Below, piece by piece: positions 1 to 64,000 of a stretch of DNA of 64,000 nt. The position numbers and the translations under genes are program-made. The stretch covers positions 1,065,001-1,129,000 of the forward strand of contig NZ_CP040710.1 of NCBI RefSeq assembly GCF_005943945.1, written 5' to 3'. This DNA is from Aggregatimonas sangjinii (GTDB taxonomy: Bacteria > Bacteroidota > Bacteroidia > Flavobacteriales > Flavobacteriaceae). Position 1 is the stretch's first letter. Each line of letters begins with the position of its first letter. The notes below the pieces were generated by a model. That model was not told the DNA's origin, ran no database searches, and was given only the letters and a program-made list of their open reading frames with translations.

Positions 1-752
<752 letters not shown>

Positions 753-815
753 CGAACATCGTTATGGTATGTTCGTATTTTCCCTGATTTATTTCAACCC
801 ATCTAATTTACATTG

Positions 816-1370
816 ATGCATACACTTGCCAAGTTTATCTATTATAAGTTGATGGGGTGGGCCGTAAACGGTGAATTTCCTTCGTATTTGGATAAATTTG
901 TCATTGCCGTTGTGCCACATACGAGTTGGTGGGATTTTCCGTTGGGTATTATCATTCGGAATGTATGGAAGGCCGAAATAAATTTCGTCGGCAAAAAAAG
1001 TTTGTTCAAACCACCTTTCGGATGGTATTTTAGATGGATGGGCGGTGCCCCGGTAGACCGAAGCAAGAAAAGTGATACCGTAACGGCAACGGCGGAGGTC
1101 TTTAAAACACGGAAGGTATTCAGGCTAACCTTGGCACCCGAAGGTACCCGTAAAAAAGTAAGTTCTTGGAAAAGTGGCTTCTATTACATTGCGAAAAAGG
1201 CGGAAGTGCCCATAGTCTTAATCGCCTTCGATTTTGGTAAAAAGGAAATCAAGGTTTCGAAGCCGAGGTGGCCGACAGCCGATAAGGAAGCCGACTTTAA
1301 AACCTATGAAGCGTTTTTCGAAGGGGTGGTGGGTAAAGTAGCCGAATACAGCTATTCGCCCGCCAAATAA
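816..1370 (+). CDS. 1-acyl-sn-glycerol-3-phosphate acyltransferase family protein (PlsC-like)
   Basis: A 184-residue protein of the glycerolipid acyltransferase family. The catalytic HX4D motif reads HTSWWDF near residue 37, and the phosphate-binding motif III reads APEGTRKK near residue 110. A TTG immediately precedes the chosen ATG, which is the more likely start. It is shorter than classical PlsC (about 240 residues) and lacks a long N-terminal membrane region, like the short Bacteroidetes paralogues often annotated as lysophospholipid acyltransferases. It probably transfers an acyl chain to a lysophospholipid or lipid A-type acceptor at the inner membrane. It follows the KdnB-like gene on the same strand, so envelope-lipid work is plausible; the acceptor is unknown. 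Confidence 0.8.
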   Translation: MHTLAKFIYYKLMGWAVNGEFPSYLDKFVIAVVPHTSWWDFPLGIIIRNVWKAEINFVGKKSLFKPPFGWYFRWMGGAPVDRSKKSDTVTATAEVFKTRKVFRLTLAPEGTRKKVSSWKSGFYYIAKKAEVPIVLIAFDFGKKEIKVSKPRWPTADKEADFKTYEAFFEGVVGKVAEYSYSPAK

Positions 1371-1375
1371 GCAGG

Positions 1376-1879
1376 CTATATTTTTTTTCTTTCAATCAGT
1401 TTTTTGGGTACTTCTTTCTTCTTGGTATTTCCCGGAAACACCAAGGAGGTACTGGAATACGAGGTGCCAAAAGTGGCCGCGGCAGCATACACTTGGTGAA
1501 TAGCATCCAATACCTGGTGGTCTGCCAATTCCTTCAGCGGATGAATAAAAACCGACCAAATAATTTCGTCGCTCAAGGCGTATTTTACATCCAAAGCGGA
1601 ATGAAAGTTCGCCACCAGTGCGTTCAATAATTGTTCTTCTTCCAAATCCTCTTTTTTGACAACAGGACTAATGATACGCATGCGATTGGCGTTTTCGTCG
1701 TATACGCAGATTAACAAAGTCTCTTTATATACGAACTGAATAGAATTGCCACTGGTATCTGTAGTGTCAGCTACTTGTACAATGAGTTCTTTCAATCGCT
1801 CTGGAGTCATATCCTGTGCGGATGTTGTAAAATTGGTAAGCGTTAACGCGAACAGCAGCGGTAGCCAATAGACTTTCAT
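1376..1879 (-). CDS. Secreted hypothetical protein, 167 aa
   Basis: I do not recognise this family. The protein begins with a good signal peptide: Lys at position 2, a hydrophobic stretch WLPLLFALTLTNFTT and likely cleavage after SAQ near residue 22. The mature part is about 145 residues, mixed alpha/beta in composition, with an acidic KKEDLEEEQ segment mid-chain and a very basic C-terminus (KKKEVPKKLIERKKI). It converges on the acyltransferase gene with only 5 bp between stop codons. No cysteine pairs or catalytic motifs stand out. It is probably a periplasmic protein of unknown role. Confidence 0.6.
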   Translation of the reverse strand: MKVYWLPLLFALTLTNFTTSAQDMTPERLKELIVQVADTTDTSGNSIQFVYKETLLICVYDENANRMRIISPVVKKEDLEEEQLLNALVANFHSALDVKYALSDEIIWSVFIHPLKELADHQVLDAIHQVYAAAATFGTSYSSTSLVFPGNTKKKEVPKKLIERKKI

Positions 1880-2180
1880 GGGTGTTGTTTAATTTATTTG
1901 TCGGCTTTATGATGCGGTAATTACAAGGGTCGCGGAAATCAATAAAACACTTCTGATAAGCTTGTATAGTGTAGGCGCCATCGAAATAAAAATAATAATA
2001 GTTTGATTTGAATCCTACAGCAGCTTGCTTCTTCGTCGTAGGTAGTGCCGAATAGTGCTAAAATATACGTTCCGTATTCCATATGTTTAAATTAATGTCT
2101 TAAAAATCAAACCTTTGTGTTTTTTTCTCGTAAGTATTATAGAGGAACACTTTAAGAAGTAACAACGAGAAACTAGAAAT
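1880..2180. other. Intergenic region, divergent promoter space
   Basis: 301 bp separate two divergently transcribed genes (secreted protein to the left, surface lipoprotein to the right), so both promoters must lie here. I see no exact TAnnTTTG box with a matching TTTG element. A weak inverted repeat (CCTAC...GTAGG) lies around 2013-2042. No ORF or RNA gene was recognised. Confidence 0.4.
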
Positions 2181-4277
2181 ATGAAAACAAAAAAAAATTA
2201 TCCAACTAAAATAATAACACCTTTGCTTTCCGGAGCGTTAAGGAAATATGGCCTGAGCTTCTTACTGGGCGCTTGCCTAGTCTTTATGCTACTTTTGGCG
2301 AGTTCATGTGATAACGAAGACGTTCTTGACCTCGATGAAACCGCTATGACCAACGACGATATCGTTACGTGTACCGATGGTATTATGAACGGGGACGAGA
2401 CAGGTATTGATTGTGGCGGCGCCTGTACGCCTTGTGAGGCGGGAGAAGAACTTGGTCGTCGGGCAGAGTTGTATGTAACCAACAATGCCAATGGGGATAT
2501 TTCGCGGTACAGTGTAACGGGAGATTCTCTTACTACCTTTACAACGGCTTCTACCGCTGCGGAGGGTATTTACTACAGTTCAAAAGATGGTGTCCTAGTT
2601 CAGGCATCCCGTTCTGGATTGCAGCTTGATGCGTATTCGGGAATTGCCGGTATAATGGAAGACTCGGCGCTCGATGCCTCGTTTAGTAGTACCACAGATT
2701 TAGAAAGTCCAAGGGAGTTGGCAGTAAATGGCGATATGTATGTGGTATCGGATAACGGCTCCAACAAGTTTTTTGTGTACACCAAAAATGGGGATAGTTT
2801 TTCCTTGACGAGTACTGTTGAGATTCCTTTTCCGGTTTGGGGCATTACCTTTAGGGGGAGTGATCTTTATGCCGTGGTCGACAATTCAAGTGATTTGGCG
2901 GTATTCAATAATTTTCAGGCATCGATATCTGCGCCGGTTTGCGCACTTAACCCTTCTAAAAGAGTAGTTATAGAAGGTATCGTACGCACGCACGGATTGG
3001 TTTATAACGCTGCGGACGACATTATGATTATGACCGATATTGGCGATGCGGCCAATACCACCGATGATGGTGCCTTTCATGTAATTTCTGAATTCGCTGC
3101 TACATTTGATTTATTGTCGGATGGCGAGGTTTATCCCTTAAGTAGACAAGTAAGGGTGGCGGGACCATCAACAATGATGGGCAACCCTATCGATGTGGCC
3201 TATGATTCCGAAGAAAATGCAGTCTATATTTCCGAAGTCGGAAATGGCAAAGTTCTAGGGTTTACCGCTCAAGGTGGTGGCGATCGGGCACCTTGGTTTG
3301 TCAAGGATTTACCGGCCGCTTCTTCCATTTATTTTTCAAGTGATGAAACCGATGATGATTTGGGGGAGGAAGCCATGGCCGGAAATACGGTTTTATACGC
3401 TACCAGCACGGCCAATGGTAATATTTATGTATACGATGCCATGGGCAATGCTCTAAAAACGGTTACCTCACAATCGGAATCTTCCGAAGGTATTTACTAC
3501 ACCGCTTTGGACGATATTTTGGTACAAGCCTCAAGGTCGGCATTGCAATTAGAGGGTTATGCAGAGTTTTCCACTGTTCCGGATGGTGCTATAGGAGCGG
3601 CTTCTTTTACGAGTTCCAAAGATTTAATGAGTCCGAGGGAAATCGCCGTCTACGGTAACAAAATTGTAGTGGCCGATAACGCCGAAAACATATTTTATGT
3701 GTATTCCCACGATATGTTTTCTTTCTCCTTGATCAATACCTTTAGATTCGAATGTCGTGGTATCTGGGGAATTACCTTTAAGGGTGATGATCTGTTGGCG
3801 GTAGTCGATAATACGGGCGATTTGGCTATTTTTAGTGACTTTTTTACCAATTATACGGTAGATGGGAACATTACTCCAGAGAAAATAATTACTATTCAAG
3901 GAATTGTAAGAACGCACGGAATCGACTACAGCGCAGCTGACGACCTATTGGTTATGACTGATATCGGGGACGCTGCCAATGGTACCGATGATGGAGGATT
4001 TCAGCTCATTCAAGAATTTAGCGCCAAACTTGACGCTATTTCTAATGGGGGAACATTGGTCCTTAGTGACCAGACAAGGGTCTCAGGACCAGGCACCATG
4101 ATGGGCAATCCTATTGATATCGCCTACGATAACGATAGCAAAACGGTGTATATCGCCGAAATAGGAAATGGAAAAATCCTAGGATTTTCCGATGTGCTCA
4201 ATGCAAGTGGAGATGTGGCACCAACATTTAATTGGGATTTAAATCAAGCTTCCTCTATATTCCTTTACAATAATTAA
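2181..4277 (+). CDS. Surface-exposed lipoprotein with two tandem propeller-like halves
   Basis: A 698-residue lipoprotein. The lipobox LASSC places the lipidated Cys at residue 43; the acidic DNED that follows resembles the Bacteroidetes lipoprotein export signal for surface exposure. Next comes a Cys-rich segment (TCTDGIMNGDETGIDCGG...CTPC) common in Bacteroidetes secreted proteins. The rest is an internal tandem duplication: residues about 92-375 and 405-695 repeat the same order of motifs (EGIYY, VQASRS, SPRE, WGITF, VRTHG, TDIGDAAN, MMGNPID, GNGK.LGF). The blades look like NHL or SMP-30-type beta-propeller repeats. No catalytic residues are evident; a binding role is inferred. Confidence 0.8.
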   Translation: MKTKKNYPTKIITPLLSGALRKYGLSFLLGACLVFMLLLASSCDNEDVLDLDETAMTNDDIVTCTDGIMNGDETGIDCGGACTPCEAGEELGRRAELYVTNNANGDISRYSVTGDSLTTFTTASTAAEGIYYSSKDGVLVQASRSGLQLDAYSGIAGIMEDSALDASFSSTTDLESPRELAVNGDMYVVSDNGSNKFFVYTKNGDSFSLTSTVEIPFPVWGITFRGSDLYAVVDNSSDLAVFNNFQASISAPVCALNPSKRVVIEGIVRTHGLVYNAADDIMIMTDIGDAANTTDDGAFHVISEFAATFDLLSDGEVYPLSRQVRVAGPSTMMGNPIDVAYDSEENAVYISEVGNGKVLGFTAQGGGDRAPWFVKDLPAASSIYFSSDETDDDLGEEAMAGNTVLYATSTANGNIYVYDAMGNALKTVTSQSESSEGIYYTALDDILVQASRSALQLEGYAEFSTVPDGAIGAASFTSSKDLMSPREIAVYGNKIVVADNAENIFYVYSHDMFSFSLINTFRFECRGIWGITFKGDDLLAVVDNTGDLAIFSDFFTNYTVDGNITPEKIITIQGIVRTHGIDYSAADDLLVMTDIGDAANGTDDGGFQLIQEFSAKLDAISNGGTLVLSDQTRVSGPGTMMGNPIDIAYDNDSKTVYIAEIGNGKILGFSDVLNASGDVAPTFNWDLNQASSIFLYNN

Positions 4278-4304
4278 CACCAGACTAAACCAGTTTTTTA
4301 CCGT

Positions 4305-4336
4305 AAATGCCCATCTCTTTGAGATGGGCATTTTTA
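4305..4336 (+). terminator. Rho-independent terminator after the propeller lipoprotein
   Basis: A 13-bp perfect stem (AAATGCCCATCTC / GAGATGGGCATTT) with a TTT loop is followed by a short T-run. It sits between convergent genes and can serve the plus-strand lipoprotein; on the minus strand the trailing T-run is shorter. Confidence 0.85.
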
Positions 4337-4356
4337 ATGGTATGGATTTGTAAAAA

Positions 4357-5070
4357 TTAGGACTCCTCCATCGTATGGTACACGTTCTGAACATCGTCAT
4401 CTTCCTCCAATTTTTCCAGTAATTTTTCAATATCTACGGCTTCCTCTTCGGATAGTTTTTTGGTGACTTGGGGTATGCGTTCGAAGCCGGAGGAAAGGAT
4501 TTCGATTTCACGGTTTTCAAGTTCCTTTTGTATGGCACCAAAGCTTTCAAAAGGGGCATAGATCAAAATGCCATCCTCATCTACGAAAACTTCTTCGGCA
4601 CCGTAGTCTATCATTTCCAATTCCAGTTCCTCCGGGTCGATGCCTTCGGCAGGAATCCGGAAATTACAGGTGTGGTCGAACATGAATTCTACCGAGCCCG
4701 AAGTGCCGAGGTTCCCATTGCACTTATTGAAATAGCTACGTACGTTCGCCACGGTACGGGTGTTATTGTCCGTTGCGGTCTCCACCAATATGGCGATTCC
4801 ATGGGGAGCGTATCCTTCAAATAATACCTCTTTATAATCCCCCAAACTCTTGTCGCTCGCACGTTTGATCGCACGTTCAACATTGTCTTTGGGCATATTT
4901 ACCGACTTTGCGTTCTGGATAACGGCGCGTAGCCTCGAATTGGAATCCGGGTCGGGACCACCTTCTTTCACGGCCATTACGATATCCTTACCGATACGTG
5001 TAAAGGCTTTGGACATGGCCGACCAACGTTTCATTTTTCTTGCCTTCCGAAATTCAAAAGCTCTTCCCAT
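4357..5070 (-). CDS. yebC: YebC/PmpR (TACO1) family protein
   Basis: A 237-residue cytosolic protein. The N-terminus MGRAFEFRKARKMKRWSAMS is the family signature, which fixes the ATG at 5070 rather than the upstream TTG. Further family motifs are KAFTRIGKDI, the PKDNVERAIKRA helix, the YEGYAPHGIAILVE core strand and LGTSGSVEFMFDH. Proteins of this family have been described both as DNA-binding regulators and as ribosome-associated factors that relieve stalling; the sequence does not decide between them. It is the last gene of a minus-strand run with gcvT, glsA, an epimerase and a pterin dehydratase, 133 bp downstream of the previous gene. Confidence 0.93.
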   Translation of the reverse strand: MGRAFEFRKARKMKRWSAMSKAFTRIGKDIVMAVKEGGPDPDSNSRLRAVIQNAKSVNMPKDNVERAIKRASDKSLGDYKEVLFEGYAPHGIAILVETATDNNTRTVANVRSYFNKCNGNLGTSGSVEFMFDHTCNFRIPAEGIDPEELELEMIDYGAEEVFVDEDGILIYAPFESFGAIQKELENREIEILSSGFERIPQVTKKLSEEEAVDIEKLLEKLEEDDDVQNVYHTMEES

Positions 5071-5203
5071 AGTTGAATAGTGGTTTTTAAACAATAGCAA
5101 ATTTAACTAAATCGCTTTCAAGAGCAATAATCGCACGCGGGTATTCAAATTCAATGTGGCTCCTGGTAACTTTGAACTTGAAAAACGCAAACCTAAAACT
5201 CTT

Positions 5204-5491
5204 TCACTCCCCAAAAACGATGTTCTCGATCGCTTTCGCCAGCTTAAAGTCTTTTTCGGTTACGCCGCCTGCATCATGGGTGTTCAAGCGAATGTTGAGC
5301 GATTTGTAAACATTGCTCCAATCGGGGTGATGCCCTTGCAGTTCACACTCAAAGGCGATACGCGTCATTGTTGCGAAAGCTTCTTTGAAATTCCCGAATT
5401 CTAGCGAGGTTTCGATGGCACCATCTATATATTCCCAGCTGTCCAGGGTTTTTAGTTTTGTTTCGATTTCCGTTACCGATAGTTTTTCCAT
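5204..5491 (-). CDS. Pterin-4-alpha-carbinolamine dehydratase
   Basis: At 95 residues this is the usual length for the PCD/DCoH family. The active-site signature is intact: HHPDWSNVYKSLNIRL (the two adjacent His and the following Asp-Trp), then THDAGGVTEKDFKLA near the C-terminus. It dehydrates the 4a-hydroxy-tetrahydrobiopterin formed by aromatic amino acid hydroxylases, recycling the cofactor. No hydroxylase gene is in the window. The gene starts 6 bp after the preceding epimerase-like gene ends, indicating co-transcription in the gcvT-glsA run. Confidence 0.93.
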   Translation of the reverse strand: MEKLSVTEIETKLKTLDSWEYIDGAIETSLEFGNFKEAFATMTRIAFECELQGHHPDWSNVYKSLNIRLNTHDAGGVTEKDFKLAKAIENIVFGE

Positions 5492-5497
5492 AGCTTA

Positions 5498-6319
5498 CTA
5501 TTTTAAAATGTGATGGTCGATGATTTCTTGATAGTTGACCTGTAAGTTTTTGGGCAATTTGTTTTCTTTGGGCAAAACGGCCAAATAGCGCTCGTCATTT
5601 GTAGTATAAACACGTTTATAAATCGGATTGAAATTTCCGATGTGTTCCATTAGTTCCTTAATGAACTCTTCATGATGTACCAAATCAACACTGCCTAAAT
5701 GAAAGATACCGCTTTTATTTCGATTGATGAGATAGTGTATCTTTTGGGTTAATTTATTATCGTTGGTGACATTGATGATCAGGTTGGGAAAAACCTCTAT
5801 CGGCAAGTTGTTCATCACATTTTCCTTCATTGCCTTAATTCGGGGTGATTGTTGGCCGAAAACCATCGGAATACGTAGAATGCACATTTTTTTCTTGGGC
5901 AACCGAAGCATCATGTTCTCGATTTTGATTTTTAACCGCCCGTAAATACTGTCGGAAAGGGTTTTGTCCAATTCATAGGACGGGTATTTCGTGTAGGAAT
6001 CGAAAACGTTAGCCGAAGAGAGAAAATACAAGGTACAGTCGTGTTCCTGCACATATTCTATGATATGTTGATGTGCTTGTATTTGGGCCGCAAAGTTACC
6101 GCGGAGGGCCGAAATGATAATCTGAGGTTGTACTTGCTCCAGGACATCGAACACATCGTCTTCCTGCATATCGTATTTAAAGAACTGTTGATTGTCCTCA
6201 AAGTCTTTTCTTGCGGTAAAATAGGTACCATAGGTATCAAAGTAGGAGCATAGTTCCCTGTAAATGGCATTACCCAAAAAACCGCTTCCGCCTAAAATAA
6301 GAATCTTCTTCGCCTCCAA
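5498..6319 (-). CDS. NAD(P)-dependent sugar-nucleotide reductase/epimerase-like protein (RmlD-like extended SDR)
   Basis: A 273-residue extended short-chain dehydrogenase. The nucleotide-binding glycine motif is GGSGFLG at residues 10-16, and the catalytic Tyr-Lys pair is present as YGRLK near residue 147, after SSANVFDSYTKYPSYE. The substrate half is short, as in dTDP-4-dehydrorhamnose reductase (RmlD) relatives, but no rml genes are nearby. The only available start is a TTG at 6319, 3 bp after the glsA stop codon. It sits inside a tight operon with glsA and the pterin dehydratase. The real substrate is unknown. Confidence 0.75.
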   Translation of the reverse strand: MEAKKILILGGSGFLGNAIYRELCSYFDTYGTYFTARKDFEDNQQFFKYDMQEDDVFDVLEQVQPQIIISALRGNFAAQIQAHQHIIEYVQEHDCTLYFLSSANVFDSYTKYPSYELDKTLSDSIYGRLKIKIENMMLRLPKKKMCILRIPMVFGQQSPRIKAMKENVMNNLPIEVFPNLIINVTNDNKLTQKIHYLINRNKSGIFHLGSVDLVHHEEFIKELMEHIGNFNPIYKRVYTTNDERYLAVLPKENKLPKNLQVNYQEIIDHHILK

Positions 6320-6322
6320 AGT

Positions 6323-7237
6323 CTAAAATATCGATTGTCCCGTTGCCGTGGTTAATTTTTCCAGTGCTTCCATTCCCAATTTTGAATTTCCCTTTTCGTT
6401 CAATCCCGGGGACCAGACGGCTACACAATACTTGTCTGGTAGCAGGGCCACGATACCTCCACCTACACCACTTTTACCCGGTAAGCCTACTTCAAAGGCG
6501 AACTCTCCGGCTTCATCGTAAAAGCCGCAGGTGAGCATTATCGAATTGACACGTTTTACTTGCCTTAAGGTCAAATAGGACCTCCCTTGTTGGCATTCGC
6601 CTCGGTTCATTAAAAAGTAAAAGGCTTTGGTCAATTGTTTGCAAGACATCTTAAGGGCACATTGATGAAAATAGAAATCCAAAACCGTGTCGACATCGTT
6701 CTTTAGATTACCGTACGATTTAAGTAAGTTGGCCGCCGCATAATTCCTGAAACCCGTTCGCTGCTCCGATGCTGCAACTTCTTGGTCAAATTCAATAGTC
6801 TCGTCATTGGCCAGTTCCCTTACGAAGGCCAAAAAATCGGTCTTGGGATTGGTAAGATGCGTCACCAAAATATCGGCGACCACAATCGCACCGGCATTGA
6901 TAAGTGGATTTCTAGGAACCCCGTTTTCCATTTCTAAAAGCGATAGATGATTGAACGGATCACCGGAAGGTTCTACCCCGACCCGCTGCCATAGTTTCTC
7001 GCCCACCATACCCATAGCCTGTGCTAGGGTCAATACTTTAGAAATACTTTGAATGGAGAACAGTTCATTGGCGTCGCCTGCCTGAAAGTTACTTTTTTTA
7101 GCGTCGACCAAATGAATCCCGAATTTAGAACCATCCACTTTCCGGAGTTCTGGAATATAGCTCGCGATATTGCCCCTTTCCTTTAGGGAGGAACAACCTA
7201 TTGCGATACTATCCAGTATAGCCTGATAATCGATCAT
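6323..7237 (-). CDS. glsA: Glutaminase (class A, GlsA)
   Basis: A 304-residue serine-dependent beta-lactamase-fold glutaminase that hydrolyses glutamine to glutamate and ammonia. The catalytic SxxK motif reads SIQSISK near residue 62; PRNPLINAGAIV and a C-terminal GKSGVGGGIVALLP loop are family hallmarks. The ATG at 7237 overlaps the TGA of gcvT by one base (TGATG), suggesting translational coupling; a TTG directly upstream is a less likely start. Length and motifs match the family throughout, so it should be functional. Confidence 0.95.
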   Translation of the reverse strand: MIDYQAILDSIAIGCSSLKERGNIASYIPELRKVDGSKFGIHLVDAKKSNFQAGDANELFSIQSISKVLTLAQAMGMVGEKLWQRVGVEPSGDPFNHLSLLEMENGVPRNPLINAGAIVVADILVTHLTNPKTDFLAFVRELANDETIEFDQEVAASEQRTGFRNYAAANLLKSYGNLKNDVDTVLDFYFHQCALKMSCKQLTKAFYFLMNRGECQQGRSYLTLRQVKRVNSIMLTCGFYDEAGEFAFEVGLPGKSGVGGGIVALLPDKYCVAVWSPGLNEKGNSKLGMEALEKLTTATGQSIF

Positions 7238-8322
7238 CAAACAGAATAAAATGGAAGTTTGACAACTGTCGCAGGCACGGCGTTTTTGCGAATTTGAATA
7301 TGGATGTTACTGCCCACCTTGGAAAAAATGGTCGGTACATAGCCCAGACCAATACCTTTTCCCAACGAAGGGGACATCGTACCGGAGGTCACTACACCTA
7401 TCTTTATGCCCTGTCCATCTACAATATCGTAATCGTGTCTTGGAATGCCGCGTTCATTTAATTCGAAGCCGATAAGCTTGCGTTCAGGGCCATGTGACTT
7501 TTCATTGGCAAGTGCCTCGCTGTTGACAAAGTCCTTGGTGAATTTGGTAATCCAGCCCAATCCGGCTTCTATGGGCGAAGTTTCTTCGTTGATGTCATTG
7601 CCGTAAAGACAGTATCCCATTTCTAACCGCAACGTATCCCTTGCGGCCAGGCCTATAGGTTTGATTCCGAAATCGGCTCCCGCTTCAAAAACCTTATCCC
7701 AAACTTGCTGTACCTCTTCGTTCTTGCAGTAAATTTCGAATCCGCCGGAACCCGTATAGCCGGTTGCCGAGATGATGACATGCTCGATTTCTGCAAAATC
7801 GGCGACTTCGAAATTGTAGAATTTGATTTTCGAGAGGTCTATGGAAGTTAAAGACTGCATTGCCTCAACCGCTTTTGGCCCCTGAATCGCCAGAAGGGAG
7901 AAGCCTTCGGAAATATCCCGCATTTCTGCATTGAATTCTAGGTTGTATTTTGAAATATGGTCCCAATCTTTTTTAATATTCGAAGCGTTAACCACCAGCA
8001 GGTATTGTTCTTCTTTAATACGGTATACGATCAGGTCGTCAACAATACCGCCCGTTTCATTTGGGAGGCAACTGTATTGGGCTTTGCCGATAGTAAGTTT
8101 TGATGCGTCGTTCGAAGTAACCTTCTGAATCAAAGGCAAGGCATTCGGGCCGCCAATCAAAAATTCTCCCATGTGTGATACATCAAAGACACCTACACCA
8201 TTACGAACAGTTTCATGCTCGACATTCACACCTTCATAAGAAACAGGCATTTTATAACCGGCGAAGGATACCATTTTTGCCCCTAGGGCTTCGTGGGTTT
8301 TAGTTAAGGCGGTATTGTTCAT
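7237..8322 (-). CDS. gcvT: Glycine cleavage system T protein (aminomethyltransferase)
   Basis: A 361-residue T-protein. It carries the N-terminal [12 protein letters not shown] and FDVSHMGEF signatures, the folate-site region EIYC, and [11 protein letters not shown] with a conserved C-terminal barrel ([19 protein letters not shown]). It transfers the methylene group from H-protein-bound aminomethyl to tetrahydrofolate. gcvH and gcvP are not in the window, which is common in Bacteroidetes where gcv genes are dispersed. It appears to be the first gene of the operon gcvT-glsA-epimerase-pterin dehydratase. I looked for a glycine riboswitch upstream and saw none. Confidence 0.96.
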
Positions 8323-8714
8323 AATCGCTTAGCATTTTGTTGCGCAAAGCTATTGAATAATTTGAGGAAAGCGAAGTCGGTATAGACAATATTCTGATAA
8401 GGGTTTCCTAAAAACCGCTGGTCAAAATCGGCAGTTGCAAGGGGTTATCAAATCCATTATGGATTAATCCCCAACTTAAAGGATCAGGAGGAGCACTTTT
8501 AGAATGTCTTAGGTAACGATACCGTAATATTCTTGGAATTGAATGTAGTCTAGATGTATGGTAAGTTGGGTTGCAATGGCTTCGTTCTTTGGAAAGACAA
8601 CTGCTGTTGTCATTGGTAATAAATTAAAATCAGATGAAACAGGTGAACACAAATTGTGAATTATGTTATAAAAATGACCGATTGTTGTCATTTCATCTAA
8701 AATTTAAGATTTCC
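8323..8714. other. Intergenic region between gcvT and the alginate lyase promoter
   Basis: About 390 bp with no convincing gene. A 60-codon minus-strand ORF (8509-8691) lacks family resemblance and is probably chance. No tandem glycine aptamer, tRNA or CRISPR repeat was seen. The gcvT promoter presumably lies at the left edge. Confidence 0.5.
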
Positions 8715-8746
8715 TTTGATTTTGTAGCCACATTGTGTTATGTTTG
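8715..8746 (+). promoter_or_regulatory. Bacteroidetes-type promoter of the alginate lyase gene
   Basis: TTTG at 8715-8718, a 20-nt spacer, then an exact TAnnTTTG box (TATGTTTG) at 8739-8746. The predicted start of transcription is near 8753, giving a leader of about 70 nt before the ATG at 8822. The -7 box overlaps the first of three operator-like repeats. Confidence 0.75.
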
Positions 8747-8780
8747 GTTAACCAGTTTGGTTTTCCAATTTGGTGAACCA
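8743..8780 (+). promoter_or_regulatory. Triple 13-bp-phased operator-like array (TTTGGTnnnCCA)
   Basis: Three copies of a 12-mer begin at 8743 (TTTGGTTAACCA), 8756 (TTTGGTTTTCCA) and 8769 (TTTGGTGAACCA), exactly 13 bp apart. The first contains the palindrome TGGTTAACCA. The TGGT..ACCA half-sites resemble operators of GntR-family uronate regulators such as UxuR. The array covers the -7 box, the predicted start site and the early leader, the position expected for repression. The regulator itself is not in the window. Confidence 0.6.
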
Positions 8781-8821
8781 AAAGTGGTATAAACCCCAAA
8801 ATTTAACTTAATTACATTATT

Positions 8822-10531
8822 ATGAAAAAACGATTACAGAGTGTGGGATTGAATATCCTAAGAAACGGTATGGCTTTGGTCATGTTAATGCTTGCCTTTA
8901 ATTGCAGCAAGGATGAGATAGCTCAAGAAGAGGAATTTTTAGTGGCCAGGGCCGTGAGTATTCCCAGTGGCTCGGCCATTACCATTCAGGCAGAGAATTA
9001 TGATAATATGAGTGGAGTGCGCACTCAGGGCACCTCTGATTCCGGTGGTGGACTCAACGTAGGATGGATAGATACGGGAGATTACCTTGAATATGATATC
9101 AATGTTTCCAGTTCGGGAAGTTATAAGTTCGAATTTAGGGTCGCTTCCAATTCCAATAATTCAAAATTTGATTTTTTTCAAAACAATACCAAATTATCCA
9201 ACGTGAACAAGGCGACCACCGGAGGTTGGCAAAATTGGACTACCACCTCGAAAACCGTCAATTTATCTTCGGGCAACAGTAAACTTAAAATACTTGCTAC
9301 GGGCAGTGGTTGGAATATCAATTGGATAAAGATTACACCCCAAGGCAGTGGTGGTTCGTGCTCGACAAATTTGGCAATAGGCAAGAATGCCGAGCAATCG
9401 ACGACCGCTTATGGCGGTTCTGCGGCAAGAGCTATCGATGGCAATACTTCCGGCGTATGGTCGCAAAGCAGCGTTACCCACACCTCCAGTTCGTATCGCC
9501 CGTGGTGGCAGGTGCAATTGGGGTCCGATTATAACATCGGTGACATTAAAATATGGAATAGGACCGATTGCTGCACCGGTAGACTGAATAATTTCGATGT
9601 TTTCGTATACAATTCAGTCGGTACGCTCGTGCATAAGTCTACCATAACCGCTACTCCGAGTCCGTCGGTGACGGTCCGTACTGGTGGCGTAAGGGGGTCT
9701 AGGGTGCGTATCAAGTTGAAAGGTACCAATGCATTGTCCTTGGCAGAGGTTCAGGTTTTCGAAAGCAATGGCGACGACGGTGGCGGTGGCGGAACGGCCA
9801 GTATCCCCTCTGACTTAATGGAGAATTGCAACCAATGGAAAATTACTTATCCCGATGGATCGGAAGACAAGACTTTGTGTGGTGAAGGTAATAATGAGTA
9901 TTTCTTCGTAAACGGAAGTAAAAACGGAATCGTATTTAAGGCTCCGATACGAAGCAACAATGGCACTACGCCGAATTCGGATTATGTGCGTTCCGAATTA
10001 CGAGAGCGTACGCCGGATGGAAAGTCCGACGTGTATTGGACTACCTCCGGAACCAACGTTGTTTACGTGAAACAAGCGATTACCAATCTGCCGATTGTAA
10101 AAGATCATTTGGTCGCTACCCAGATTCATGGGAACAAGAGCGACGGAATCGATGATGCCATGGTGTTACGGCTCGAAGGGAAGAAACTTTTCCTAAGTTT
10201 TAACGGCGGTAAATTGCGAAGCGATTTGACAATCAAGACCAATTACAATCTCGGTACGACACATGAGGTGATTTTTGAGGTCAAAAATGGAAAACACTAC
10301 TGTTACTACAGTGAAGACGGAAATCTTAAAAACGCATATGCCAGCGGGAACGCTTCGGCTTATCTCGTAAAGGACGGGAGTAATTCTTTTGTCATGGACA
10401 GAAGTTATGGAGAGGCCTATTTTAAAATAGGGAACTATACCCAAAGTAATGCTGAAAGAGAAGGCGGTCAAACGGGAAATTCCAACAACTACGGCGAGGT
10501 TTTAGTGTACGACTTCTATGTGACGCACTAA
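8822..10531 (+). CDS. Three-module alginate lyase lipoprotein: CBM6, F-type lectin-like domain, PL7
   Basis: A 569-residue protein. A lipobox-like AFNC gives lipidated Cys28, followed by SKDE, which fits surface export. Residues about 45-172 form a CBM6 beta-sandwich (QAENYD, GWIDTGDYLEY, NINWIKI). Residues about 182-312 match the F-type lectin/fucolectin domain (AIDGNT, SVTHT, PWWQVQLG, NRTDCC.GR). A Gly-rich linker leads to the PL7 catalytic domain, with RSELRE at about 390, QIHG at 434 and YFKIGNYTQ at 533. In PL7 the QIH form is usually associated with acceptance of guluronate-containing alginate. It would cleave alginate by beta-elimination at the cell surface. No SusC/SusD pair is adjacent. 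Confidence 0.9.
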   Translation: MKKRLQSVGLNILRNGMALVMLMLAFNCSKDEIAQEEEFLVARAVSIPSGSAITIQAENYDNMSGVRTQGTSDSGGGLNVGWIDTGDYLEYDINVSSSGSYKFEFRVASNSNNSKFDFFQNNTKLSNVNKATTGGWQNWTTTSKTVNLSSGNSKLKILATGSGWNINWIKITPQGSGGSCSTNLAIGKNAEQSTTAYGGSAARAIDGNTSGVWSQSSVTHTSSSYRPWWQVQLGSDYNIGDIKIWNRTDCCTGRLNNFDVFVYNSVGTLVHKSTITATPSPSVTVRTGGVRGSRVRIKLKGTNALSLAEVQVFESNGDDGGGGGTASIPSDLMENCNQWKITYPDGSEDKTLCGEGNNEYFFVNGSKNGIVFKAPIRSNNGTTPNSDYVRSELRERTPDGKSDVYWTTSGTNVVYVKQAITNLPIVKDHLVATQIHGNKSDGIDDAMVLRLEGKKLFLSFNGGKLRSDLTIKTNYNLGTTHEVIFEVKNGKHYCYYSEDGNLKNAYASGNASAYLVKDGSNSFVMDRSYGEAYFKIGNYTQSNAEREGGQTGNSNNYGEVLVYDFYVTH

Positions 10532-10593
10532 GCTTCGGACAAGCCCGATTTCTACAAAACGATAATCACTAGAAATATTTACGACCATTAACA

Positions 10594-10629
10594 ACGAAAA
10601 GCCCTTGAAATTTCAAGGGTTTTTTTCGT
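10594..10629 (+). terminator. Terminator between the alginate lyase and thrC
   Basis: An 18-bp perfect palindrome (CCCTTGAAATTTCAAGGG, 10602-10619) is extended by ACGAAAA / TTTTCGT and followed by seven T on the plus strand. A four-T run on the other strand may let it also end the thr operon. Confidence 0.85.
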
Positions 10630-10674
10630 TTCTTTTCCTAATGAAATACAGTTTTACTGAATGGTCACCAAAGG

Positions 10675-11967
10675 TCAATTGAATAGAAATTTCTTGAGGT
10701 CTTCGTACGTTTTTATCCGAATCGATTTCTTGGTCTTCCCCATTACCCTTTGAATTTGGGAAGGAATAGCAAGCTTTTCCGGTATGGTTGCCTCAACAAC
10801 ATCCAAAAACTTTACCGGATGCGCGGTTTCTAAAAAAATACCGTATACCTCCGGGTTGGTTTCTTGGTATTTTTTCAGTCCTAGATAGCCAACGGCACCA
10901 TGGGGGTCTGTGATGTATCTTGAGGACGAATAAATGGTTTTCATGGCTTCACGAGTTTGTTCATCGGTAAAGGCAAACGAGGAAAGCTGTTCTGTCAAAG
11001 CCTGGAAATTATCAGCAAAGAGGTGTCTAATGCGTATAAAGTTACTGGGGTCCCCTACGTCCATGGCATTTGATATGGTCGCTGTTGACGGCTTGGGCAG
11101 ATACTTCCCGGTTTTCATAAATTCCGGTACCGTATCGTTTACATTGGTGGATGCCACAAAATGTTTCACGGGCATGCCCAGTTTTTGAGCGACCAATCCT
11201 GCGCAAATGTTTCCGAAGTTTCCACTCGGTACGGAGAAAACGATTTCTTTCCCCTGTGATTTTACTTGTTTGTAGGCGAATAGGAAGTAGAATAATTGTG
11301 GCAACCAACGGGCTACGTTTATGGAGTTGGCTGAAGTCAATTGCATATTTTGCAGCAGCTCTTCGTCCAGAAAGGCGGTTTTGACCATTTTTTGACAATC
11401 ATCAAAAGTACCATCTACCTCAAGAGCTGTAATATTTTGACCTAAAGTCGTCAATTGGCGTTCTTGAATATCACTAACTTTTCCGCTAGGGTACAGGATA
11501 ACGACATTGACCCCTTCTACGCCCAGAAATCCGTTTGCAACGGCACCGCCCGTGTCCCCGGAAGTAGCGACCAAAACAGTCACTTCATTGGTGGATTCTT
11601 TCGAAAAGTATCCCAGGCAATTGGCCATAAAGCGCGCACCGACATCCTTAAAAGCCATGGTTGGCCCATGAAAAAGCTCTAAGGTCGCCACATTGCTTTC
11701 AATTTCCACAACGGGAAAATCGAAGTCCAGCACGTTCGTCAAAATCTCCCTTAATTTCTCGTTGGGAATATCATCGCTCACAAATTGATGAATGGCATTG
11801 AATGCGATTTCCTGATGCGATAAATCCTCTATTCCATCAAAAAAGGATGTAGGCAAGGGAGTAATACGTTGTGGAAAGTATAAGCCACGATCTGGAGCGA
11901 TACCTTTTATGACGGCATCTTTAAAGGATGCTTTAGGGGCTTGTTTATTAAGGCTGTAGAAGTTCAA
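10675..11967 (-). CDS. thrC: Threonine synthase
   Basis: A 430-residue PLP enzyme that converts O-phosphohomoserine to threonine. The PLP-lysine region reads HGPTMAFKDVGARFM, followed by VATSGDTGGAVANGF and the phosphate-binding PSGNFGNICAG. Length matches bacterial type I enzymes. No ATG is available at the expected N-terminus; the gene appears to start at a TTG (11967) encoding MNFYSLNKQAP. It is the third gene of the minus-strand thrA-thrB-thrC operon, 130 bp downstream of thrB; that gap contains no terminator I can see. Confidence 0.96.
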   Translation of the reverse strand: MNFYSLNKQAPKASFKDAVIKGIAPDRGLYFPQRITPLPTSFFDGIEDLSHQEIAFNAIHQFVSDDIPNEKLREILTNVLDFDFPVVEIESNVATLELFHGPTMAFKDVGARFMANCLGYFSKESTNEVTVLVATSGDTGGAVANGFLGVEGVNVVILYPSGKVSDIQERQLTTLGQNITALEVDGTFDDCQKMVKTAFLDEELLQNMQLTSANSINVARWLPQLFYFLFAYKQVKSQGKEIVFSVPSGNFGNICAGLVAQKLGMPVKHFVASTNVNDTVPEFMKTGKYLPKPSTATISNAMDVGDPSNFIRIRHLFADNFQALTEQLSSFAFTDEQTREAMKTIYSSSRYITDPHGAVGYLGLKKYQETNPEVYGIFLETAHPVKFLDVVEATIPEKLAIPSQIQRVMGKTKKSIRIKTYEDLKKFLFN

Positions 11968-12097
11968 TTTTTTTAATTTATAGTTTGATAATCTTGCGTT
12001 GTGAAACGTATCGCTCTTCTCCGTACTACCCGGTAACCTAGCTTTAGTGGAGTAATTAAATAGGGTTACACTGAGCTAAAAGAGGTTCACTGAGTTT

Positions 12098-13024
12098 TTA
12101 TGATGAAATACTCCGCACCCCATCTAAATTTATCTTAGACACATGAACATCGTAATCGATTCCGATATTTTGATAGATTTCCCTCATCGCATTTCCAACC
12201 TTGACGGCTTTTTCCTCCCCTTTGCTCAAGGCAAAAATGGAAGGACCGGAACCCGATATGCCACATCCTAAAGCACCAGCTTCTATTGCGGCTATTTTCA
12301 CTTCATCGAAGCCGGGAATCAGAATCGATCGAATCGGTTCTACAATATAATCGACCAACGAGCGGCCTATCAAGTCATAATCATTGGTAAAAAGCCCGGC
12401 TACCAGTCCACCCACATTACCCCATTGTTTGATACCGTCTGCCAAAGTAATCTTGGTCTTCAAAATCTTTCTGGAATCGGAGGTCTTCACTTCTATCTGT
12501 GGGTGTATTACCGTTGCAAATAATTCAGACGGACTTGGTATTGGAACAATGTCTAACGGTTCGTACCCGCGCACCAGCGTAAAACCGCCGAATAGGGCAG
12601 GGGCCACGTTGTCGGCATGGGAAACCCCACTGGCCAAACGCTCCCCTTCCATAGCGAACTGTACCAATTCTAATTTTGAAAAGGGATTTCCCAGTAGTTC
12701 GTTCATCGCCCAAACGGCTCCTGTGGAACTTGCGGCACTGCTTCCGATTCCACTGCCAGCTTTTATTTTTTTATAGATTTCGATTTCGAAACCACCGGAA
12801 TAGTCGCTCGCGGCAAGCAAAGCCAAACCTGCGACTCCGGCCACATTTTGAAGGGTTTCCATGGGCAGGTTCTGCCCCTCCAATCTAGTGATGCGAATCC
12901 CGTTTTCAGAGGTTTTACGAATGACCATTTCATCCCCTACCGAATCTAGGGCGACGCCAAGCACATCAAACCCGCAAGAAATGTTGGCGATGGTTGCCGG
13001 ACAAAAAACTTTGATCTCTTTCAT
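12098..13024 (-). CDS. thrB: Homoserine kinase
   Basis: A 308-residue GHMP kinase that phosphorylates homoserine. The ATP-binding motif is KIKAGSGIGSSAASSTGAVWA near residue 85; the N-terminal FCPATIANISCGFDVLG and C-terminal ALGCGISGSGPSIFAL motifs are also present. Its position between thrA and thrC confirms the pathway. It starts at an ATG at 13024, 128 bp after the thrA stop. Confidence 0.96.
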   Translation of the reverse strand: MKEIKVFCPATIANISCGFDVLGVALDSVGDEMVIRKTSENGIRITRLEGQNLPMETLQNVAGVAGLALLAASDYSGGFEIEIYKKIKAGSGIGSSAASSTGAVWAMNELLGNPFSKLELVQFAMEGERLASGVSHADNVAPALFGGFTLVRGYEPLDIVPIPSPSELFATVIHPQIEVKTSDSRKILKTKITLADGIKQWGNVGGLVAGLFTNDYDLIGRSLVDYIVEPIRSILIPGFDEVKIAAIEAGALGCGISGSGPSIFALSKGEEKAVKVGNAMREIYQNIGIDYDVHVSKINLDGVRSISS

Positions 13025-13152
13025 TTTTACTGTAATTGGTAGCGCAGCGTGGCAATCTGTTGCATCTCAATCCTTAATTTGAACAAATTACCTGGTCGCT
13101 TTCAACGTTCTAGGTTTGTTCACTATTGGTCGTCACCTTGCGAATACTGGAC

Positions 13153-15597
13153 CTAAAAATTCCCTATCCGAATAATATCGGCAAAAATTCCGGATGCCGT
13201 CACGTCGGCCCCAGCACCTGCCCCTTTAATGATCATTGGTTGGTTCGGGTACCGTTCCGTATAGAACAGTACAATGTTGTCACTTCCCTCGAGATTGTAG
13301 AAGTCGTGCCCTTTGGGAATTTGTTGCAGACCTACACTGGCCTTCCCGTTTTCGAACTGTGCTACGTACTTTAATTTACTATTCGCTTCGGCGGCTGTCT
13401 TGTATAATTTTTGAAAGGCCGCTTCGTTCTTCTTTAGCGAGGCGAAAAACTCGGTGTTATTTTTGGTGGCAAGACTTTCCTTTGGCAGGAAGGAATTATT
13501 TGCAATGTCCTCTATCTCCAGCTCGTTTCCGCTCTCCCGAGCCAAAATTAGAATTTTTCGCATCACATCTACCCCGCTTAAATCAATTTTCGGGTCGGGC
13601 TCGGTATATCCTTCTTCCTGTGCCTGTTTGACCACATCATGAAACGTGGTTTGGTCATTAAAATTATTGAATACAAAATTGAGACTCCCGGATAGTACCG
13701 CCTGAATTTTCAACACTTTGTCTCCGGATACGATCAGATGTTTCAAGGTGTCTATTATCGGTAAGCCCGCACCGACATTGGTCTCGAATAAAAAAGGCGC
13801 ATTGTATTTGCGCGCCAATTGTTTCAATTCGCTGTAATTTTCAAAAGCGGAAGAACAAGCAATTTTATTGCAGGTCACTACCGAAATACTGTTTCTTAAA
13901 TAGGTGTTGTAGGTTTCCGAAACTTCTGAACTGGCCGTATTGTCAACGAAAATACTATTGCGGTAATTAAGTTCCTTTACGCGGGACATAAATTTCTCTC
14001 GGTTTGCTTTCTCACCATTGTTCAACTGCTCTTCCCAATACTTTAGAGGAATGCCACTCTCATCAAAAATCATTTTGCGGGAGTTTGACATACCGATAAT
14101 ACGGATGTTCAATTTTAGATTATCCTTAAGGTATTTTTTTTGTTGGTGTACCTGCTTTAAGAACTTTGAACCCACATTGCCCACACCCATTACAAAGAGG
14201 TTCAACTGCTTTATGTTTTCCTCGAAGAATTCCTCATGTAGGGCGTTCAGCGCTTTTTTTACGTCGCTTTTGTCGATGACCGCAGATATATTCCGTTCTG
14301 AGGCGCCTTGCGCAATGACCCTAATATTTACATTGTTTCTTCCTAGGGTACTGAACATTTTTCCGCTAAGCCCTTGATGACTTTTCATGTTGTCACCCAC
14401 AAGGGCGATTATGGCAAGATTTTTCTCGGAAATAACGGGCTGAATCTTCCCACGCTCAATTTCATACTCAAATGCTGCATTTACCACTGCTACAGCCTTC
14501 TCGATATCGGCATCCGAAATGCCCACGCAGATCGAGTGCTCAGAAGATGCCTGGGTAATCAGGACCACGCTGATTTCTGCCTGTGAAAGCACTTCGAAAA
14601 AGCGTTTTGATATTCCCGGAATACCGACCATGCCCGGGCCTTCCAATGATAGAAGTGCGATGTTCTCAATGTGGCTGATACCGCGAACACTTTTTCCTTT
14701 TTCGTTTTGGGTCTTCGTGATCAAGGTTCCTTCAGCCTCGGGTTCAAACGTATTTTTGATAACGATATTGATATCTTTTGCCAAAACGGGCTGGATGGTC
14801 GGCGAGTAAAGGACCTTGGCCCCAAAGTGTGAGAGCTCCATTGCTTCCTCATAAGAAATATGCGGGATGGCCCTTGCTTGCTTTACGAGTTTGGGATTGG
14901 CCGTGAACATGCCACTTACATCCGTCCAAATCTGTAATTCAGTGGCTTGTACCGCTGCTGCGATGATGGCGGAGGAGTAATCTGAACCGCCTCTTCCCAA
15001 GGTGGTGGCGTTTCCGTTCTCGGAGGAGGCAATGAATCCGCCTAGCACAATGGTGCTTTCAGGTACCTTTTTAAAAAACGCACGGCAATTGCTATCGGTT
15101 TTGCTAAAATCGACAGCCGCTTTTCCGTATACTTCGTTGGTGATGATGAGTTCCCGACTGTCCTTATATACTGCATTCATTCCATCGGAAATAAAATACT
15201 CGCTGATGATGAAAGAGGACAGTAGTTCCCCAAAACTGACGATTTTATCCGAGAGTTTCGGGGTGATTTCCCCTATTAAAAAAGCCCCTTCGAGAAGGGT
15301 TTCTAAAGTGTTCAGCTCACTTTTAATCCTGCTGAGCACTCTACTCTGCCGCTTGATCGGGATGAGTTCCTTGATGGTTTTGATATGCCTATCCTCTATT
15401 TTCTTCAAGATGCTCGCGTAGGCATCCAGTTGTTTTGACGCCAAGGAAGCACTTTCAATTAAAAGATCCGTCACACCACCAAGGGCAGACACCACGACTA
15501 CGGTCTTACCTTTTTTTAGCTGGCCGACGATGTCTTTTACTAAGGATATATTTTTTGAATTGGCTACGGAAGTACCTCCGAATTTTAAAACTTGCAT
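13153..15597 (-). CDS. thrA: Bifunctional aspartokinase / homoserine dehydrogenase
   Basis: An 814-residue fusion that catalyses the first and third steps of the aspartate-to-threonine pathway. Residues 1 to about 280 are the aspartokinase (KFGGTSVANS at the N-terminus, GRGGSDYSSAI at about 206). Two ACT regulatory segments follow (about 310-460), then homoserine dehydrogenase (VMGVGNVGSKFLKQ at about 472; NVGAGLPIIDTLKH and SGSLNFVFN further on). The ACT repeats make threonine feedback likely. It is the first structural gene of the operon and lies 69 bp downstream of a Thr-rich leader ORF. Confidence 0.96.
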   Translation of the reverse strand: MQVLKFGGTSVANSKNISLVKDIVGQLKKGKTVVVVSALGGVTDLLIESASLASKQLDAYASILKKIEDRHIKTIKELIPIKRQSRVLSRIKSELNTLETLLEGAFLIGEITPKLSDKIVSFGELLSSFIISEYFISDGMNAVYKDSRELIITNEVYGKAAVDFSKTDSNCRAFFKKVPESTIVLGGFIASSENGNATTLGRGGSDYSSAIIAAAVQATELQIWTDVSGMFTANPKLVKQARAIPHISYEEAMELSHFGAKVLYSPTIQPVLAKDINIVIKNTFEPEAEGTLITKTQNEKGKSVRGISHIENIALLSLEGPGMVGIPGISKRFFEVLSQAEISVVLITQASSEHSICVGISDADIEKAVAVVNAAFEYEIERGKIQPVISEKNLAIIALVGDNMKSHQGLSGKMFSTLGRNNVNIRVIAQGASERNISAVIDKSDVKKALNALHEEFFEENIKQLNLFVMGVGNVGSKFLKQVHQQKKYLKDNLKLNIRIIGMSNSRKMIFDESGIPLKYWEEQLNNGEKANREKFMSRVKELNYRNSIFVDNTASSEVSETYNTYLRNSISVVTCNKIACSSAFENYSELKQLARKYNAPFLFETNVGAGLPIIDTLKHLIVSGDKVLKIQAVLSGSLNFVFNNFNDQTTFHDVVKQAQEEGYTEPDPKIDLSGVDVMRKILILARESGNELEIEDIANNSFLPKESLATKNNTEFFASLKKNEAAFQKLYKTAAEANSKLKYVAQFENGKASVGLQQIPKGHDFYNLEGSDNIVLFYTERYPNQPMIIKGAGAGADVTASGIFADIIRIGNF

Positions 15598-15666
15598 ACG
15601 TTGTGTAAATTGGATAAACCTTTAGTGGAAGGGCGATAAATCGCGAGGACGGATAATAATAGTCGA

Positions 15667-15750
15667 TTACCCCAAAGGGGTAGTGGTACCGGAGAAAGTA
15701 CGACCATTTGTAATGGTAGTTAAAGAAGGTCTTTTGTCTGTTGGTATCAT
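15667..15750 (-). CDS. Threonine operon leader peptide (thrL-like), 27 aa
   Basis: A 27-codon ORF runs from ATG at 15750 to TAA at 15667. Its product has eight Thr and two Ile, including LTTIT and GTTT. A peptide this rich in the end product of the downstream operon is the hallmark of translation-coupled attenuation, as in E. coli thrL. It lies about 17-25 nt inside the transcript from the promoter at 15773-15803. The RNA can form ACCATT-ACA-AATGGT over the first Thr cluster and TACCCC-TTT-GGGGTA at the stop codon, plus GCGAT-TT-ATCGC downstream. I do not see a classical U-tract terminator, so the exact mechanism is open. Confidence 0.8.
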   Translation of the reverse strand: MIPTDKRPSLTTITNGRTFSGTTTPLG

Positions 15751-15772
15751 CTGCCTACGTACTTGTAAAACT

Positions 15773-15803
15773 CAAAAGTAGTACATTTAAGGCCCTAACC
15801 AAA
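15773..15803 (-). promoter_or_regulatory. Promoter of the thr operon
   Basis: On the minus strand, TTTG at 15803-15800 is followed by a 19-nt spacer and an exact TAnnTTTG box (TACTTTTG) at 15780-15773. Both elements match the Bacteroidetes primary sigma consensus. Transcription should begin near 15766 and first read the Thr-rich leader peptide. Confidence 0.8.
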
Positions 15804-15855
15804 TATTAGGAGCATTTTTCCGTAATCCGTACTATTCGCCCTTAAAAATTATTGA

Positions 15856-17418
15856 ATGAAAATTTTTTCCGCCCAACAGATTTACGCTGCTGATAAATTC
15901 ACGATCAAAAAACAGGAAATTACAAGCGATGCTCTGATGGAACGGGCTGCCGTTCAAATTTTTAACTGGATGCATATGCGCATGCAGGGAGCACCTGTAA
16001 AAATTCATCTGTTTTGTGGTATAGGCAATAACGGTGGCGATGGTATGGCCCTAGCGCGACATCTTCAGGAACATGGTTATCACATTGCCGTTTACGTAGT
16101 CAATTACAGCAAAAAACGTTCAGACGATTTTCTCTTGAATCTAGAACGGCTCAAAGAACGCAAGGTATGGCCTGAATTTTTGGATTCTGGAAGTGAATTT
16201 CCAGAAATCGGACGGGATGATATTATAGTGGACGCCATATTCGGAATCGGTTTGAACAGACCTGCGGATGATTGGGTGGTGCGATTAATTCAGCATTTAC
16301 ATGCTAGTCAGGCCTTTATACTTTCAGTGGATATTCCTTCGGGACTCTTTATGGATAAGGGTGTTCAAAATCCCGATGCGGTCATAAAGGCGAATTTCGT
16401 TCTCAGTTTTCAAGCGCCCAAATTGCCGTTTTTTCTTCCTGGAACGGGTATCTACTTGAATGAATGGGAAGTATTGGATATCGGCCTAGACCCCGAATAT
16501 TTAACCAACACCGAAACCGATTATGAACTCAGCGGTAAGAACGAGGTCTTGCCTTTATACATCCCGAGGGAAAAGTTCAGCCATAAAGGCACCTACGGAC
16601 ATGCCTTGGTGGTCGGAGGAAGCAAAGGAAAGATCGGAGCGGTACACTCGGCCTCGAAGGCTTGTCTTGTAACCGGGGCCGGTCTGGTCACCGCCTATGT
16701 TCCGGAATGTGGAGTCTTACCGTTACAGACCAATCTTCCGGAAACCATGGTGATAGCGGACGAAGGGGTGGACGTCCTTAACAAAATAAAGTATGATATC
16801 GAACCAAAGGTTATCGCCATAGGTATTGGAATGGGGCAGGAAGTAAGCACTATACAAGCTTTCACCACATTTCTAGATGAGAACAAATCACCCTTGGTCA
16901 TTGATGCCGATGCGCTGAATATTTTGGCCACTAACAAAGCACTTCTTAAAAGGCTTCCAAAAGAATCGGTGTTAACGCCACATCCGAAGGAACTGGAGCG
17001 CTTGATCGGAAAGTGGAAAGATGATTTTGACAAACTAAAAAAAGCAAAGGCGTTCTCGAAAAAATACGCTTGTGTTTTAATCATTAAAGGCGCCCATAGT
17101 ATTGTCATTTATGACGGTAAGGGGTATGTAAACACCACCGGAAATCCAGGTATGGCCACCGCGGGTAGTGGTGATGTACTTACCGGGGTAGTAACCGGCC
17201 TCGTCGCCCAAGGATACTCGCCTTTAAAAGCAGCGGTTTTTGGAACGTATCTGCACGGTCGTGCCGGTGATATTGCGGTCGAGCAGTCTGGCTATCAAGC
17301 TTTGACGGCCGGTGATATTTGTAATGCCATTGGCAAAGCGTTTATTGATTTGTTCGTGATTCCAAAACCTCCCGAGGTTCAGGAACAAGCGAAAGAATCC
17401 GAGCAGGAAAAGTCATAA
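15856..17418 (+). CDS. nnr: Bifunctional NAD(P)H-hydrate epimerase / ADP-dependent dehydratase
   Basis: A 520-residue repair enzyme that restores hydrated NAD(P)H. The N-terminal YjeF_N epimerase domain (1 to about 215) has GIGNNGGDGMALARHL and VDIPSG. The C-terminal ribokinase-like dehydratase (about 235-500) has KGTYGHALVVGGS, LTPHPKELERL and the nucleotide-binding NPGMATAGSGDVLTGVV. Domain order and length match E. coli Nnr. It is transcribed divergently from thrA and is monocistronic by spacing. Confidence 0.95.
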   Translation: MKIFSAQQIYAADKFTIKKQEITSDALMERAAVQIFNWMHMRMQGAPVKIHLFCGIGNNGGDGMALARHLQEHGYHIAVYVVNYSKKRSDDFLLNLERLKERKVWPEFLDSGSEFPEIGRDDIIVDAIFGIGLNRPADDWVVRLIQHLHASQAFILSVDIPSGLFMDKGVQNPDAVIKANFVLSFQAPKLPFFLPGTGIYLNEWEVLDIGLDPEYLTNTETDYELSGKNEVLPLYIPREKFSHKGTYGHALVVGGSKGKIGAVHSASKACLVTGAGLVTAYVPECGVLPLQTNLPETMVIADEGVDVLNKIKYDIEPKVIAIGIGMGQEVSTIQAFTTFLDENKSPLVIDADALNILATNKALLKRLPKESVLTPHPKELERLIGKWKDDFDKLKKAKAFSKKYACVLIIKGAHSIVIYDGKGYVNTTGNPGMATAGSGDVLTGVVTGLVAQGYSPLKAAVFGTYLHGRAGDIAVEQSGYQALTAGDICNAIGKAFIDLFVIPKPPEVQEQAKESEQEKS

Positions 17419-17420
17419 GA

Positions 17421-17822
17421 CTATTTCCCCTTCACCCGTCGCTTTACCCAAGCCAAGGCATTGTTGTATTCGATAAAGAATTTCATGGGCTTTTTATAGA
17501 AAAGCTTTTCAATCTTAAAGTTGTGCATATCCATCTCTTTAATCGATACTATGGCAAAAGCCTTGAGGTTATCCAATTCCCTGAGATAGGTGTAGATGGT
17601 GGGGTCTATGGCATAGGAGTACTTGCGGAGACTTATAAAACCAAAGTTCTTTTCGCGAAAGTGTATTTCGGAAATACCGATGATTTGGTATACTCGCTCT
17701 AGGGTCAATGTAATGCCCTCATTAAAGATAGCGACGATATAGTTGTCGAATACCTGTACCGTGCCAATATCCAATTGGTATTCGCGTACTATAATAGTCT
17801 TCTTGAATTTCCCCACTCCCAT
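17421..17822 (-). CDS. Conserved hypothetical protein, 133 aa
   Basis: I cannot assign a family with certainty. The protein is soluble, without signal peptide or membrane segment, and starts MGVGKFKKTIIVREYQLDIG. It alternates short beta strands and helices and has a basic C-terminus (WVKRRVKGK). The layout is reminiscent of small STAS- or SpoIIAA-like flavobacterial proteins, but no diagnostic motif is visible. It converges on nnr with 2 bp between the stop codons. Confidence 0.55.
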   Translation of the reverse strand: MGVGKFKKTIIVREYQLDIGTVQVFDNYIVAIFNEGITLTLERVYQIIGISEIHFREKNFGFISLRKYSYAIDPTIYTYLRELDNLKAFAIVSIKEMDMHNFKIEKLFYKKPMKFFIEYNNALAWVKRRVKGK

Positions 17823-18071
17823 ATATGTATTAACTGTGTCTCTGCGAACGAAAGTAGCGGTATAGGCACATCTTCTGCAAAATATTAGATTAAAGGCACT
17901 AATTTATCGGTAGCCCTGTTTTTTAGGAGGTTTTCCTAGCTTTCACTATTTGGGTGATATGAAAATTTGCTAAGGATTTGAAACAGCCATATGGCGGGCT
18001 GGACCGAGGTTCACGCGATAAGTCACTTTATGGTTCTGCCAAGAACGGCTCCGAACATTTGGGAAGAGGAC

Positions 18072-18099
18072 AAAAAAAGCCACACTTTCGTATGGCTTT
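18072..18099 (-). terminator. Terminator of clpC
   Basis: On the minus strand the hairpin AAAGCCAtAC-GAAA-GTgTGGCTTT is followed by a run of T (A-run at 18072-18078 on the plus strand). It lies 20 bp past the clpC stop codon. Confidence 0.8.
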
Positions 18100-18118
18100 G
18101 CATTTTCAATTGATTTTA

Positions 18119-20677
18119 TTACTGATCTTTTTCCGCTTCCGAGGACTTTTTGGCCTTCTTGATTTTGATGGTCAATTCATCGTTCGCCTTATCCAAATCC
18201 ATTTGAATGGTATCACCTTCCTCTAACTTCGAGTTTACGATTTCCTCGGCGAGGGCGTCCTCGATATATTTTTGGATGGCTCTTTTCAAAGGACGTGCCC
18301 CGTACTGTTTGTCAAAACCTTTGTCGGCGATATAGTCTTTTGCTTTATCGGTAAGCTTCAACTCATAACCGATATCCTTGATACGAGCGTACAATTTGGC
18401 CAATTCGATATCAATGATTTTATGGATGTCCTCACGCTCTAGGGCATTAAAGACAACAACATCATCGATCCTGTTCAAGAATTCGGGAGCAAATGCTTTC
18501 TTTAAGGCATTTTCGATGACACTTTTCTGATTGGCATCTGCCTGCGATAGCTTAGCTGCGGTACCGAAACCAACGCCAGCACCAAAATCCTTGATCTGGC
18601 GGGCCCCGATATTCGAGGTCATAATGATGATGCTGTTCCTGAAATCGATTTTTCGTCCAAGGCTATCGGTAAGGTAACCATCGTCCAACACTTGTAACAG
18701 CATGTTGAACACATCAGGATGTGCTTTTTCAACCTCGTCCAAAAGAATTACGGAATAGGGTTTTCTGCGTACTTTTTCGGTCAATTGTCCACCTTCCTCA
18801 TATCCTACGTATCCCGGAGGTGCCCCGACCAATCGCGATATGGCGAATTTCTCCATATACTCGCTCATATCAATGCGAATGAGTGCATCTTCGGAGTCGA
18901 AAAGTTCTTTTGCGAGCACTTTTGCCAATTGGGTTTTACCCACACCGGTCTGTCCCAAGAAAATAAAGGAGCCGATCGGCTTGTTAGGGTCTTTTAGTCC
19001 GGCACGGTTACGCTGTATCGCTTTAGCGACTTTGGCAACGGCCTCGTCCTGACCTATGACATTGCCTTTGATCAGTTCCGGCAATTCTGCCAGTTTATTA
19101 CTTTCTGTTTGTGCTATTCTGTTTACCGGAATACCACTCATCATAGAGACTACGTCGGCGACATTGTCTTCCGAAACGACTTCTTTGTGCAGCTTGCTAT
19201 CTTCCTCCCATTTTTCCTGGGCAATCGCAAGGTCTTTCTCAAGACGTTTTTCATCATCACGCAATTTGGCCGCCTCTTCGTATTTTTGTTTTTTAACGAC
19301 GCTGTTCTTTAGGTCGCGCACATCTTCAAGTTGCTTTTCAAGCTCTACGATTTGTTTGGGCACATCCATGTTTACGATGTGAACACGTGAACCCGCCTCG
19401 TCTAGCGCGTCTATGGCCTTGTCCGGAAGAAACCTATCGGTCATGTACCTGTTCGTCAACTTCACACAGGCTACAATGGCTTCGTCGGTATACTCTACAT
19501 TATGGTGGTCTTCGTATTTTCCTTTGATGTTCTGAAGGATTTCTATCGTTTCCGCAACGGTTGTGGGCTCGACGATTACTTTCTGGAATCTTCTTTCCAA
19601 GGCACCGTCTTTTTCGATATATTGTCGGTACTCGTCTAAGGTAGTCGCTCCGATACATTGAATCTCACCCCTCGCCAAAGCTGGTTTGAACATATTCGAC
19701 GCATCTAGACTACCTGTAGCACCGCCAGCGCCTACAATGGTGTGTATTTCGTCAATGAAGAGAATAACATCGTCGTTCTTCTCCAATTCGTTCATTACGG
19801 CCTTCATTCGCTCCTCGAACTGACCTCGATATTTCGTACCGGCCACCAGAGAGGCCAGGTCTAAGGTTACCACACGTTTGCCATATAGAATACGGGATAC
19901 TTTTTTATTGATGATTCGCAAGGCGAGACCTTCTGCAATGGCGCTTTTGCCCACGCCGGGTTCACCGATTAAAAGTGGATTGTTCTTTTTTCGTCTGCTT
20001 AAAATTTGCGAAACGCGCTCTATCTCTTTCTCTCGGCCAACAACGGGATCCAGTCTGTTTTCTTCCGCCATTTGAGTTAAATCACGACCGAAATTGTCGA
20101 GCACCGGCGTTTTAGATTTTTTGTTTCCTTTCTGAGCGCCAGGCGCACCGAAACTACCTTCTTTACTGCCACCATCATCCGGTTCGTTGGGGAAGGACTC
20201 CGAAGTGGGAGAGTCTACGATTTCATCATCACTTGTAATCATGAATTTAAACTGCTCTTTTACGCCATCATAATCTACTTTCAATTTGTGCAACAGTTTG
20301 GTAGTGGGATCATTTTCGTTTCGCAATATGCACAAGAGCAAATGCGCTGTATTGATCGAAGAACTCTGAAATAATTTGGCCTCAAGAAACGTGGTTTTCA
20401 AGGCGCGTTCAGCCTGCCGGGTCAAGTGAAGGTTCTTTTTGTCCTTTTGAACGCTACTCGGGCTTGGGTTCGACGGACTCAATATTTCTACCTTTCTCCT
20501 TAGGTGGTCTAAATCAACATCCATAGCATCCAAAATGCTTATCGCCTTTCCATTACCATCGCGCAAAAGGCCCAACATCAAATGTTCCGTTCCAATAAAA
20601 TCGTGACCCAAACGCAGGGCTTCCTCCTTGCTGTAAGCGATTACATCCTTTACCCTTGGTGAGAAATTATCATCCAT
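18119..20677 (-). CDS. clpC: ATP-dependent Clp protease ATP-binding subunit ClpC
   Basis: An 852-residue Hsp100 unfoldase that feeds substrates to ClpP. Domain order: Clp-N repeats (residues 1-150, [18 protein letters not shown]), an acidic linker, AAA1 with Walker A GEPGVGKS and Walker [12 protein letters not shown], a coiled-coil/UVR-type middle region ([20 protein letters not shown]), AAA2 with GQTGVGKT, and a C-terminal D2-small domain. The long mid segment and UVR region mark ClpC rather than ClpA. It is divergent from gyrA across 257 bp, with a terminator directly downstream. Confidence 0.97.
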
Positions 20678-20934
20678 AAATTTTCCTTTTCATCTATAAA
20701 ATTAGTAAAACTACAGCAATCTTGGGCAAATACTGTACCTATATTCGTTAAACTAGGTATAAAAGTCGAAAAAAGTTCGATACGGTGGCATTTGATGAAC
20801 TGTTTTACCCAACAAACGATTCAAAAAAGTGTTGATAAATTGTTGAAGAAAACAATTCATATGTGCCATGAAAGTTATCATTTTAAGTATATTGGGCTAC
20901 TTTTTTAACTATAATAAATACTTGAGAATTTCAG

Positions 20935-23508
20935 ATGGCCGAAGGAGAAAAATTGATCCCGATTAACATAGAAGATGAAATGAAATCCGCCTACATCGAC
21001 TATTCGATGTCGGTCATAGTGTCACGTGCATTGCCCGACGTACGTGATGGTTTGAAACCCGTTCACAGAAGGGTGCTCTACGGGATGTACGAATTAGGGG
21101 TTCGCTCCAGCAGTGCCCATAAAAAATCTGCCCGTATCGTTGGGGAGGTTTTGGGTAAGTACCACCCACATGGCGACACCTCAGTTTACGACTCTATGGT
21201 GCGTATGGCGCAGGAATGGAGTTTAAGGTATATGCTCGTAGATGGGCAAGGTAATTTCGGGTCCGTAGATGGTGACAGTCCTGCGGCGATGCGTTATACC
21301 GAGGCGCGAATGCGTAAGATAGCAGATGACATGTTGGCCGATATCGATAAGGATACGGTAGACCATCAATTGAATTTTGACGATTCTTTGGAGGAACCGA
21401 CTGTATTGCCGGCAAGGGTTCCCAATCTTTTAGTGAATGGCGCATCCGGTATCGCCGTAGGTATGGCTACGAACATGCCACCACACAATTTATCGGAAGT
21501 TGTTGACGGCACGGTGGCCTATATCGATAATAACGATATTGAGATAGACGAGCTAATCACACATATTAAAGCACCTGATTTTCCCACAGGAGGGATTATC
21601 TACGGGTATGATGGCGTTAAAGAAGCCTTTCATACCGGAAGGGGACGTGTAGTCATGCGAGCGAAAGCTACTTTTGAAGAGGTTCAGGGCAGGGAATGTA
21701 TCGTTGTTACCGAGATTCCGTATCAGGTGAACAAGGCGGATATGATAAAAAAGACCGCCGACCTGGTCAATGAAAAGAAAATAGACGGTATTTCAAGTAT
21801 TCGCGATGAATCCGACAGAAAGGGAATGCGTATCGTTTACATATTGAAGCGCGATGCCATACCCAATATCGTTCTGAACACCCTTTATAAATACACGGCG
21901 CTACAAACTTCTTTTAGCGTAAACAATATTGCATTGGTCAAGGGCCGACCGCAGTTGTTGAACGTTAAAGAGATGATTCACTACTTTGTCGAGCACAGGC
22001 ATGAGGTAGTCGTTCGGCGTACCAAATATGAACTGAAGAAGGCCGAAGATCGGGCGCACATCTTAGAGGGTCTGATTATCGCCTCGGACAATATAGACGA
22101 GGTCATCAAAATCATTCGTGCCTCTTCGAATGCCGACGAGGCAAGGGAGAACCTAATCGAAAGATTCAAGCTTTCCGAAATTCAGGCGAAGGCCATTGTT
22201 GAAATGAGATTACGTCAGCTGACCGGTCTAGAACAGGATAAGCTACGCGCCGAATATGACGAAATCATTAAGACCATTGCCGATTTAAAGGATATCTTGG
22301 AACGCAAGGATCGTAGAATGCAGATCATCAAGGATGAACTTCTGGAAATAAAGGAAAAGTACGGCGATGAAAGACGATCGGAAATAAACTTTGCGGGTGG
22401 CGATTTGAGTATAGAGGATATGATTCCCGATGAACAGGTGGTATTGACTATCTCACATGCGGGGTATATCAAAAGAACACCCTTATCCGAATATAAAATA
22501 CAGAATAGGGGCGGTGTCGGTCAAAAGGCTTCTTCTACAAGAACGGAAGATTTCCTAGAACACCTTTTTGTGGGCACCAACCATCAATATATGTTGTTCT
22601 TTACCCAAAAAGGGAAGTGTTTCTGGATGCGGGTTTACGAAATCCCGGAAGGAAGTAAAACCTCTAAAGGTCGTGCAATTCAAAACTTGATCAATATCGA
22701 AAAAGACGATATGGTCAAGGCCTTTATTTGCACCCAGGATTTGAAGGATGAAGAATACGTGAACAGTCATTACGTAATTATGGCGACCAAGAAGGGTGTG
22801 GTGAAGAAAACATCCTTGGAGCAATATTCCAGACCGCGCCAAAACGGTATCAATGCCATTGGCGTGCGTGAAGGCGACGAATTGCTAGAAGCAAAATTGA
22901 CTACGGGTACCAGCCAGATTTTCTTAGGCTTGAAATCCGGAAAAGCTATCAGATTCGAGGAAAGCAAGACCAGGCCAATGGGTCGTAACGCTTCCGGTGT
23001 ACGTGGGATTACCTTGGCCGATGATAATGATGAAGTGGTCGGGATGGTATCGGTTCACAATTTTGAGGACGATATTCTTGTGGTATCCGAAAACGGATAC
23101 GGAAAGCGTTCCAGTATAGAAGATTACCGCATAACCAACAGGGGCGGTAAAGGGGTCAAAACTATTTCGGTAACCGACAAGACCGGAAGTCTGGTGGCAA
23201 TTAAAAATGTTTCCGATTCGGACGATTTGATGATCATCAATAAATCGGGAATTGCCATACGTATGAGTGTCGAGGACCTGCGCGTAATGGGACGGGCCAC
23301 CCAAGGTGTAAAGGTTATCAATATCAAGGGTAACGACTCAATAGCAGCGGTAGCCAAAGTGATGAAGGATGAAGACAGTTTGGAGGAAGTCGATATCAAA
23401 GACATCGAGGTCCACACCGAAAATGGCACGGGTATTGATATTGAGGGAACGGATACAACCAAAGAGGGTACGGATGGAAGTGAACGTCCGGATGACTCGG
23501 AAGAATAA
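20935..23508 (+). CDS. gyrA: DNA gyrase subunit A
   Basis: An 857-residue type IIA topoisomerase subunit. The breakage-reunion domain holds the catalytic Tyr in [10 protein letters not shown] (about residue 121). The quinolone-determining stretch reads [11 protein letters not shown], so the position equivalent to E. coli Ser83 is Thr. Six C-terminal propeller blades follow, with the GyrA-box present as QNRGGVGQK near residue 524 and NRGGKGVKT. The C-terminal tail is acidic and Thr/Glu-rich. It is followed after 34 bp by a TPR protein gene on the same strand. Confidence 0.97.
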
Positions 23509-23542
23509 TAATAATCACACACTAATTTTAATTCAAAAAAAG

Positions 23543-24805
23543 ATGAAAACTAAATTTTTAATACTTGCCGCCATGTGTTTTTCAACACTTGGTATGGCAC
23601 AGAAGAGTGAAATCAAATCTGCCGAAAAAGCGGTGAAGAGCGGCGATTATGCCGCCGCGAAAACAGCATTGGAAAGTACTTCTGCGAGCATTGATGCCGC
23701 CGATGCCAAGCTGCAAGCACAGTATCACTTCATAAATGGTCAAGTAAACGCCGAAATGGCTAAGAAAGGTGATATGTCGGCTATTGACGAGGCCGCGGCT
23801 TCGTATCAAAAAGTAGTTTCCATCGAGGAGCAAAGCGGTAAGAACAAATATACGGCCGAAGCCCAAGCCGGATTGACCAATATCAAAAACGATTTGATCA
23901 ATGGGGCCGTTAGCGATGAAAAGGAGAAAAAATACAAAGAAGCCGCGGAGAAGCTGTACAAAGGGTATACCATTAGCCCGATAGATACGGTGTATTTGTA
24001 CTATGCTGCCAATTATGCCGTGAGTGGGGGAAATTACGAGGAGGCACTCAAGTATTACAACGAACTGACCGAGGTAGGATATGATGGTAGTGGTGTTGAG
24101 TACAAAGCGACCAACGTTGAAACCGGTGAGGTTGAAGCTATGGGGAAAGCCCAAAGGGATCTGATGGTCAAGGCAGGTACCTACAAAGATCCTATAGACG
24201 ACAAATCGCCTTCCAAAAAGGCGGAAATTGTTAAGAATACCGCAATGATCTATCAGCAATTGGGACAAAATGAAAAAGCCTTGGAGGCCTACAAAGTGGC
24301 GAGGGAGTCCGACCCAAACGATGTAAATCTGCTACTGAACGAGGCGAATCTTCATTTCACAATGGGCGATAAGGAAACCTTTAAGACCCTAATGGAAAAG
24401 GCAACCGAAATGGCACCGGACAATGCGGATATTCATTACAATATTGGCGTTATTAATATGGAGCAAGGAGATTTGGAAGGTGCAAGGGCGGCCTACACCA
24501 AGGCCTTGGAAATTGATCCTAATTACACCAATGCCCAATTGAACCTCTCCACTACGTACATCAATGAAGGAAACGGACTTATTGATGAAATGAATACCTT
24601 GGGAACCTCGAGAAAGGATAGCGAACGCTACGATGAATTGAAGCAAAAGAAAGACGATCTTTTCGCGAAAGGAGCGGGTATTCTAGAGGACGCGTTGAAA
24701 GTAACTCCTGACAATCAAGCGATTTTATCGCAACTGAAGAATATTTATGGCGCCATGGGAGACAATGAAAACTTTATGCGAATAAAGAAATTGTTGGGCG
24801 AGTAA
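23543..24805 (+). CDS. Exported TPR-repeat protein
   Basis: A 420-residue protein starting at the ATG 23543, where a typical signal peptide begins (MKTKFLILAAMCFSTLGMAQ). The frame is open further upstream inside gyrA, but that extension is not credible. At least five tetratricopeptide repeats are visible, including KNTAMIYQQLGQNEKALEAY, DIHYNIGVINMEQGDLEGAR and YTNAQLNLSTTYINEG. It is probably a periplasmic or outer-membrane-associated scaffold. The position directly after gyrA, with a shared strand and a 34-bp gap, suggests read-through transcription; partners are unknown. Confidence 0.88.
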   Translation: MKTKFLILAAMCFSTLGMAQKSEIKSAEKAVKSGDYAAAKTALESTSASIDAADAKLQAQYHFINGQVNAEMAKKGDMSAIDEAAASYQKVVSIEEQSGKNKYTAEAQAGLTNIKNDLINGAVSDEKEKKYKEAAEKLYKGYTISPIDTVYLYYAANYAVSGGNYEEALKYYNELTEVGYDGSGVEYKATNVETGEVEAMGKAQRDLMVKAGTYKDPIDDKSPSKKAEIVKNTAMIYQQLGQNEKALEAYKVARESDPNDVNLLLNEANLHFTMGDKETFKTLMEKATEMAPDNADIHYNIGVINMEQGDLEGARAAYTKALEIDPNYTNAQLNLSTTYINEGNGLIDEMNTLGTSRKDSERYDELKQKKDDLFAKGAGILEDALKVTPDNQAILSQLKNIYGAMGDNENFMRIKKLLGE

Positions 24806-24827
24806 TTATTTCGTGCAACGAAACACT

Positions 24828-24863
24828 AAAAATCCCCGATGTGGCCGCATCGGGGATTTTTTT
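24828..24863 (+). terminator. Bidirectional terminator between the TPR gene and the C40 peptidase-like gene
   Basis: A strong stem AATCCCCGATG / CATCGGGGATT is flanked by A5 on the left and T7 on the right, so it can terminate both the plus-strand TPR gene and the converging minus-strand gene. Confidence 0.9.
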
Positions 24864-24886
24864 ATTCCATACAAATCAAAGTCCGA

Positions 24887-25636
24887 TTATATGATTTTTT
24901 TGATGACCCGAAGCTGGTGGGTATAGTTGCTCGTCTCGATATTAAAGATACCCGTATGATCCAAACGATCAACTCGTACTTTACCGAAAACATGAATAAT
25001 ATAATTGTCCTCCATGATGATGCCTACATGGTCGATTTCACCATCCGCATTATCAAAAAAGGCCAAGTCGCCCGGTTCGCTTTCTTCTATAAAGCTGAGC
25101 GCTTCTCCTTGAGAAGCTTGTTGCGCTGGGGTTCTCGAGAGGGCATAACCGCTTATTTTGTAGACCATTTGTGTAAAACCTGCGCTGTCTAATCCAAAAG
25201 GGGTTAGGCCACCCGAAAGGAAAGGGGCATCTAAATAGTACAGCGAAAACGGGATAAGGTTATCCTTGTCTTTATCTTGAGCCGTAGCCTTCCCATCGAA
25301 AGTATGTCTTAGGAAAGTACAGTTTCCGACAGAGGAACCCATCAGTGTCGGAATCAAAACGCCCTTTTCCGTTTCTATAAAGGAAACCAAATCGGTGCTG
25401 TATCGCTTTTCGGCCAAATGAATCTCATCGTACCGTTTTTCATTGATAAAACAGAACTGCAGGTCATTTACCCAGCCTTCGGTAGCATCGAAGCTTTTTC
25501 TGATTTTACTAAAGTATTTGCGTTTTTCAATAACCTTAAAATGCTCCCCATATAGGAGTTGCGTTATCATTTCCGAATGCGAGTCTGCGGCAATGCGCAC
25601 TGGAACGAGGCTTAGGTGACAGATACCGTATTGCAT
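24887..25636 (-). CDS. NlpC/P60 (C40) family protein with catalytic Cys replaced by Ser
   Basis: A 249-residue protein. Residues 1 to about 75 resemble a bacterial SH3 segment (GEHFKVIEKRKYFSKIRKSFD...WVNDLQF). The C-terminal half is NlpC/P60: TPFGLDSAGFTQMVYKISGY aligns with the usual GIDCSGFTQ active site, but the nucleophile codon is AGC (Ser) and the next residue is Ala. The His region IDHVGIIMEDNYIIH is kept. There is no signal peptide. Active relatives cut gamma-D-Glu-diaminopimelate bonds in peptidoglycan; this copy is probably inactive or altered. It lies 18 bp after the upstream thiolase gene on the same strand. Confidence 0.85.
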   Translation of the reverse strand: MQYGICHLSLVPVRIAADSHSEMITQLLYGEHFKVIEKRKYFSKIRKSFDATEGWVNDLQFCFINEKRYDEIHLAEKRYSTDLVSFIETEKGVLIPTLMGSSVGNCTFLRHTFDGKATAQDKDKDNLIPFSLYYLDAPFLSGGLTPFGLDSAGFTQMVYKISGYALSRTPAQQASQGEALSFIEESEPGDLAFFDNADGEIDHVGIIMEDNYIIHVFGKVRVDRLDHTGIFNIETSNYTHQLRVIKKII

Positions 25637-25654
25637 TTCTATTTCGTAGCGTAT

Positions 25655-26830
25655 TTAGTTACGTTCGAGGATGAGTGCAGAAGCGCCGCCGCCGCCGTTG
25701 CAGATGGCCGCCGCCCCGATTTTGGCATTTCTTTGTTCAAGGATATGAATCAGGGTGACCAATATTCTTGCCCCGGAACAACCTAGTGGATGCCCTAAAG
25801 ATACCGCACCACCGTTCACATTTACGTTTGAATCGTCAAGACCCAAGAGTTTCATATTCGCCAAACCAACTACTGAAAAGGCCTCATTGAACTCGAAGTA
25901 GTCTACCTCCTCACTGGAAACACCGGCTTTGTGCAACGCTTTCGGTAGCGCCTTAGCGGGTGCAGTAGTAAACCACTTAGGTTCCTGTGCCGCATCGGCA
26001 TATCCCTTTACGGTTGCTAACGGTGTTAGCTTTAATTCCTTTGCTTTTTCTGCGCTCATTAGCACTAATGCAGCAGCACCGTCATTGATGGTAGAGGCAT
26101 TCGCTGCGGTTACCGTACCGTCTTTAGAAAATGCCGCTCTTAAGGTGGGTATTTTTTCTAAGATTACATTCTTGTATTCTTCATCCGCTGAGACGACTAA
26201 CGCCTCTCCTCTGCGTTGGGGCACTTCGACCGGAACTACCTCATTGGCGAAATTTCCATTTTTCCATGCCGCAGCGGACCTTGAATAGGATTGAATGGCA
26301 AAATTATCTTGGTCTTCACGACTGAAATTATGCTCCACAGCACAAGCATCGGCACAAACACCCATGGCATTCTGATCGTACACATCGACCAAACCATCTT
26401 TTTGCATTCCATCGATCATTGGTGTCGGGCCGAACTTCTGGCCTTTTCGCAGATAGGCATAATGTGGAATGAGGCTCATATTCTCCATCCCGCCGGCAAC
26501 TATGATAGAGGCATCCCCCAGGGCAATGGCTTGTGCCGCCTGCATGACCGTCTTCATTCCCGAGGCGCATACCTTATTGATTGTGGTACATGGTACGGTA
26601 TTCGGTATTCCCGCAAAAATGGCAGCTTGTCTAGCCGGGGCCTGACCCGTACCGGCCTGAACAACATTGCCCATAAGCACCTCTTCGACCAAATTGGGAT
26701 CTAAGTTGATTTTGGCTAAGGCACCTTTTATCGCAATTGCACCCAATTTAGGGGCAGGAACGGTAGAAAGTGCACCCATAAAACTACCGATCGGCGTTCG
26801 AACAGCGGAAACTATAACAACCTCTTTCAT
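25655..26830 (-). CDS. Acetyl-CoA C-acyltransferase (thiolase)
   Basis: A 391-residue thiolase II family enzyme. The start is the ATG at 26830 (MKEVVIVSAVRTPIGSF); the frame runs further upstream but without homology. The acylated Cys lies in NKVCASGMKTVMQAAQAI near residue 88, with GGMENMS, NEAFSVV, GHPLGCSGARI (catalytic His/Cys) and CNGGGGASALILE at the C-terminus. It condenses or cleaves acetoacetyl-CoA or 3-ketoacyl-CoA in fatty acid or ketone metabolism. It is transcribed divergently from the HD phosphodiesterase gene and sits just before the C40 homologue. Confidence 0.95.
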   Translation of the reverse strand: MKEVVIVSAVRTPIGSFMGALSTVPAPKLGAIAIKGALAKINLDPNLVEEVLMGNVVQAGTGQAPARQAAIFAGIPNTVPCTTINKVCASGMKTVMQAAQAIALGDASIIVAGGMENMSLIPHYAYLRKGQKFGPTPMIDGMQKDGLVDVYDQNAMGVCADACAVEHNFSREDQDNFAIQSYSRSAAAWKNGNFANEVVPVEVPQRRGEALVVSADEEYKNVILEKIPTLRAAFSKDGTVTAANASTINDGAAALVLMSAEKAKELKLTPLATVKGYADAAQEPKWFTTAPAKALPKALHKAGVSSEEVDYFEFNEAFSVVGLANMKLLGLDDSNVNVNGGAVSLGHPLGCSGARILVTLIHILEQRNAKIGAAAICNGGGGASALILERN

Positions 26831-26946
26831 AACGAATAACTTTAATTTTGCGAAATTAAGAAAATAAAGAGGAAATAGTAGACTGGTGGGTACTAAAGCC
26901 TTTATGATGGTATAATTTTCTATTTTTGACGGTAGATACAAGCTTC

Positions 26947-28992
26947 ATGCGGAAATTCTTGGATTCCATTTTTAAAAATCAATCCCTTATCTATAAGTAC
27001 TTCTTATATGTTGCTTGCCTATTCTGTATCGTGTTCTTTTTTCCTAGAGGTGGGCAGTTCAAGTATGAATTCCAGAAGGGGAAACCTTGGCAGTACGAAA
27101 ACCTTTATGCTCCTTTTGACTTTTCGATTCGAAAGACCGCTGAGGAACTTTCAACTGAGAAAGCCGCATTATCTAAGGATAAGACCAATTATTACGTATT
27201 CGATGAGGGCGTAGCATCTAGCGTGTATTCTCAATTCGAAGAGAAATTTGTGGAGGTTTTTCCCCGAGATTCGTACAGCGCACAGCAACTAGCGACACTT
27301 TCCACAACCGGAAAAGAAATTTTAGATACGTTGTACACCTTCGGTATCCTTCAAGGGGATAGTGTAAAAGATGCGGTTGAACCCATATATCTGGTCAAGA
27401 ATAACGAAGCTTTTCGCACCACTTTCGGAAAGCTTTATTTACAAAATGACCTCAATAAAACAATCAATGGCATATTACGTAAGAAAGGTCTACGAAGTTT
27501 TTCGAAATCCTATCAAGAATTATTCAACACCATATTGCGAGCCAATGTACGTTTTGATAAATCGCTATCAGATAAAGTGTTACGAGACAAACTTTCAAAA
27601 GTATCGAATACGCGAGGCACTGTAGATGAGGGAAAACTGATAATCGCCAGGGGCGAAGTGGTTGAATCTGAAAACCTAAAAATACTGCGGTCGCTAAAGC
27701 AGGAATACGAGTCCGAGCTTTGGTCGGCGAGCAACTACTATTTTATACTTTTTGGGTATACGGTTCTAGTGGCTTTGGTATTGATCATGCTCTTTCTCTT
27801 TATTAAGAAATACCGTCCCTTAGTTTACGAGAACAATGTGAAGGTAACTTTTATCTTTTTCAACATTCTACTTATGGTGTTCGTTACCACCTTGGTGGTA
27901 AAATACGATGAGTCCTATATTTTCGTGGTTCCCCTTTGTATACTCCCTTTGATTTTAAAGACATTTTTTGACGCGCGCCTTGGTCTTTTTGTTCACGTAC
28001 TTACTGTTCTGATTTTAGGTTTTGTGGTGCCCAACAGTTTCGAGTACATCTTCTTACAGATTATTGCGGGTATTGTCACCATCCTTACGGTTTCGGAGCT
28101 GTATAAGAGGGCGAACCTCTTTATTTCGGTAGGGCAGATAACGCTTATTTATGTAGTTGGTTATTTGGCTTTCCATATCATTCATGAAGGAAATCTGGAC
28201 AATATTCTTTGGGCAACCTTGGCATTGTTCATATTGAACGGAATGATCACGCTGTTCGCCCAACCTTTGATCTATGCCTATGAGAAGATTTTCGGCCTTG
28301 TTTCGGATGTTTCGTTACTAGAGCTTTCGGATACCAATTCAAAGTTGTTAAAAGCCTTGTCGAATAAGGCGCCAGGCACCTTTCATCATTCCTTACAAGT
28401 TGCAAATTTGGCAGAGGCCGCGGCCAACGAGGTAGGAGCCAATGCCATGTTGGTTAGGGTAGGGGCCTTGTATCATGATATTGGTAAAATAAACAACCCG
28501 ACCTATTTTATAGAAAATCAGATTACCAATGTTAACCCACATGACGACATCTCACCAATTGATAGTGCCAAGATAATTATAGGACACGTCATCGAAGGCA
28601 TCGAAATCGCCAGAAAGAATAATCTTCCCGATAGGGTAATCGATTTTATCAGATGTCACCACGGAACGACTTTGGTGTATTACTTCTACAAAAAGCAAGA
28701 AGAATTGGGGTCTGCCAACAAGAAGGATTTTACCTACCCCGGACCCATTCCTTTTTCAAAGGAAACAGCGATTCTCATGATGGCCGACTCCGTCGAGGCG
28801 GCTTCGAAAAGTTTAAAGAATCCGACTTTTTTGATTATAGATGAGTTTGTGGATAAAATTGTAGCTGGGCAAATGGCGGCCGACCAGTTTTTAAATGCGG
28901 ATATTACTTTTAAGGAAATAGAGGCCATTAAAAAGATATTTAAGCAAAAACTGACCAATATCTATCATTTACGGGTTGAATATCCAGAATGA
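26947..28992 (+). CDS. PgpH-like 7TM-HD phosphodiesterase
   Basis: A 681-residue membrane protein starting at ATG 26947. One N-terminal transmembrane helix (YFLYVACLFCIVFFF) is followed by a large extracytoplasmic domain (about 40-260), then a 7TM block (about 265-455) and a cytosolic HD domain with FHHSLQVANLAE, GALYHDIGK and RCHHGT. This is the arrangement of PgpH, which hydrolyses cyclic di-AMP in Firmicutes; Bacteroidetes homologues share it. A TAnnTTTG-like box (TATTTTTG, 26931-26938) only a few bases before the ATG suggests either a very short leader or a chance match. Confidence 0.93.
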   Translation: MRKFLDSIFKNQSLIYKYFLYVACLFCIVFFFPRGGQFKYEFQKGKPWQYENLYAPFDFSIRKTAEELSTEKAALSKDKTNYYVFDEGVASSVYSQFEEKFVEVFPRDSYSAQQLATLSTTGKEILDTLYTFGILQGDSVKDAVEPIYLVKNNEAFRTTFGKLYLQNDLNKTINGILRKKGLRSFSKSYQELFNTILRANVRFDKSLSDKVLRDKLSKVSNTRGTVDEGKLIIARGEVVESENLKILRSLKQEYESELWSASNYYFILFGYTVLVALVLIMLFLFIKKYRPLVYENNVKVTFIFFNILLMVFVTTLVVKYDESYIFVVPLCILPLILKTFFDARLGLFVHVLTVLILGFVVPNSFEYIFLQIIAGIVTILTVSELYKRANLFISVGQITLIYVVGYLAFHIIHEGNLDNILWATLALFILNGMITLFAQPLIYAYEKIFGLVSDVSLLELSDTNSKLLKALSNKAPGTFHHSLQVANLAEAAANEVGANAMLVRVGALYHDIGKINNPTYFIENQITNVNPHDDISPIDSAKIIIGHVIEGIEIARKNNLPDRVIDFIRCHHGTTLVYYFYKKQEELGSANKKDFTYPGPIPFSKETAILMMADSVEAASKSLKNPTFLIIDEFVDKIVAGQMAADQFLNADITFKEIEAIKKIFKQKLTNIYHLRVEYPE

Positions 28993-29087
28993 TACACTTT
29001 CAACAAGCTGTGATTTAGTTAATAGGCATGACCTTGCCCAATTGCTTTTATCCAGACTGTTTTAAGTATAAAAAAAATTAAAAATAG

Positions 29088-29119
29088 TTGCTTTATAGCG
29101 TTGTAAAAATGTACATTTG
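29088..29119 (+). promoter_or_regulatory. Promoter of the tRNA pair
   Basis: TTG at 29088-29090, a 21-nt spacer and an exact TAnnTTTG box (TACATTTG) at 29112-29119. The predicted start is near 29126, about 29 nt before tRNA-Ser. Confidence 0.65.
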
Positions 29120-29154
29120 CAACCGCTTTCGGGCGAAGTTCATCATAAAATTAA

Positions 29155-29242
29155 GGAGAGGTGCCTGAGTGGCCGAAAGGAACGGTTTGCTAAATCGTCG
29201 TACACCAAAAGTGTACCCAGGGTTCGAATCCCTGTCTCTCCG
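29155..29242 (+). tRNA. tRNA-Ser (anticodon GCU)
   Basis: An 88-nt class II tRNA. The acceptor GGAGAGG pairs with TCTCTCC; the anticodon arm is ACGGT-TTGCTAA-ATCGT (GCT); a long variable arm (GTACACcaaaaGTGTAC) and T-arm GGGTTCGAATCCC follow. CCA is not encoded. Confidence 0.97.
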
Positions 29243-29297
29243 CAAGAGTCTGTTGAGAGGCATATTTTTGAGAGACATATTTTAAGATAACCACATT

Positions 29298-29372
29298 CGG
29301 GGTGTAGCGTAGCCCGGTTATCGCGCCGCGTTTGGGACGCGGAGGTCGCAGGTTCGAATCCTGCCACCCCGA
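29298..29372 (+). tRNA. tRNA-Pro (anticodon UGG)
   Basis: A 75-nt cloverleaf. The acceptor CGGGGTG pairs with CACCCCG; the anticodon arm is CCGCG-TTTGGGA-CGCGG (TGG); the T-arm is CAGGTTCGAATCCTG. Its 3' end is followed by a tyrosine integrase gene, making it the likely attachment target of the element to its right. I found no second copy of its 3' end in the window. Confidence 0.97.
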
Positions 29373-29402
29373 CAAAAAGGGTGTCATATGATACCAAAAA
29401 AT

Positions 29403-29457
29403 AGCTAATCTTATGATAATCAAGGATTTTCATTTTTCTTGAAATCATAAGATTGGC
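29403..29457 (+). terminator. Long hairpin after tRNA-Pro
   Basis: An 11-bp perfect inverted repeat AATCTTATGAT / ATCATAAGATT with an additional inner ATCAAG / CTTGAAAT pairing and outer AGC/GCT. It is followed by TTTAAT. It could terminate the tRNA transcript or be a structured part of the element's attachment region. Confidence 0.55.
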
Positions 29458-29600
29458 TTTAATAACAGAACAAAAGTTACCTATTCGGTTACCTGTTTCT
29501 AACCGATTATTTTGACTACATTGTAACTACATAGCGTTTGACTTTCGCTTCGATTTGACTTTCGTAAAACAAATCGATTATTCACCTAAAGCGAGAGTAT

Positions 29601-30859
29601 ATGCGAACTTCAACGACTTTTAGTATTCATTTTTGGCTAAGTCTGGCCAAACAAAAAGATGGTTTTGCACCAATTTATGCGCGCATAACCGTAGACGGTA
29701 AAAGAGCAGAAATCAGCTTACAACGACAAACTTCGGTTACCTATTGGGATACCAAAGCAAAGAGAACTACTGCAAGAACCGCAGATGGCAAGGCTTTGAA
29801 CACCTATCTCGACCAAGTCTACGCTAAATTGCTAAGATGTCATAAGCAGCTTTCTTCTGATTTTGAGTTAGTTACGGCTAAATCTATTAAGGCAAGGTTT
29901 ATCGGGCAGGATGAAAGACACAAATCTTTACTGGAATTGGTCACCTATCACAACGAAAATATGATCGGGGTATTAAAGGCCGGGACCCTAAAAAACTATT
30001 TTACCACCGAGAGATACCTCAAACGTTTTCTAGTTCGAAAAAAGAAAACCAACGATGTTTACCTAAAGCATCTTACCTATAGTTTCATAATCGATTTCGA
30101 GCAATATCTCCGTAAGGGGCCTTCATTGCAAAATAGGAACCCATTGAACAATAACGGGGTTATGAAACATTTGGAACGTCTTCGAAAATTAATGAATCTG
30201 GCCATGGATTTGGAGTGGTTGGATAAAAATCCTTTTGATCGTTTTAAGCTTAAATTCAATAAGTACGAAAAGGCATTTCTTTCAAAGCAAGAATTGAAAA
30301 TTTTTGAAAATAGTGAGCTTAAAGAAAAAAAATTGCAAACGGTCAAAGATATTTTTGTGTTTTCTTGTTACACCGGCCTGTCTTATTCCGATGTTAAAGG
30401 CCTTAAGGCGGATAATGTTAGTAGGGAATAGATGGTGCCTACTGGATTTTTACCCGGCGAGAGAAAAACGAACAACCTGTAAAAGTACCCTTATTGGATG
30501 AGGCATCGAAGATTTTAGAGACATATGTCGAATATCCTATCAAAAACAATGGAAAGCTATTACCGGTATTTTCGAACCAGAAAGTGAATCTCTATCTTAA
30601 GGATATTTGTAAAGCCTTAGGGGTCGAGAAAAACCTGACCTTTCATTCCGCGCGACATACATTTGCCACCACGGTAACACTATCCAACGGGGTCCCTATT
30701 GAAACAGTTTCGAAAATGTTAGGGCACACAAAAATCTCAACAACCCAGATTTACGCTAGGGTCATGGAGACAAAAGTTTCGTTGGATATGATCGCGCTCA
30801 GAAGTAAGTTAAATGATAGTGATATCCATCTGGAGAAAAGAAAATCATCCGTAAAATAG
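29601..30859 (+). pseudogene. Tyrosine recombinase (IntDOT-type integrase) interrupted by a single frameshift
   Basis: Two ORFs (29601-30431 and the frame of 30494-30859) make one integrase. The first holds the SAM-like N-terminal and core-binding domains and ends KGLKADNVSRE. If one G is restored to the GGG run at 30424-30426, reading continues as SRGIDGAYWIFTRR into the second part. That part carries the catalytic HSARHTFAT (box II) and LGHTKISTTQIYARV with the Tyr nucleophile. The first catalytic Arg position reads TGLSYSD; Ser there is typical of the Bacteroidetes CTnDOT-like group. The gene follows tRNA-Pro in integrative-element fashion. The shift could also be a sequencing error. Confidence 0.85.
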
Positions 30860-31042
30860 ATTTATGTCAAAAATGTGATGCCATGAACAGCAGTCTGAAA
30901 AGTTCTGGGCAACACTAATTAATTCTTTTCTGGAAAAGAGTCTTCCCATTCGTGAATTAAATAGGAAGACTCTTTTGTGCTACGATATAGAGACCTCTTG
31001 TATTCTAAAAGGAAGTTTTTATCATACAATATTACCGAAATA

Positions 31043-31189
31043 TAAACTCGTAAAATACTTCCATCAAAAGACTACGGCATAAAGCCGACGCTTCTTCCCC
31101 TACCCATTTATTCCGTTTCCTTTTGAGCCAAGATTTTATCTTCCGTTTGGTTTCTGCTCAAATATTGTTTAATCAAAAATTTGAGTATT
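31043..31189 (+). repeat. Duplicated 5' leader, copy 1 (before the ParB-like gene)
   Basis: This 147-nt segment, ending at the ATG of the ParB-like gene, is about 85% identical by eye to 33103-33248. Shared blocks include TAAACTCGTAAAATAC, ATCAAAAGACTACGGCATAA and CATTTATTCCGTTTCC. It contains a small CGGC-ATAAA-GCCG hairpin and a CTCAAA...TTTGAG inverted repeat next to the start codon. Confidence 0.85.
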
Positions 31190-32980
31190 ATGACAACAAA
31201 AACGAGTACCACAAGAAAAAGAAGTAAAGCAAAAGTTGCTACTGCTTCTAAAGAACAAATGAATGGAAAGTCTGTAGGACTTGAAATCCTAAATCTGGAC
31301 ATTGGAAAGATTAAGCCTGACCCAGAACAGCCTAGAAAAACGTTTGATGAAAAGCATCTAGAACATCTTTCTCAAAGTATCCAAGAACACGGTGTACTGC
31401 AACCGATAACGGTAAGAAAATCTGGAAAAGATTTCGTTATCGTAATGGGCGAGAGAAGATTTCGCGCAAGCAAAATGGCAAATAAGAAAAGGATACCGTG
31501 TATCGTCAGAGATTATGAGAACAATGAAGTCTTAGAGATTCAAATTATCGAGAATCTACAACGACAGGATGTTGAGCCTACTGAAGAAGCTGAGGCGATT
31601 GCGTATTTAAGTGAAAAATATGAACCGGCTGATATCGCAAAACGATTAGGCAGAACCGACAACTTTATTAGACAGCGTCTAAAACTAGCTGGGTTGATAG
31701 ATGGTTTTAAGCGATACGTTCGCAATGGTGAAATGACGATTTCGTTAGGTGTTGGTGTAGCGCTTTTTGAGCCAGAGGAACAGCAGATGATGTTGGAAAC
31801 TATGGGCGAAGATTTTAGTGCCCATCAAATCAACAGAATGATTAAGGACCAAACCTACGACTTGGAAAAAGTATCTTTTGATGTAACTGATAAGAAGTTG
31901 GTTCCGAAAGCAGGTTCGTGCGTAGAATGTCCTTTCAATGCTGTAAATCAGGGAAATCTATTTGGTGAGGGTAAAATGGTCTGCACAAAATCAGCTTGTT
32001 TTGAAACGAAGAAAAGCCAGTCGTTCCTGAATCTTATCGAGAAATCCAAGAAAGAAAATGTTCTACTGATTCCTGAAATTAGAAAGTATTGGGTAGATGA
32101 CGAGAACAATCAGCTCGTTATTTCAAAATTGAAAAAAAATGGCTTGAAGGTCTATCTGCTGGATGATGTTGAAATCATCGAAAATCCAATTATGCCAACA
32201 ATAGAGGCCATCAAGAAAGAATACCAACATTACGACTATTCCGAGGATGAGTTGAATGGCGAACTTGAGGAAGCGACAGAGGGCTATAATAAAGAATTGG
32301 AAGCATACAATTCAGCCAAAGAAAATGGATTCGTGGTCGGTATCGTCTTTCATCCAGACACTTACCAAAACAAGGAAGTGTTTCTAAAGGTGATTGAAAA
32401 ATCAGAAGATAAATCAGCTGAATATTCAACACCAGTGTCCAACAGAAAAATGGCAGATTGCACGCCCGAAGAACAAATAGTAAAGGTTAAACAAAGAGAA
32501 ATCCGTAAAAAGCACATTGAGAACAACAAGCAGTTTGAAGAGGTAGTTAAGATGATTCGTGAGACCGACTACATCGATACCAAGAAGACACTATCCACAG
32601 TTGAAATGATTGCATTCTCTTTAACGCTCTATGAAAATAATGTGGATTATGTTGGAAGACAACGATTCTTTTCAAAGCTTTTGGGTAATACATCCAAGAT
32701 GACAGATGTAGAAGTTGTAGAAAATTTCAAGAAGAATTTCAAAAAAGAAATCTTTCATAAGCTGATAAGGTATATCCTAACAAAGCAGGTGCATTTTGTC
32801 GAAAACAATCATACAAATAGCTTGACGAATATTTCATTTTATAACGCAATGCAAGGCTATTATAAATCCAAAATTATCATTATTGAAAAAGAATATGCTG
32901 AAATAAGAAATAAGCGTGAAGAACGGTTGAAAGAACGAATAGCAGTTCTTGAAAAGAAAGTCAAGGCGCTGAAAGAGTAG
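31190..32980 (+). CDS. ParB/RepB/Spo0J-type DNA-binding protein
   Basis: A 596-residue protein (ATG at 31190; a TTG in frame at 31181 is less likely). After a basic tail, residues about 35-125 form the ParB N-terminal nuclease/CTPase-like domain (KIKPDPEQPRKTFDEKHLEHLSQSI, VMGERRFRASK, IQIIENLQRQDVEP). An HTH follows (ADIAKRLGRTDNFIRQRLKLAGL). The large C-terminal part, with a zinc-finger-like CVECPFN...CTKSACF and a terminal coiled coil, is not typical of chromosomal ParB but is common in plasmid or conjugative-element copies. No ParA is adjacent. It probably serves maintenance or regulation of the integrated element. Confidence 0.85.
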   Translation: MTTKTSTTRKRSKAKVATASKEQMNGKSVGLEILNLDIGKIKPDPEQPRKTFDEKHLEHLSQSIQEHGVLQPITVRKSGKDFVIVMGERRFRASKMANKKRIPCIVRDYENNEVLEIQIIENLQRQDVEPTEEAEAIAYLSEKYEPADIAKRLGRTDNFIRQRLKLAGLIDGFKRYVRNGEMTISLGVGVALFEPEEQQMMLETMGEDFSAHQINRMIKDQTYDLEKVSFDVTDKKLVPKAGSCVECPFNAVNQGNLFGEGKMVCTKSACFETKKSQSFLNLIEKSKKENVLLIPEIRKYWVDDENNQLVISKLKKNGLKVYLLDDVEIIENPIMPTIEAIKKEYQHYDYSEDELNGELEEATEGYNKELEAYNSAKENGFVVGIVFHPDTYQNKEVFLKVIEKSEDKSAEYSTPVSNRKMADCTPEEQIVKVKQREIRKKHIENNKQFEEVVKMIRETDYIDTKKTLSTVEMIAFSLTLYENNVDYVGRQRFFSKLLGNTSKMTDVEVVENFKKNFKKEIFHKLIRYILTKQVHFVENNHTNSLTNISFYNAMQGYYKSKIIIIEKEYAEIRNKREERLKERIAVLEKKVKALKE

Positions 32981-32992
32981 TTTTTGTTGTTG

Positions 32993-33036
32993 AGAAGAAG
33001 GGCTGGCATTCGTGCTGGCTCTTCTTTTTTTTTTTA
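32993..33036 (+). terminator. Terminator of the ParB-like gene
   Basis: An imperfect GC-rich hairpin AGAAGA...GGCA-TTCG-TGC...TCTTCT is followed by about twelve T. It starts 12 bp past the stop codon, and isolates the ParB-like gene from the second leader copy. Confidence 0.85.
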
Positions 33037-33102
33037 GATAATTGTTGATGCAAAATCAGTGGTTAGGTAGAAAAAATAATCAATCAATAGTAGTCGCAAA
33101 GG

Positions 33103-33248
33103 TAAACTCGTAAAATACACCCATCAAAAGACTACGGCATAAAGCCAACGCTTCTTCCACTACTCATTTATTCCGTTTCCTTTTGAGCTGAGATTTTAGC
33201 TTCCGTTTGGGTACTGCTCAAACATTGTTTAACTAAAATTTCAACATT
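33103..33248 (+). repeat. Duplicated 5' leader, copy 2
   Basis: 146 nt matching 31043-31189, again ending exactly at an ATG (33249). The near-identity up to the start codon, and loss of similarity after it, implies a mobile or duplicated regulatory unit (promoter plus leader) rather than a gene duplication. Confidence 0.85.
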
Positions 33249-33362
33249 ATGAAACGAGTATCAAGAAGTACCAAAATTCCACTACAAAATTTAGAGAAAC
33301 ACTATCAATCGAGTAGCGAAAATTACAACATTGAAGGTGCAGAAAGTCACTTGGCTTACTAA
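33249..33362 (+). CDS. Small ORF, 37 aa, behind the duplicated leader
   Basis: ATG at 33249 to TAA at 33360-33362 encodes MKRVSRSTKIPLQNLEKHYQ and 17 more residues, basic at the N-terminus and polar overall. No family is recognised. It takes the place the ParB-like gene has behind leader copy 1, and a DUF932 gene follows 65 bp later. It may be a genuine small protein, a leader peptide, or the stub of a lost gene. Confidence 0.45.
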   Translation: MKRVSRSTKIPLQNLEKHYQSSSENYNIEGAESHLAY

Positions 33363-33427
33363 AGGGAAAAGTATCCAATGTACTACTCTGTCCTATTGCA
33401 AAACGTTTAATCTAAAATTCAAAAATT

Positions 33428-34264
33428 ATGTATTTACAAAATTTACAGCAGGATGAAATCTTCGTTTCATCAGAAATGAAATCCTTAAAAAGTCTGACAC
33501 AGATGGAATCCCGAAGAGGGCTTGAAAATGCCATCATCTCAAATGGAAAAATCGTAAATGTGGTCTCGAATAGCTACGGACACATTCCTAATCAACTGTT
33601 CTTCAAGAAAGCTGAAGAAATGCTAACCGATGCACAATTGAACTTCCATAAACGCACCATTAACAAGAATGACAGGTCGTTCATTACAGACTTTATCATA
33701 GACGACAAAAGCCAGTTTACGGTTAAGAACGATAAGGACTTGATATTGCCGATGCTTCGATTCAAAAATTCTTATGATGGAAGCGAAAAGACCTCTGGCC
33801 ACTTCGGGTTTTACAGAAAATTGTGTTCCAATGGCTTACACGTTTCTCAAGCCGAAATTGAGTTTTCAATCAAGCACAGTAAGAACAATACACACCTTAT
33901 TATGCCGAGGTTGAGTAATCTTTTCGATAAGTTTCTAGACAATGAATTCTATACTATAATCAAGAAATTTGATAAGATGAAAGAATTTAAAATCATCGAC
34001 ACAAAAGAGTTTGTAAAAGCAATCCTCGATAAGACTAAACTCTTCAGATATGAATGTAGCGATAAGAACAGTGACCCCTCAAAAAAGTCTCGTGAAGTCA
34101 TTGAGATATTGAACTACGAAGCCTTGTTGCTCAATGAAGAACCGAATCTTTGGTTAGGTTACAATGCCTTTAATTCGGTTTTGCATAATACTTTGAAAAA
34201 GAGCTTTGGCCAGCAAGAACGATTGGACAAAAAGCTATTCGAAGAAGTGTATGAAATGGCTTAA
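33428..34264 (+). CDS. DUF932 domain protein
   Basis: A 278-residue cytosolic protein of the DUF932 (phage/plasmid-related) family. The conserved LPMLRFKNSYDGSEKTSGHFGFYRKLCSNGLHVS segment near residues 98-131 is the family core. The function of DUF932 is unknown; homologues are frequent on plasmids, phages and conjugative elements of many phyla. It follows the ParB-like gene and the duplicated leader, supporting the mobile-element reading of 29.4-34.3 kb. A terminator lies directly downstream. Confidence 0.8.
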   Translation: MYLQNLQQDEIFVSSEMKSLKSLTQMESRRGLENAIISNGKIVNVVSNSYGHIPNQLFFKKAEEMLTDAQLNFHKRTINKNDRSFITDFIIDDKSQFTVKNDKDLILPMLRFKNSYDGSEKTSGHFGFYRKLCSNGLHVSQAEIEFSIKHSKNNTHLIMPRLSNLFDKFLDNEFYTIIKKFDKMKEFKIIDTKEFVKAILDKTKLFRYECSDKNSDPSKKSREVIEILNYEALLLNEEPNLWLGYNAFNSVLHNTLKKSFGQQERLDKKLFEEVYEMA

Positions 34265-34277
34265 AGCCAAAAGGTTT

Positions 34278-34305
34278 ATCCAGTACCTTAAAACTGGATT
34301 TTTTT
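34278..34305 (+). terminator. Terminator of the DUF932 gene
   Basis: The stem ATCCAGT / ACTGGAT is followed by seven T. It closes the plus-strand element genes where they meet the minus-strand dehydrogenase operon. Confidence 0.85.
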
Positions 34306-35005
34306 ACCATTCAAGAACCTGTTTATCCCTAAAAAATTTACCTGTCATAATACCATCTTTCAATAAAGCTGTCCACACTATGGTTTCCGCACCTTTTTCA
34401 GGAGATCTATCCGCATTACCGCCACCCATATCGGTACGTACCCAACCAGGACAGACTGAGTTTACGAGAATCCCATCGTTTTTTAATTGATTCGCAAGGG
34501 CGAGTGTGATTCCGTTCAATCCTAATTTGGATAAACTATATCCTGGCGTACTACCATCTTGGCTGGCCAATGCGCCCGAACCACTGGATACATTGACAAT
34601 GCTTGCCCTATCGCTATTTCTGAGTAACGGAAGAAAGGTCTGCGTCATTTGCAGAGGTGCTATTGCATTTGTTTTGAATGTGGCAAGGACTTCATCTAGA
34701 TTGGCATTTTCAATGTTTTGGTGAGTATCATAATTAATACCTGCATTGTTAATGAGGATATCGAGTTTTCCGAATTCCGCTTTCGCGAAAGCGTAGCAAC
34801 TATTTATGCTCGCTTTATCCGTCACATCGAGCTGATGGTAAATCACCTTTCCATATTCAGAAAGCTTTTTTACCGCTTCGATTCCATCATCTTCCGAACG
34901 GCTGGTTACGATAACCGTAACGTCTTTTTTGAGCAATTCCTTGGCAACTGCAAAGCCGATACCTCGGTTTGCGCCGGTTACCAGAGCTATTTTATGATTC
35001 TTCAT
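34304..35005 (-). CDS. Short-chain dehydrogenase/reductase, carbonyl reductase-like
   Basis: A 233-residue classical SDR. The cofactor motif TGANRGIG is at about residues 10-17, NNAG at about 89, and catalytic Ser (SSGSG) and YSLSK follow; the substrate loop contains CPGWVRTDMGG. NADPH-dependent reduction of a carbonyl is likely. It is the last gene of the operon hydrolase-fusion/Tat-SDR/SDR. The palindrome CGCTTTCGCGAAAGCG lies inside it and is read as CYAFAKAEFGK, just before a strand that in most SDRs follows a variable helix. Confidence 0.92.
   Translation of the reverse strand: MKNHKIALVTGANRGIGFAVAKELLKKDVTVIVTSRSEDDGIEAVKKLSEYGKVIYHQLDVTDKASINSCYAFAKAEFGKLDILINNAGINYDTHQNIENANLDEVLATFKTNAIAPLQMTQTFLPLLRNSDRASIVNVSSGSGALASQDGSTPGYSLSKLGLNGITLALANQLKNDGILVNSVCPGWVRTDMGGGNADRSPEKGAETIVWTALLKDGIMTGKFFRDKQVLEW
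34778..34793. repeat. Iterated 16-bp palindrome, copy 1
   Basis: CGCTTTCGCGAAAGCG, perfect palindrome, inside the SDR gene; read on the coding strand as AFAKA. Confidence 0.9.
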
Positions 35006-35052
35006 AGTTATAAAATTAAGAAGACGGTGACAAAATCATCATCCTGAATTGA

Positions 35053-35985
35053 TTATTGAAGTTTTGGTGGCGCAAAGGGTCCTGTAAGCATACCCATTGT
35101 TACATCTAAATCTATCCCTTGAATGGAAGACGGCGCATCTGCAGATGCTAGAAATAGTACAATGTCTGCCATTTCTTCTACCGTATTTGTTCTGTGTTGA
35201 ATATTTGGTGCTTGGGCTTCATCCGGATTTGCGCCTTGCGCTTCTATGGCGGCCCTTCGCATAGGTGTATCTACACCGCCTGGTGAAATTGCCACGACTC
35301 TTATCCCATTTTTTCCATAATCCAAGGCGCCACCTTTAGTAAGGCCACTTACGCCGTGTTTGCTCACGGAATATGGTGAAATACCAGCAAAACCACCGTG
35401 AGCAGATACACTTGAGTTATTTATGATTACCCCTTTGAGTCCATACCTTCCCCAAGCCTCATTTGCCAGCATTTGCGGAATCTCATTTTTCATACTGATA
35501 AATGTGCCTCGCGTGTTGGTTTTCCAAACATCGTCAAATGCTTCCGTTTTTATTTCTGCAATGGGTTTATTCCCTTTTAAATTATCCAATCCAAAGACGA
35601 TTCCTGCATTGTTGAAGGCGATATGTACATTTCCATATTTCTCTTTTACGAGCTGAAAAAATCTTATAACTTCTTCCTCATTTCTAATATCAGTCTGAAC
35701 AAAAGTGGCTTCACCACCAGCATTTCGGATTTGGGTTTCTACTTCTTTGCCTAATTTTTCCCTTCGCCCTAGAAATGCAACTTTTGCGCCTTCTAATGCA
35801 AAAGCTATCGCGGTAGCCTTTCCGATTCCAGAAGTGGCACCGGTCACTACCACTACCTTATTTTCAAATCTTTTTGTGATAGGAAGCTTATTCTCATTAG
35901 TACTTGCCATCGCATTAACTGCTGTTCCCGTTCCTAGCCCCATAAGTGCTAGACCACCTGTTTTTATTAATTCTCTTCGTTTCAT
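35053..35985 (-). CDS. SDR family oxidoreductase with a Tat-type signal peptide
   Basis: A 310-residue protein. The N-terminus MKRRELIKTGGLALMGLGTGTAVNA fits a twin-arginine signal, and the folded SDR domain starts at about residue 39. It has TGATSGIG, NNAG, NNSSVSAHGG with catalytic Ser and YSVSK; the C-terminus retains the common SPGGVDTPM. Export of a nicotinamide-dependent dehydrogenase is unusual: cofactor would be bound before Tat transport. It is cotranscribed 52 bp after the hydrolase fusion gene and 47 bp before another SDR. Substrate unknown. Confidence 0.88.
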   Translation of the reverse strand: MKRRELIKTGGLALMGLGTGTAVNAMASTNENKLPITKRFENKVVVVTGATSGIGKATAIAFALEGAKVAFLGRREKLGKEVETQIRNAGGEATFVQTDIRNEEEVIRFFQLVKEKYGNVHIAFNNAGIVFGLDNLKGNKPIAEIKTEAFDDVWKTNTRGTFISMKNEIPQMLANEAWGRYGLKGVIINNSSVSAHGGFAGISPYSVSKHGVSGLTKGGALDYGKNGIRVVAISPGGVDTPMRRAAIEAQGANPDEAQAPNIQHRTNTVEEMADIVLFLASADAPSSIQGIDLDVTMGMLTGPFAPPKLQ

Positions 35986-36037
35986 AACATCTTGTTTTAT
36001 AAAGGGTTCATCTGTGCGAAGACGAACCCTTTCATTT

Positions 36038-37954
36038 TTACTTCAAATAATTAACAACCTCGTTCATCGCAGCACTCACCGCGTCTTCTTCATAATAAAG
36101 TTGCTGTTGGTTATAGTCATTCAACCATTTGATTTCTTTTTTACCATCCAATAGTTCATAGAACTGCTTCGCACCTTGTGGTACGGCACCGCTCTCACTA
36201 TGCACGATAAAGACAGGTTGTTTGATTTCTTTTCCTGCGGAAATACCATCAAACGTCAACCAAGGTTTCCAGCTGCTCACTGCAAAGCGATTATCGTATT
36301 TTGGTCCTGCTGCTTTTCCGGGATTTAAGTAATAGTCAAATGCGCCGTGAGGAACATACATTGCGCTTAATGGGTCGAGCTCACTAGCGGCTAAAACATA
36401 TTCCATCTCGCCAGTTTCGGCAAACCTCTTTTTGGCTTCTTCGGCTGCCTTTAAGAGACCATCCGTTCCGCCTGGTCGCATATCGTAAATGCTTTTGGCG
36501 ATTTCTGCATTATGTAACCAAGGTGCTACTAGTATCAATCTTGTGATACGCTCATCCTGTGCGGTAGCGTGTGCCATATAGCCCGAACTTGCACAAACAC
36601 CGAGGGCGGATAGCTCATCCATATCGATGTTAGGGTGTGTTTCCAAAAAATCTACGGCACTCTTGATATCGGCAATTTTCAGGTTGTAATCTTCAACTTG
36701 TCTGGGCTGTCCTTCACTTTCACCAAAACCGGTAAAGTCGAAGGTCAAGGTGATAAAACCATCCTTGGCCAAAATACTTGCATATTCATCGGGCATTTGC
36801 TCTTTGATACTCGTCCAGCTTCCCGTTACGATGGCCGACGGATATTTTTTGCTCTCGTCAAAGTTTGGTGGTAGAAACAGATGACCTCTGAGATTTACAC
36901 CGTTACTATTGAAATTTACTTCCTTTAAGGAAACACCACTGTCAGTTCTCGCGCCTGCATCGTGCATAGAATAATGTACAGGCTGTAATCCGGGCCATCC
37001 GCTCAATAGTACATTGGGATTAAAGTATTCTACGAAATTTGAGATTTTATCACCTTTTAACGTAAAGATGCCCACATAGCTATTGTTATAAGGTTTGCCT
37101 TCGTTTGTGGTAACAGTGCCTTTATATTTGGCGATATAGACATTCGGATTTTGGGTGGTCAGGTATTCCACATCGTATTCTTGAACGTAGTTCATTACGC
37201 CTGTATATTGATTCTTGATTTCCGAAACGCCGTCCAATACCTTTGGAAAATTCTCGGGCGATAGTGGCATTTCCTGTTTAGCGTCATCTGTGAACGATGC
37301 CAATACGTCTTCTAGTTTTCGTTCTTCCAAAGCCTTAAAAAAATTGTCGATAACCGCCGTTTTATCTTGTTCCGCTTTCGCGAAAGCGATAACCCTACCA
37401 TCCTTTACCCGTTGCATTGCTAATGCCGGTAACGAAGTGTCACCCGATTGCTCGAATAAGGATGCATCGATACGTGCCAGTTTCCATTTTCCGTTCTCGT
37501 TGATATATTCAGTATCATAGCCCACGAAGACCGTCCATTCCTTATCGTCCAAAAAGTGTGTGGCGATACCGTCAAGTGTTGCTGTAGCTCGGTTTCCCGC
37601 TATCCAAATCGCAAAATTATGTACTTGGTGCACGGTTCTTTCAAAGCCGGGCAATACCTGTTGCCAACCGCCTACGATGTCATCGGGACTTTTAAACCCT
37701 GCATCACCGCCTAAAGAGGTATAATCTACATAGACCGAATCGGTCATCGTTTCTTTTACCGCATTCCAATCTCTATTGTCCGTAGCTTCAAATAAGGTTT
37801 TGGCCACAGCTCGGATGGCTTTTTGTTCTGTGTCGTTCTGTTTTACTTCTATTGTGTTCATAGCTGTTTCGTTTTTAAGGTTATTGTCTTGATTTCCGTT
37901 TTTGCAGGCCATTATTCCTATTAATATGGCTACTACGATTCCTATTTTTTTCAT
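36038..37954 (-). CDS. Lipoprotein fusion: two SnoaL-like domains plus alpha/beta hydrolase
   Basis: A 638-residue lipoprotein. The lipobox GIMAC gives Cys17. Residues about 43-165 and 195-320 are two NTF2/SnoaL-like domains (RDWNAVKETMTDSVYVDY; RKLEDVLASFTDDAKQEMPL). Residues about 340-635 are an alpha/beta hydrolase with TFDFTGFGESEG and a nucleophile elbow GVCASSGY in which Cys occupies the nucleophile position, as in dienelactone hydrolase relatives. It heads the operon with two SDR genes. An AraC-type direct-repeat operator and a consensus -7 box precede it. The palindrome CGCTTTCGCGAAAGCG lies in the linker (read AFAKA). Substrate unknown. Confidence 0.85.
   Translation of the reverse strand: MKKIGIVVAILIGIMACKNGNQDNNLKNETAMNTIEVKQNDTEQKAIRAVAKTLFEATDNRDWNAVKETMTDSVYVDYTSLGGDAGFKSPDDIVGGWQQVLPGFERTVHQVHNFAIWIAGNRATATLDGIATHFLDDKEWTVFVGYDTEYINENGKWKLARIDASLFEQSGDTSLPALAMQRVKDGRVIAFAKAEQDKTAVIDNFFKALEERKLEDVLASFTDDAKQEMPLSPENFPKVLDGVSEIKNQYTGVMNYVQEYDVEYLTTQNPNVYIAKYKGTVTTNEGKPYNNSYVGIFTLKGDKISNFVEYFNPNVLLSGWPGLQPVHYSMHDAGARTDSGVSLKEVNFNSNGVNLRGHLFLPPNFDESKKYPSAIVTGSWTSIKEQMPDEYASILAKDGFITLTFDFTGFGESEGQPRQVEDYNLKIADIKSAVDFLETHPNIDMDELSALGVCASSGYMAHATAQDERITRLILVAPWLHNAEIAKSIYDMRPGGTDGLLKAAEEAKKRFAETGEMEYVLAASELDPLSAMYVPHGAFDYYLNPGKAAGPKYDNRFAVSSWKPWLTFDGISAGKEIKQPVFIVHSESGAVPQGAKQFYELLDGKKEIKWLNDYNQQQLYYEEDAVSAAMNEVVNYLK
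37373..37388. repeat. Iterated 16-bp palindrome, copy 2
   Basis: CGCTTTCGCGAAAGCG inside the linker between the two SnoaL-like domains of the hydrolase fusion; read as AFAKA. Confidence 0.9.
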
Positions 37955-37983
37955 TTTATTCTTGTTTAATTATTTTGATACCA

Positions 37984-38047
37984 CAAAGTTATGGGGATAG
38001 GTAACTTGCCTAGCTACGGAATTCAAAGCAAGAAGTACGGAATTCAA
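37984..38047 (-). promoter_or_regulatory. Promoter and AraC-type direct-repeat operator of the hydrolase-SDR operon
   Basis: The -7 box TAACTTTG (exact TAnnTTTG) occupies 37991-37984 on the minus strand. No TTTG element is present at the usual -33 distance. Instead, the 12-mer TACGGAATTCAA occurs twice as a direct repeat at 38015-38026 and 38036-38047, 21 bp apart start to start, i.e. two helical turns. That is the layout of AraC/XylS activator sites; the proximal copy is centred 29.5 bp from the -7 box. Confidence 0.65.
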
Positions 38048-38116
38048 CGCACGAGAAGATAAGCGAGCCATCCAATACAAAATTGAAGAAAAGAAAACGG
38101 AAAATTTGTGACCGGA

Positions 38117-39042
38117 TTACCGCTTTTTGTGACCAGATTTCGGATGTAGTCGAAATTGTCCTGGCGAAATATTTGTAAGACGCTTGAAAAATCGGGAAAA
38201 CGAAGAATGGTCTGCATAGCCCAATTGAAAGGCAATTTCAGAAACGGTAAATTCGGTATGCGTAAGAAGACTTTTAGCTTCGTTAAGCATTGCGCCATCG
38301 ATAAGCATTTTGGCACTTTGTCCGCAGGCGTACTTAATGGTCGCTGAGAGATGTTTTGGGGTCATACAGAAAATATCCGCATAATCCGCCACTTGCATAC
38401 TGGCGTTGAGATGTTTGCTTACTTCCAGTTCAAATCGTGCCACGAGTGCGGTACGACCATTTATGTGTTCCTCTTTTTTCTTCCGACCAGACCATATTCT
38501 TTTAATGGTATTCAATAATGCCCATAGGTATCCACTGATAATCTGAGTCGAGAATGAATCTTGCTGTTCATAGAGCAAATTGATTTTTTCAAAAAGAAGG
38601 TTGAGTTCTCTTAGCTCGGTGTAGCTGAGCTCAACAAGTACATCCGTATTGGAATAGGAAAAAAGGGAAAATCCTTTACGAATTCTGCGTTGTCAGAATT
38701 GAACGAAAGGAATTCAGGCTTGAAATACAATGTAAAACCATTAAGCATCTTCATTGCATCAGCAGATACTTCGATTCATTGCAATTGCCTCGGCGGTACC
38801 AATTGCAGGGTGGCATCACTCAATTTTTCAGAATAATGAGAATATCGATATAAAATATCGGCGTTTATAAAGAGACTGATATCAAAGAAGTGTTGACGAA
38901 AAAATGGTGTTATACAACCCGAATCTTTCCTCATATTTGTATTTAGCCTGTAGATATGAAAGATGGATTGTTCAGGTGCTCTACGAAAGCCAAAATTATA
39001 TAGGCAAGAATTAAATTCTTTATAGTCTTCTATTTGATTCAT
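38117..39042 (-). pseudogene. AraC family regulator, inactivated by a nonsense codon and a frameshift
   Basis: Three collinear fragments make one AraC-type gene. The N-terminal part (39042 to 38779, 88 codons) has the cupin-like sensor region ending LVPPRQLQ. It is cut by TGA at 38776-38778, where Trp is likely ancestral. Reading continues IEVSADAMKMLNGFTLYFKPEF to NAEFVKDFPFF; there the A6 run at 38659-38664 has lost one base and the frame changes to SYSNTDVLVELSYTEL, leading into the double HTH (VSEIAFQLGYADHSSFSRFFKR). The direct repeats at 38015-38047 are probably its operator. Restoring the two changes gives a normal regulator of about 300 residues. Confidence 0.85.
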
Positions 39043-39079
39043 TATAAAAATGTGCGTATAAAGATAATAAAATACAGTT

Positions 39080-40117
39080 TTAACGCTGTTTTCTAAATTG
39101 TGAGGGCGTCATTCCCATTTGCTTTTTGAAGAAATTTGCGAAATGGTTCGGGTAATTGTAGTAGAGGTCAAAGGCGATTTCTTTGATGCTTTTAGTTGTG
39201 TTGGTCAGTTTGGATTTTGATAGACTTAGGATATGGCCATAAATGATTTCGGAAGCCGAACTGTCCGTTATGCGTTTGACGACCGCATTGAAATGGTTAG
39301 GATGCATATTGAGTTTATCGGCATAAAACTGGACTTGATTTGGTAATGCGTCATTGTAAGTCTGTCCGGGATGAAAGGCAATATCGAGCATTGTTTTAAA
39401 ACGACTGACCGTTGTCAGGTCCTGCGTGCGTTGTGTGGTAGTTATCGTTTTACTTTTAATAGAGTAGTCGTACAATCGTGATACTTTATGCAATAAGATA
39501 TGTAGATAATGCCTGATGATATCTTCGGCCTTTGCACTATTTGTTCTATGCTCTTTAAAGATATCGGCAAATACTTTTGAGAAAAGTAAGGCCGTATCTG
39601 CATCCATATCCAAGGGGATAGTATTGTCTATGAGCAAAAAAGGAAAATCTTCGGTAATACGCTTTCGCGAAAGCGCACCTCTATAAAAATTCTCAGAAAA
39701 TATGACATAGAAGCCTTCCCAGTCTGGTGCAATATCCCACTGGATAATTTGATATGGTGAATTGAAGAAAACGGTCGCTTTTTTATCTGCTGTACTGTAG
39801 TTGCCTGTTTTTGCGAAACCACCGCCATCTAGTTTAACAGCAATGGCATAGAACTCGTGCTTAAATGGTGGCATATTATGATGCACGGTTTTCATATTTT
39901 CCTCGAAACTTCGAATGTCAAATTCTGGCCAACGTGGTTTTGAAATGCCGATGCCCTTGCAATATGCTTCTAATGTGGAAAAATGGTTCAAATTATCATA
40001 AAGTGATTTTAACAAAAATACGGAAATACTACTTTTATTCTGTTCAGCCCATTCCCCTACATTTCGCGAAAAGCTACATTTCGGGAAAAGAGCTTCACTA
40101 AAATATCTTGGACACAA
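39080..40117 (-). CDS. AraC family transcriptional regulator, N-terminus uncertain
   Basis: The ORF reaches 345 codons. Its homologous part starts near SLYDNLNHFSTLEAYCKGIGI (residue 38 on): a cupin sensor (HEFYAIAVKLDGGG, VFFNSPYQIIQWD) and a C-terminal AraC HTH pair (QVQFYADKLNMHPNHFNAVVKRIT, IKEIAFDLYYNYPNHFANFFKKQMGMTPSQFRKQR). There is no ATG in the first 70 codons, and the first 30 codons are translated intergenic repeat, so the start is a TTG/other codon or the original 5' end was replaced when the repeat inserted. Neighbouring target genes are probably the SDR genes on either side. Confidence 0.8.
   Translation of the reverse strand: MCPRYFSEALFPKCSFSRNVGEWAEQNKSSISVFLLKSLYDNLNHFSTLEAYCKGIGISKPRWPEFDIRSFEENMKTVHHNMPPFKHEFYAIAVKLDGGGFAKTGNYSTADKKATVFFNSPYQIIQWDIAPDWEGFYVIFSENFYRGALSRKRITEDFPFLLIDNTIPLDMDADTALLFSKVFADIFKEHRTNSAKAEDIIRHYLHILLHKVSRLYDYSIKSKTITTTQRTQDLTTVSRFKTMLDIAFHPGQTYNDALPNQVQFYADKLNMHPNHFNAVVKRITDSSASEIIYGHILSLSKSKLTNTTKSIKEIAFDLYYNYPNHFANFFKKQMGMTPSQFRKQR
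39660..39675. repeat. Iterated 16-bp palindrome, copy 3
   Basis: CGCTTTCGCGAAAGCG inside the AraC family gene; here read in another frame, as LSRKR. Confidence 0.9.
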
Positions 40118-40182
40118 TCCCCAATTTTAACTTTCCATTCCGTTAACCCTTCCCGCTGCTCTGGGAAGGAACACTACATTCC
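40045..40182 (+). repeat. Intergenic repeat, copy A
   Basis: First of three copies (others 43380-43490 and 49026-49197, same orientation). Shared core: CAGCCCATTCCCCTACAT, GGGAAAAGAGCTTCACT, TTGGACACAATCCCCAATTT and CTTTCCATTCCGTTAA. The right part folds as CCTTCCC-gctgctct-GGGAAGG (40148-40169). Confidence 0.85.
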
Positions 40183-40231
40183 CGAGCCGAAATTGTGAAT
40201 AGAGTTCGCTTTAAAAAGAGCCATTGGGAAA

Positions 40232-41062
40232 TTAGTAAACCGCAGTTTGCGCTATTTCCTTGTTAGCTTCCAAATCATCTCGGACACTATCCAATTTCAT
40301 TCCAATGGTCATTAGTGCCACTTTACCAAGAGGAAGACGAAGCGATGGCTTTTCGGAATTCACCAAATCAATAATTGCTTTGGCAGCTTTTTCTGGGTCA
40401 CCCTCTTGTTTACCGTCTACGCCTTTGAGCTTGGCCCTAAAAGCACCGGCAGTTTCAGCGTAGTCATTGATTTCATTTTCAGCAAGGCCTAAACCGTCAC
40501 CGGCAAATTTCGTACGGAACGGACCTGGTTCGATAATGGAAACTTTTATGCCCAAAGGTGCGACTTCTTGCGCCAAAGCTTCGCTGAAACCTTCCAAGGC
40601 AAACTTACTTGCGTTATAGATTCCGAATCCCGCAAAAGCTTTAATACCACCGTGAGATGATATTTGAACGATTTGTCCATTTTTCTCTTCTCGCATATAC
40701 GGTAAAACGGTTTGGGTAAGTTTGAGCGTACCGAAAACATTCGCTTCAAAAACACGTCTTACTTCTTCCATCGAGGTTTCTTCTACCGCGCCTACAAAAC
40801 CGATGCCTGCATTGTTGACCAATACATCGATACGACCGTATTGTGTGATGATATCTCTGACGGTAGTTTCTATATTTTCTTCATTCGTAATATCCAGTAG
40901 AACAGAATGTGCTGTTGTGGCAAATTTCTTATTGAATTCTTCAACCTGAGATTGCTTCCGGAATGTTCCTACAACGAAGTCGCCAGTAGCCATTACAGAT
41001 TCAGCAAGTGCCTTACCCAATCCGCTTGATATTCCTGTGATAAACCATATTCTATTTTTCAT
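40232..41062 (-). CDS. Short-chain dehydrogenase/reductase
   Basis: A 276-residue classical SDR with TGISSGLG at residues 9-16, NNAG at about 87, catalytic Ser in QISSHGG and YNASK. The C-terminal half resembles 17-beta-hydroxysteroid-dehydrogenase-like and retinol dehydrogenase-like bacterial SDRs (EPGPFRTKFAG). It is the last gene of the peroxiredoxin-DoxX-SRPBCC-SDR operon and overlaps the preceding gene by 11 bp, showing tight coupling. Substrate unknown. Confidence 0.92.
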   Translation of the reverse strand: MKNRIWFITGISSGLGKALAESVMATGDFVVGTFRKQSQVEEFNKKFATTAHSVLLDITNEENIETTVRDIITQYGRIDVLVNNAGIGFVGAVEETSMEEVRRVFEANVFGTLKLTQTVLPYMREEKNGQIVQISSHGGIKAFAGFGIYNASKFALEGFSEALAQEVAPLGIKVSIIEPGPFRTKFAGDGLGLAENEINDYAETAGAFRAKLKGVDGKQEGDPEKAAKAIIDLVNSEKPSLRLPLGKVALMTIGMKLDSVRDDLEANKEIAQTAVY

Positions 41063-41558
41063 AATATTTATTTTTTACGTTACTTAAAAGTGTTCTTTGA
41101 AAGTTGTCGATTGTTGTTCGCATCTTCTCTTCGTTTGTCTTATCTGTTTTAAAGACTGCTTTAAAGCGAATCACAAATTCAGGACTATCTGTTTGCGTGA
41201 TGCTTATAGTCGCTTTATAATAGGATAGTGGCATCGGTGTTTCCAGCATCTCATACGAGATGACGCGTTTTTTATTATCAAGCTTTGTGATTTCCTCAAC
41301 GACCTTAGCACCATTTGCGTTTAAAGTCAATGTCACTATGGCACCTTTACCATTACCAATTCCCTCTGTCTCGCCTATGATTTCAGGAACCAGTTTGTCA
41401 AGATTTCCCAAATTGGAAATTGCTGTCCATACTTCATCCAAATCAGCATTCAGAACAATGTCGTTCTCAACCTTTACTTTGACCGTATTTTGGGCGTTCA
41501 GACTACACATCATCAATAGAAAAGAAAGAGTCAGAATTCCTGTTTTATATAAATCCAT
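41052..41558 (-). CDS. Secreted SRPBCC-fold (START/Bet v1-like) protein
   Basis: A 168-residue protein with a signal peptide (TGILTLSFLLMMCSLNAQ). The mature part has the SRPBCC pattern: ENDIVLNADLDEVWTAISNLGNLDKLVPEII at the N-terminus, ISYEMLETPMPLSYYKATISI in the middle, and a long C-terminal helix. The fold binds small hydrophobic ligands; export is uncommon. The gene overlaps its neighbours on both sides (14 and 11 bp) within the operon driven from 42636. Confidence 0.85.
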   Translation of the reverse strand: MDLYKTGILTLSFLLMMCSLNAQNTVKVKVENDIVLNADLDEVWTAISNLGNLDKLVPEIIGETEGIGNGKGAIVTLTLNANGAKVVEEITKLDNKKRVISYEMLETPMPLSYYKATISITQTDSPEFVIRFKAVFKTDKTNEEKMRTTIDNFQRTLLSNVKNKYYEK

Positions 41559-41931
41559 AAGTCATTGCTTTTTTGATGTTGTTGAACTGTAGGTAAGATA
41601 TAATCACGAAAAGAATTGTTGGTAGCAACCATATTCCGTTACCGATAAAGTCGTGGGCGATATGAAAGGCCATAATATTGAAAATCACCGGTAGTAATAC
41701 CAGCCAACCTATAAATCTAGTTTTGGGAATCAATAGCAGAATTCCGCCGGTAATTTCTGCAATAGCAACTATAATATAGAGATAGGATGTAAACATTGCA
41801 CCCATAAAACCTTGTGCTGTTGCATCGGCAGGTGGTTCTACTGGGATAAAACCGAAGAATTTATTAAGACCGAATATGATCATTAGTATAGCGAGTAGCC
41901 AGATGGCGATGTTTTGAATTGTATTTTTCAT
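41545..41931 (-). CDS. DoxX-like membrane protein
   Basis: A 128-residue protein with four predicted transmembrane helices (IAIWLLAILMIIFGLNKF; MFTSYLYIIVAIAEITGGILLLI; IGWLVLLPVIFNIMAFHIA; IWLLPTILFVIISYL). The first helix contains the GLNKF motif seen in DoxX-like proteins. The family often accompanies redox or thiol stress genes; here a peroxiredoxin gene lies 2 bp upstream. Precise activity unknown. Confidence 0.88.
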   Translation of the reverse strand: MKNTIQNIAIWLLAILMIIFGLNKFFGFIPVEPPADATAQGFMGAMFTSYLYIIVAIAEITGGILLLIPKTRFIGWLVLLPVIFNIMAFHIAHDFIGNGIWLLPTILFVIISYLQFNNIKKAMTYGFI

Positions 41932-41933
41932 CG

Positions 41934-42599
41934 TTATGATTTTAAAGAGTTAATGATTTCCGAGACTTCCACTCGGTTTCTATAGTCACCGCCTTCCGCT
42001 TTCGCGAAAGCGATAGTACCGTCTTGATTGATTACAAATACGGCAGGAAATGGTAATTCCCTAGAATCATCGGAATAATGGGCGTCGAAGTCAAAACCTA
42101 ATTCAGTCATCTTATCCACTGGTGCGTCACCATTTTTGAAAACAGTCGTATAATTTCTGGCGACGATGTTACCGTTATCGCTCAATACTTCAAATTTGAG
42201 CTCGTTCTTTTCCCTGATGCTCAAAGATTCATCTGGGGTTTGTGGCGAAATAGCAACCAATTTTGCACCTAAAGCGTGTATTTCATCTAAGGAATTTTGA
42301 TAATGTGCCAACTGTAGATTACAGTATGGACACCAGGTTCCCCTATAGAAAACCAACACCACTTTGTTCTTTTGTAATAACTTGGATAACGTGATAGTTT
42401 CATCAGATGCATTGGATAACGAAAAATCCGATGCTTTGTCACCAACTTCTACTTTCAATATAGATTGGTGTTCTTTTTGAAGGTTCTGGGCATCGTTGTC
42501 AAACACATCCAAAGCCTCTTTAGGAAGCATTTCACCCAAATTTCCTCTTAAATTAGTGAGGGCTTCTTGATAGGTAGGTAAACTTTCTTTAGTATTCAT
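41934..42599 (-). CDS. Peroxiredoxin-like AhpC/TSA family protein
   Basis: A 221-residue cytosolic thioredoxin-fold protein. The redox motif is YRGTWCPYCNLQ at about residue 88, with two cysteines separated by two residues, as in PrxQ-like or thiol-reductase-like relatives; the N-terminal KEHQSILKVEVGDKASDFSL is family-typical. It heads the operon with DoxX, SRPBCC and SDR genes. A Crp-type activator site lies 29.5 bp upstream of its -7 box, and the activator gene is next door. The palindrome CGCTTTCGCGAAAGCG is near its C-terminus (read IAFAKAEGGDY). Confidence 0.92.
   Translation of the reverse strand: MNTKESLPTYQEALTNLRGNLGEMLPKEALDVFDNDAQNLQKEHQSILKVEVGDKASDFSLSNASDETITLSKLLQKNKVVLVFYRGTWCPYCNLQLAHYQNSLDEIHALGAKLVAISPQTPDESLSIREKNELKFEVLSDNGNIVARNYTTVFKNGDAPVDKMTELGFDFDAHYSDDSRELPFPAVFVINQDGTIAFAKAEGGDYRNRVEVSEIINSLKS
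41997..42012. repeat. Iterated 16-bp palindrome, copy 4
   Basis: CGCTTTCGCGAAAGCG inside the peroxiredoxin gene; read as AFAKA. Confidence 0.9.
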
Positions 42600-42635
42600 T
42601 TTATGTACTTTATAGTTATGTCAATATTGACACTA

Positions 42636-42703
42636 CAAAGTTGCGACTGATGGGTCACTTTAAAAATGAACTAGATTAGGAAATAGTCTTGAACTAGATT
42701 AAG
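42636..42703 (-). promoter_or_regulatory. Crp-type activator sites and promoter of the peroxiredoxin operon
   Basis: Minus strand. A dyad-like 16-mer CTTGAACTAGATTAAG lies at 42688-42703 (overlapping the crp-like stop codon) and a close copy AATGAACTAGATTAGG at 42665-42680, centre 42672.5. The -7 box CAACTTTG (one mismatch to TAnnTTTG) starts at 42643, 29.5 bp from that centre. No -33 TTTG is present, as expected for an activator-dependent promoter. Confidence 0.7.
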
Positions 42704-43286
42704 ATTTTGAGGAAAGGTTCTTTCGGATTTTGGACATAAATTCGGGTGTCATACCCAAATAGGATGCAATTACTTTCTGCGGAACTCGACGGACAATGTT
42801 TGGGTAACGTTGTAAAAGTTCAAGGTATTTTTCTTCTGCCGTCATACTCAAATTGGACAGAGCACGCTTTCGTGAAAACGCGAACGCTTTTTCCGTAGAA
42901 ATTCTGAAATACTCGCTTAGGTTATGAATTTCTTTGCAAAGCCCTTCAATATCCTCATAGGTCATCTGAAAAATAATAGAGTCTTCTAGAGCCTCTACGT
43001 AAAGAGTAGCCGGAGTTTGAGTAATATAGCTATAGAAGTCGCTTACAAACCAATCTTCAATAGCGATTTGAACGGTATGCTCTTTGCCATCACCATCTAT
43101 AAAGTAAGAGCGGAAAGCACCTTTTACTACGTAGTTTCTGTAGTTGCAAACGTAACCAGGTTGGTCAATAAATTGCCGTTTTTTAATCTTGGTTGTACGA
43201 ATAATGCCAATTAATCGCTCTTTTTCTTCTTCGGAAAGAGTGACATATCGAGCGATATTTTGTAGTATATTATTGTATGTTTCCAA
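42699..43286 (-). CDS. Crp/Fnr family transcriptional regulator (first of two)
   Basis: A 195-residue protein with an N-terminal cyclic-nucleotide-binding-like beta barrel (QFIDQPGYVCNYRNYVVKGAFRSYFIDGDGKEHTVQIA) and a C-terminal winged helix (VPQKVIASYLGMTPEFMSKIRKNL). Phosphate-cassette residues of true cAMP binders are not evident. The only start in register is a TTG at 43286. It lies directly upstream of the peroxiredoxin operon; copies of its presumed site CTTGAACTAGATTAAG occur before that operon and, inverted, before its own gene. A degenerate form of the iterated palindrome (42865-42876) is read FSRKR. Confidence 0.9.
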   Translation of the reverse strand: METYNNILQNIARYVTLSEEEKERLIGIIRTTKIKKRQFIDQPGYVCNYRNYVVKGAFRSYFIDGDGKEHTVQIAIEDWFVSDFYSYITQTPATLYVEALEDSIIFQMTYEDIEGLCKEIHNLSEYFRISTEKAFAFSRKRALSNLSMTAEEKYLELLQRYPNIVRRVPQKVIASYLGMTPEFMSKIRKNLSSKS

Positions 43287-43325
43287 ATGGTCTAAGACGG
43301 ATATTATTGTTTTTTAAATTGACCA

Positions 43326-43370
43326 TAAAGATACATTTATCGAAAAACTTAAAACTTAATCTAGTTCAAG
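43326..43370 (-). promoter_or_regulatory. Autoregulatory Crp-type site and promoter of the first Crp/Fnr gene
   Basis: CTTAATCTAGTTCAAG at 43355-43370 is the exact reverse complement of the site at 42688-42703. Its centre (43362.5) is 29.5 bp upstream of a minus-strand box TATCTTTA starting at 43333 (one mismatch to TAnnTTTG). Confidence 0.65.
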
Positions 43371-43379
43371 AAACCCGTT

Positions 43380-43490
43380 CAGCCCATTCCCTTACATGTC
43401 TCGAAAAGCTACATTTAGGGAAAAGAACTTCACTATACAGGTTTTGGACACAATCCCCAATTTTGGCTTTCCATTCCCTTAATCCCTACA
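43380..43490 (+). repeat. Intergenic repeat, copy B
   Basis: Second copy, lacking the right-hand hairpin. It retains CAGCCCATTCCCTTACAT, GGGAAAAGAACTTCACT and TTGGACACAATCCCCAATTT. It sits between the divergent promoters of the two Crp/Fnr genes. Confidence 0.85.
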
Positions 43491-43500
43491 AACGATTTAT

Positions 43501-43545
43501 TGTGACTCAAATCACATCATACTCTCTTCAATTTCACTATTTTTA
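43501..43545 (+). promoter_or_regulatory. CRP-consensus site and promoter of the second Crp/Fnr gene
   Basis: TGTGA-CTCAAA-TCACA at 43501-43516 is a perfect match to the E. coli CRP consensus arms. Its centre (43508.5) is 29.5 bp upstream of TATTTTTA at 43538-43545 (one mismatch to TAnnTTTG). Position before the regulator gene suggests autoactivation. Confidence 0.7.
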
Positions 43546-43577
43546 TAGGTACACATTTTTAAACCCTACCGTAATAA

Positions 43578-44153
43578 TTGAAGGCAGAAAGTCAAATTCT
43601 TCGCAATACCTTAAATCAGTTCAATATACTGACAGATGACGAATTTGAGCAATTTCTTAATGTCACTGACCTTCAGCAATTCAAGAAAAAAGAATATCTA
43701 CTGCGCCAAGGCAATTATCATAGCGGATTGTTCTTTGTAATTGAGGGCGTAGTTGGTCTTTACGAGCTAATGAATGACAAGGAAGTGTATCTTGATTTCT
43801 TTCTTACTACCAGTTTTGCAACAGACCTTGAGAGCCTTACCTCACAGACGGTAGCCAGAAAAAACTTGGTGGCACTAGACGATTGTAAAACCTTCTTTTT
43901 ATCTCGTAAGGAGTTGCTAAAACTATATGACGTTTCCCCTGCATATGAACGTCTCGGGAGAAAAATGCTCGAGCATATAGTAACCCAACAACGCAAACTC
44001 ACCTCGGTAATAAAAACGCTGTCACCTAAAGAGCAATACGAGTACATAGAAAATAATAGGCCAGAATTACTTCAAATGGTCTCTCTTTCTCATCTAGCAT
44101 CCTATCTCGGTTTGGCACGCGAAACCTTGAGCCGAATTCGAGCCAAAGGATAA
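43578..44153 (+). CDS. Crp/Fnr family transcriptional regulator (second of two)
   Basis: A 191-residue regulator with an N-terminal cyclic-nucleotide-binding-like domain (EQFLNVTDLQQFKKKEYLLRQGNYHSGLFFVIEGVVGLYEL) and a C-terminal helix-turn-helix (LSHLASYLGLARETLSRIRAKG). The recognition helix RETLSR has the same Arg-Glu...Arg pattern as E. coli CRP, matching the TGTGA-N6-TCACA sites found before this gene and before the next. No ATG is available; a TTG at 43578 is the only start in register after an in-frame stop. Confidence 0.9.
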   Translation: MKAESQILRNTLNQFNILTDDEFEQFLNVTDLQQFKKKEYLLRQGNYHSGLFFVIEGVVGLYELMNDKEVYLDFFLTTSFATDLESLTSQTVARKNLVALDDCKTFFLSRKELLKLYDVSPAYERLGRKMLEHIVTQQRKLTSVIKTLSPKEQYEYIENNRPELLQMVSLSHLASYLGLARETLSRIRAKG

Positions 44154-44178
44154 ACCTTCTCCTTCTCCCATAGCATTA

Positions 44179-44223
44179 TGTGATTTCAATCACACTTTTT
44201 CGCCTTTATAAAAAATAAATTTG
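44179..44223 (+). promoter_or_regulatory. CRP-consensus site and promoter of the SnoaL-like lipoprotein gene
   Basis: TGTGA-TTTCAA-TCACA at 44179-44194 (centre 44186.5) is 29.5 bp upstream of an exact TAnnTTTG box, TAAATTTG, at 44216-44223. The lipoprotein gene starts 27 bp later. Confidence 0.75.
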
Positions 44224-44249
44224 TGCTTGTAATCTAAAAACATATTGAG

Positions 44250-44702
44250 ATGAAAAAAATCACATCAATGCTCGTTGCCATTCTATGCCTGAGCGTAATA
44301 AGTTGTAAATCACAAAACACAAAAAATGACCCAGCTATGGAAAAAGAAATTAAAGATGTAGTTATCGCTTTCGCGAAAGCGGGAGAAGAAAGAAATATAG
44401 CTGCTTACGACGAACTCTTCCACGAAGATTTTAGGGTGATTGCCAACCGATATCCAACGCCGGACAAAACCTCTATAATACCAGCAGCCGGATACATCGC
44501 ACTTATTACCAAAGGAGTAATAGGCGGAAATAAACTTGAAGTAAAATTTAACGATATAGCTATTGCAGAACACTCGGCTACCGTGCGTGCACATTTTAAG
44601 GATGAGAACGGTGGTGGACAATTAGTGACCATATTATTAGTGAAAAATCAAGAGGACAAATGGCAGATGATTGCTGATATGGCTACTCAAATCAAAAAGT
44701 GA
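44250..44702 (+). CDS. SnoaL/NTF2-like lipoprotein
   Basis: A 150-residue lipoprotein with lipobox VISC (Cys19). The mature domain is NTF2-like: EIKDVVIAFAKAGEERNIAAYDELFHEDFRVIANRYPTPDK, then strands ending LVKNQEDKWQMIADMATQIKK. Such folds serve as ligand pockets or small isomerases/hydrolases; no catalytic dyad can be assigned. It follows the second Crp/Fnr regulator and has its own CRP-type site. The palindrome CGCTTTCGCGAAAGCG is read as AFAKA within helix one. Its TGA overlaps the ATG of a signal-peptide-only ORF. Confidence 0.82.
   Translation: MKKITSMLVAILCLSVISCKSQNTKNDPAMEKEIKDVVIAFAKAGEERNIAAYDELFHEDFRVIANRYPTPDKTSIIPAAGYIALITKGVIGGNKLEVKFNDIAIAEHSATVRAHFKDENGGGQLVTILLVKNQEDKWQMIADMATQIKK
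44366..44381. repeat. Iterated 16-bp palindrome, copy 5
   Basis: CGCTTTCGCGAAAGCG inside the SnoaL-like lipoprotein gene; read as AFAKA. Confidence 0.9.
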
Positions 44703-44782
44703 TGAACTTATTTTCGAAATGTATAGTGCTCATAGCATTAATCGCTACATCTATGGCAAACGGACAAAAACTTAAAAATTAA
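44702..44782 (+). pseudogene. Signal-peptide-only ORF, 26 aa (probable truncated secreted protein)
   Basis: The ATG overlaps the preceding TGA by one base (TGATG). The product is MNLFSKCIVLIALIATSMANGQKLKN, a complete signal peptide with a cleavage-like site after NGQ and then a stop after five residues. It looks like the remnant of a secreted-protein gene deleted just after its signal sequence, or a free hydrophobic peptide. Confidence 0.5.
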
Positions 44783-44833
44783 GTGCCCCCGATAACGGCT
44801 CCGTCATTTTTGGCGCAGTTTTTTTATATAAAA

Positions 44834-45334
44834 ATGGAAGAAATAGTAATTCAGGTCAATGCTAATAACGTATGGGATTATCTCGGAGAAGGGTTTGGAG
44901 ATATTGCGGTGTATGATAGTAATGTGATTGAGTCCATAGGTTTTAGTCCACCTATATTAATGAATGCGCCTAGTGATAAAAGGAGGGCTATCTATCCCGA
45001 AAACTATGAATACATTGAGCGGTTAATTCAATTTAGTTCAGAAAGTAGAAGTTTAGCTTTTATAAACTTAAGAGGTTTCTCATTTCCCTATAAGAAAATC
45101 GAAGTTTCGGTGAAAGTTATATCGCTCGATAAAAATGTTTCCATTCTACGATGGAAAGTTGATATAAAACTAACCTTTTGGACATTTTTCTATATAAAAC
45201 AGCAGTACTCGAAAGCTATTAGAAAGCACTATCGAACACAGTTTGCAGAATTAAAATACTACCTAGAAAATGACAAGCAGAAAAGGTCATCCAATGTGTC
45301 GGATTATAATTTTATGCTTTTGTTTGATTATTGA
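44834..45334 (+). CDS. SRPBCC/polyketide cyclase-like protein
   Basis: A 166-residue protein starting at ATG 44834. The pattern EEIVIQVNANNVWDYLGEGFGDIAVYDSNVIESIGF and a long C-terminal helix suggest an SRPBCC ligand-binding fold; the intervening strands end in LRWKVDIKLTFWTFFY. No signal peptide. An in-frame GTG upstream gives an implausible extension. It is the third gene of the plus-strand group under the second Crp/Fnr regulator. The assignment is by pattern and is moderate. Confidence 0.65.
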   Translation: MEEIVIQVNANNVWDYLGEGFGDIAVYDSNVIESIGFSPPILMNAPSDKRRAIYPENYEYIERLIQFSSESRSLAFINLRGFSFPYKKIEVSVKVISLDKNVSILRWKVDIKLTFWTFFYIKQQYSKAIRKHYRTQFAELKYYLENDKQKRSSNVSDYNFMLLFDY

Positions 45335-45461
45335 TTTGTGTTTGCTATTTTACATTTTAATCTATACTGGACATTTCAAAATCTATTCGTCATCGATTAA
45401 ACGTCTTCCAAAATCTGTTGTGACTAAAATCTTCCCTTTCTGTTTATTGGAGGCCATATAA
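45270..45461 (+). CDS. Possible small membrane protein, 63 aa
   Basis: This ORF overlaps the end of the SRPBCC-like gene and the 3' end of the antisense dehydrogenase gene. It contains one strongly hydrophobic segment (CRIIILCFCLIIDLCLLFYILIY cut here to its ends CRII...LIY) after a basic start MTSRKGHP. It may be real and translationally coupled, or a frame artefact. Confidence 0.25.
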   Translation: MTSRKGHPMCRIIILCFCLIIDLCLLFYILIYTGHFKIYSSSIKRLPKSVVTKIFPFCLLEAI

Positions 45462-46414
45462 TTATAGGCATCTTGTATTTGTTCCAAGCTAAATATCTTA
45501 TCGACCATAGGGACATATTTTTTAGATTCGAAACCTTGGAACAGGTCTTCTTTCATTTGTTTAAATCGCTCTTCAATTTCTAAGGTCTGAAAAACATAAT
45601 GTAGTCCTTGAATTGAAACTCCTTTTATAAGCATAGGAAAAAGGGGGAATGATGGCATAGGATTAAGGGCCAATGCCCCGTATACGACTATCTTTGCTTC
45701 AAAGGCAGCTGTTTCAATAAGTTGCCCCATAAAATCAGAATCTGCGATAGCATCCATAGCGATGTCAAATCCTTTCTCTTGAGTATATTCCTGTACCGCT
45801 TCAACAAGGTTTTCTTCTTCCGTAGCAATTACCAAATCTGCACCTAGCGCTTTAAGGAACTCCTTTTTCTCACTGGTTCTAGTGGTTGCTATCACCTTGG
45901 CGTCGTATCGTTTTGCCATTTGAATGGAAGCTGTACCCACACCCGAGCTAGCTGCCGAGATTAACACGGTCTGATTTGCTCCTTTTTCCAGACCACCTCT
46001 AAGTACTAGATTGGCATAAGCCGTCCCGTAGGTCATCCATACCGCTGCAGCTTGCTTAAACGAGAGGCTTTTAGGTTTTTTTATGACCGCTTTTACCGGA
46101 GCAAGTATATAGTCCCCTAAAAAACCATATTCGGTTGGAGTAATGTTGGGTGTGAGGCAAACTTCATCACCTGTCTTAAAGCCTTCAACACCTAAACCAA
46201 CTTTTTCTACCACACCCGAAGCTTCAAGACCTAGTAGCGAGGGGGAATTGGGCTGAAAGAGATACTGTCCCTGAAAAAAAAGCTCTTCGGCTCGATTTAA
46301 TCCTGCAAATTTTATTTTCACTGTAAGCTCGTTCTCTGTTGGTGTGGGAATGTCGCGCTCAACTATATTAAGTACTTCGGTGCCACCTATTTCATTAAAT
46401 TCTACTCTTTTCAT
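45383..46414 (-). CDS. Zinc-independent MDR alcohol dehydrogenase / quinone oxidoreductase
   Basis: A 343-residue medium-chain dehydrogenase starting at ATG 46414. The N-terminal GroES-like part has FAGLNRAEELFFQGQY, GLEASGVVEKVG; the cofactor domain has AASSGVGTASIQMAKRYDAKVIATTRTSEK (NADPH-type). Zinc-binding cysteines are absent, as in quinone oxidoreductases and enoyl reductase-like members. Its ATG overlaps the TGA of the dehalogenase gene by four bases (ATGA). It may further oxidise or reduce the product of the dehalogenase; that link is inferred from operon structure. Confidence 0.9.
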   Translation of the reverse strand: MKRVEFNEIGGTEVLNIVERDIPTPTENELTVKIKFAGLNRAEELFFQGQYLFQPNSPSLLGLEASGVVEKVGLGVEGFKTGDEVCLTPNITPTEYGFLGDYILAPVKAVIKKPKSLSFKQAAAVWMTYGTAYANLVLRGGLEKGANQTVLISAASSGVGTASIQMAKRYDAKVIATTRTSEKKEFLKALGADLVIATEEENLVEAVQEYTQEKGFDIAMDAIADSDFMGQLIETAAFEAKIVVYGALALNPMPSFPLFPMLIKGVSIQGLHYVFQTLEIEERFKQMKEDLFQGFESKKYVPMVDKIFSLEQIQDAYNYMASNKQKGKILVTTDFGRRLIDDE

Positions 46415-47322
46415 TTGTTGCTTTGATTGAAGGTTTTTATGTACCAGTTTGCTATGCCTTGGCCTATCTCGTGAGGATGTGTTTCTTGTATATAATGCTT
46501 TCCTTTTCCTAAATCTATTGCTGTTAGGTTTTTCCAAGTGGCCTTAATCTGTTTGGCCTCCTTTGGTTTGATAATCATCCCTGGCTTTACGTGAAACATC
46601 AGCTTAGGGACTTCTGAGTTGGGTAGGTAAGCATTGTAGGCATTGATAATATCAGTACTGAACTTTGGAGTACCGCTTATTGCAATTTGTGAAGGCCATA
46701 CAAATAAAGGCTTGCGGTGTTCTTCCTTTAAATAAGGAGCTCGATAGTGCTCCATTTCTTCTTTGGTCAGTTTTCTGCCCGTCATCATTGGTAGAAATCG
46801 ATTTACGAAAAAGTGTTTCTTCACAATCATTTTATACCCTTTCTTAGGGTGACGGAATCTTTTGAAAATAAAACGCTCAATCAAGTTGGCATCACTCCAA
46901 GTAATAGACCTAACAATAGCTTCCAAGAATACGATTCCCGATACATTTTCGCGAAAGCGATTTGCATAATGAAACCCTATTCCCGAACACCAATCCTGTA
47001 TAACGAAAATGATGTTCTTGAGTTGCATCTTATCAATAAAGGCATCCATATACTCAATGTGGTCCTTAAATGTGTAGTCTATGTCAGGTTTTCCAGATTT
47101 ACCCATACCTATGAGGTCAGGAGCAATGACACGTCCCAATGGCGAAAGATGGGGGATGATATTTCGCCATAAATATGAGGACGTGGGATTTCCGTGTAAG
47201 AGCAGGAAAGAATGTTCTGCACTTTTATCACCTTCATCAACATAGTGTATAGAAGATTTCGATACGTCTAAAAAGTTAGACTCAAATGGAAAGGCTGCTG
47301 ATATTTCTTTTTTATTCGACAT
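46411..47322 (-). CDS. Haloalkane dehalogenase-like alpha/beta hydrolase (HLD-II pattern)
   Basis: A 303-residue hydrolase strongly resembling DhaA/LinB. HGNPTSSYLWRNIIPHL carries the halide-binding Asn; QDWCSG supplies nucleophile Asp and halide-binding Trp; FLEAIV holds the Glu acid of subfamily II; GKHYIQETHPHEIG holds the catalytic His. The residue after the Trp is Cys, where Gly is usual in DhaA and LinB (DWGSA). It would hydrolyse haloalkanes to alcohols and halide. It lies between a lipoprotein gene (3 bp) and a dehydrogenase gene (4-bp overlap), in a TetR-linked operon. A half copy of the iterated palindrome lies at 46948-46960. Confidence 0.88.
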   Translation of the reverse strand: MSNKKEISAAFPFESNFLDVSKSSIHYVDEGDKSAEHSFLLLHGNPTSSYLWRNIIPHLSPLGRVIAPDLIGMGKSGKPDIDYTFKDHIEYMDAFIDKMQLKNIIFVIQDWCSGIGFHYANRFRENVSGIVFLEAIVRSITWSDANLIERFIFKRFRHPKKGYKMIVKKHFFVNRFLPMMTGRKLTKEEMEHYRAPYLKEEHRKPLFVWPSQIAISGTPKFSTDIINAYNAYLPNSEVPKLMFHVKPGMIIKPKEAKQIKATWKNLTAIDLGKGKHYIQETHPHEIGQGIANWYIKTFNQSNK

Positions 47323-47325
47323 ATT

Positions 47326-48216
47326 TTATTCTTTTATTTTGTTGAACCCTATTTGTTCTACCTCCTCAAGAGGATAGAGTAGTTCTCTATCGAAAGAATC
47401 AAACTGGTAATTGCTTAAAGCGAAACTGTAAACCTTGTTGTCGAGTTTTTTAGGCCCTTTAAGCTGTATCTGTACATTGCTTGGTAAGTAAGCTCCTATA
47501 CTTGTTTTCTTGCGTTCATACCGTGCGGTTGCGTGTTGTAAACCCTTAGGCATTGAAATGAAAAAATCATTAATGGTGACCTCTAATAAATCAATATGTT
47601 TTGTTGAAGGATTGATATAGACGAGAAAACGGTCGTACTGTTTATTAGGTTCCTCAGTACCCCAAGTAACGTAAACGGTCTCATAGGATTTACCATCTAT
47701 TTCTTTTGTTCCTGCATATCTAATGATTTCGGCATCTGGTAAATGCATAGGCGCCTCTAGTAAGTAGTGATAGGTGGCCAATCCCCAAATATATCTATCG
47801 TGTTCGTGTCTTTTAAGAAAACCGCTACCGACTTCCTTTTTATAACCTTCCCAAGATTGGACTCCTTGTATGACACCTTCTTTTCTGCCTTCTTTGTATT
47901 CAACCTGTCCATCAAAACTATTTGTTACCAATCGAAGCTGAAGCTCTTTATTATTATTGCCAGGAAAGGCATTCATAGGCATTAATAGCCAAGTGCCATT
48001 CCAATTAAATTTTGTGTTGGCTTCATAAACCTTGGTCTCTGAAAGTTTATCATAGCCCATAGCATTCTTGGCTTTTATTAATAAATCTTTTCCTTTTTGT
48101 TCTGCGTTGGTGATGTTGTTTGTTTTTAACGCATCTGTTCGCAAGTCGACCGCTTTACAAGAACCGAGAAGAACGGCTGAGATTACTAGACTCAAAATTT
48201 TTACACTTTTGTTCAT
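47326..48216 (-). CDS. Lipoprotein of unknown function in the dehalogenase operon
   Basis: A 296-residue lipoprotein (lipobox LLGSC, Cys20). The N-terminal mature segment NAEQKGKDLLIKAKNAMGYDKLSETKVYEANTKF and the strand-rich remainder with YERKKTSIGAYLPSNVQIQLKG resemble LolA/LppX-like lipid-carrier folds seen in Bacteroidetes outer-membrane lipoproteins, but I cannot assign it firmly. It is directly upstream of the dehalogenase gene, 3 bp away, and downstream of a TetR gene. Confidence 0.7.
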   Translation of the reverse strand: MNKSVKILSLVISAVLLGSCKAVDLRTDALKTNNITNAEQKGKDLLIKAKNAMGYDKLSETKVYEANTKFNWNGTWLLMPMNAFPGNNNKELQLRLVTNSFDGQVEYKEGRKEGVIQGVQSWEGYKKEVGSGFLKRHEHDRYIWGLATYHYLLEAPMHLPDAEIIRYAGTKEIDGKSYETVYVTWGTEEPNKQYDRFLVYINPSTKHIDLLEVTINDFFISMPKGLQHATARYERKKTSIGAYLPSNVQIQLKGPKKLDNKVYSFALSNYQFDSFDRELLYPLEEVEQIGFNKIKE

Positions 48217-48231
48217 TCTTATATTTATATT

Positions 48232-48250
48232 AATTAGACTGTTCTGTTTA
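48232..48250 (-). promoter_or_regulatory. Possible TetR operator, copy 2
   Basis: AATTAGACTGTTCTGTTTA matches 16 of 19 bases of the site before the TetR gene (48882-48900), in the same orientation. It lies 16 bp upstream of the lipoprotein start codon, between that gene and tetR. Confidence 0.5.
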
Positions 48251-48268
48251 TTTTAGTTTTAAATTTTT

Positions 48269-48850
48269 TTAAGTTGAAATGAATTTGAATGTCATTTCGA
48301 ACCAGACATCCATATACACTCTATTTTTAGTGACTTTTGTTCGAGCGAGAACTCCGTAAAAACCAGCGTGCATATACTCGGCTAATTCAAGAGCGGAGAA
48401 ATCTTTGGTTATTTCACCTGCATCTTGCCCTTTGGTAATTTCCATAGCCAGTACATTTAGCCAGCCCACAAAATGATTATTAGCTTCCGCACCTATCACA
48501 TCACTGTGATGGCCAACCTCTACACTCATATTATTGACCAAGCAACCTCCATTGTATCTGTCAGCCTCATTAAGGTTCATCATAAAGTTATAGAAGGATT
48601 TCAAGCATTCAATGGGAGACAGGTCGCAGTTTTCAAAGTAATCTTCCATCCAGCATCTATTGTTCTCACCATATTGTTGGATGACCTGCTGGGCAAAATC
48701 CTCTTTGGATTCAAAGAAGTTATAGAAAGAACCTTTTGGAATGCCGGACTCTTTTAAAATCTGATTGATGCCCACATTGTGATACCCGTTGGTTCTGAAA
48801 ACTTCATATCCAACTTTTAAAATGTCTTCTTTGTTATGCTTGTAACCCAT
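48269..48850 (-). CDS. TetR/AcrR family transcriptional regulator
   Basis: A 193-residue regulator. The N-terminal HTH reads ILKVGYEVFRTNGYHNVGINQILKESGIPKGSFYNFFESKEDFAQQVI, a strong TetR signature. The C-terminal ligand domain is helical and starts with ENNRCWMEDYFENC. It heads the operon TetR-lipoprotein-dehalogenase-dehydrogenase; two similar 19-bp sites (before tetR and before the lipoprotein gene) are candidate operators. The inducer may be a halogenated or aldehydic compound, by context only. Confidence 0.93.
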   Translation of the reverse strand: MGYKHNKEDILKVGYEVFRTNGYHNVGINQILKESGIPKGSFYNFFESKEDFAQQVIQQYGENNRCWMEDYFENCDLSPIECLKSFYNFMMNLNEADRYNGGCLVNNMSVEVGHHSDVIGAEANNHFVGWLNVLAMEITKGQDAGEITKDFSALELAEYMHAGFYGVLARTKVTKNRVYMDVWFEMTFKFIST

Positions 48851-48858
48851 ATCGGTTA

Positions 48859-48900
48859 CAAATATATAAAATATTTTAAAAAATTAGACTGGTTGGTTTA
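48859..48900 (-). promoter_or_regulatory. tetR promoter with overlapping operator
   Basis: On the minus strand an exact TAnnTTTG box (TATATTTG) lies at 48866-48859. The 19-bp site AATTAGACTGGTTGGTTTA (plus-strand reading, 48882-48900) covers the -33 region, as expected for a repressor. The leader would be only a few bases. Confidence 0.6.
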
Positions 48901-49352
48901 AAATTTTGAATCCCATAGTTAATAGTCTTATTCAGACCATCGTCTGCAGCCTTATTGGAAAAGATCAAAAAAAATGAAGAAAAATTTAGAATAGCGTAGG
49001 GGAATTGTTTTTCAATTATCCCACTCAGCACATTCCCCTACATTCCACGCTTCCCTGCTGAAAAGGCAGGCAATCACTACATTCCGGGAAAAGAGCTTCC
49101 TTACAAATATCTTGGACACAATCCCCAATTTCAGCTTTCCATTCCGTTAACCCTTTCCGTCCCGAATCCTCGGGACTGGAAAGGAACACTACATTCCTTA
49201 GCCAAAATGGTGAATTAAGTCCGCTTTCTTCATCGGAAAGTCACCCCCTCTGTTTTCTTAACAGAATTTTCGGCGAAGCAGCAGACTTACTCCTTTTCGA
49301 AGGATGCTTTTTTACTATGCTAGCTTGCGACTTTATGCGGAAGTTGAATCAA
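48901..49352. other. Intergenic region at the right edge of the island
   Basis: About 450 bp without a gene. It holds repeat copy C (49026-49197). I looked for a second copy of the tRNA-Pro 3' end that would mark an attachment site and did not find one. Confidence 0.5.
49026..49197 (+). repeat. Intergenic repeat, copy C
   Basis: Longest copy. It adds an insertion near 49046-49085 (TGCTGAAAAGGCAGGCA) and keeps TTGGACACAATCCCCAATTT. The right hairpin is CCTTTCCgTCCCGA-atcc-TCGGGACtGGAAAGG (49152-49184): a different, longer stem at the place of the copy A hairpin. Confidence 0.85.
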
Positions 49353-50258
49353 TCATATCTTAAATCGTAATCCTGTTCTAAAATAGGTTCCTCGGGTATC
49401 ATCCAATAACAAAATATTATCCTTTTCGGAATCCCTTAATTGAACGCGTTTATCGAGAATGTAAGAGGCCCGACAGAAAAATTCGAAATGGTCTAAAAAA
49501 TGGAACTCATACTGAAGACTCATCAGGATCAGGGACATGTTTATACTTTCAGCGCTATCGCCGTTCAGTAAGGGGATTCCATTTTGGATATTAGAGGTAA
49601 AACCGTCTAGCTCCGCATACAGCTTTAACCGATGTTTCTCCGAAATATGGTACTGTAGATTGGTTTTGGGCACTCCTAGGTTGTAGGACCATTTCGGATG
49701 GAATTTTCTGTAGTAGCTCAAAAAAGGCAATGGATAGGGAAAGCCGCGATTTCCAGAATAGGATATGCCAAAAATGAGCCTTGAAGGTTTACTGCCATCC
49801 TGAGATTTGGTTCTATCCCGTAAAAAAACCAACTCGCCGGAAAGCACCAAGTCGTCTGCCTTCAGCTTATCTGCCGCAAGATTGGAGCTCATGCCCGGAG
49901 CGAATCTGGCCGCAAACCGCCAATCTTTTTTTAAAGGAAACGTATACCCGATATTCAATTCAAAAACCTGTAGACCGTCAATGGCATTGGTGTTGAAGGG
50001 TTGTGGCTCTTTTCCAAAGTTAAGGTCGATATTGGCATACCCCGCACCCACGAACAGATAGGTGCCACTTTTGATTTTTATGGGATAGTTCAGCGTAACT
50101 CGGGCTGCCTCATATTCGAAACCGTCATCGGTAGCTGGAAGAAGCGTGTAGTCGACACGGGCCAGGTCTGACAGTTGGGAATGGGATGCTGATGTATGAA
50201 AGATGAGAATACCGACAATTAGCGCAAAAAATAGATTATCAAATTTGTTTTTTGGCAT
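49353..50258 (-). CDS. Outer-membrane beta-barrel protein, DUF6268-like
   Basis: A 301-residue exported protein. The signal peptide is LFFALIVGILIFHTSASHSQ; the mature chain alternates amphipathic strands (YLFVGAGYANIDLNF; ELNIGYTFPLKKDWRFAARFAPGM; LIFGISYSGNRGFPYPLPFLSYYRKF) and ends in an aromatic strand YFRTGLRFKI, typical of outer-membrane barrels. The DUF6268 name is from general resemblance. It is followed on the same strand by PAP2 and the Omp85-fusion genes upstream of it; a pore or lipid-related role is guesswork. Confidence 0.7.
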   Translation of the reverse strand: MPKNKFDNLFFALIVGILIFHTSASHSQLSDLARVDYTLLPATDDGFEYEAARVTLNYPIKIKSGTYLFVGAGYANIDLNFGKEPQPFNTNAIDGLQVFELNIGYTFPLKKDWRFAARFAPGMSSNLAADKLKADDLVLSGELVFLRDRTKSQDGSKPSRLIFGISYSGNRGFPYPLPFLSYYRKFHPKWSYNLGVPKTNLQYHISEKHRLKLYAELDGFTSNIQNGIPLLNGDSAESINMSLILMSLQYEFHFLDHFEFFCRASYILDKRVQLRDSEKDNILLLDDTRGTYFRTGLRFKI

Positions 50259-50370
50259 CAGTAGGTATACTATGTAATGTTTCTGCTCATAAAGTACGTA
50301 TGGTAATAACCCAAAAATTAAATATTTATTTGTTTTGACATACTTTAATTTGAAGTACGATTCTAGATAA

Positions 50371-51228
50371 TCAATGGATATGGATAACCACTCCCATTTG
50401 CCCTAGGCCGAACTTGAGATTCCATGAAACCTTTTTAGCGCCAGCATTGTATTTTTCATCGTAACGCCGGTCAAGATATCGGTCTATGGATTCTACCGTA
50501 GCGATACTTATGGCTGCGCTCAATGCAACATCGGACAACCAATGTGCTCCTTCCCAGATTCGGGATAGGGCCGGGATGGATCCTAAGATATAGATACCCG
50601 ATTTTACCCAAACATTTTTAAATTGTTTCGCAATGGCATGGGCATTGGATAGGGCCAGTATCGCATGCCCCGAAGGAAAGGAATGCAAATCCTTGTCACT
50701 GGCAAAAGGCTCAAAATAGTTTTTCGCCAAACCGGAACGTGGCCTGGCACGACCGGTGACCGACTTAAGTACTTGTTGTAGAAATCCGGTAGCGCTAGCC
50801 GATGCAATGAGCAAGACACCGGTTCTTCGTAATTTTTCGTTCTTGAGTGCCAATCCGGTCACATACACTGCTCCTGTGAGCATATAGTTGTTTTCGGGAC
50901 TTCCGTATAAGAATCCGTAGTCGCTTACGATTTGGGGAATGTCTTCTTTTCGTTTTCTGAAAAATCGGCTTGTTTCGTCATCTACCGTGTATAAGAGAAC
51001 CGTGCCCGCGCTCACCGCACCGAAGGTAAGCCAATCGTCGCCCTGCCAATGGACAGGTCTGCTATAGGCATACCCCATACCCCCGAAAATACTGCCAATA
51101 TCATGCTTGAAATAGTCCCATCGCGTATCGTCCGAACTACTATTTGAAGTTTGTTGTCCTTGCAAATAGTTGGAGGCCAAAATCGCAAAGAATAGTACGA
51201 TCAACTCAGGTTTTAGGTTTGTCTTCAT
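50371..51228 (-). CDS. PAP2-family phosphatase
   Basis: A 285-residue protein with an N-terminal signal or anchor (LIVLFFAILASNYLQGQ). All three acid-phosphatase motifs are intact: KSVTGRARP, the PSGH motif in HSFPSGHAILAL, and SRIWEGAHWLSD. It probably dephosphorylates lipid phosphates (phosphatidate or undecaprenyl pyrophosphate) on the periplasmic side. It starts 21 bp after the large phosphoesterase-like/Omp85 gene ends, so the two are likely cotranscribed. Confidence 0.92.
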   Translation of the reverse strand: MKTNLKPELIVLFFAILASNYLQGQQTSNSSSDDTRWDYFKHDIGSIFGGMGYAYSRPVHWQGDDWLTFGAVSAGTVLLYTVDDETSRFFRKRKEDIPQIVSDYGFLYGSPENNYMLTGAVYVTGLALKNEKLRRTGVLLIASASATGFLQQVLKSVTGRARPRSGLAKNYFEPFASDKDLHSFPSGHAILALSNAHAIAKQFKNVWVKSGIYILGSIPALSRIWEGAHWLSDVALSAAISIATVESIDRYLDRRYDEKYNAGAKKVSWNLKFGLGQMGVVIHIH

Positions 51229-51249
51229 GTTGCTATCCCTTCTGTTGTA

Positions 51250-54200
51250 TTAAAAGCCGAAACCGAAACCGATTTGAATGATATTCCCGTCCACCGAATT
51301 AAAATACCCGGCACTAAGACCAAAAGAGCTTAGACCGCTGACCCAAATACCTCCACCTTGTGAGTGATGCCATACGTTCGAAGTATCGTTCGATACCCAA
51401 ACCCTACCGTAATCAAACCCTCCGAACAGACCGATGGTCAGAGGCAGTATGGAGGTTCGTACCCTTTTAAGACGTAAACGCAGGTCGGTACTCTGATAGA
51501 AATAGGATTTTCCGGTGAAACGTTCGTCCCTGAATCCCCTTAAACCATTCTGACCCCCGAGAGAAGGTGCATGGTAAAAGAAAAAATCGTTACCGATATT
51601 GGTCATTCCTTCGAACTCTGTACCAAAGACCAAATCCCCCGATTTAATCAGTTTTTTGGAGAACGCAAGTTTCAGTCTGGCGTATCCGAAACGATTATTG
51701 TCCAATTGGGTATTCTGTCTATATCCACCTTGGAATTCCAACAAGAATCCACGAGTGGGAAAATCATTCGCATCGTCGTTTTGATACCTTATACCGGCTT
51801 CCGCCCCGATATAGTTCTGGCTTTCGAAAACTTCTGGAGATAGATTGGTCCTATTGAAAATACGATCATCAAATTCATTGATTTTGAAATTCTCATAAAC
51901 TGCGGATATACGCAACGTTTGAATGGCCAGACCTGCCCGCACCTTGTAGTTCTGCATTACCGAACGATAAAAGTCCAAGTCAAGGGTATCTTCCAAATTT
52001 TCCGTTTCGTTGCCGAAACCGAAATAGTTTATAGAATATCTGTTATTGGTCAAATATCCCTCCAACTCAAGATTCCATTTTGGGATGATATTGGCGAACG
52101 TACCTTGATAGCGCGCATCAACCCCTTGAAAAATGGAATAGTAATTGGCCGAAAACAAGTGTTGTTGTTTAAAGGGGTTTCCATTGAATCCGTTCACCGT
52201 GTAGATATCGGTCAAGCCCAAGGTAAAACCGTCATTGGTACGATAGCCAATTGCGGGGACGACGACATTGTTGTTCTCTTGATAATTACGCCAGTGGAAC
52301 GAATTGGTAGAAAACTGATTGGTCAGGTTCTTACGAACGGGCATTTCAGAAAAGTCGGAGTCCTCATATCTGAAATCATAGACTTTTACCCGATCATTAT
52401 TCTCGATTTGATAGGTATCTTCCCCATAGCCACCGATCAATCTTATGAATATCTCATGGTCTCCCTCTCCGCTAACAATGAATTTATCCGTATCGTTTAG
52501 GCCATAGATCCAGATTTCCTTGGTACGTTCCTTGTCAAAGACTCTTTCATAGAATTTCTCATTCGGGTCATCGGTAAGATTTCTACGCAAAACGATTTTG
52601 GTCTTGCCATCAGCTTGTCGTTCCACCTGAATGATATCATCTTTATTGGTGCCATGAAGAATAACCCGTTTCTCTAAGTATTCACCGTATTGCTCAGCGT
52701 ACTTATGTAAATCCTTAAGTCTTTGCTTAAAGTTGTTCTTAACTTCTTCGGATACTTCATCCTGTACTTCTTTTGGTAAAATCCCAAATGCTTTTTCAAT
52801 GGCAGCGTCACTTATGTTGGCCTGCATATTCATGGCTTCTTCTATCCATAGTTCCTTTCCGTTTTTGGTCACCAATACATTATCCAACAAATTGCCTTTA
52901 TCATTGAGCCATTTCAGGTTTTTGATTTCCGGCTCATAGGTCTGCCATGAACGAATCAAGGGTGTAAACCATTGGATGAAGGGTACGCCTATGCCATCGA
53001 ATTTAGGAAAGGCGTTATCACGGTCACGGGGTATGGCCACGAATCTCTTATCGTCATCGTTTATTTCATATTCGCCCCAGCGATACTGGTCTGCATGTCT
53101 ATCCCAATCGCCTATGAGCATATCGAACAACCGTGCCCTGACCACCGACCGTTCATCTACGGAGTAAGATTCGTCTTCCTCCAATTTCGATAGCATATCT
53201 TCGGTGCTCTCAAACGCCTTTATGCTTCCGGCCTCATCTGGAACGGAAACCGTATAGCCCTCGTAATCGATCCATTTTTCGGAGGGTCGCTCTTCGATAA
53301 AATAGAGGGCATCCCCATACACCTCATTGTATTGCCCTAATGTCTTTTGTTTTGGAATATAGAAAAGCTTTGGCGTGGCATGGTTGATTTCGGCTGCTTC
53401 CGACAACGGTCCAATGGGTAATGTGAGATAGGGGTGCGAAGTGGTGAAGAAATCGTAAATGATTTTCTCGGTTGCGGAATCCTCATATTCGTCCAAATTA
53501 TAGGCAGCACCAAAAAGATTGAACTTTAAGATACGGGCGGCGTTTTTGTCGAGGGACCGCATGGCATATTCCTTACCGTCCTTATCTTCTAATCGTAGGT
53601 TATATGATTGATGCCCGCCACCTTTTTTAACGACCTCTAGACCTCCATAGAGCGTGTCGAGGATAGCCACCGGGGCGGTTACTTCTTCGGTAAAATACCT
53701 ACGGTAGCGCTCTCCCCATATCGTTTTGTACAAACCCGACTTCTTCAATATTTTTTCGTCGCCCACAATAGCACTTTTGATTTCCTTTTGAGCAATGGGG
53801 GAATAGTCCTGGTTTGCTGATTTATCCGGAAAAGGCTCGTGCACCGAAAGGGTATTGGTTTCCTTTGCGGTCTTAAAAGTTACTTTAGAGGATCCGTCTT
53901 CAAAATAGTCCAATCGAGCATAACCGTTTTCACCGAAAGTATATTTGCCTTCAAATTCGAGACTTCCGCCCATGGTCGTGATGGATTCAGAGGTGCGATG
54001 CGTGGCGTCCTTTTCCGTAACAGACCCACTGATAATCTGATGTGTTCCGTTCTGACCTACCAAATACTGTAAACTGTTTTCATGACCTGAAACGAAGGTC
54101 ACGCGTTCGGACTCTTGGGCGAGAAAACTCATTAAAATTGCGTAGGCGTTGTACCTGTTGTTGGTGATTGATTTCGGGGAAAATCCGGCCAAGCTTCCAT

Positions 54201-54942
54201 AGTTAGTGATTGCCGCCCCCAGAAAAGGTATTGGTAGCAATTGGCTTCCGAAAGTATGCTGACCGGCATACTTGCCGTTGCTGAAAACCGGGTGGTGCAT
54301 GGCGATCAGCACGTTTTTATCCTGTGCGTCGTTGATATAATTCTGAAGCTTCTCCAAGAATTGTCTTAGGGTAACAATATCAGGGCAATCCTGATGTATG
54401 CCTCGTATTCTATCCCAATCGGAAATCAACCATGTAGAATTAACGATAATCATATCGAGGTTATCATCGATATGTTTTCGCTCTAGCGGACAGTTGTTTT
54501 CTGGCTCGAAATCAACGGTTTTCCAATCCTTTGACTCCACATATTTTTCGAACTTTTTGATGGAATCGACTTTTTTTGACTTCCACTCCTCGTCACCCAA
54601 TAGAAAGTAAGCCTGGTCACTAGCTTTGGCCAATCCCATCTGCTGTTCTATCGATGTTATTGCCTTATTGCCATAATCCCCCAGAAAAAAAATGGTGCTT
54701 GGGGTGTTGGTTTTCTCGATTTCTTCTTGCGCCTGAAGTAACAAGGGGTTTGTCGCTTTCTCTTTGTCGGCTTTGTATCCACCGAATAAATAAAAGGAAT
54801 GACTTATTTCTTTTGTAATCGGTTCATTTATTTCAACTTCTTCCGCCACATATTTTTTAGATGTGGCGCAGCCAAAGATGACAAGAAAGAGTGAAAAGTA
54901 TAATATGCGAGAGGTCCAAGACCGCCTTGTGAAAATTTTCAT
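51250..54942 (-). CDS. Lipoprotein fusion: degenerate metallophosphoesterase, kinase-like domain and Omp85/TamA-type barrel
   Basis: A 1230-residue lipoprotein (lipobox VIFGC, Cys25). Residues about 46-300 follow the metallophosphoesterase plan, but the usual ligands are altered: GGYK at 54 instead of GDxG, GDYGN at 88 instead of GDN, GDEEW at 116 instead of GNHDW, GHEN at 286 instead of GHxH; MHHP at 215 remains. Residues about 430-650 have GGGHQSYNLRL, YAMRSLDK, GDWDRHADQYRW (611-622) and IPRDRDNAF (637-645), reminiscent of HipA/CotH/Fam20-like atypical kinases. Residues about 880-1230 form a barrel with GLRGFRDERFTG, an Omp85 hallmark, ending in Phe. It is followed by a PAP2 gene. Confidence 0.85.
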   Translation of the reverse strand: MKIFTRRSWTSRILYFSLFLVIFGCATSKKYVAEEVEINEPITKEISHSFYLFGGYKADKEKATNPLLLQAQEEIEKTNTPSTIFFLGDYGNKAITSIEQQMGLAKASDQAYFLLGDEEWKSKKVDSIKKFEKYVESKDWKTVDFEPENNCPLERKHIDDNLDMIIVNSTWLISDWDRIRGIHQDCPDIVTLRQFLEKLQNYINDAQDKNVLIAMHHPVFSNGKYAGQHTFGSQLLPIPFLGAAITNYGSLAGFSPKSITNNRYNAYAILMSFLAQESERVTFVSGHENSLQYLVGQNGTHQIISGSVTEKDATHRTSESITTMGGSLEFEGKYTFGENGYARLDYFEDGSSKVTFKTAKETNTLSVHEPFPDKSANQDYSPIAQKEIKSAIVGDEKILKKSGLYKTIWGERYRRYFTEEVTAPVAILDTLYGGLEVVKKGGGHQSYNLRLEDKDGKEYAMRSLDKNAARILKFNLFGAAYNLDEYEDSATEKIIYDFFTTSHPYLTLPIGPLSEAAEINHATPKLFYIPKQKTLGQYNEVYGDALYFIEERPSEKWIDYEGYTVSVPDEAGSIKAFESTEDMLSKLEEDESYSVDERSVVRARLFDMLIGDWDRHADQYRWGEYEINDDDKRFVAIPRDRDNAFPKFDGIGVPFIQWFTPLIRSWQTYEPEIKNLKWLNDKGNLLDNVLVTKNGKELWIEEAMNMQANISDAAIEKAFGILPKEVQDEVSEEVKNNFKQRLKDLHKYAEQYGEYLEKRVILHGTNKDDIIQVERQADGKTKIVLRRNLTDDPNEKFYERVFDKERTKEIWIYGLNDTDKFIVSGEGDHEIFIRLIGGYGEDTYQIENNDRVKVYDFRYEDSDFSEMPVRKNLTNQFSTNSFHWRNYQENNNVVVPAIGYRTNDGFTLGLTDIYTVNGFNGNPFKQQHLFSANYYSIFQGVDARYQGTFANIIPKWNLELEGYLTNNRYSINYFGFGNETENLEDTLDLDFYRSVMQNYKVRAGLAIQTLRISAVYENFKINEFDDRIFNRTNLSPEVFESQNYIGAEAGIRYQNDDANDFPTRGFLLEFQGGYRQNTQLDNNRFGYARLKLAFSKKLIKSGDLVFGTEFEGMTNIGNDFFFYHAPSLGGQNGLRGFRDERFTGKSYFYQSTDLRLRLKRVRTSILPLTIGLFGGFDYGRVWVSNDTSNVWHHSQGGGIWVSGLSSFGLSAGYFNSVDGNIIQIGFGFGF

Positions 54943-55093
54943 AGTACAGATGTTTAAGTAAGGGAGGTATTGCCCGAACCCTTAATACGAGGAAAGGTAC
55001 TTCGGGACTTAATTCTGAGAGGTGTACTAATTCAAGAGAACATGCTACTTTTTTAGTAAAAGCCAATTCCTCAGGTACTTTCGGCCCAAATGG

Positions 55094-55198
55094 CTACATA
55101 TTACTCAGTATGGCCACGGTCACCATAAGAACGAACAAGACTACTATGAATAGATTATACCTTCTTTTCCGAGCCTTGTATTTTCGTCGCAGTGACAT
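55094..55198 (-). CDS. Small single-pass membrane protein, 34 aa
   Basis: ATG at 55198 to TAG at 55094. The product starts MSLRRKYKARKRRYN, ten of the first fourteen being basic or polar, followed by one transmembrane helix LFIVVLFVLMVTVAILS. The positive-inside rule gives a cytosolic N-terminus. It lies between the DoxX gene and the Omp85-fusion gene on the same strand. Too short for most gene callers. Confidence 0.5.
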   Translation of the reverse strand: MSLRRKYKARKRRYNLFIVVLFVLMVTVAILSNM

Positions 55199-55216
55199 CC
55201 CTAGAGGTTTATAGCT

Positions 55217-55621
55217 TTAAGGTCGAAAGATATCGAAATAGCGATCTCTTGACTCGTACATCAAATAGACCTGTAGAAGACCTACGAAAAGTGCCGCAAA
55301 CTGAGTGGAAGGATCCATTCTGAAGTGAAAAAGAATTCCGTTCAGCGTTATGGGAAACATAACGACCAGCATCAGGGCCATATAGCGGTTGGTAAACAAT
55401 GCCAAGGCGGTCAGTATTTTAACGGTTCCCAAAATGGGATAGAAATAGCCTGCCTCACCTAAAATGGTCAAAAAACGTGTAGCCAATTCGCCTTGTTGGG
55501 GATTCGGTAGGGGCATAAACATGGCAAACATATTAATACCGTTGAAGAGCAAGCCGGCTCCCAATAAAAATCTGACCACGATAATCGCCCATTTTTTAAT
55601 TTTACTTTTCTGTTCTGTCAT
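55217..55621 (-). CDS. DoxX family membrane protein
   Basis: A 134-residue protein starting at ATG 55621 (MTEQKSKIKKWAIIVVRFLLGAGLLFNGINMFAMF is the first helix region). Four transmembrane helices are predicted; LGAGLLFNGINMF is the DoxX-type first helix, and the second contains ILGTVKILTALALF. An upstream in-frame extension lacks homology. It starts 20 bp after a small coiled-coil protein gene ends, and probably shares its transcript. Exact role unknown. Confidence 0.85.
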   Translation of the reverse strand: MTEQKSKIKKWAIIVVRFLLGAGLLFNGINMFAMFMPLPNPQQGELATRFLTILGEAGYFYPILGTVKILTALALFTNRYMALMLVVMFPITLNGILFHFRMDPSTQFAALFVGLLQVYLMYESRDRYFDIFRP

Positions 55622-55640
55622 AATGCCAATCTTTAAAGTT

Positions 55641-56006
55641 TTAGTTGAATCCAAATTTGTGTTTGATATCTTCCCAAAAAGAGAGGAAGCCGGTATCGTA
55701 TTTTGCAAGTTCTTCTTGATGCTCTGCCAACTCTTTTTTTGTAATTAAAATTTCCGCATCCAAACGAATTGCATCCAGTATTTTCTCCGCATTCTGTGAA
55801 CCGAAGATTGCAATCTCTTCCCTGACCCATTCGATTTGTTTGTCAATTGCCGCCACTCGGGCCTTCAAGTGTCGCTCTACTGCGCTGTGACGATCCAGGA
55901 ACTTTAGATACAGTTCGTTGTAAAAATTATCCGTCGTGCCGTAGTACATCTCTATGTTATCCTGCACGTTCAACGCTTCGTTATGTAACAGTTTTTTACC
56001 TGTCAT
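55641..56006 (-). CDS. Hypothetical coiled-coil protein, 121 aa
   Basis: No family recognised. The protein is soluble, highly charged and almost entirely helical: a likely coiled coil covers residues about 25-100 (FLDRHSAVERHLKARVAAI, then ILDAIRLDAEILITKKELA). The C-terminus SFWEDIKHKFGFN is aromatic. It precedes the DoxX gene on the same strand. A structural or adaptor role is possible but not supported beyond composition. Confidence 0.55.
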   Translation of the reverse strand: MTGKKLLHNEALNVQDNIEMYYGTTDNFYNELYLKFLDRHSAVERHLKARVAAIDKQIEWVREEIAIFGSQNAEKILDAIRLDAEILITKKELAEHQEELAKYDTGFLSFWEDIKHKFGFN

Positions 56007-56153
56007 ATCTCAAGAGAATTCTCAATTCTGAAAGCAAGGATGGTTGCTTGTTTAGTTTAGGTGAAGATAGTCTGCCTTTGAACGGTGGAAATACAACTTT
56101 TTACAGTAATCGTATGACTTATTGAAAGCTTCTTGGAGCATACCACTTTCGCA

Positions 56154-56435
56154 TCAACTATTCTTTGAATTGGGGTAAAGTCTTAAACAGGCCTTTATCC
56201 AAATACACTCGGTAGTCACTTTTTGATTTTGCAGTTCGAGATGTCTTATTACGGTTCTAATTGCGGCTAGGAGGAAGCCAGTTTCCTCGGCGATGTCGTT
56301 GAATATCGTTTTTCTCAGGTGGAATTCATTTTCGGCACATTCCTCATAGGCCACATGAACGAAAGCGTTCTGAAGGGTCATTTCAAACCGTCTTAAAGTT
56401 TCATTATTGAAAAACGTTCCATTCAAATCTGTCAT
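56154..56435 (-). CDS. Hypothetical protein, 93 aa
   Basis: ATG at 56435 (MTDLNGTFFNNETLRRFEM) is preferred over an upstream TTG. The sequence is helical with a few Cys (VAYEECAENEFHL; TECIWIKACLRLYP), without signal peptide or membrane segment. A helix-turn-helix-like stretch NDIAEETGFLLAAIRTVIRHLELQ is suggestive of DNA binding but too weak to claim. Isolated on the minus strand upstream of the cytochrome c/PKD gene. Confidence 0.5.
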   Translation of the reverse strand: MTDLNGTFFNNETLRRFEMTLQNAFVHVAYEECAENEFHLRKTIFNDIAEETGFLLAAIRTVIRHLELQNQKVTTECIWIKACLRLYPNSKNS

Positions 56436-56647
56436 ACTTGGCGTACTGCTATGGTTAAAATTGAACCAAAACAAGAAAAGTACCTTACTACTTTTTCATG
56501 TATTCTTAAGACTAATTCCTTATAAGGCCCTAAATCAATTCGCTTGACTTTCCTATAACTTGCATTTTATCGAAAAGCGTCCGATTTACAAGTTCCCCAA
56601 ACAATATAACCGGTATACCTAAGTTGTAAGATTCAAGACCTATTGTG

Positions 56648-59353
56648 ATGCCCGTACCCAAACTTTCGATGTACTTTATAATGGCGATTACCTATATGGC
56701 TCATTCTTTTATGAATGGTCAGGGAAGCATTACAATGCCGATAGAAGTTTTGGGCCAAGAAGGCGTGGCCGAAAAAATAGATTTCCTGCTTGAAGAACCC
56801 GCCGAAGGCTCGGTACTTTATCTACGCTGTAACAACCTTTCCTACGATGGGAAGGCCAGTTATAATCTAAACGGAAATGGTTGGGTAGACTTCGAGGACT
56901 CCCACGTCATTGGCAAAGGGGCCGTCTACGGTGGCATTGATGGTGGCCATCATACCATAGATCTTCAAATACCTGTAGCCCCCGCTTCGTTGGATACTAA
57001 TAATGTGATTCGGTTTCGATTTAATTTTTCGGATGGAATATCGATAGGGTATCGGGTTCTTGCGTTCAATATATTGGATAGCTCGGGGACTGCCCTGATT
57101 CCTGCTGAAACCTTTATAGATGCAAATCCGAATCTTGACCCGATTGAATTGCCAATGGATGCCGCGACCGTAGCCGCTGGTAAAAGTCTCTGGGAAACTG
57201 CGGAACTATGGAATTCATACAAGCCGGATGCGAAAGTTATCAAGGCCAAATGCGCCAGTTGCCATGCCACCGATGGTAGGGACATGAAGTATTTCAATTA
57301 TTCGAACAAGTCCATCATCGAGCGTTCCAAATTCCATAAACTAACCCATGAGGAAGGGGAGCAAATTGCAAGTTATATCCGTTCGTTGGATGTTCCCGCT
57401 CCCGAACAGGCCAGACCTTGGAATCCACCCTATCAACCCGGCCCCGGATTGGACGAGAAACCGGTTCAAGAATGGGCAGCCGGTGCGGGATTGGATGCCG
57501 TATTGGAAAATGATGAGGATATGCTGCCCTATCTTTTCCCAAAGGGAACCTCGGAAGACGAGATCGAAAAAGTCCTGGGCATCAAAAGCACCTTGAACAT
57601 GAGGGAACTTCCCGTGGCCATCCAATTCCCGGACTGGAAGCATTGGTTGCCAGAGGTACATCCCGTAGACATTTGGGGAGAGCTTTTTGAGGAAAGTTAT
57701 GGTTATCGCGCTTATAGTACTCTTTTGGAAGCCCTGGAAACGGATGGTCCCGACGTGCTCTTAGCCAACGGAAGGCTCTTGGAACTCCTAAATCGATTCA
57801 ATACCGATACGCACAGTTTCGTCGGCGTACGTGGGCCACAACCCTGCAAGAACAATGGCACCGCCAATAGTGTTGGAGGACTTAACGGAGCGCCCGGCTA
57901 CGACTGTGAGGACAAATCGCTTGCGGTCATGCACTGGTTGGCCGTCAAACTATGGGATATCATGCAGACCTACGGCCTGGAGAATATTTCGGATCAAGCG
58001 TATACCTACGGTGAAAAATATTCATGGATAGGTTCTAACAGTTCCGTTTTCGATCTCGCCCCGCACCGCAGTGCGAACAATTCGTTCAATTTTAAAGACC
58101 AAGACCGCTTGGTGGGTGCCTACACGAATACAGCATGGTACCAACTGGAACTTATTTTAAACCCCGTGCACCGATCACCACAGAATCACAAACCCATCGA
58201 CTGGAAATACCAGATGGACCATTTGTACTACAACACGAGGGAATCGGGCGAAATGCACAGTTTACGATACTTAACGACCGTTGCCAAAATGTGGCAAAAT
58301 CTCGATATGACAGGCCCTGATGGACTTGGGGACGACAACGGCCCCAATAAAGAGGGATGGTGGTTGCATCACGTTCACCCAAGAAGACTATATAGCGCCC
58401 ATGGGTCTTTTTTGGCAGGAAACGAGGCTTTAAGACGTGAGATGTTGGCACATTTAGATAACATCGATTATGATTTAAGACGAAAAGTGACAAAAGTGTT
58501 GTTAGCCGATTTTGTGGATAAAACACTCTCGTACGACCCGGAAGAATTTCCTAGGGAGACCGCCGAGGGTCCGCATCAAAATACCATTGATCCCAAAGAT
58601 TACGTTCCCGTAGATTATGACCCCAATAAGGGCGAGTTGTTTTTTGATGGAGGAAAAGTGGCCGACCAATTTTACCGATTGATTCCCAGGCTTAAAAATG
58701 AAGTACGGTTGGAACCGGAAACGGTGAATCGAATGGTAGATTGGTGCAAGGTTATGTGGCCCAATGGCGACTGGGACCAATTTAAAATGGATGAACTACA
58801 AAATCAACTGCCGCTACCCGACATTACAGTAGTTGGCGACAGTTTGCAGATAAACAAAGAAATCGTATTCAGCGCCGAACAATCAACAGATCCGGACGGC
58901 ACCATAGTTTCCTATGAATGGGATATGGGAGATGGCGTCCAATACGATGAAACAATCTCTGCACATATTTATTCGGAAACAGGTCTTTACAAGGTCAATC
59001 TTAAAGTGACGGATGACGACGGGGAAACTTCTGGTACCTCTAGTTTTATACTCATCCTGCCGGAAGATTTTTTTGATAATGATAAGGAGCCCGAGTCAGA
59101 GGCCACGGATATGTTTATCTACCCTAATCCGTTCAATGGCGGAACCCTATTCATTTCTTCGTCGAGCGATATTTATGGGGCGCAAATCTATTCGATGGAA
59201 GGGAAACTTATGACGAATATCAACCTTTCCGGAAAACCCGCAGAATTCTCGGCGCCCCAACTTTCTGCGGGAATCTACCTGCTCAAACTTCAGTATTTGG
59301 ATGATGATACGAAGACCGTCACTCAAAAATCCCTTAAAATTATCGTGAATTGA
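56648..59353 (+). CDS. T9SS cargo protein with cytochrome c-type haem site and PKD domain
   Basis: A 901-residue secreted protein from ATG 56648 (a GTG precedes it). The signal peptide runs through about residue 24. A beta-sandwich-like region (about 28-150) precedes a monohaem site KCASCHATDGRDMKYF at about residue 202, with a helix EEGEQIASYIRSLDVPAP typical of cytochrome c folds. A long central region of unknown fold (about 250-700; HWLAVKLWDIMQTYG, WWLHHVHPRRLYSAHG) follows, then a PKD domain (about 715-805; DPDGTIVSYEWDMGDG) and a C-terminal type IX sorting domain (MFIYPNPFNGGTLFIS). It may be an extracellular redox partner or oxidase. Confidence 0.82.
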   Translation: MPVPKLSMYFIMAITYMAHSFMNGQGSITMPIEVLGQEGVAEKIDFLLEEPAEGSVLYLRCNNLSYDGKASYNLNGNGWVDFEDSHVIGKGAVYGGIDGGHHTIDLQIPVAPASLDTNNVIRFRFNFSDGISIGYRVLAFNILDSSGTALIPAETFIDANPNLDPIELPMDAATVAAGKSLWETAELWNSYKPDAKVIKAKCASCHATDGRDMKYFNYSNKSIIERSKFHKLTHEEGEQIASYIRSLDVPAPEQARPWNPPYQPGPGLDEKPVQEWAAGAGLDAVLENDEDMLPYLFPKGTSEDEIEKVLGIKSTLNMRELPVAIQFPDWKHWLPEVHPVDIWGELFEESYGYRAYSTLLEALETDGPDVLLANGRLLELLNRFNTDTHSFVGVRGPQPCKNNGTANSVGGLNGAPGYDCEDKSLAVMHWLAVKLWDIMQTYGLENISDQAYTYGEKYSWIGSNSSVFDLAPHRSANNSFNFKDQDRLVGAYTNTAWYQLELILNPVHRSPQNHKPIDWKYQMDHLYYNTRESGEMHSLRYLTTVAKMWQNLDMTGPDGLGDDNGPNKEGWWLHHVHPRRLYSAHGSFLAGNEALRREMLAHLDNIDYDLRRKVTKVLLADFVDKTLSYDPEEFPRETAEGPHQNTIDPKDYVPVDYDPNKGELFFDGGKVADQFYRLIPRLKNEVRLEPETVNRMVDWCKVMWPNGDWDQFKMDELQNQLPLPDITVVGDSLQINKEIVFSAEQSTDPDGTIVSYEWDMGDGVQYDETISAHIYSETGLYKVNLKVTDDDGETSGTSSFILILPEDFFDNDKEPESEATDMFIYPNPFNGGTLFISSSSDIYGAQIYSMEGKLMTNINLSGKPAEFSAPQLSAGIYLLKLQYLDDDTKTVTQKSLKIIVN

Positions 59354-59395
59354 TTATTCTTTTTTAAGGATTCATTTCCATGATTCACTAGACCG

Positions 59396-62131
59396 CTAAT
59401 GTTGGACGATAAGTTGCCCGCTCAATTTTTTTCCATTTGAAAGGGTAGTTACCACTATATATATTCCGTTCGTCAGGTCCGAAACATCTATAGCCGACTC
59501 TTTATTCGCTGTAAGTTGTTTTAGCAGTCGACCTTCGTTGCTATAAATATCGAATGTTTGTAATTCTAAATCACTCTCGAATGTCACAGTCGTTCCCGCC
59601 GGATTCGGATACATGGTTAAGCCGTTCAAATTTTGTACTGAGGTTCTTAAGGCAGAAGCCGCCAGTACATCGATACCTGTTTGTTCCAATAGGGCTACAT
59701 TATTGGCCCAGTTTCCTCCAATAGGAGTCAGATATGTGACCCATTTATAATCCGCGACACCGGTAGGCAGGCTATCGGGCATCGTCATTTCAAGGGTTGC
59801 TTTGTCGGCCCCGGACTGCACTTCGAAGCTCTGGTAGCCATAATCCGACCATGGCGACCTGTTCAATTGAAGATAAGCAACCATGCGTTGAGTTTCCGAG
59901 GCAGAATAATCTACGCTGATGGTATAACTTTCTCCAGGTGAGACCTGTGCTGGTACTATTAAATTCGTTAGACTATCCTCGAAAACTTGTTCGGGAATGC
60001 AGGATACGCCAGCCTGTATGACGATACCCGTTTGCTCTTCCCAGTCCAATCCCGAAGGCGTGCTGAAAGCCGTCCACTTATAAGCCCCTTCTGCGAGCGG
60101 AATGTCTTCGTTCACTTGAAAATCAAGGGTCACCGTGTTGCTGCCACTGACTACCGGCACGCGAGCAGCCCCATAGTTCGTCCATGGTGACTCGTTCAGC
60201 TGTAGTATTACGACGATATCACTTGCAGCCTCAGCTTCGTGTACGACCTCTATGGAATATGTTTCTCTCGGGGTAACTTCTTCAGGGGCTGAAAGTGAAA
60301 CGATTTGATTCTGAACCTCTTTCCTTACCCACCATAGATCACCATAAGGTTCGATTTTGGTGAAGTCCCCGTCCGCAGTCCAGGTGGCGTACATATTTCC
60401 GACAATTCCCTCAACACCTTCCGCTGCCTGTTGCCACCTATCGTAGTTTACATTAACGTCGCTGTCATAAAAAGCGCCAACAATTTGCTTAAACTCTTTG
60501 TCCGAGAAAAATTGCAGCGAGGCGGCTGCCTTCTCGGGAATATCTACGGTTTCCCACCAGTTGGCAATAGTTACCTTGTCGGCATTTAAGGTCAACCAAG
60601 ATTTGTCCAAGGTATTTTTGACCTGATAGTAAAAGGCGTTGGCATTGTGGTTGGGATCCACCATATCGCTCCAAAAATAAAATTGTCCATCGGGTGCTAT
60701 TTCGAACAAATCTTCAAAAGCGACTTTGATACTTTGTGCCAAGGCAGCACCTGAAGTGGTGAAATTGTCCGCATCGGCTGGTTCCCATCCTCCGGTCCTG
60801 ATTTCCGAATAGTTCAATAAAAAGCCATCAGGTTGATAGGTATCTTGTAAACTTTGGTGGACTTGGCGCATGCGTTCATAAGTCTCGGGATTGTTCCAAG
60901 AACAGGAAACCTGGCCGGCGGCGGTCGGTAGACCGTGATAACCGTTGATGGTCACAATGTCGCCCTCCTTGATTTTACCGTTATTGATGATTTGTATTTT
61001 GGGAGGCGCATGCTGTGTATCAAAATCTCCTGGATAACCGGAGAAGCCTAATTTTGTATCCAATGGAACGGCCACATCTACACCGAAATCAAGTGGAGAA
61101 CCGTTTTGGAATTGTACGCTTTTCGGCAAATCTTCCCTATTCAACCAATTTAAAGCGGGGGTATCCAGAATTTCAACATCGTCCCACCAAATTTTGCCCG
61201 TAGTACCTCCATAGACCGCGAGGGCCAAGTTTACCCTAATAGCTTCAAGACTGTTGAAGGCGATCCTGACCTCTGTCCAGTCCAAAGTGAGTTGATTGGG
61301 GCTTTTAAAATAAGAGCGGCCTCCATCGTCTTTTCTGGTTGTGGATAGTTGTAAACTTGTGAGTTCCCTATCATGATTGTCTTCATCACGAATTAAGGCC
61401 AAGAGATTGTCCGCCGTAAGATTTTCGGTCTTTACCCAAAAACGTAAGGTGTACTGATGAAATGGAACGACCTTAAAAGTCGTGAAAATTCGCGACGATT
61501 CGCCCCCTTTTCCTTCGGCCCGAAACGAAGCTTGTCCTGATCGTTTTACTTGTGTATCTATGAAAGTGCGTGTACCAGGGGCATCTTGAAAGCCCCAATC
61601 GGTCACTAAATTTCCGGAATAGTCTTCAAAATCCCCATTGAACAGCTCAGATGAATTGACAGGTACCAATTCGCCGTTCTCGGCCCTTAATTCTTGATTT
61701 TTGATCGGGTAACCCGTAGTAAGGTCAGGATTATCCCCAATTAAGGAACCACAAAAGCCCATTACAGTGGTCATGAATATGAGATCCATGTCCCTTGCTC
61801 TGACGCCATCGGAAAACGCTTTCATTTCTTGGTCCCACTTTGCGCCCGCAGTACCATTTATTCCAAAAATATTGGTCTTTGAATCAGCGAAAAAGATGGT
61901 GTTGGCGCCCTTGGCTTTAGCGCGATCCACTAATGCCAAAAGATCTTCGGCGGAATCTAGCGCTAGATTTGCTACGATTTGCATTCCACGAACATTGTTG
62001 TCAATTGAAATATCATCCAATTCAAAAACGGGTTCATTTATCATCGGTTCAAATTCACTGGACCTCTTCAAAGAATTGTTTCCAAGAAGGAGAATGCTTA
62101 AGAGAATAATGGAAGACGTAAAAATTTTCAT
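59396..62131 (-). CDS. T9SS cargo protein with TIM-barrel-like, carbohydrate-binding-like and repeated domains
   Basis: A 911-residue secreted protein. After a signal peptide, residues about 50-620 appear to be a glycoside-hydrolase-like barrel (GMQIVANLALDSAEDLLALVDRAKAKGAN; GFLLNYSEIRTGGW; FYFWSDMVDPN) with a jelly-roll insert at about 160-320 (FNGDFEDYSG, QYTLRFWVKTENL, IWWDDVEIL) resembling carbohydrate-binding modules. Two copies of a sandwich domain follow (about 640-735 and 755-845; LQLNESPWTNYG and LQLNRSPWSDYG). The type IX sorting domain (LTMYPNPAGTTVTFES) ends the chain. A GH20-like or algal-polysaccharide role is possible; catalytic residues are not certain. Confidence 0.75.
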   Translation of the reverse strand: MKIFTSSIILLSILLLGNNSLKRSSEFEPMINEPVFELDDISIDNNVRGMQIVANLALDSAEDLLALVDRAKAKGANTIFFADSKTNIFGINGTAGAKWDQEMKAFSDGVRARDMDLIFMTTVMGFCGSLIGDNPDLTTGYPIKNQELRAENGELVPVNSSELFNGDFEDYSGNLVTDWGFQDAPGTRTFIDTQVKRSGQASFRAEGKGGESSRIFTTFKVVPFHQYTLRFWVKTENLTADNLLALIRDEDNHDRELTSLQLSTTRKDDGGRSYFKSPNQLTLDWTEVRIAFNSLEAIRVNLALAVYGGTTGKIWWDDVEILDTPALNWLNREDLPKSVQFQNGSPLDFGVDVAVPLDTKLGFSGYPGDFDTQHAPPKIQIINNGKIKEGDIVTINGYHGLPTAAGQVSCSWNNPETYERMRQVHQSLQDTYQPDGFLLNYSEIRTGGWEPADADNFTTSGAALAQSIKVAFEDLFEIAPDGQFYFWSDMVDPNHNANAFYYQVKNTLDKSWLTLNADKVTIANWWETVDIPEKAAASLQFFSDKEFKQIVGAFYDSDVNVNYDRWQQAAEGVEGIVGNMYATWTADGDFTKIEPYGDLWWVRKEVQNQIVSLSAPEEVTPRETYSIEVVHEAEAASDIVVILQLNESPWTNYGAARVPVVSGSNTVTLDFQVNEDIPLAEGAYKWTAFSTPSGLDWEEQTGIVIQAGVSCIPEQVFEDSLTNLIVPAQVSPGESYTISVDYSASETQRMVAYLQLNRSPWSDYGYQSFEVQSGADKATLEMTMPDSLPTGVADYKWVTYLTPIGGNWANNVALLEQTGIDVLAASALRTSVQNLNGLTMYPNPAGTTVTFESDLELQTFDIYSNEGRLLKQLTANKESAIDVSDLTNGIYIVVTTLSNGKKLSGQLIVQH

Positions 62132-62422
62132 GGTATATCAGATTTAAGGGGTTACATTCCAAAATATGCTGCGCTATGATTAATTTTTTCGTCCTGCAGC
62201 ACTTCGTTGAAAATAAAGTCTTGCCTGGAACGCGGTAATAAATCAGCGTGCAACATTTTACCTCGCATTTCGGTTCGAGGTAGTTAGCTTAAGATAACTC
62301 GTTTGGAAAAGTGGTTTGGTACTCGTGGAAGGTCTTATTTATTTACGGCGAAAATCGGTAAATAGACTTTTCATACTACATTAAGCCTAGTTATTCATTC
62401 GTAGTACCATTTTTACCTGAAT

Positions 62423-62965
62423 TTATTCAAATGGTTCCTCAGGGAGAAGTTCCAAAAACATATGCAGCGATACAACATGCGACCAAGTTTGAGTGCCCTC
62501 AGGCGTCTCTTCGTACCACCGCATTCCATAGTCGGTACTTAATAGTTGACCCGTTATTTCGAATACGATTTTAGTCGGTCCGTTTTGGTCGTTAGCGGTA
62601 ATTCCCAAATGTGCCGTGAGCGAGGCGAATTTTGAAATTCCGGTAATGCTCAGGTTGCCTTTTATGATGTAATGAGCTGGGTCAATTTGCACTATTCGAT
62701 TGGAAACAAAAACGATATCCGGATGATTCCCTACGTCTAAAAACTCAGGGGAGCACAGTTTGCTATCACGCTCTTGATTTCTTGTGTTTACACTTGAGGC
62801 TTTGGCCTGCAAGCGAAAACTGGCATCCTGAAAACCGTCAGGATTGGTTTGAAGTACATATCCCGAAAAAAGTTCCAATTGACCGACTATCTTGGGAATA
62901 TTTAGATGATATAAATTGAAACCTACTTGCGAACGCGACATAGCTACTTTCCATTTTTTTTTCAT
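62423..62965 (-). CDS. YceI family protein without signal peptide
   Basis: A 180-residue YceI-like lipocalin-fold protein: WKVAMSRSQVGFNLYHLNIPKIVGQLELFSGYV at the start, FLDVGNHPDIVFVSNRI in the middle and GNLSITGISK later. YceI proteins bind polyisoprenoid-like lipids; most are periplasmic. No signal peptide is seen here (MKKKWKVAMSRSQ), so this one is probably cytosolic, unless the start is wrong. It is isolated on the minus strand. Confidence 0.85.
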   Translation of the reverse strand: MKKKWKVAMSRSQVGFNLYHLNIPKIVGQLELFSGYVLQTNPDGFQDASFRLQAKASSVNTRNQERDSKLCSPEFLDVGNHPDIVFVSNRIVQIDPAHYIIKGNLSITGISKFASLTAHLGITANDQNGPTKIVFEITGQLLSTDYGMRWYEETPEGTQTWSHVVSLHMFLELLPEEPFE

Positions 62966-63217
62966 CGCCCCGTTTTAAAAAGGTATTTGGCATTTACAAT
63001 AAGGTCTTATTTTCCTCGATAGTCGAAGAAGCTTCTCTAATGGTGATATGGGTTCATAGAAATCAAGCGTTTAATGTTTTGCCAATCGATTCTAAATGTA
63101 TTAAGTAACGGCCGCATGAAAATGATACGAATTAGCGTTATGACTTCACTTTTTAATGTAAAAAGAGCTAGTTCCTGGGCGAAGGCTTATTTTAGATTTT
63201 GAACAAATTCGTGGACC

Positions 63218-64000
63218 ATGAGCCGGAAAATCAATGAGCAGGATGTTATTGATACTTATGAACACCAAGAAGGTAGCACGAACCGTCAAAAATCGCAGGA
63301 GGAGATTCTGGTGGAACAGCTTTGTGAAGGCATGGAGGCCTATAAACAGCAGAACTCTAAAGTGTTTATAGGTTCAGTAGCCGCCGGTCTTGAAATCGGA
63401 TTCAGCTATCTATTGATCGTCGTACTCTACACCTTCTTAGAGGATAAATTTTCTGCCCATACCATACCTTATCTGGTGGCGTTTGCCTATCCTGTCGGAT
63501 TTATCATGGTAGTTTTAGGGCGGTCCATTCTCTTTACCGAGCAGACCTCATTGTTGGCACTACCCGTGCTGCATGGTAGACGTTCGGTACTACAGCTGTT
63601 GCGTTTGTGGGGGCTGGTCATCGCAGGAAACCTGATTGGCGGTTTTTTCATCGCCTTGATCATCTGTTGGGTGGGGTTTGCGACCGGGATTATTTCTCAA
63701 TACAGTATAGGGGAAATAGCGGGACATGTTACCGAGGCTGAACTCTATGTCATTTTCGGTAGTGCCGTGCTCGCTGGGTGGTTGATGGCATTGCTCTCGT
63801 GGCTGGTCACCTCGTCAAACGAGACTATTAGCCGCATTTTCGTTATCTATATGATCACCGCCATTGTAGGTTTTGCAGGTTTTCATCATAGCATTGTCGG
63901 AAACATTGAAGTATTGGCCGGTCTTTTGTTTACCGATGACATCCTGTTTTCGACCTATGTCGGGTTTCAGACAACCGCGCTTATCGGTAACGCCTTTGGA
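63218..64000 (+). CDS. Formate/nitrite transporter family protein, 3'-truncated
   Basis: The ORF starts at ATG 63218 (MSRKINEQDVIDTYEHQEG) and runs off the window after 261 codons without a stop. A hydrophilic N-terminus of about 50 residues is followed by membrane helices with the FNT pattern: GSVAAGLEIGFSYLLIVVLY, PVGFIMVVLGRSILFTEQTS, GRRSVLQLLRLWGLVIAGNLIGGF, GSAVLAGWLMALLSWLV and GFAGFHHSIVGNIEV. The extended cytosolic N-terminus resembles YfdC-type members. It probably conducts a small monovalent anion or weak acid across the inner membrane; the substrate cannot be told. Confidence 0.88.
   Translation, partial: MSRKINEQDVIDTYEHQEGSTNRQKSQEEILVEQLCEGMEAYKQQNSKVFIGSVAAGLEIGFSYLLIVVLYTFLEDKFSAHTIPYLVAFAYPVGFIMVVLGRSILFTEQTSLLALPVLHGRRSVLQLLRLWGLVIAGNLIGGFFIALIICWVGFATGIISQYSIGEIAGHVTEAELYVIFGSAVLAGWLMALLSWLVTSSNETISRIFVIYMITAIVGFAGFHHSIVGNIEVLAGLLFTDDILFSTYVGFQTTALIGNAFG

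Follow-up and report, generated by a model that had tools for sequence, protein, structure and literature searches.

At class II promoters of Escherichia coli the Crp dimer is centered at -41.5, where it overlaps the -35 region, and class III promoters hold more than one Crp dimer (PMC5957442). Whether a Crp/Fnr half-site reads GTGA or TTGA follows residue 180 of the recognition helix, the R180-G3 correlation (PMC1274295), and the same paper describes the HcpR2-hcp modules of Bacteroides and other anaerobes, in which a local Crp/Fnr regulator lies beside its target and the motif follows residues 180 and 181. A further member of the Crp family in the Bacteroidota, BT4338 (Crp) of Bacteroides, has a palindromic site and predicted autoregulation (PMC3878776). 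Mapped transcription starts of F. psychrophilum place the motif TAnnTTTG at -12 to -5 (PMC9723704).

Here we describe a locus of Aggregatimonas sangjinii (assembly GCF_005943945.1; genome of 4.72 Mb) with two such regulators. The whole stretch of DNA analyzed, hereafter the window, is 64,000 nucleotides long (NZ_CP040710.1, positions 1,065,001-1,129,000 of the forward strand), and coordinates refer to it. A sequence-only reading had proposed that four promoters of the locus share a dyad centered 29.5 bp upstream of the first base of a TAnnTTTG-like box. The comparisons below indicate that two local Crp/Fnr activators very probably use the four sites as operators and would work in the class II manner on Bacteroidota sigma-A promoters.

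Two Crp/Fnr regulators and their neighbors

The two regulator genes, each with a probable TTG start, are crp1 (42699..43286, minus strand; recognition helix PEFMSK; PF00027, 31.2 bits) and crp2 (43578..44153, plus strand; recognition helix RETLSR; PF00027, 43.2 bits). Both products belong to the Crp/Fnr superfamily, scoring above the PF00027 cut-off, carrying a C-terminal helix-turn-helix and having 3dn7_A as the best match among solved chains over nearly their full length (E of 3.7e-39 for crp1 and 1.3e-12 for crp2, which also matched 5dyk_A weakly). The recognition helices were placed by alignment, and no HTH model was matched in the domain searches. Neither protein is assigned to the two best known members of the superfamily, crp2 reaching 31.7 bits against the cut-off of 266 for the CRP equivalog (NCBIfam PRK11753) and crp1 22.6 bits against 228 for the FNR oxygen sensor (NCBIfam PRK11161).

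Downstream of crp1 lies the prx operon (40232..42599, minus strand), with genes for an AhpC/TSA peroxiredoxin (41934-42599), a DoxX/MauE-like protein (41545-41931), a polyketide-cyclase-like protein (41052-41558) and an SDR protein (40232-41062), all on the minus strand. Downstream of crp2 lies snoaL (44250..44702, plus strand), which encodes a lipoprotein, its leader read by eye, with a DUF4440 (SnoaL-like) domain (PF14534, 29.0 bits) and which is likely to be a target of crp2.

The palindrome GCTTTCGCGAAAGC occurs seven times in the genome, and five of the copies are in the window (at 34779, 37374, 39661, 41998 and 44367), spaced by about 2.3-2.6 kb in a stretch of lower GC content (0.38-0.41 at 28-48 kb compared with 0.42-0.45 elsewhere in the window). 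It is present in 53 of 249 genomes of the family, four of which carry 408-857 copies. This low-GC stretch, the locus included, is likely an island that was acquired from some lineage rich in the palindrome.

Four operator-box pairs

All four sites and all four boxes were confirmed where the sequence-only reading had placed them, with 29.5 bp between dyad center and first box base in each pair. On the plus strand, the crp2 self-operator TGTGACTCAAATCACA (43501..43516) precedes the -7 box TATTTTTA (43538..43545; predicted start near 43550), and the snoaL operator TGTGATTTCAATCACA (44179..44194) precedes the -7 box TAAATTTG (44216..44223; predicted start near 44228). On the minus strand, the crp1 self-operator, which reads CTTGAACTAGATTAAG on that strand (43355..43370), is paired with the -7 box TATCTTTA (43326..43333; predicted start near 43321). 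For the prx operon (-7 box CAACTTTG, 42636..42643, minus strand; predicted start near 42631), the proposed site is indeed present at 29.5 bp, but it is the degenerate member of a tandem whose second operator, 23 bp upstream, had been overlooked. The proximal operator (42665..42680, minus strand), predicted to lie at -41.5, is a degenerate dyad with 4 of 8 pairs; the distal one (42688..42703, minus strand) reproduces the crp1 operator exactly, in reverse, stands 52.5 bp from the box and lies partly within crp1, at its 3' end.

If the box occupies -12 to -5, its mapped position in F. psychrophilum, a spacing of 29.5 bp puts the dyad center at -41.5 from the predicted start, close to the -42 originally suggested and in class II geometry. 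No TTTG, the only string scanned for, stands at -33 in any of the four promoters, so that a separate -35/-33 element is absent by this check and the operator covers its place, as at class II promoters. As a line of evidence in its own right, TTTG at -33 was discarded as uninformative.

The genome has two TGTGAN6TCACA sites, both at the crp2/snoaL locus. Given the base composition of the intergenic DNA nearby, a box with 5 or 6 of its 6 defined bases arises at a given place with p = 0.017, and four of four at a single offset with a chance of ~9e-8, or ~3e-6 over 31 offsets, values obtained for boxes that were all chosen by eye and post hoc and three of which depart from TAnnTTTG by one base. 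Independent replications therefore weigh more than the p-value of the window.

Conservation of the promoters in relatives

In three relatives crp2 is likewise followed by snoaL (L045, 81% identity; L046, 66%; L016, 57%), and the GTGAN6TCAC operator is retained at both the crp2 and the snoaL promoter in all three. The spacing, too, is conserved among these orthologous promoters, seven of the eight, the window included, matching the box at 29.5 in 5 or 6 of its 6 bases. In the eighth, that of L016 crp2, the box at 29.5 has 4 of 6 bases and is equalled at other offsets; L046 crp2 has a 6/6 box at 41.5. Summed over the eight promoters of the four species, the box score is 43 at 29.5 and 24 at the runner-up offset. 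In L045 an AhpC/TSA gene follows snoaL (3579-4223, assigned by Pfam), and a short remnant at 44703-44782 of the window resembles its start by eye, so a gene of the crp2 target operon has apparently been lost in the window.

The crp1-prx arrangement recurs as well. TTGAACTAGATTAA has exactly three copies in the genome: in the crp1 promoter, at the end of crp1 before prx and at the end of a duplicate crp1 before a duplicate prx. The tandem at 29.5 and 52.5 is found after the duplicate crp1 (L079) and after the crp1 homologues of L108 and L110, and L111 has a single site, at 29.5; the box reads CAnnTTTG in five of five prx promoters (the window, L079, L108, L110 and L111). No counterpart of the crp1 self-operator was found upstream of the two nearest crp1 homologues, L108 and L079. 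The second crp1-prx module (L079, at 3665.8 kb of the genome) adjoins an IS110-type transposase gene, and its DoxX-like frame appears by eye to be interrupted. The perfect palindrome TTGAACNNGTTCAA was rejected as the crp1 site: it has 12 matches in 249 genomes (box at 29.5 in three and at 30.5 in three) and none in the genome of A. sangjinii itself, since the crp1 sites carry one divergent half.

Spacing of sites and boxes in other genomes

When 249 genomes of the family were scanned for exact TAnnTTTG after TGTGAN6TCACA, with 31 spacings allowed, 34 of 54 pairs fell at 29.5, three at 28.5, two at 30.5 and at most two in any other bin. A scan of 345 genomes of the class gave 68 matches; six came from the family and had been counted, and among the 62 from outside it 24 were at 29.5, seven at 30.5 (four from one family by table count), three at 28.5 and at most five in any other bin. 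A control palindrome of equal composition had seven matches in the 249 genomes, against 54, with one at 29.5.

For the FNR-type site TTGATN4ATCAA, 17 of the 150 matches listed were at 29.5, the other bins having a mean of 4.4; the 33.5 bin held 14 of the 150 listed, six of them sharing one string that resembles coding sequence. TGTGACN4GTCACA-like sites at 29.5 in family genomes (L047-L075) precede metallo-beta-lactamase and rhodanese genes at nine of the 18 loci listed, by eye, and also flavin oxidoreductase and OsmC genes, with Pfam assignments made for four examples; these sites possibly form a sulfur-stress regulon of another Crp/Fnr protein.

The by-eye choice of boxes and the one-base departure in three of them had left room for mere coincidence, with weak boxes selected after the fact. 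We consider this extremely improbable, as scans with the exact box recover the same spacing, the control palindrome does not, and a test that assumes no motif (below) contradicts it too. The spacing might alternatively be an inherited trait, a few ancestral regulator-target promoters having spread by descent or transfer although function does not demand 29.5. Among the 34 family matches some do look orthologous, seven of them falling in one cluster, the 62 class-wide matches were counted without collapsing for relatedness, and the locus itself is in a likely imported island; yet clustering the 34 matches at 70% identity of their free positions leaves 25 groups, the 24 matches from elsewhere in the class are spread over 15 families by table count, and strong dyads at 29.5 or 30.5 accompany 20 helix types in the motif-free test. 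We judge inheritance to be a very unlikely account. After the clustering, class scan, control palindrome and motif-free test, chance and common descent were both set aside as the sole explanation.

Dyads around Crp/Fnr genes

Enrichment near crp/fnr genes, another expectation of the sequence-only reading, was assessed at 167 distinct genes, chosen not at random but as those most similar to crp1 and crp2 together with the crp/fnr genes of the same genome. For the first NAnnTTTG after the stop codon, present at 130 of the 167 loci, DNA symmetry was scored at each distance with no motif assumed. A strong dyad (at least 6 of 8 pairs) stood at 29.5 from 51 of the 130 boxes, at 30.5 from eight, at 52.5 from 30 and at 75.5 from five; the remaining bins, that at 75.5 included, had a mean of 1.0 and a maximum of five. 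Mean symmetry was 4.36/8 at 29.5, compared with 2.27 elsewhere and 2.07 for control boxes. Strict NTGAN6TCAN dyads near the 3' ends of the regulator genes (51 in 49 loci) gave the same picture, with a box at 29.5 for 30 of them, at 30.5 for six, at 52.5 for ten, at 75.5 for three and 0.39 per other bin. The first base of these dyads falls anywhere from 1 base ahead of the stop codon to 71 bases past it, and no comparable spacing peak was seen in the reverse direction near regulator 3' ends.

The site also matches the regulator, as had been claimed. All 24 dyads of regulators with an arginine at helix position 1 had GTGA, and 34 of the 38 dyads of regulators with any other residue there had TTGA, the base outside TGA in the latter set being T in 34, A in three and G in one, a lone case that is the crp2 site viewed from crp1 in their shared gap. 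The RETLSR helix of crp2, with Arg-Glu...Arg, is paired with GTGAN6TCAC, the CRP-type recognition predicted from its sequence. L026 mirrors the window, two neighboring regulators with RETLSR and QETLSR being matched to GTGA and TTGA, respectively. By eye, PEYLSE regulators have recurrent CTTAAGATACCTTAAG-like sites and KEFLSK regulators recurrent TTAAnCTAGnTTAA-like sites just past the stop codon, motifs that are possibly an extension of the recognition code.

The peak at 52.5 reflects a tandem with 23-bp spacing, which crp1-like and KEFLSK regulators show as well as the Arg group. KEFLSK regulators have the distal dyad, as defined here, in 17 of 20 cases, all 17 with a box at 52.5 and two also with one at 43.5. 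In the Arg group a box stands at 52.5 from nine of 20 dyads, and a second site 23 bp downstream scores a mean of 4.45/8 bases compared with 2.01 over all offsets; GTGAN6TCAC dyads that lack a box at 29.5 had seemed to be exceptions, an impression that the weaker site 23 bp downstream removed. For the 31 other strict dyads, 23 was not among the top offsets. One group does depart from 29.5: PQALSR regulators (n = 7) peak at 30.5, with a mean symmetry of 4.86/8 against 0.43 at 29.5.

Upstream of the regulator genes the 29.5 bin was not clearly enriched (four of 197 boxes; mean 1.9, maximum six), the four cases including crp1 and crp2 of the window and L046 crp2. A general rule of self-activation found no support in this comparison. 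The two self-promoters of the window are atypical, operators typically lying after the regulator stop codon and before the next gene.

Discussion

The claim that 29.5 bp is the working spacing for Crp/Fnr regulators at Bacteroidota promoters holds in that this spacing dominates among orthologues, in the genome scans relative to the control and in the symmetry test. It needs narrowing in two respects: the spacing is not universal, as the PQALSR group shows, and it applies where the promoter belongs to the gene that follows the regulator, self-promoters showing no clear enrichment. The sites, their spacing and conservation, the helix-site correspondence and the layout can be read directly from the DNA; the start sites, protein binding and activation by it we infer.

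In the proposed mechanism a dimer centered at -41.5 would replace the -35/-33 element and contact RNA polymerase. Crp2 (RETLSR) would read GTGAN6TCAC and drive snoaL and its own gene. Crp1 (PEFMSK) would read TTRAnCTAGTTCAA-like sites, driving the prx operon from the tandem at -41.5 and -64.5 and its own gene from one site, and the good distal site of the 23-bp tandem may help to fill the degenerate proximal site. The target would be the gene directly after the regulator stop codon, in a layout that recurs at many of the Crp/Fnr genes surveyed in flavobacteria. Because a peroxiredoxin is among the putative targets, the signal is perhaps oxidative or redox stress.

The dyads could also be repressor sites, with dimers that block polymerase at the -35 region. 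A protein over -41.5 would be able to hinder polymerase too, and the evidence concerns sequence, not expression. A spacing of single-base-pair precision that recurs in many helix classes and site types, together with a second peak exactly 23 bp upstream, nevertheless argues for a protein contact, and TTTG is missing at -33 in all four promoters. Steric repression would tolerate many positions, so that the fixed spacing better fits contact with polymerase, and we regard repression as unlikely and retain class II activation as the preferred reading. Whether the layout amounts to a plug-in design we consider an evenly balanced question. In such a design the 3' end of a Crp/Fnr gene, or the bases just after it, would carry the operator at -41.5 of the next gene, often in a 23-bp ladder (-41.5, -64.5 and sometimes -87.5) whose good distal site would load a second dimer onto a degenerate proximal site, the latter alone touching polymerase. 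Regulator, site and target would then form a single transferable cassette, and helix-site rules would become readable for hundreds of orphan regulators.

Bacteroidota promoters differ from those of E. coli, and the fixed spacing suggests how Crp/Fnr switches may fit them. A search rule follows (a site, 21-22 bases, TAnnTTTG, the next gene) that would yield operators and first targets for uncharacterized Crp/Fnr regulators, and promoters of the crp2-snoaL and crp1-prx types are ready test promoters for activation in Bacteroidota.

Both class II activation and the recognition code of the helix were already known, the latter since 2005 (PMC1274295), the present data adding many more pairs to it. 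In the literature searched, which left most subscription journals outside its coverage, no statement was recognized of how far Crp/Fnr sites stand from the -7 box in Bacteroidota, and this weakly suggests that the spacing on these promoters is new. Nor did that literature, which was not queried for them by name, give an account of 23-bp tandems or of an operator at the regulator 3' end as a general layout.

Like the locus described here, the HcpR2-hcp modules join a local regulator to its target, but their motif is GTAACnnnnGTTAC, and the accessible text of PMC1274295 gives no promoter spacing for them. BT4338 shares the family, the phylum and a palindromic site with the regulators of the window; it differs in being a global sugar regulator with a 22-bp palindrome, for which the accessible text of PMC3878776 gives no spacing to a -7 box. 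E. coli class III promoters also hold more than one dimer, with the upstream site near -93.5 (PMC5957442), whereas here it would be at -64.5, separated by 23 bp from the proximal site, and a third site may exist further up. The closest likeness in geometry is to the class II promoters of E. coli CRP and FNR, where the dyad is likewise at -41.5 and residue 180 sets GTGA or TTGA (PMC5957442 and PMC1274295). The present promoters differ from these in their TAnnTTTG -7 box, in regulators whose scores fall well short of the cut-offs of the CRP and FNR models, in a target placed directly after the regulator gene and in operators repeated in 23-bp tandems.
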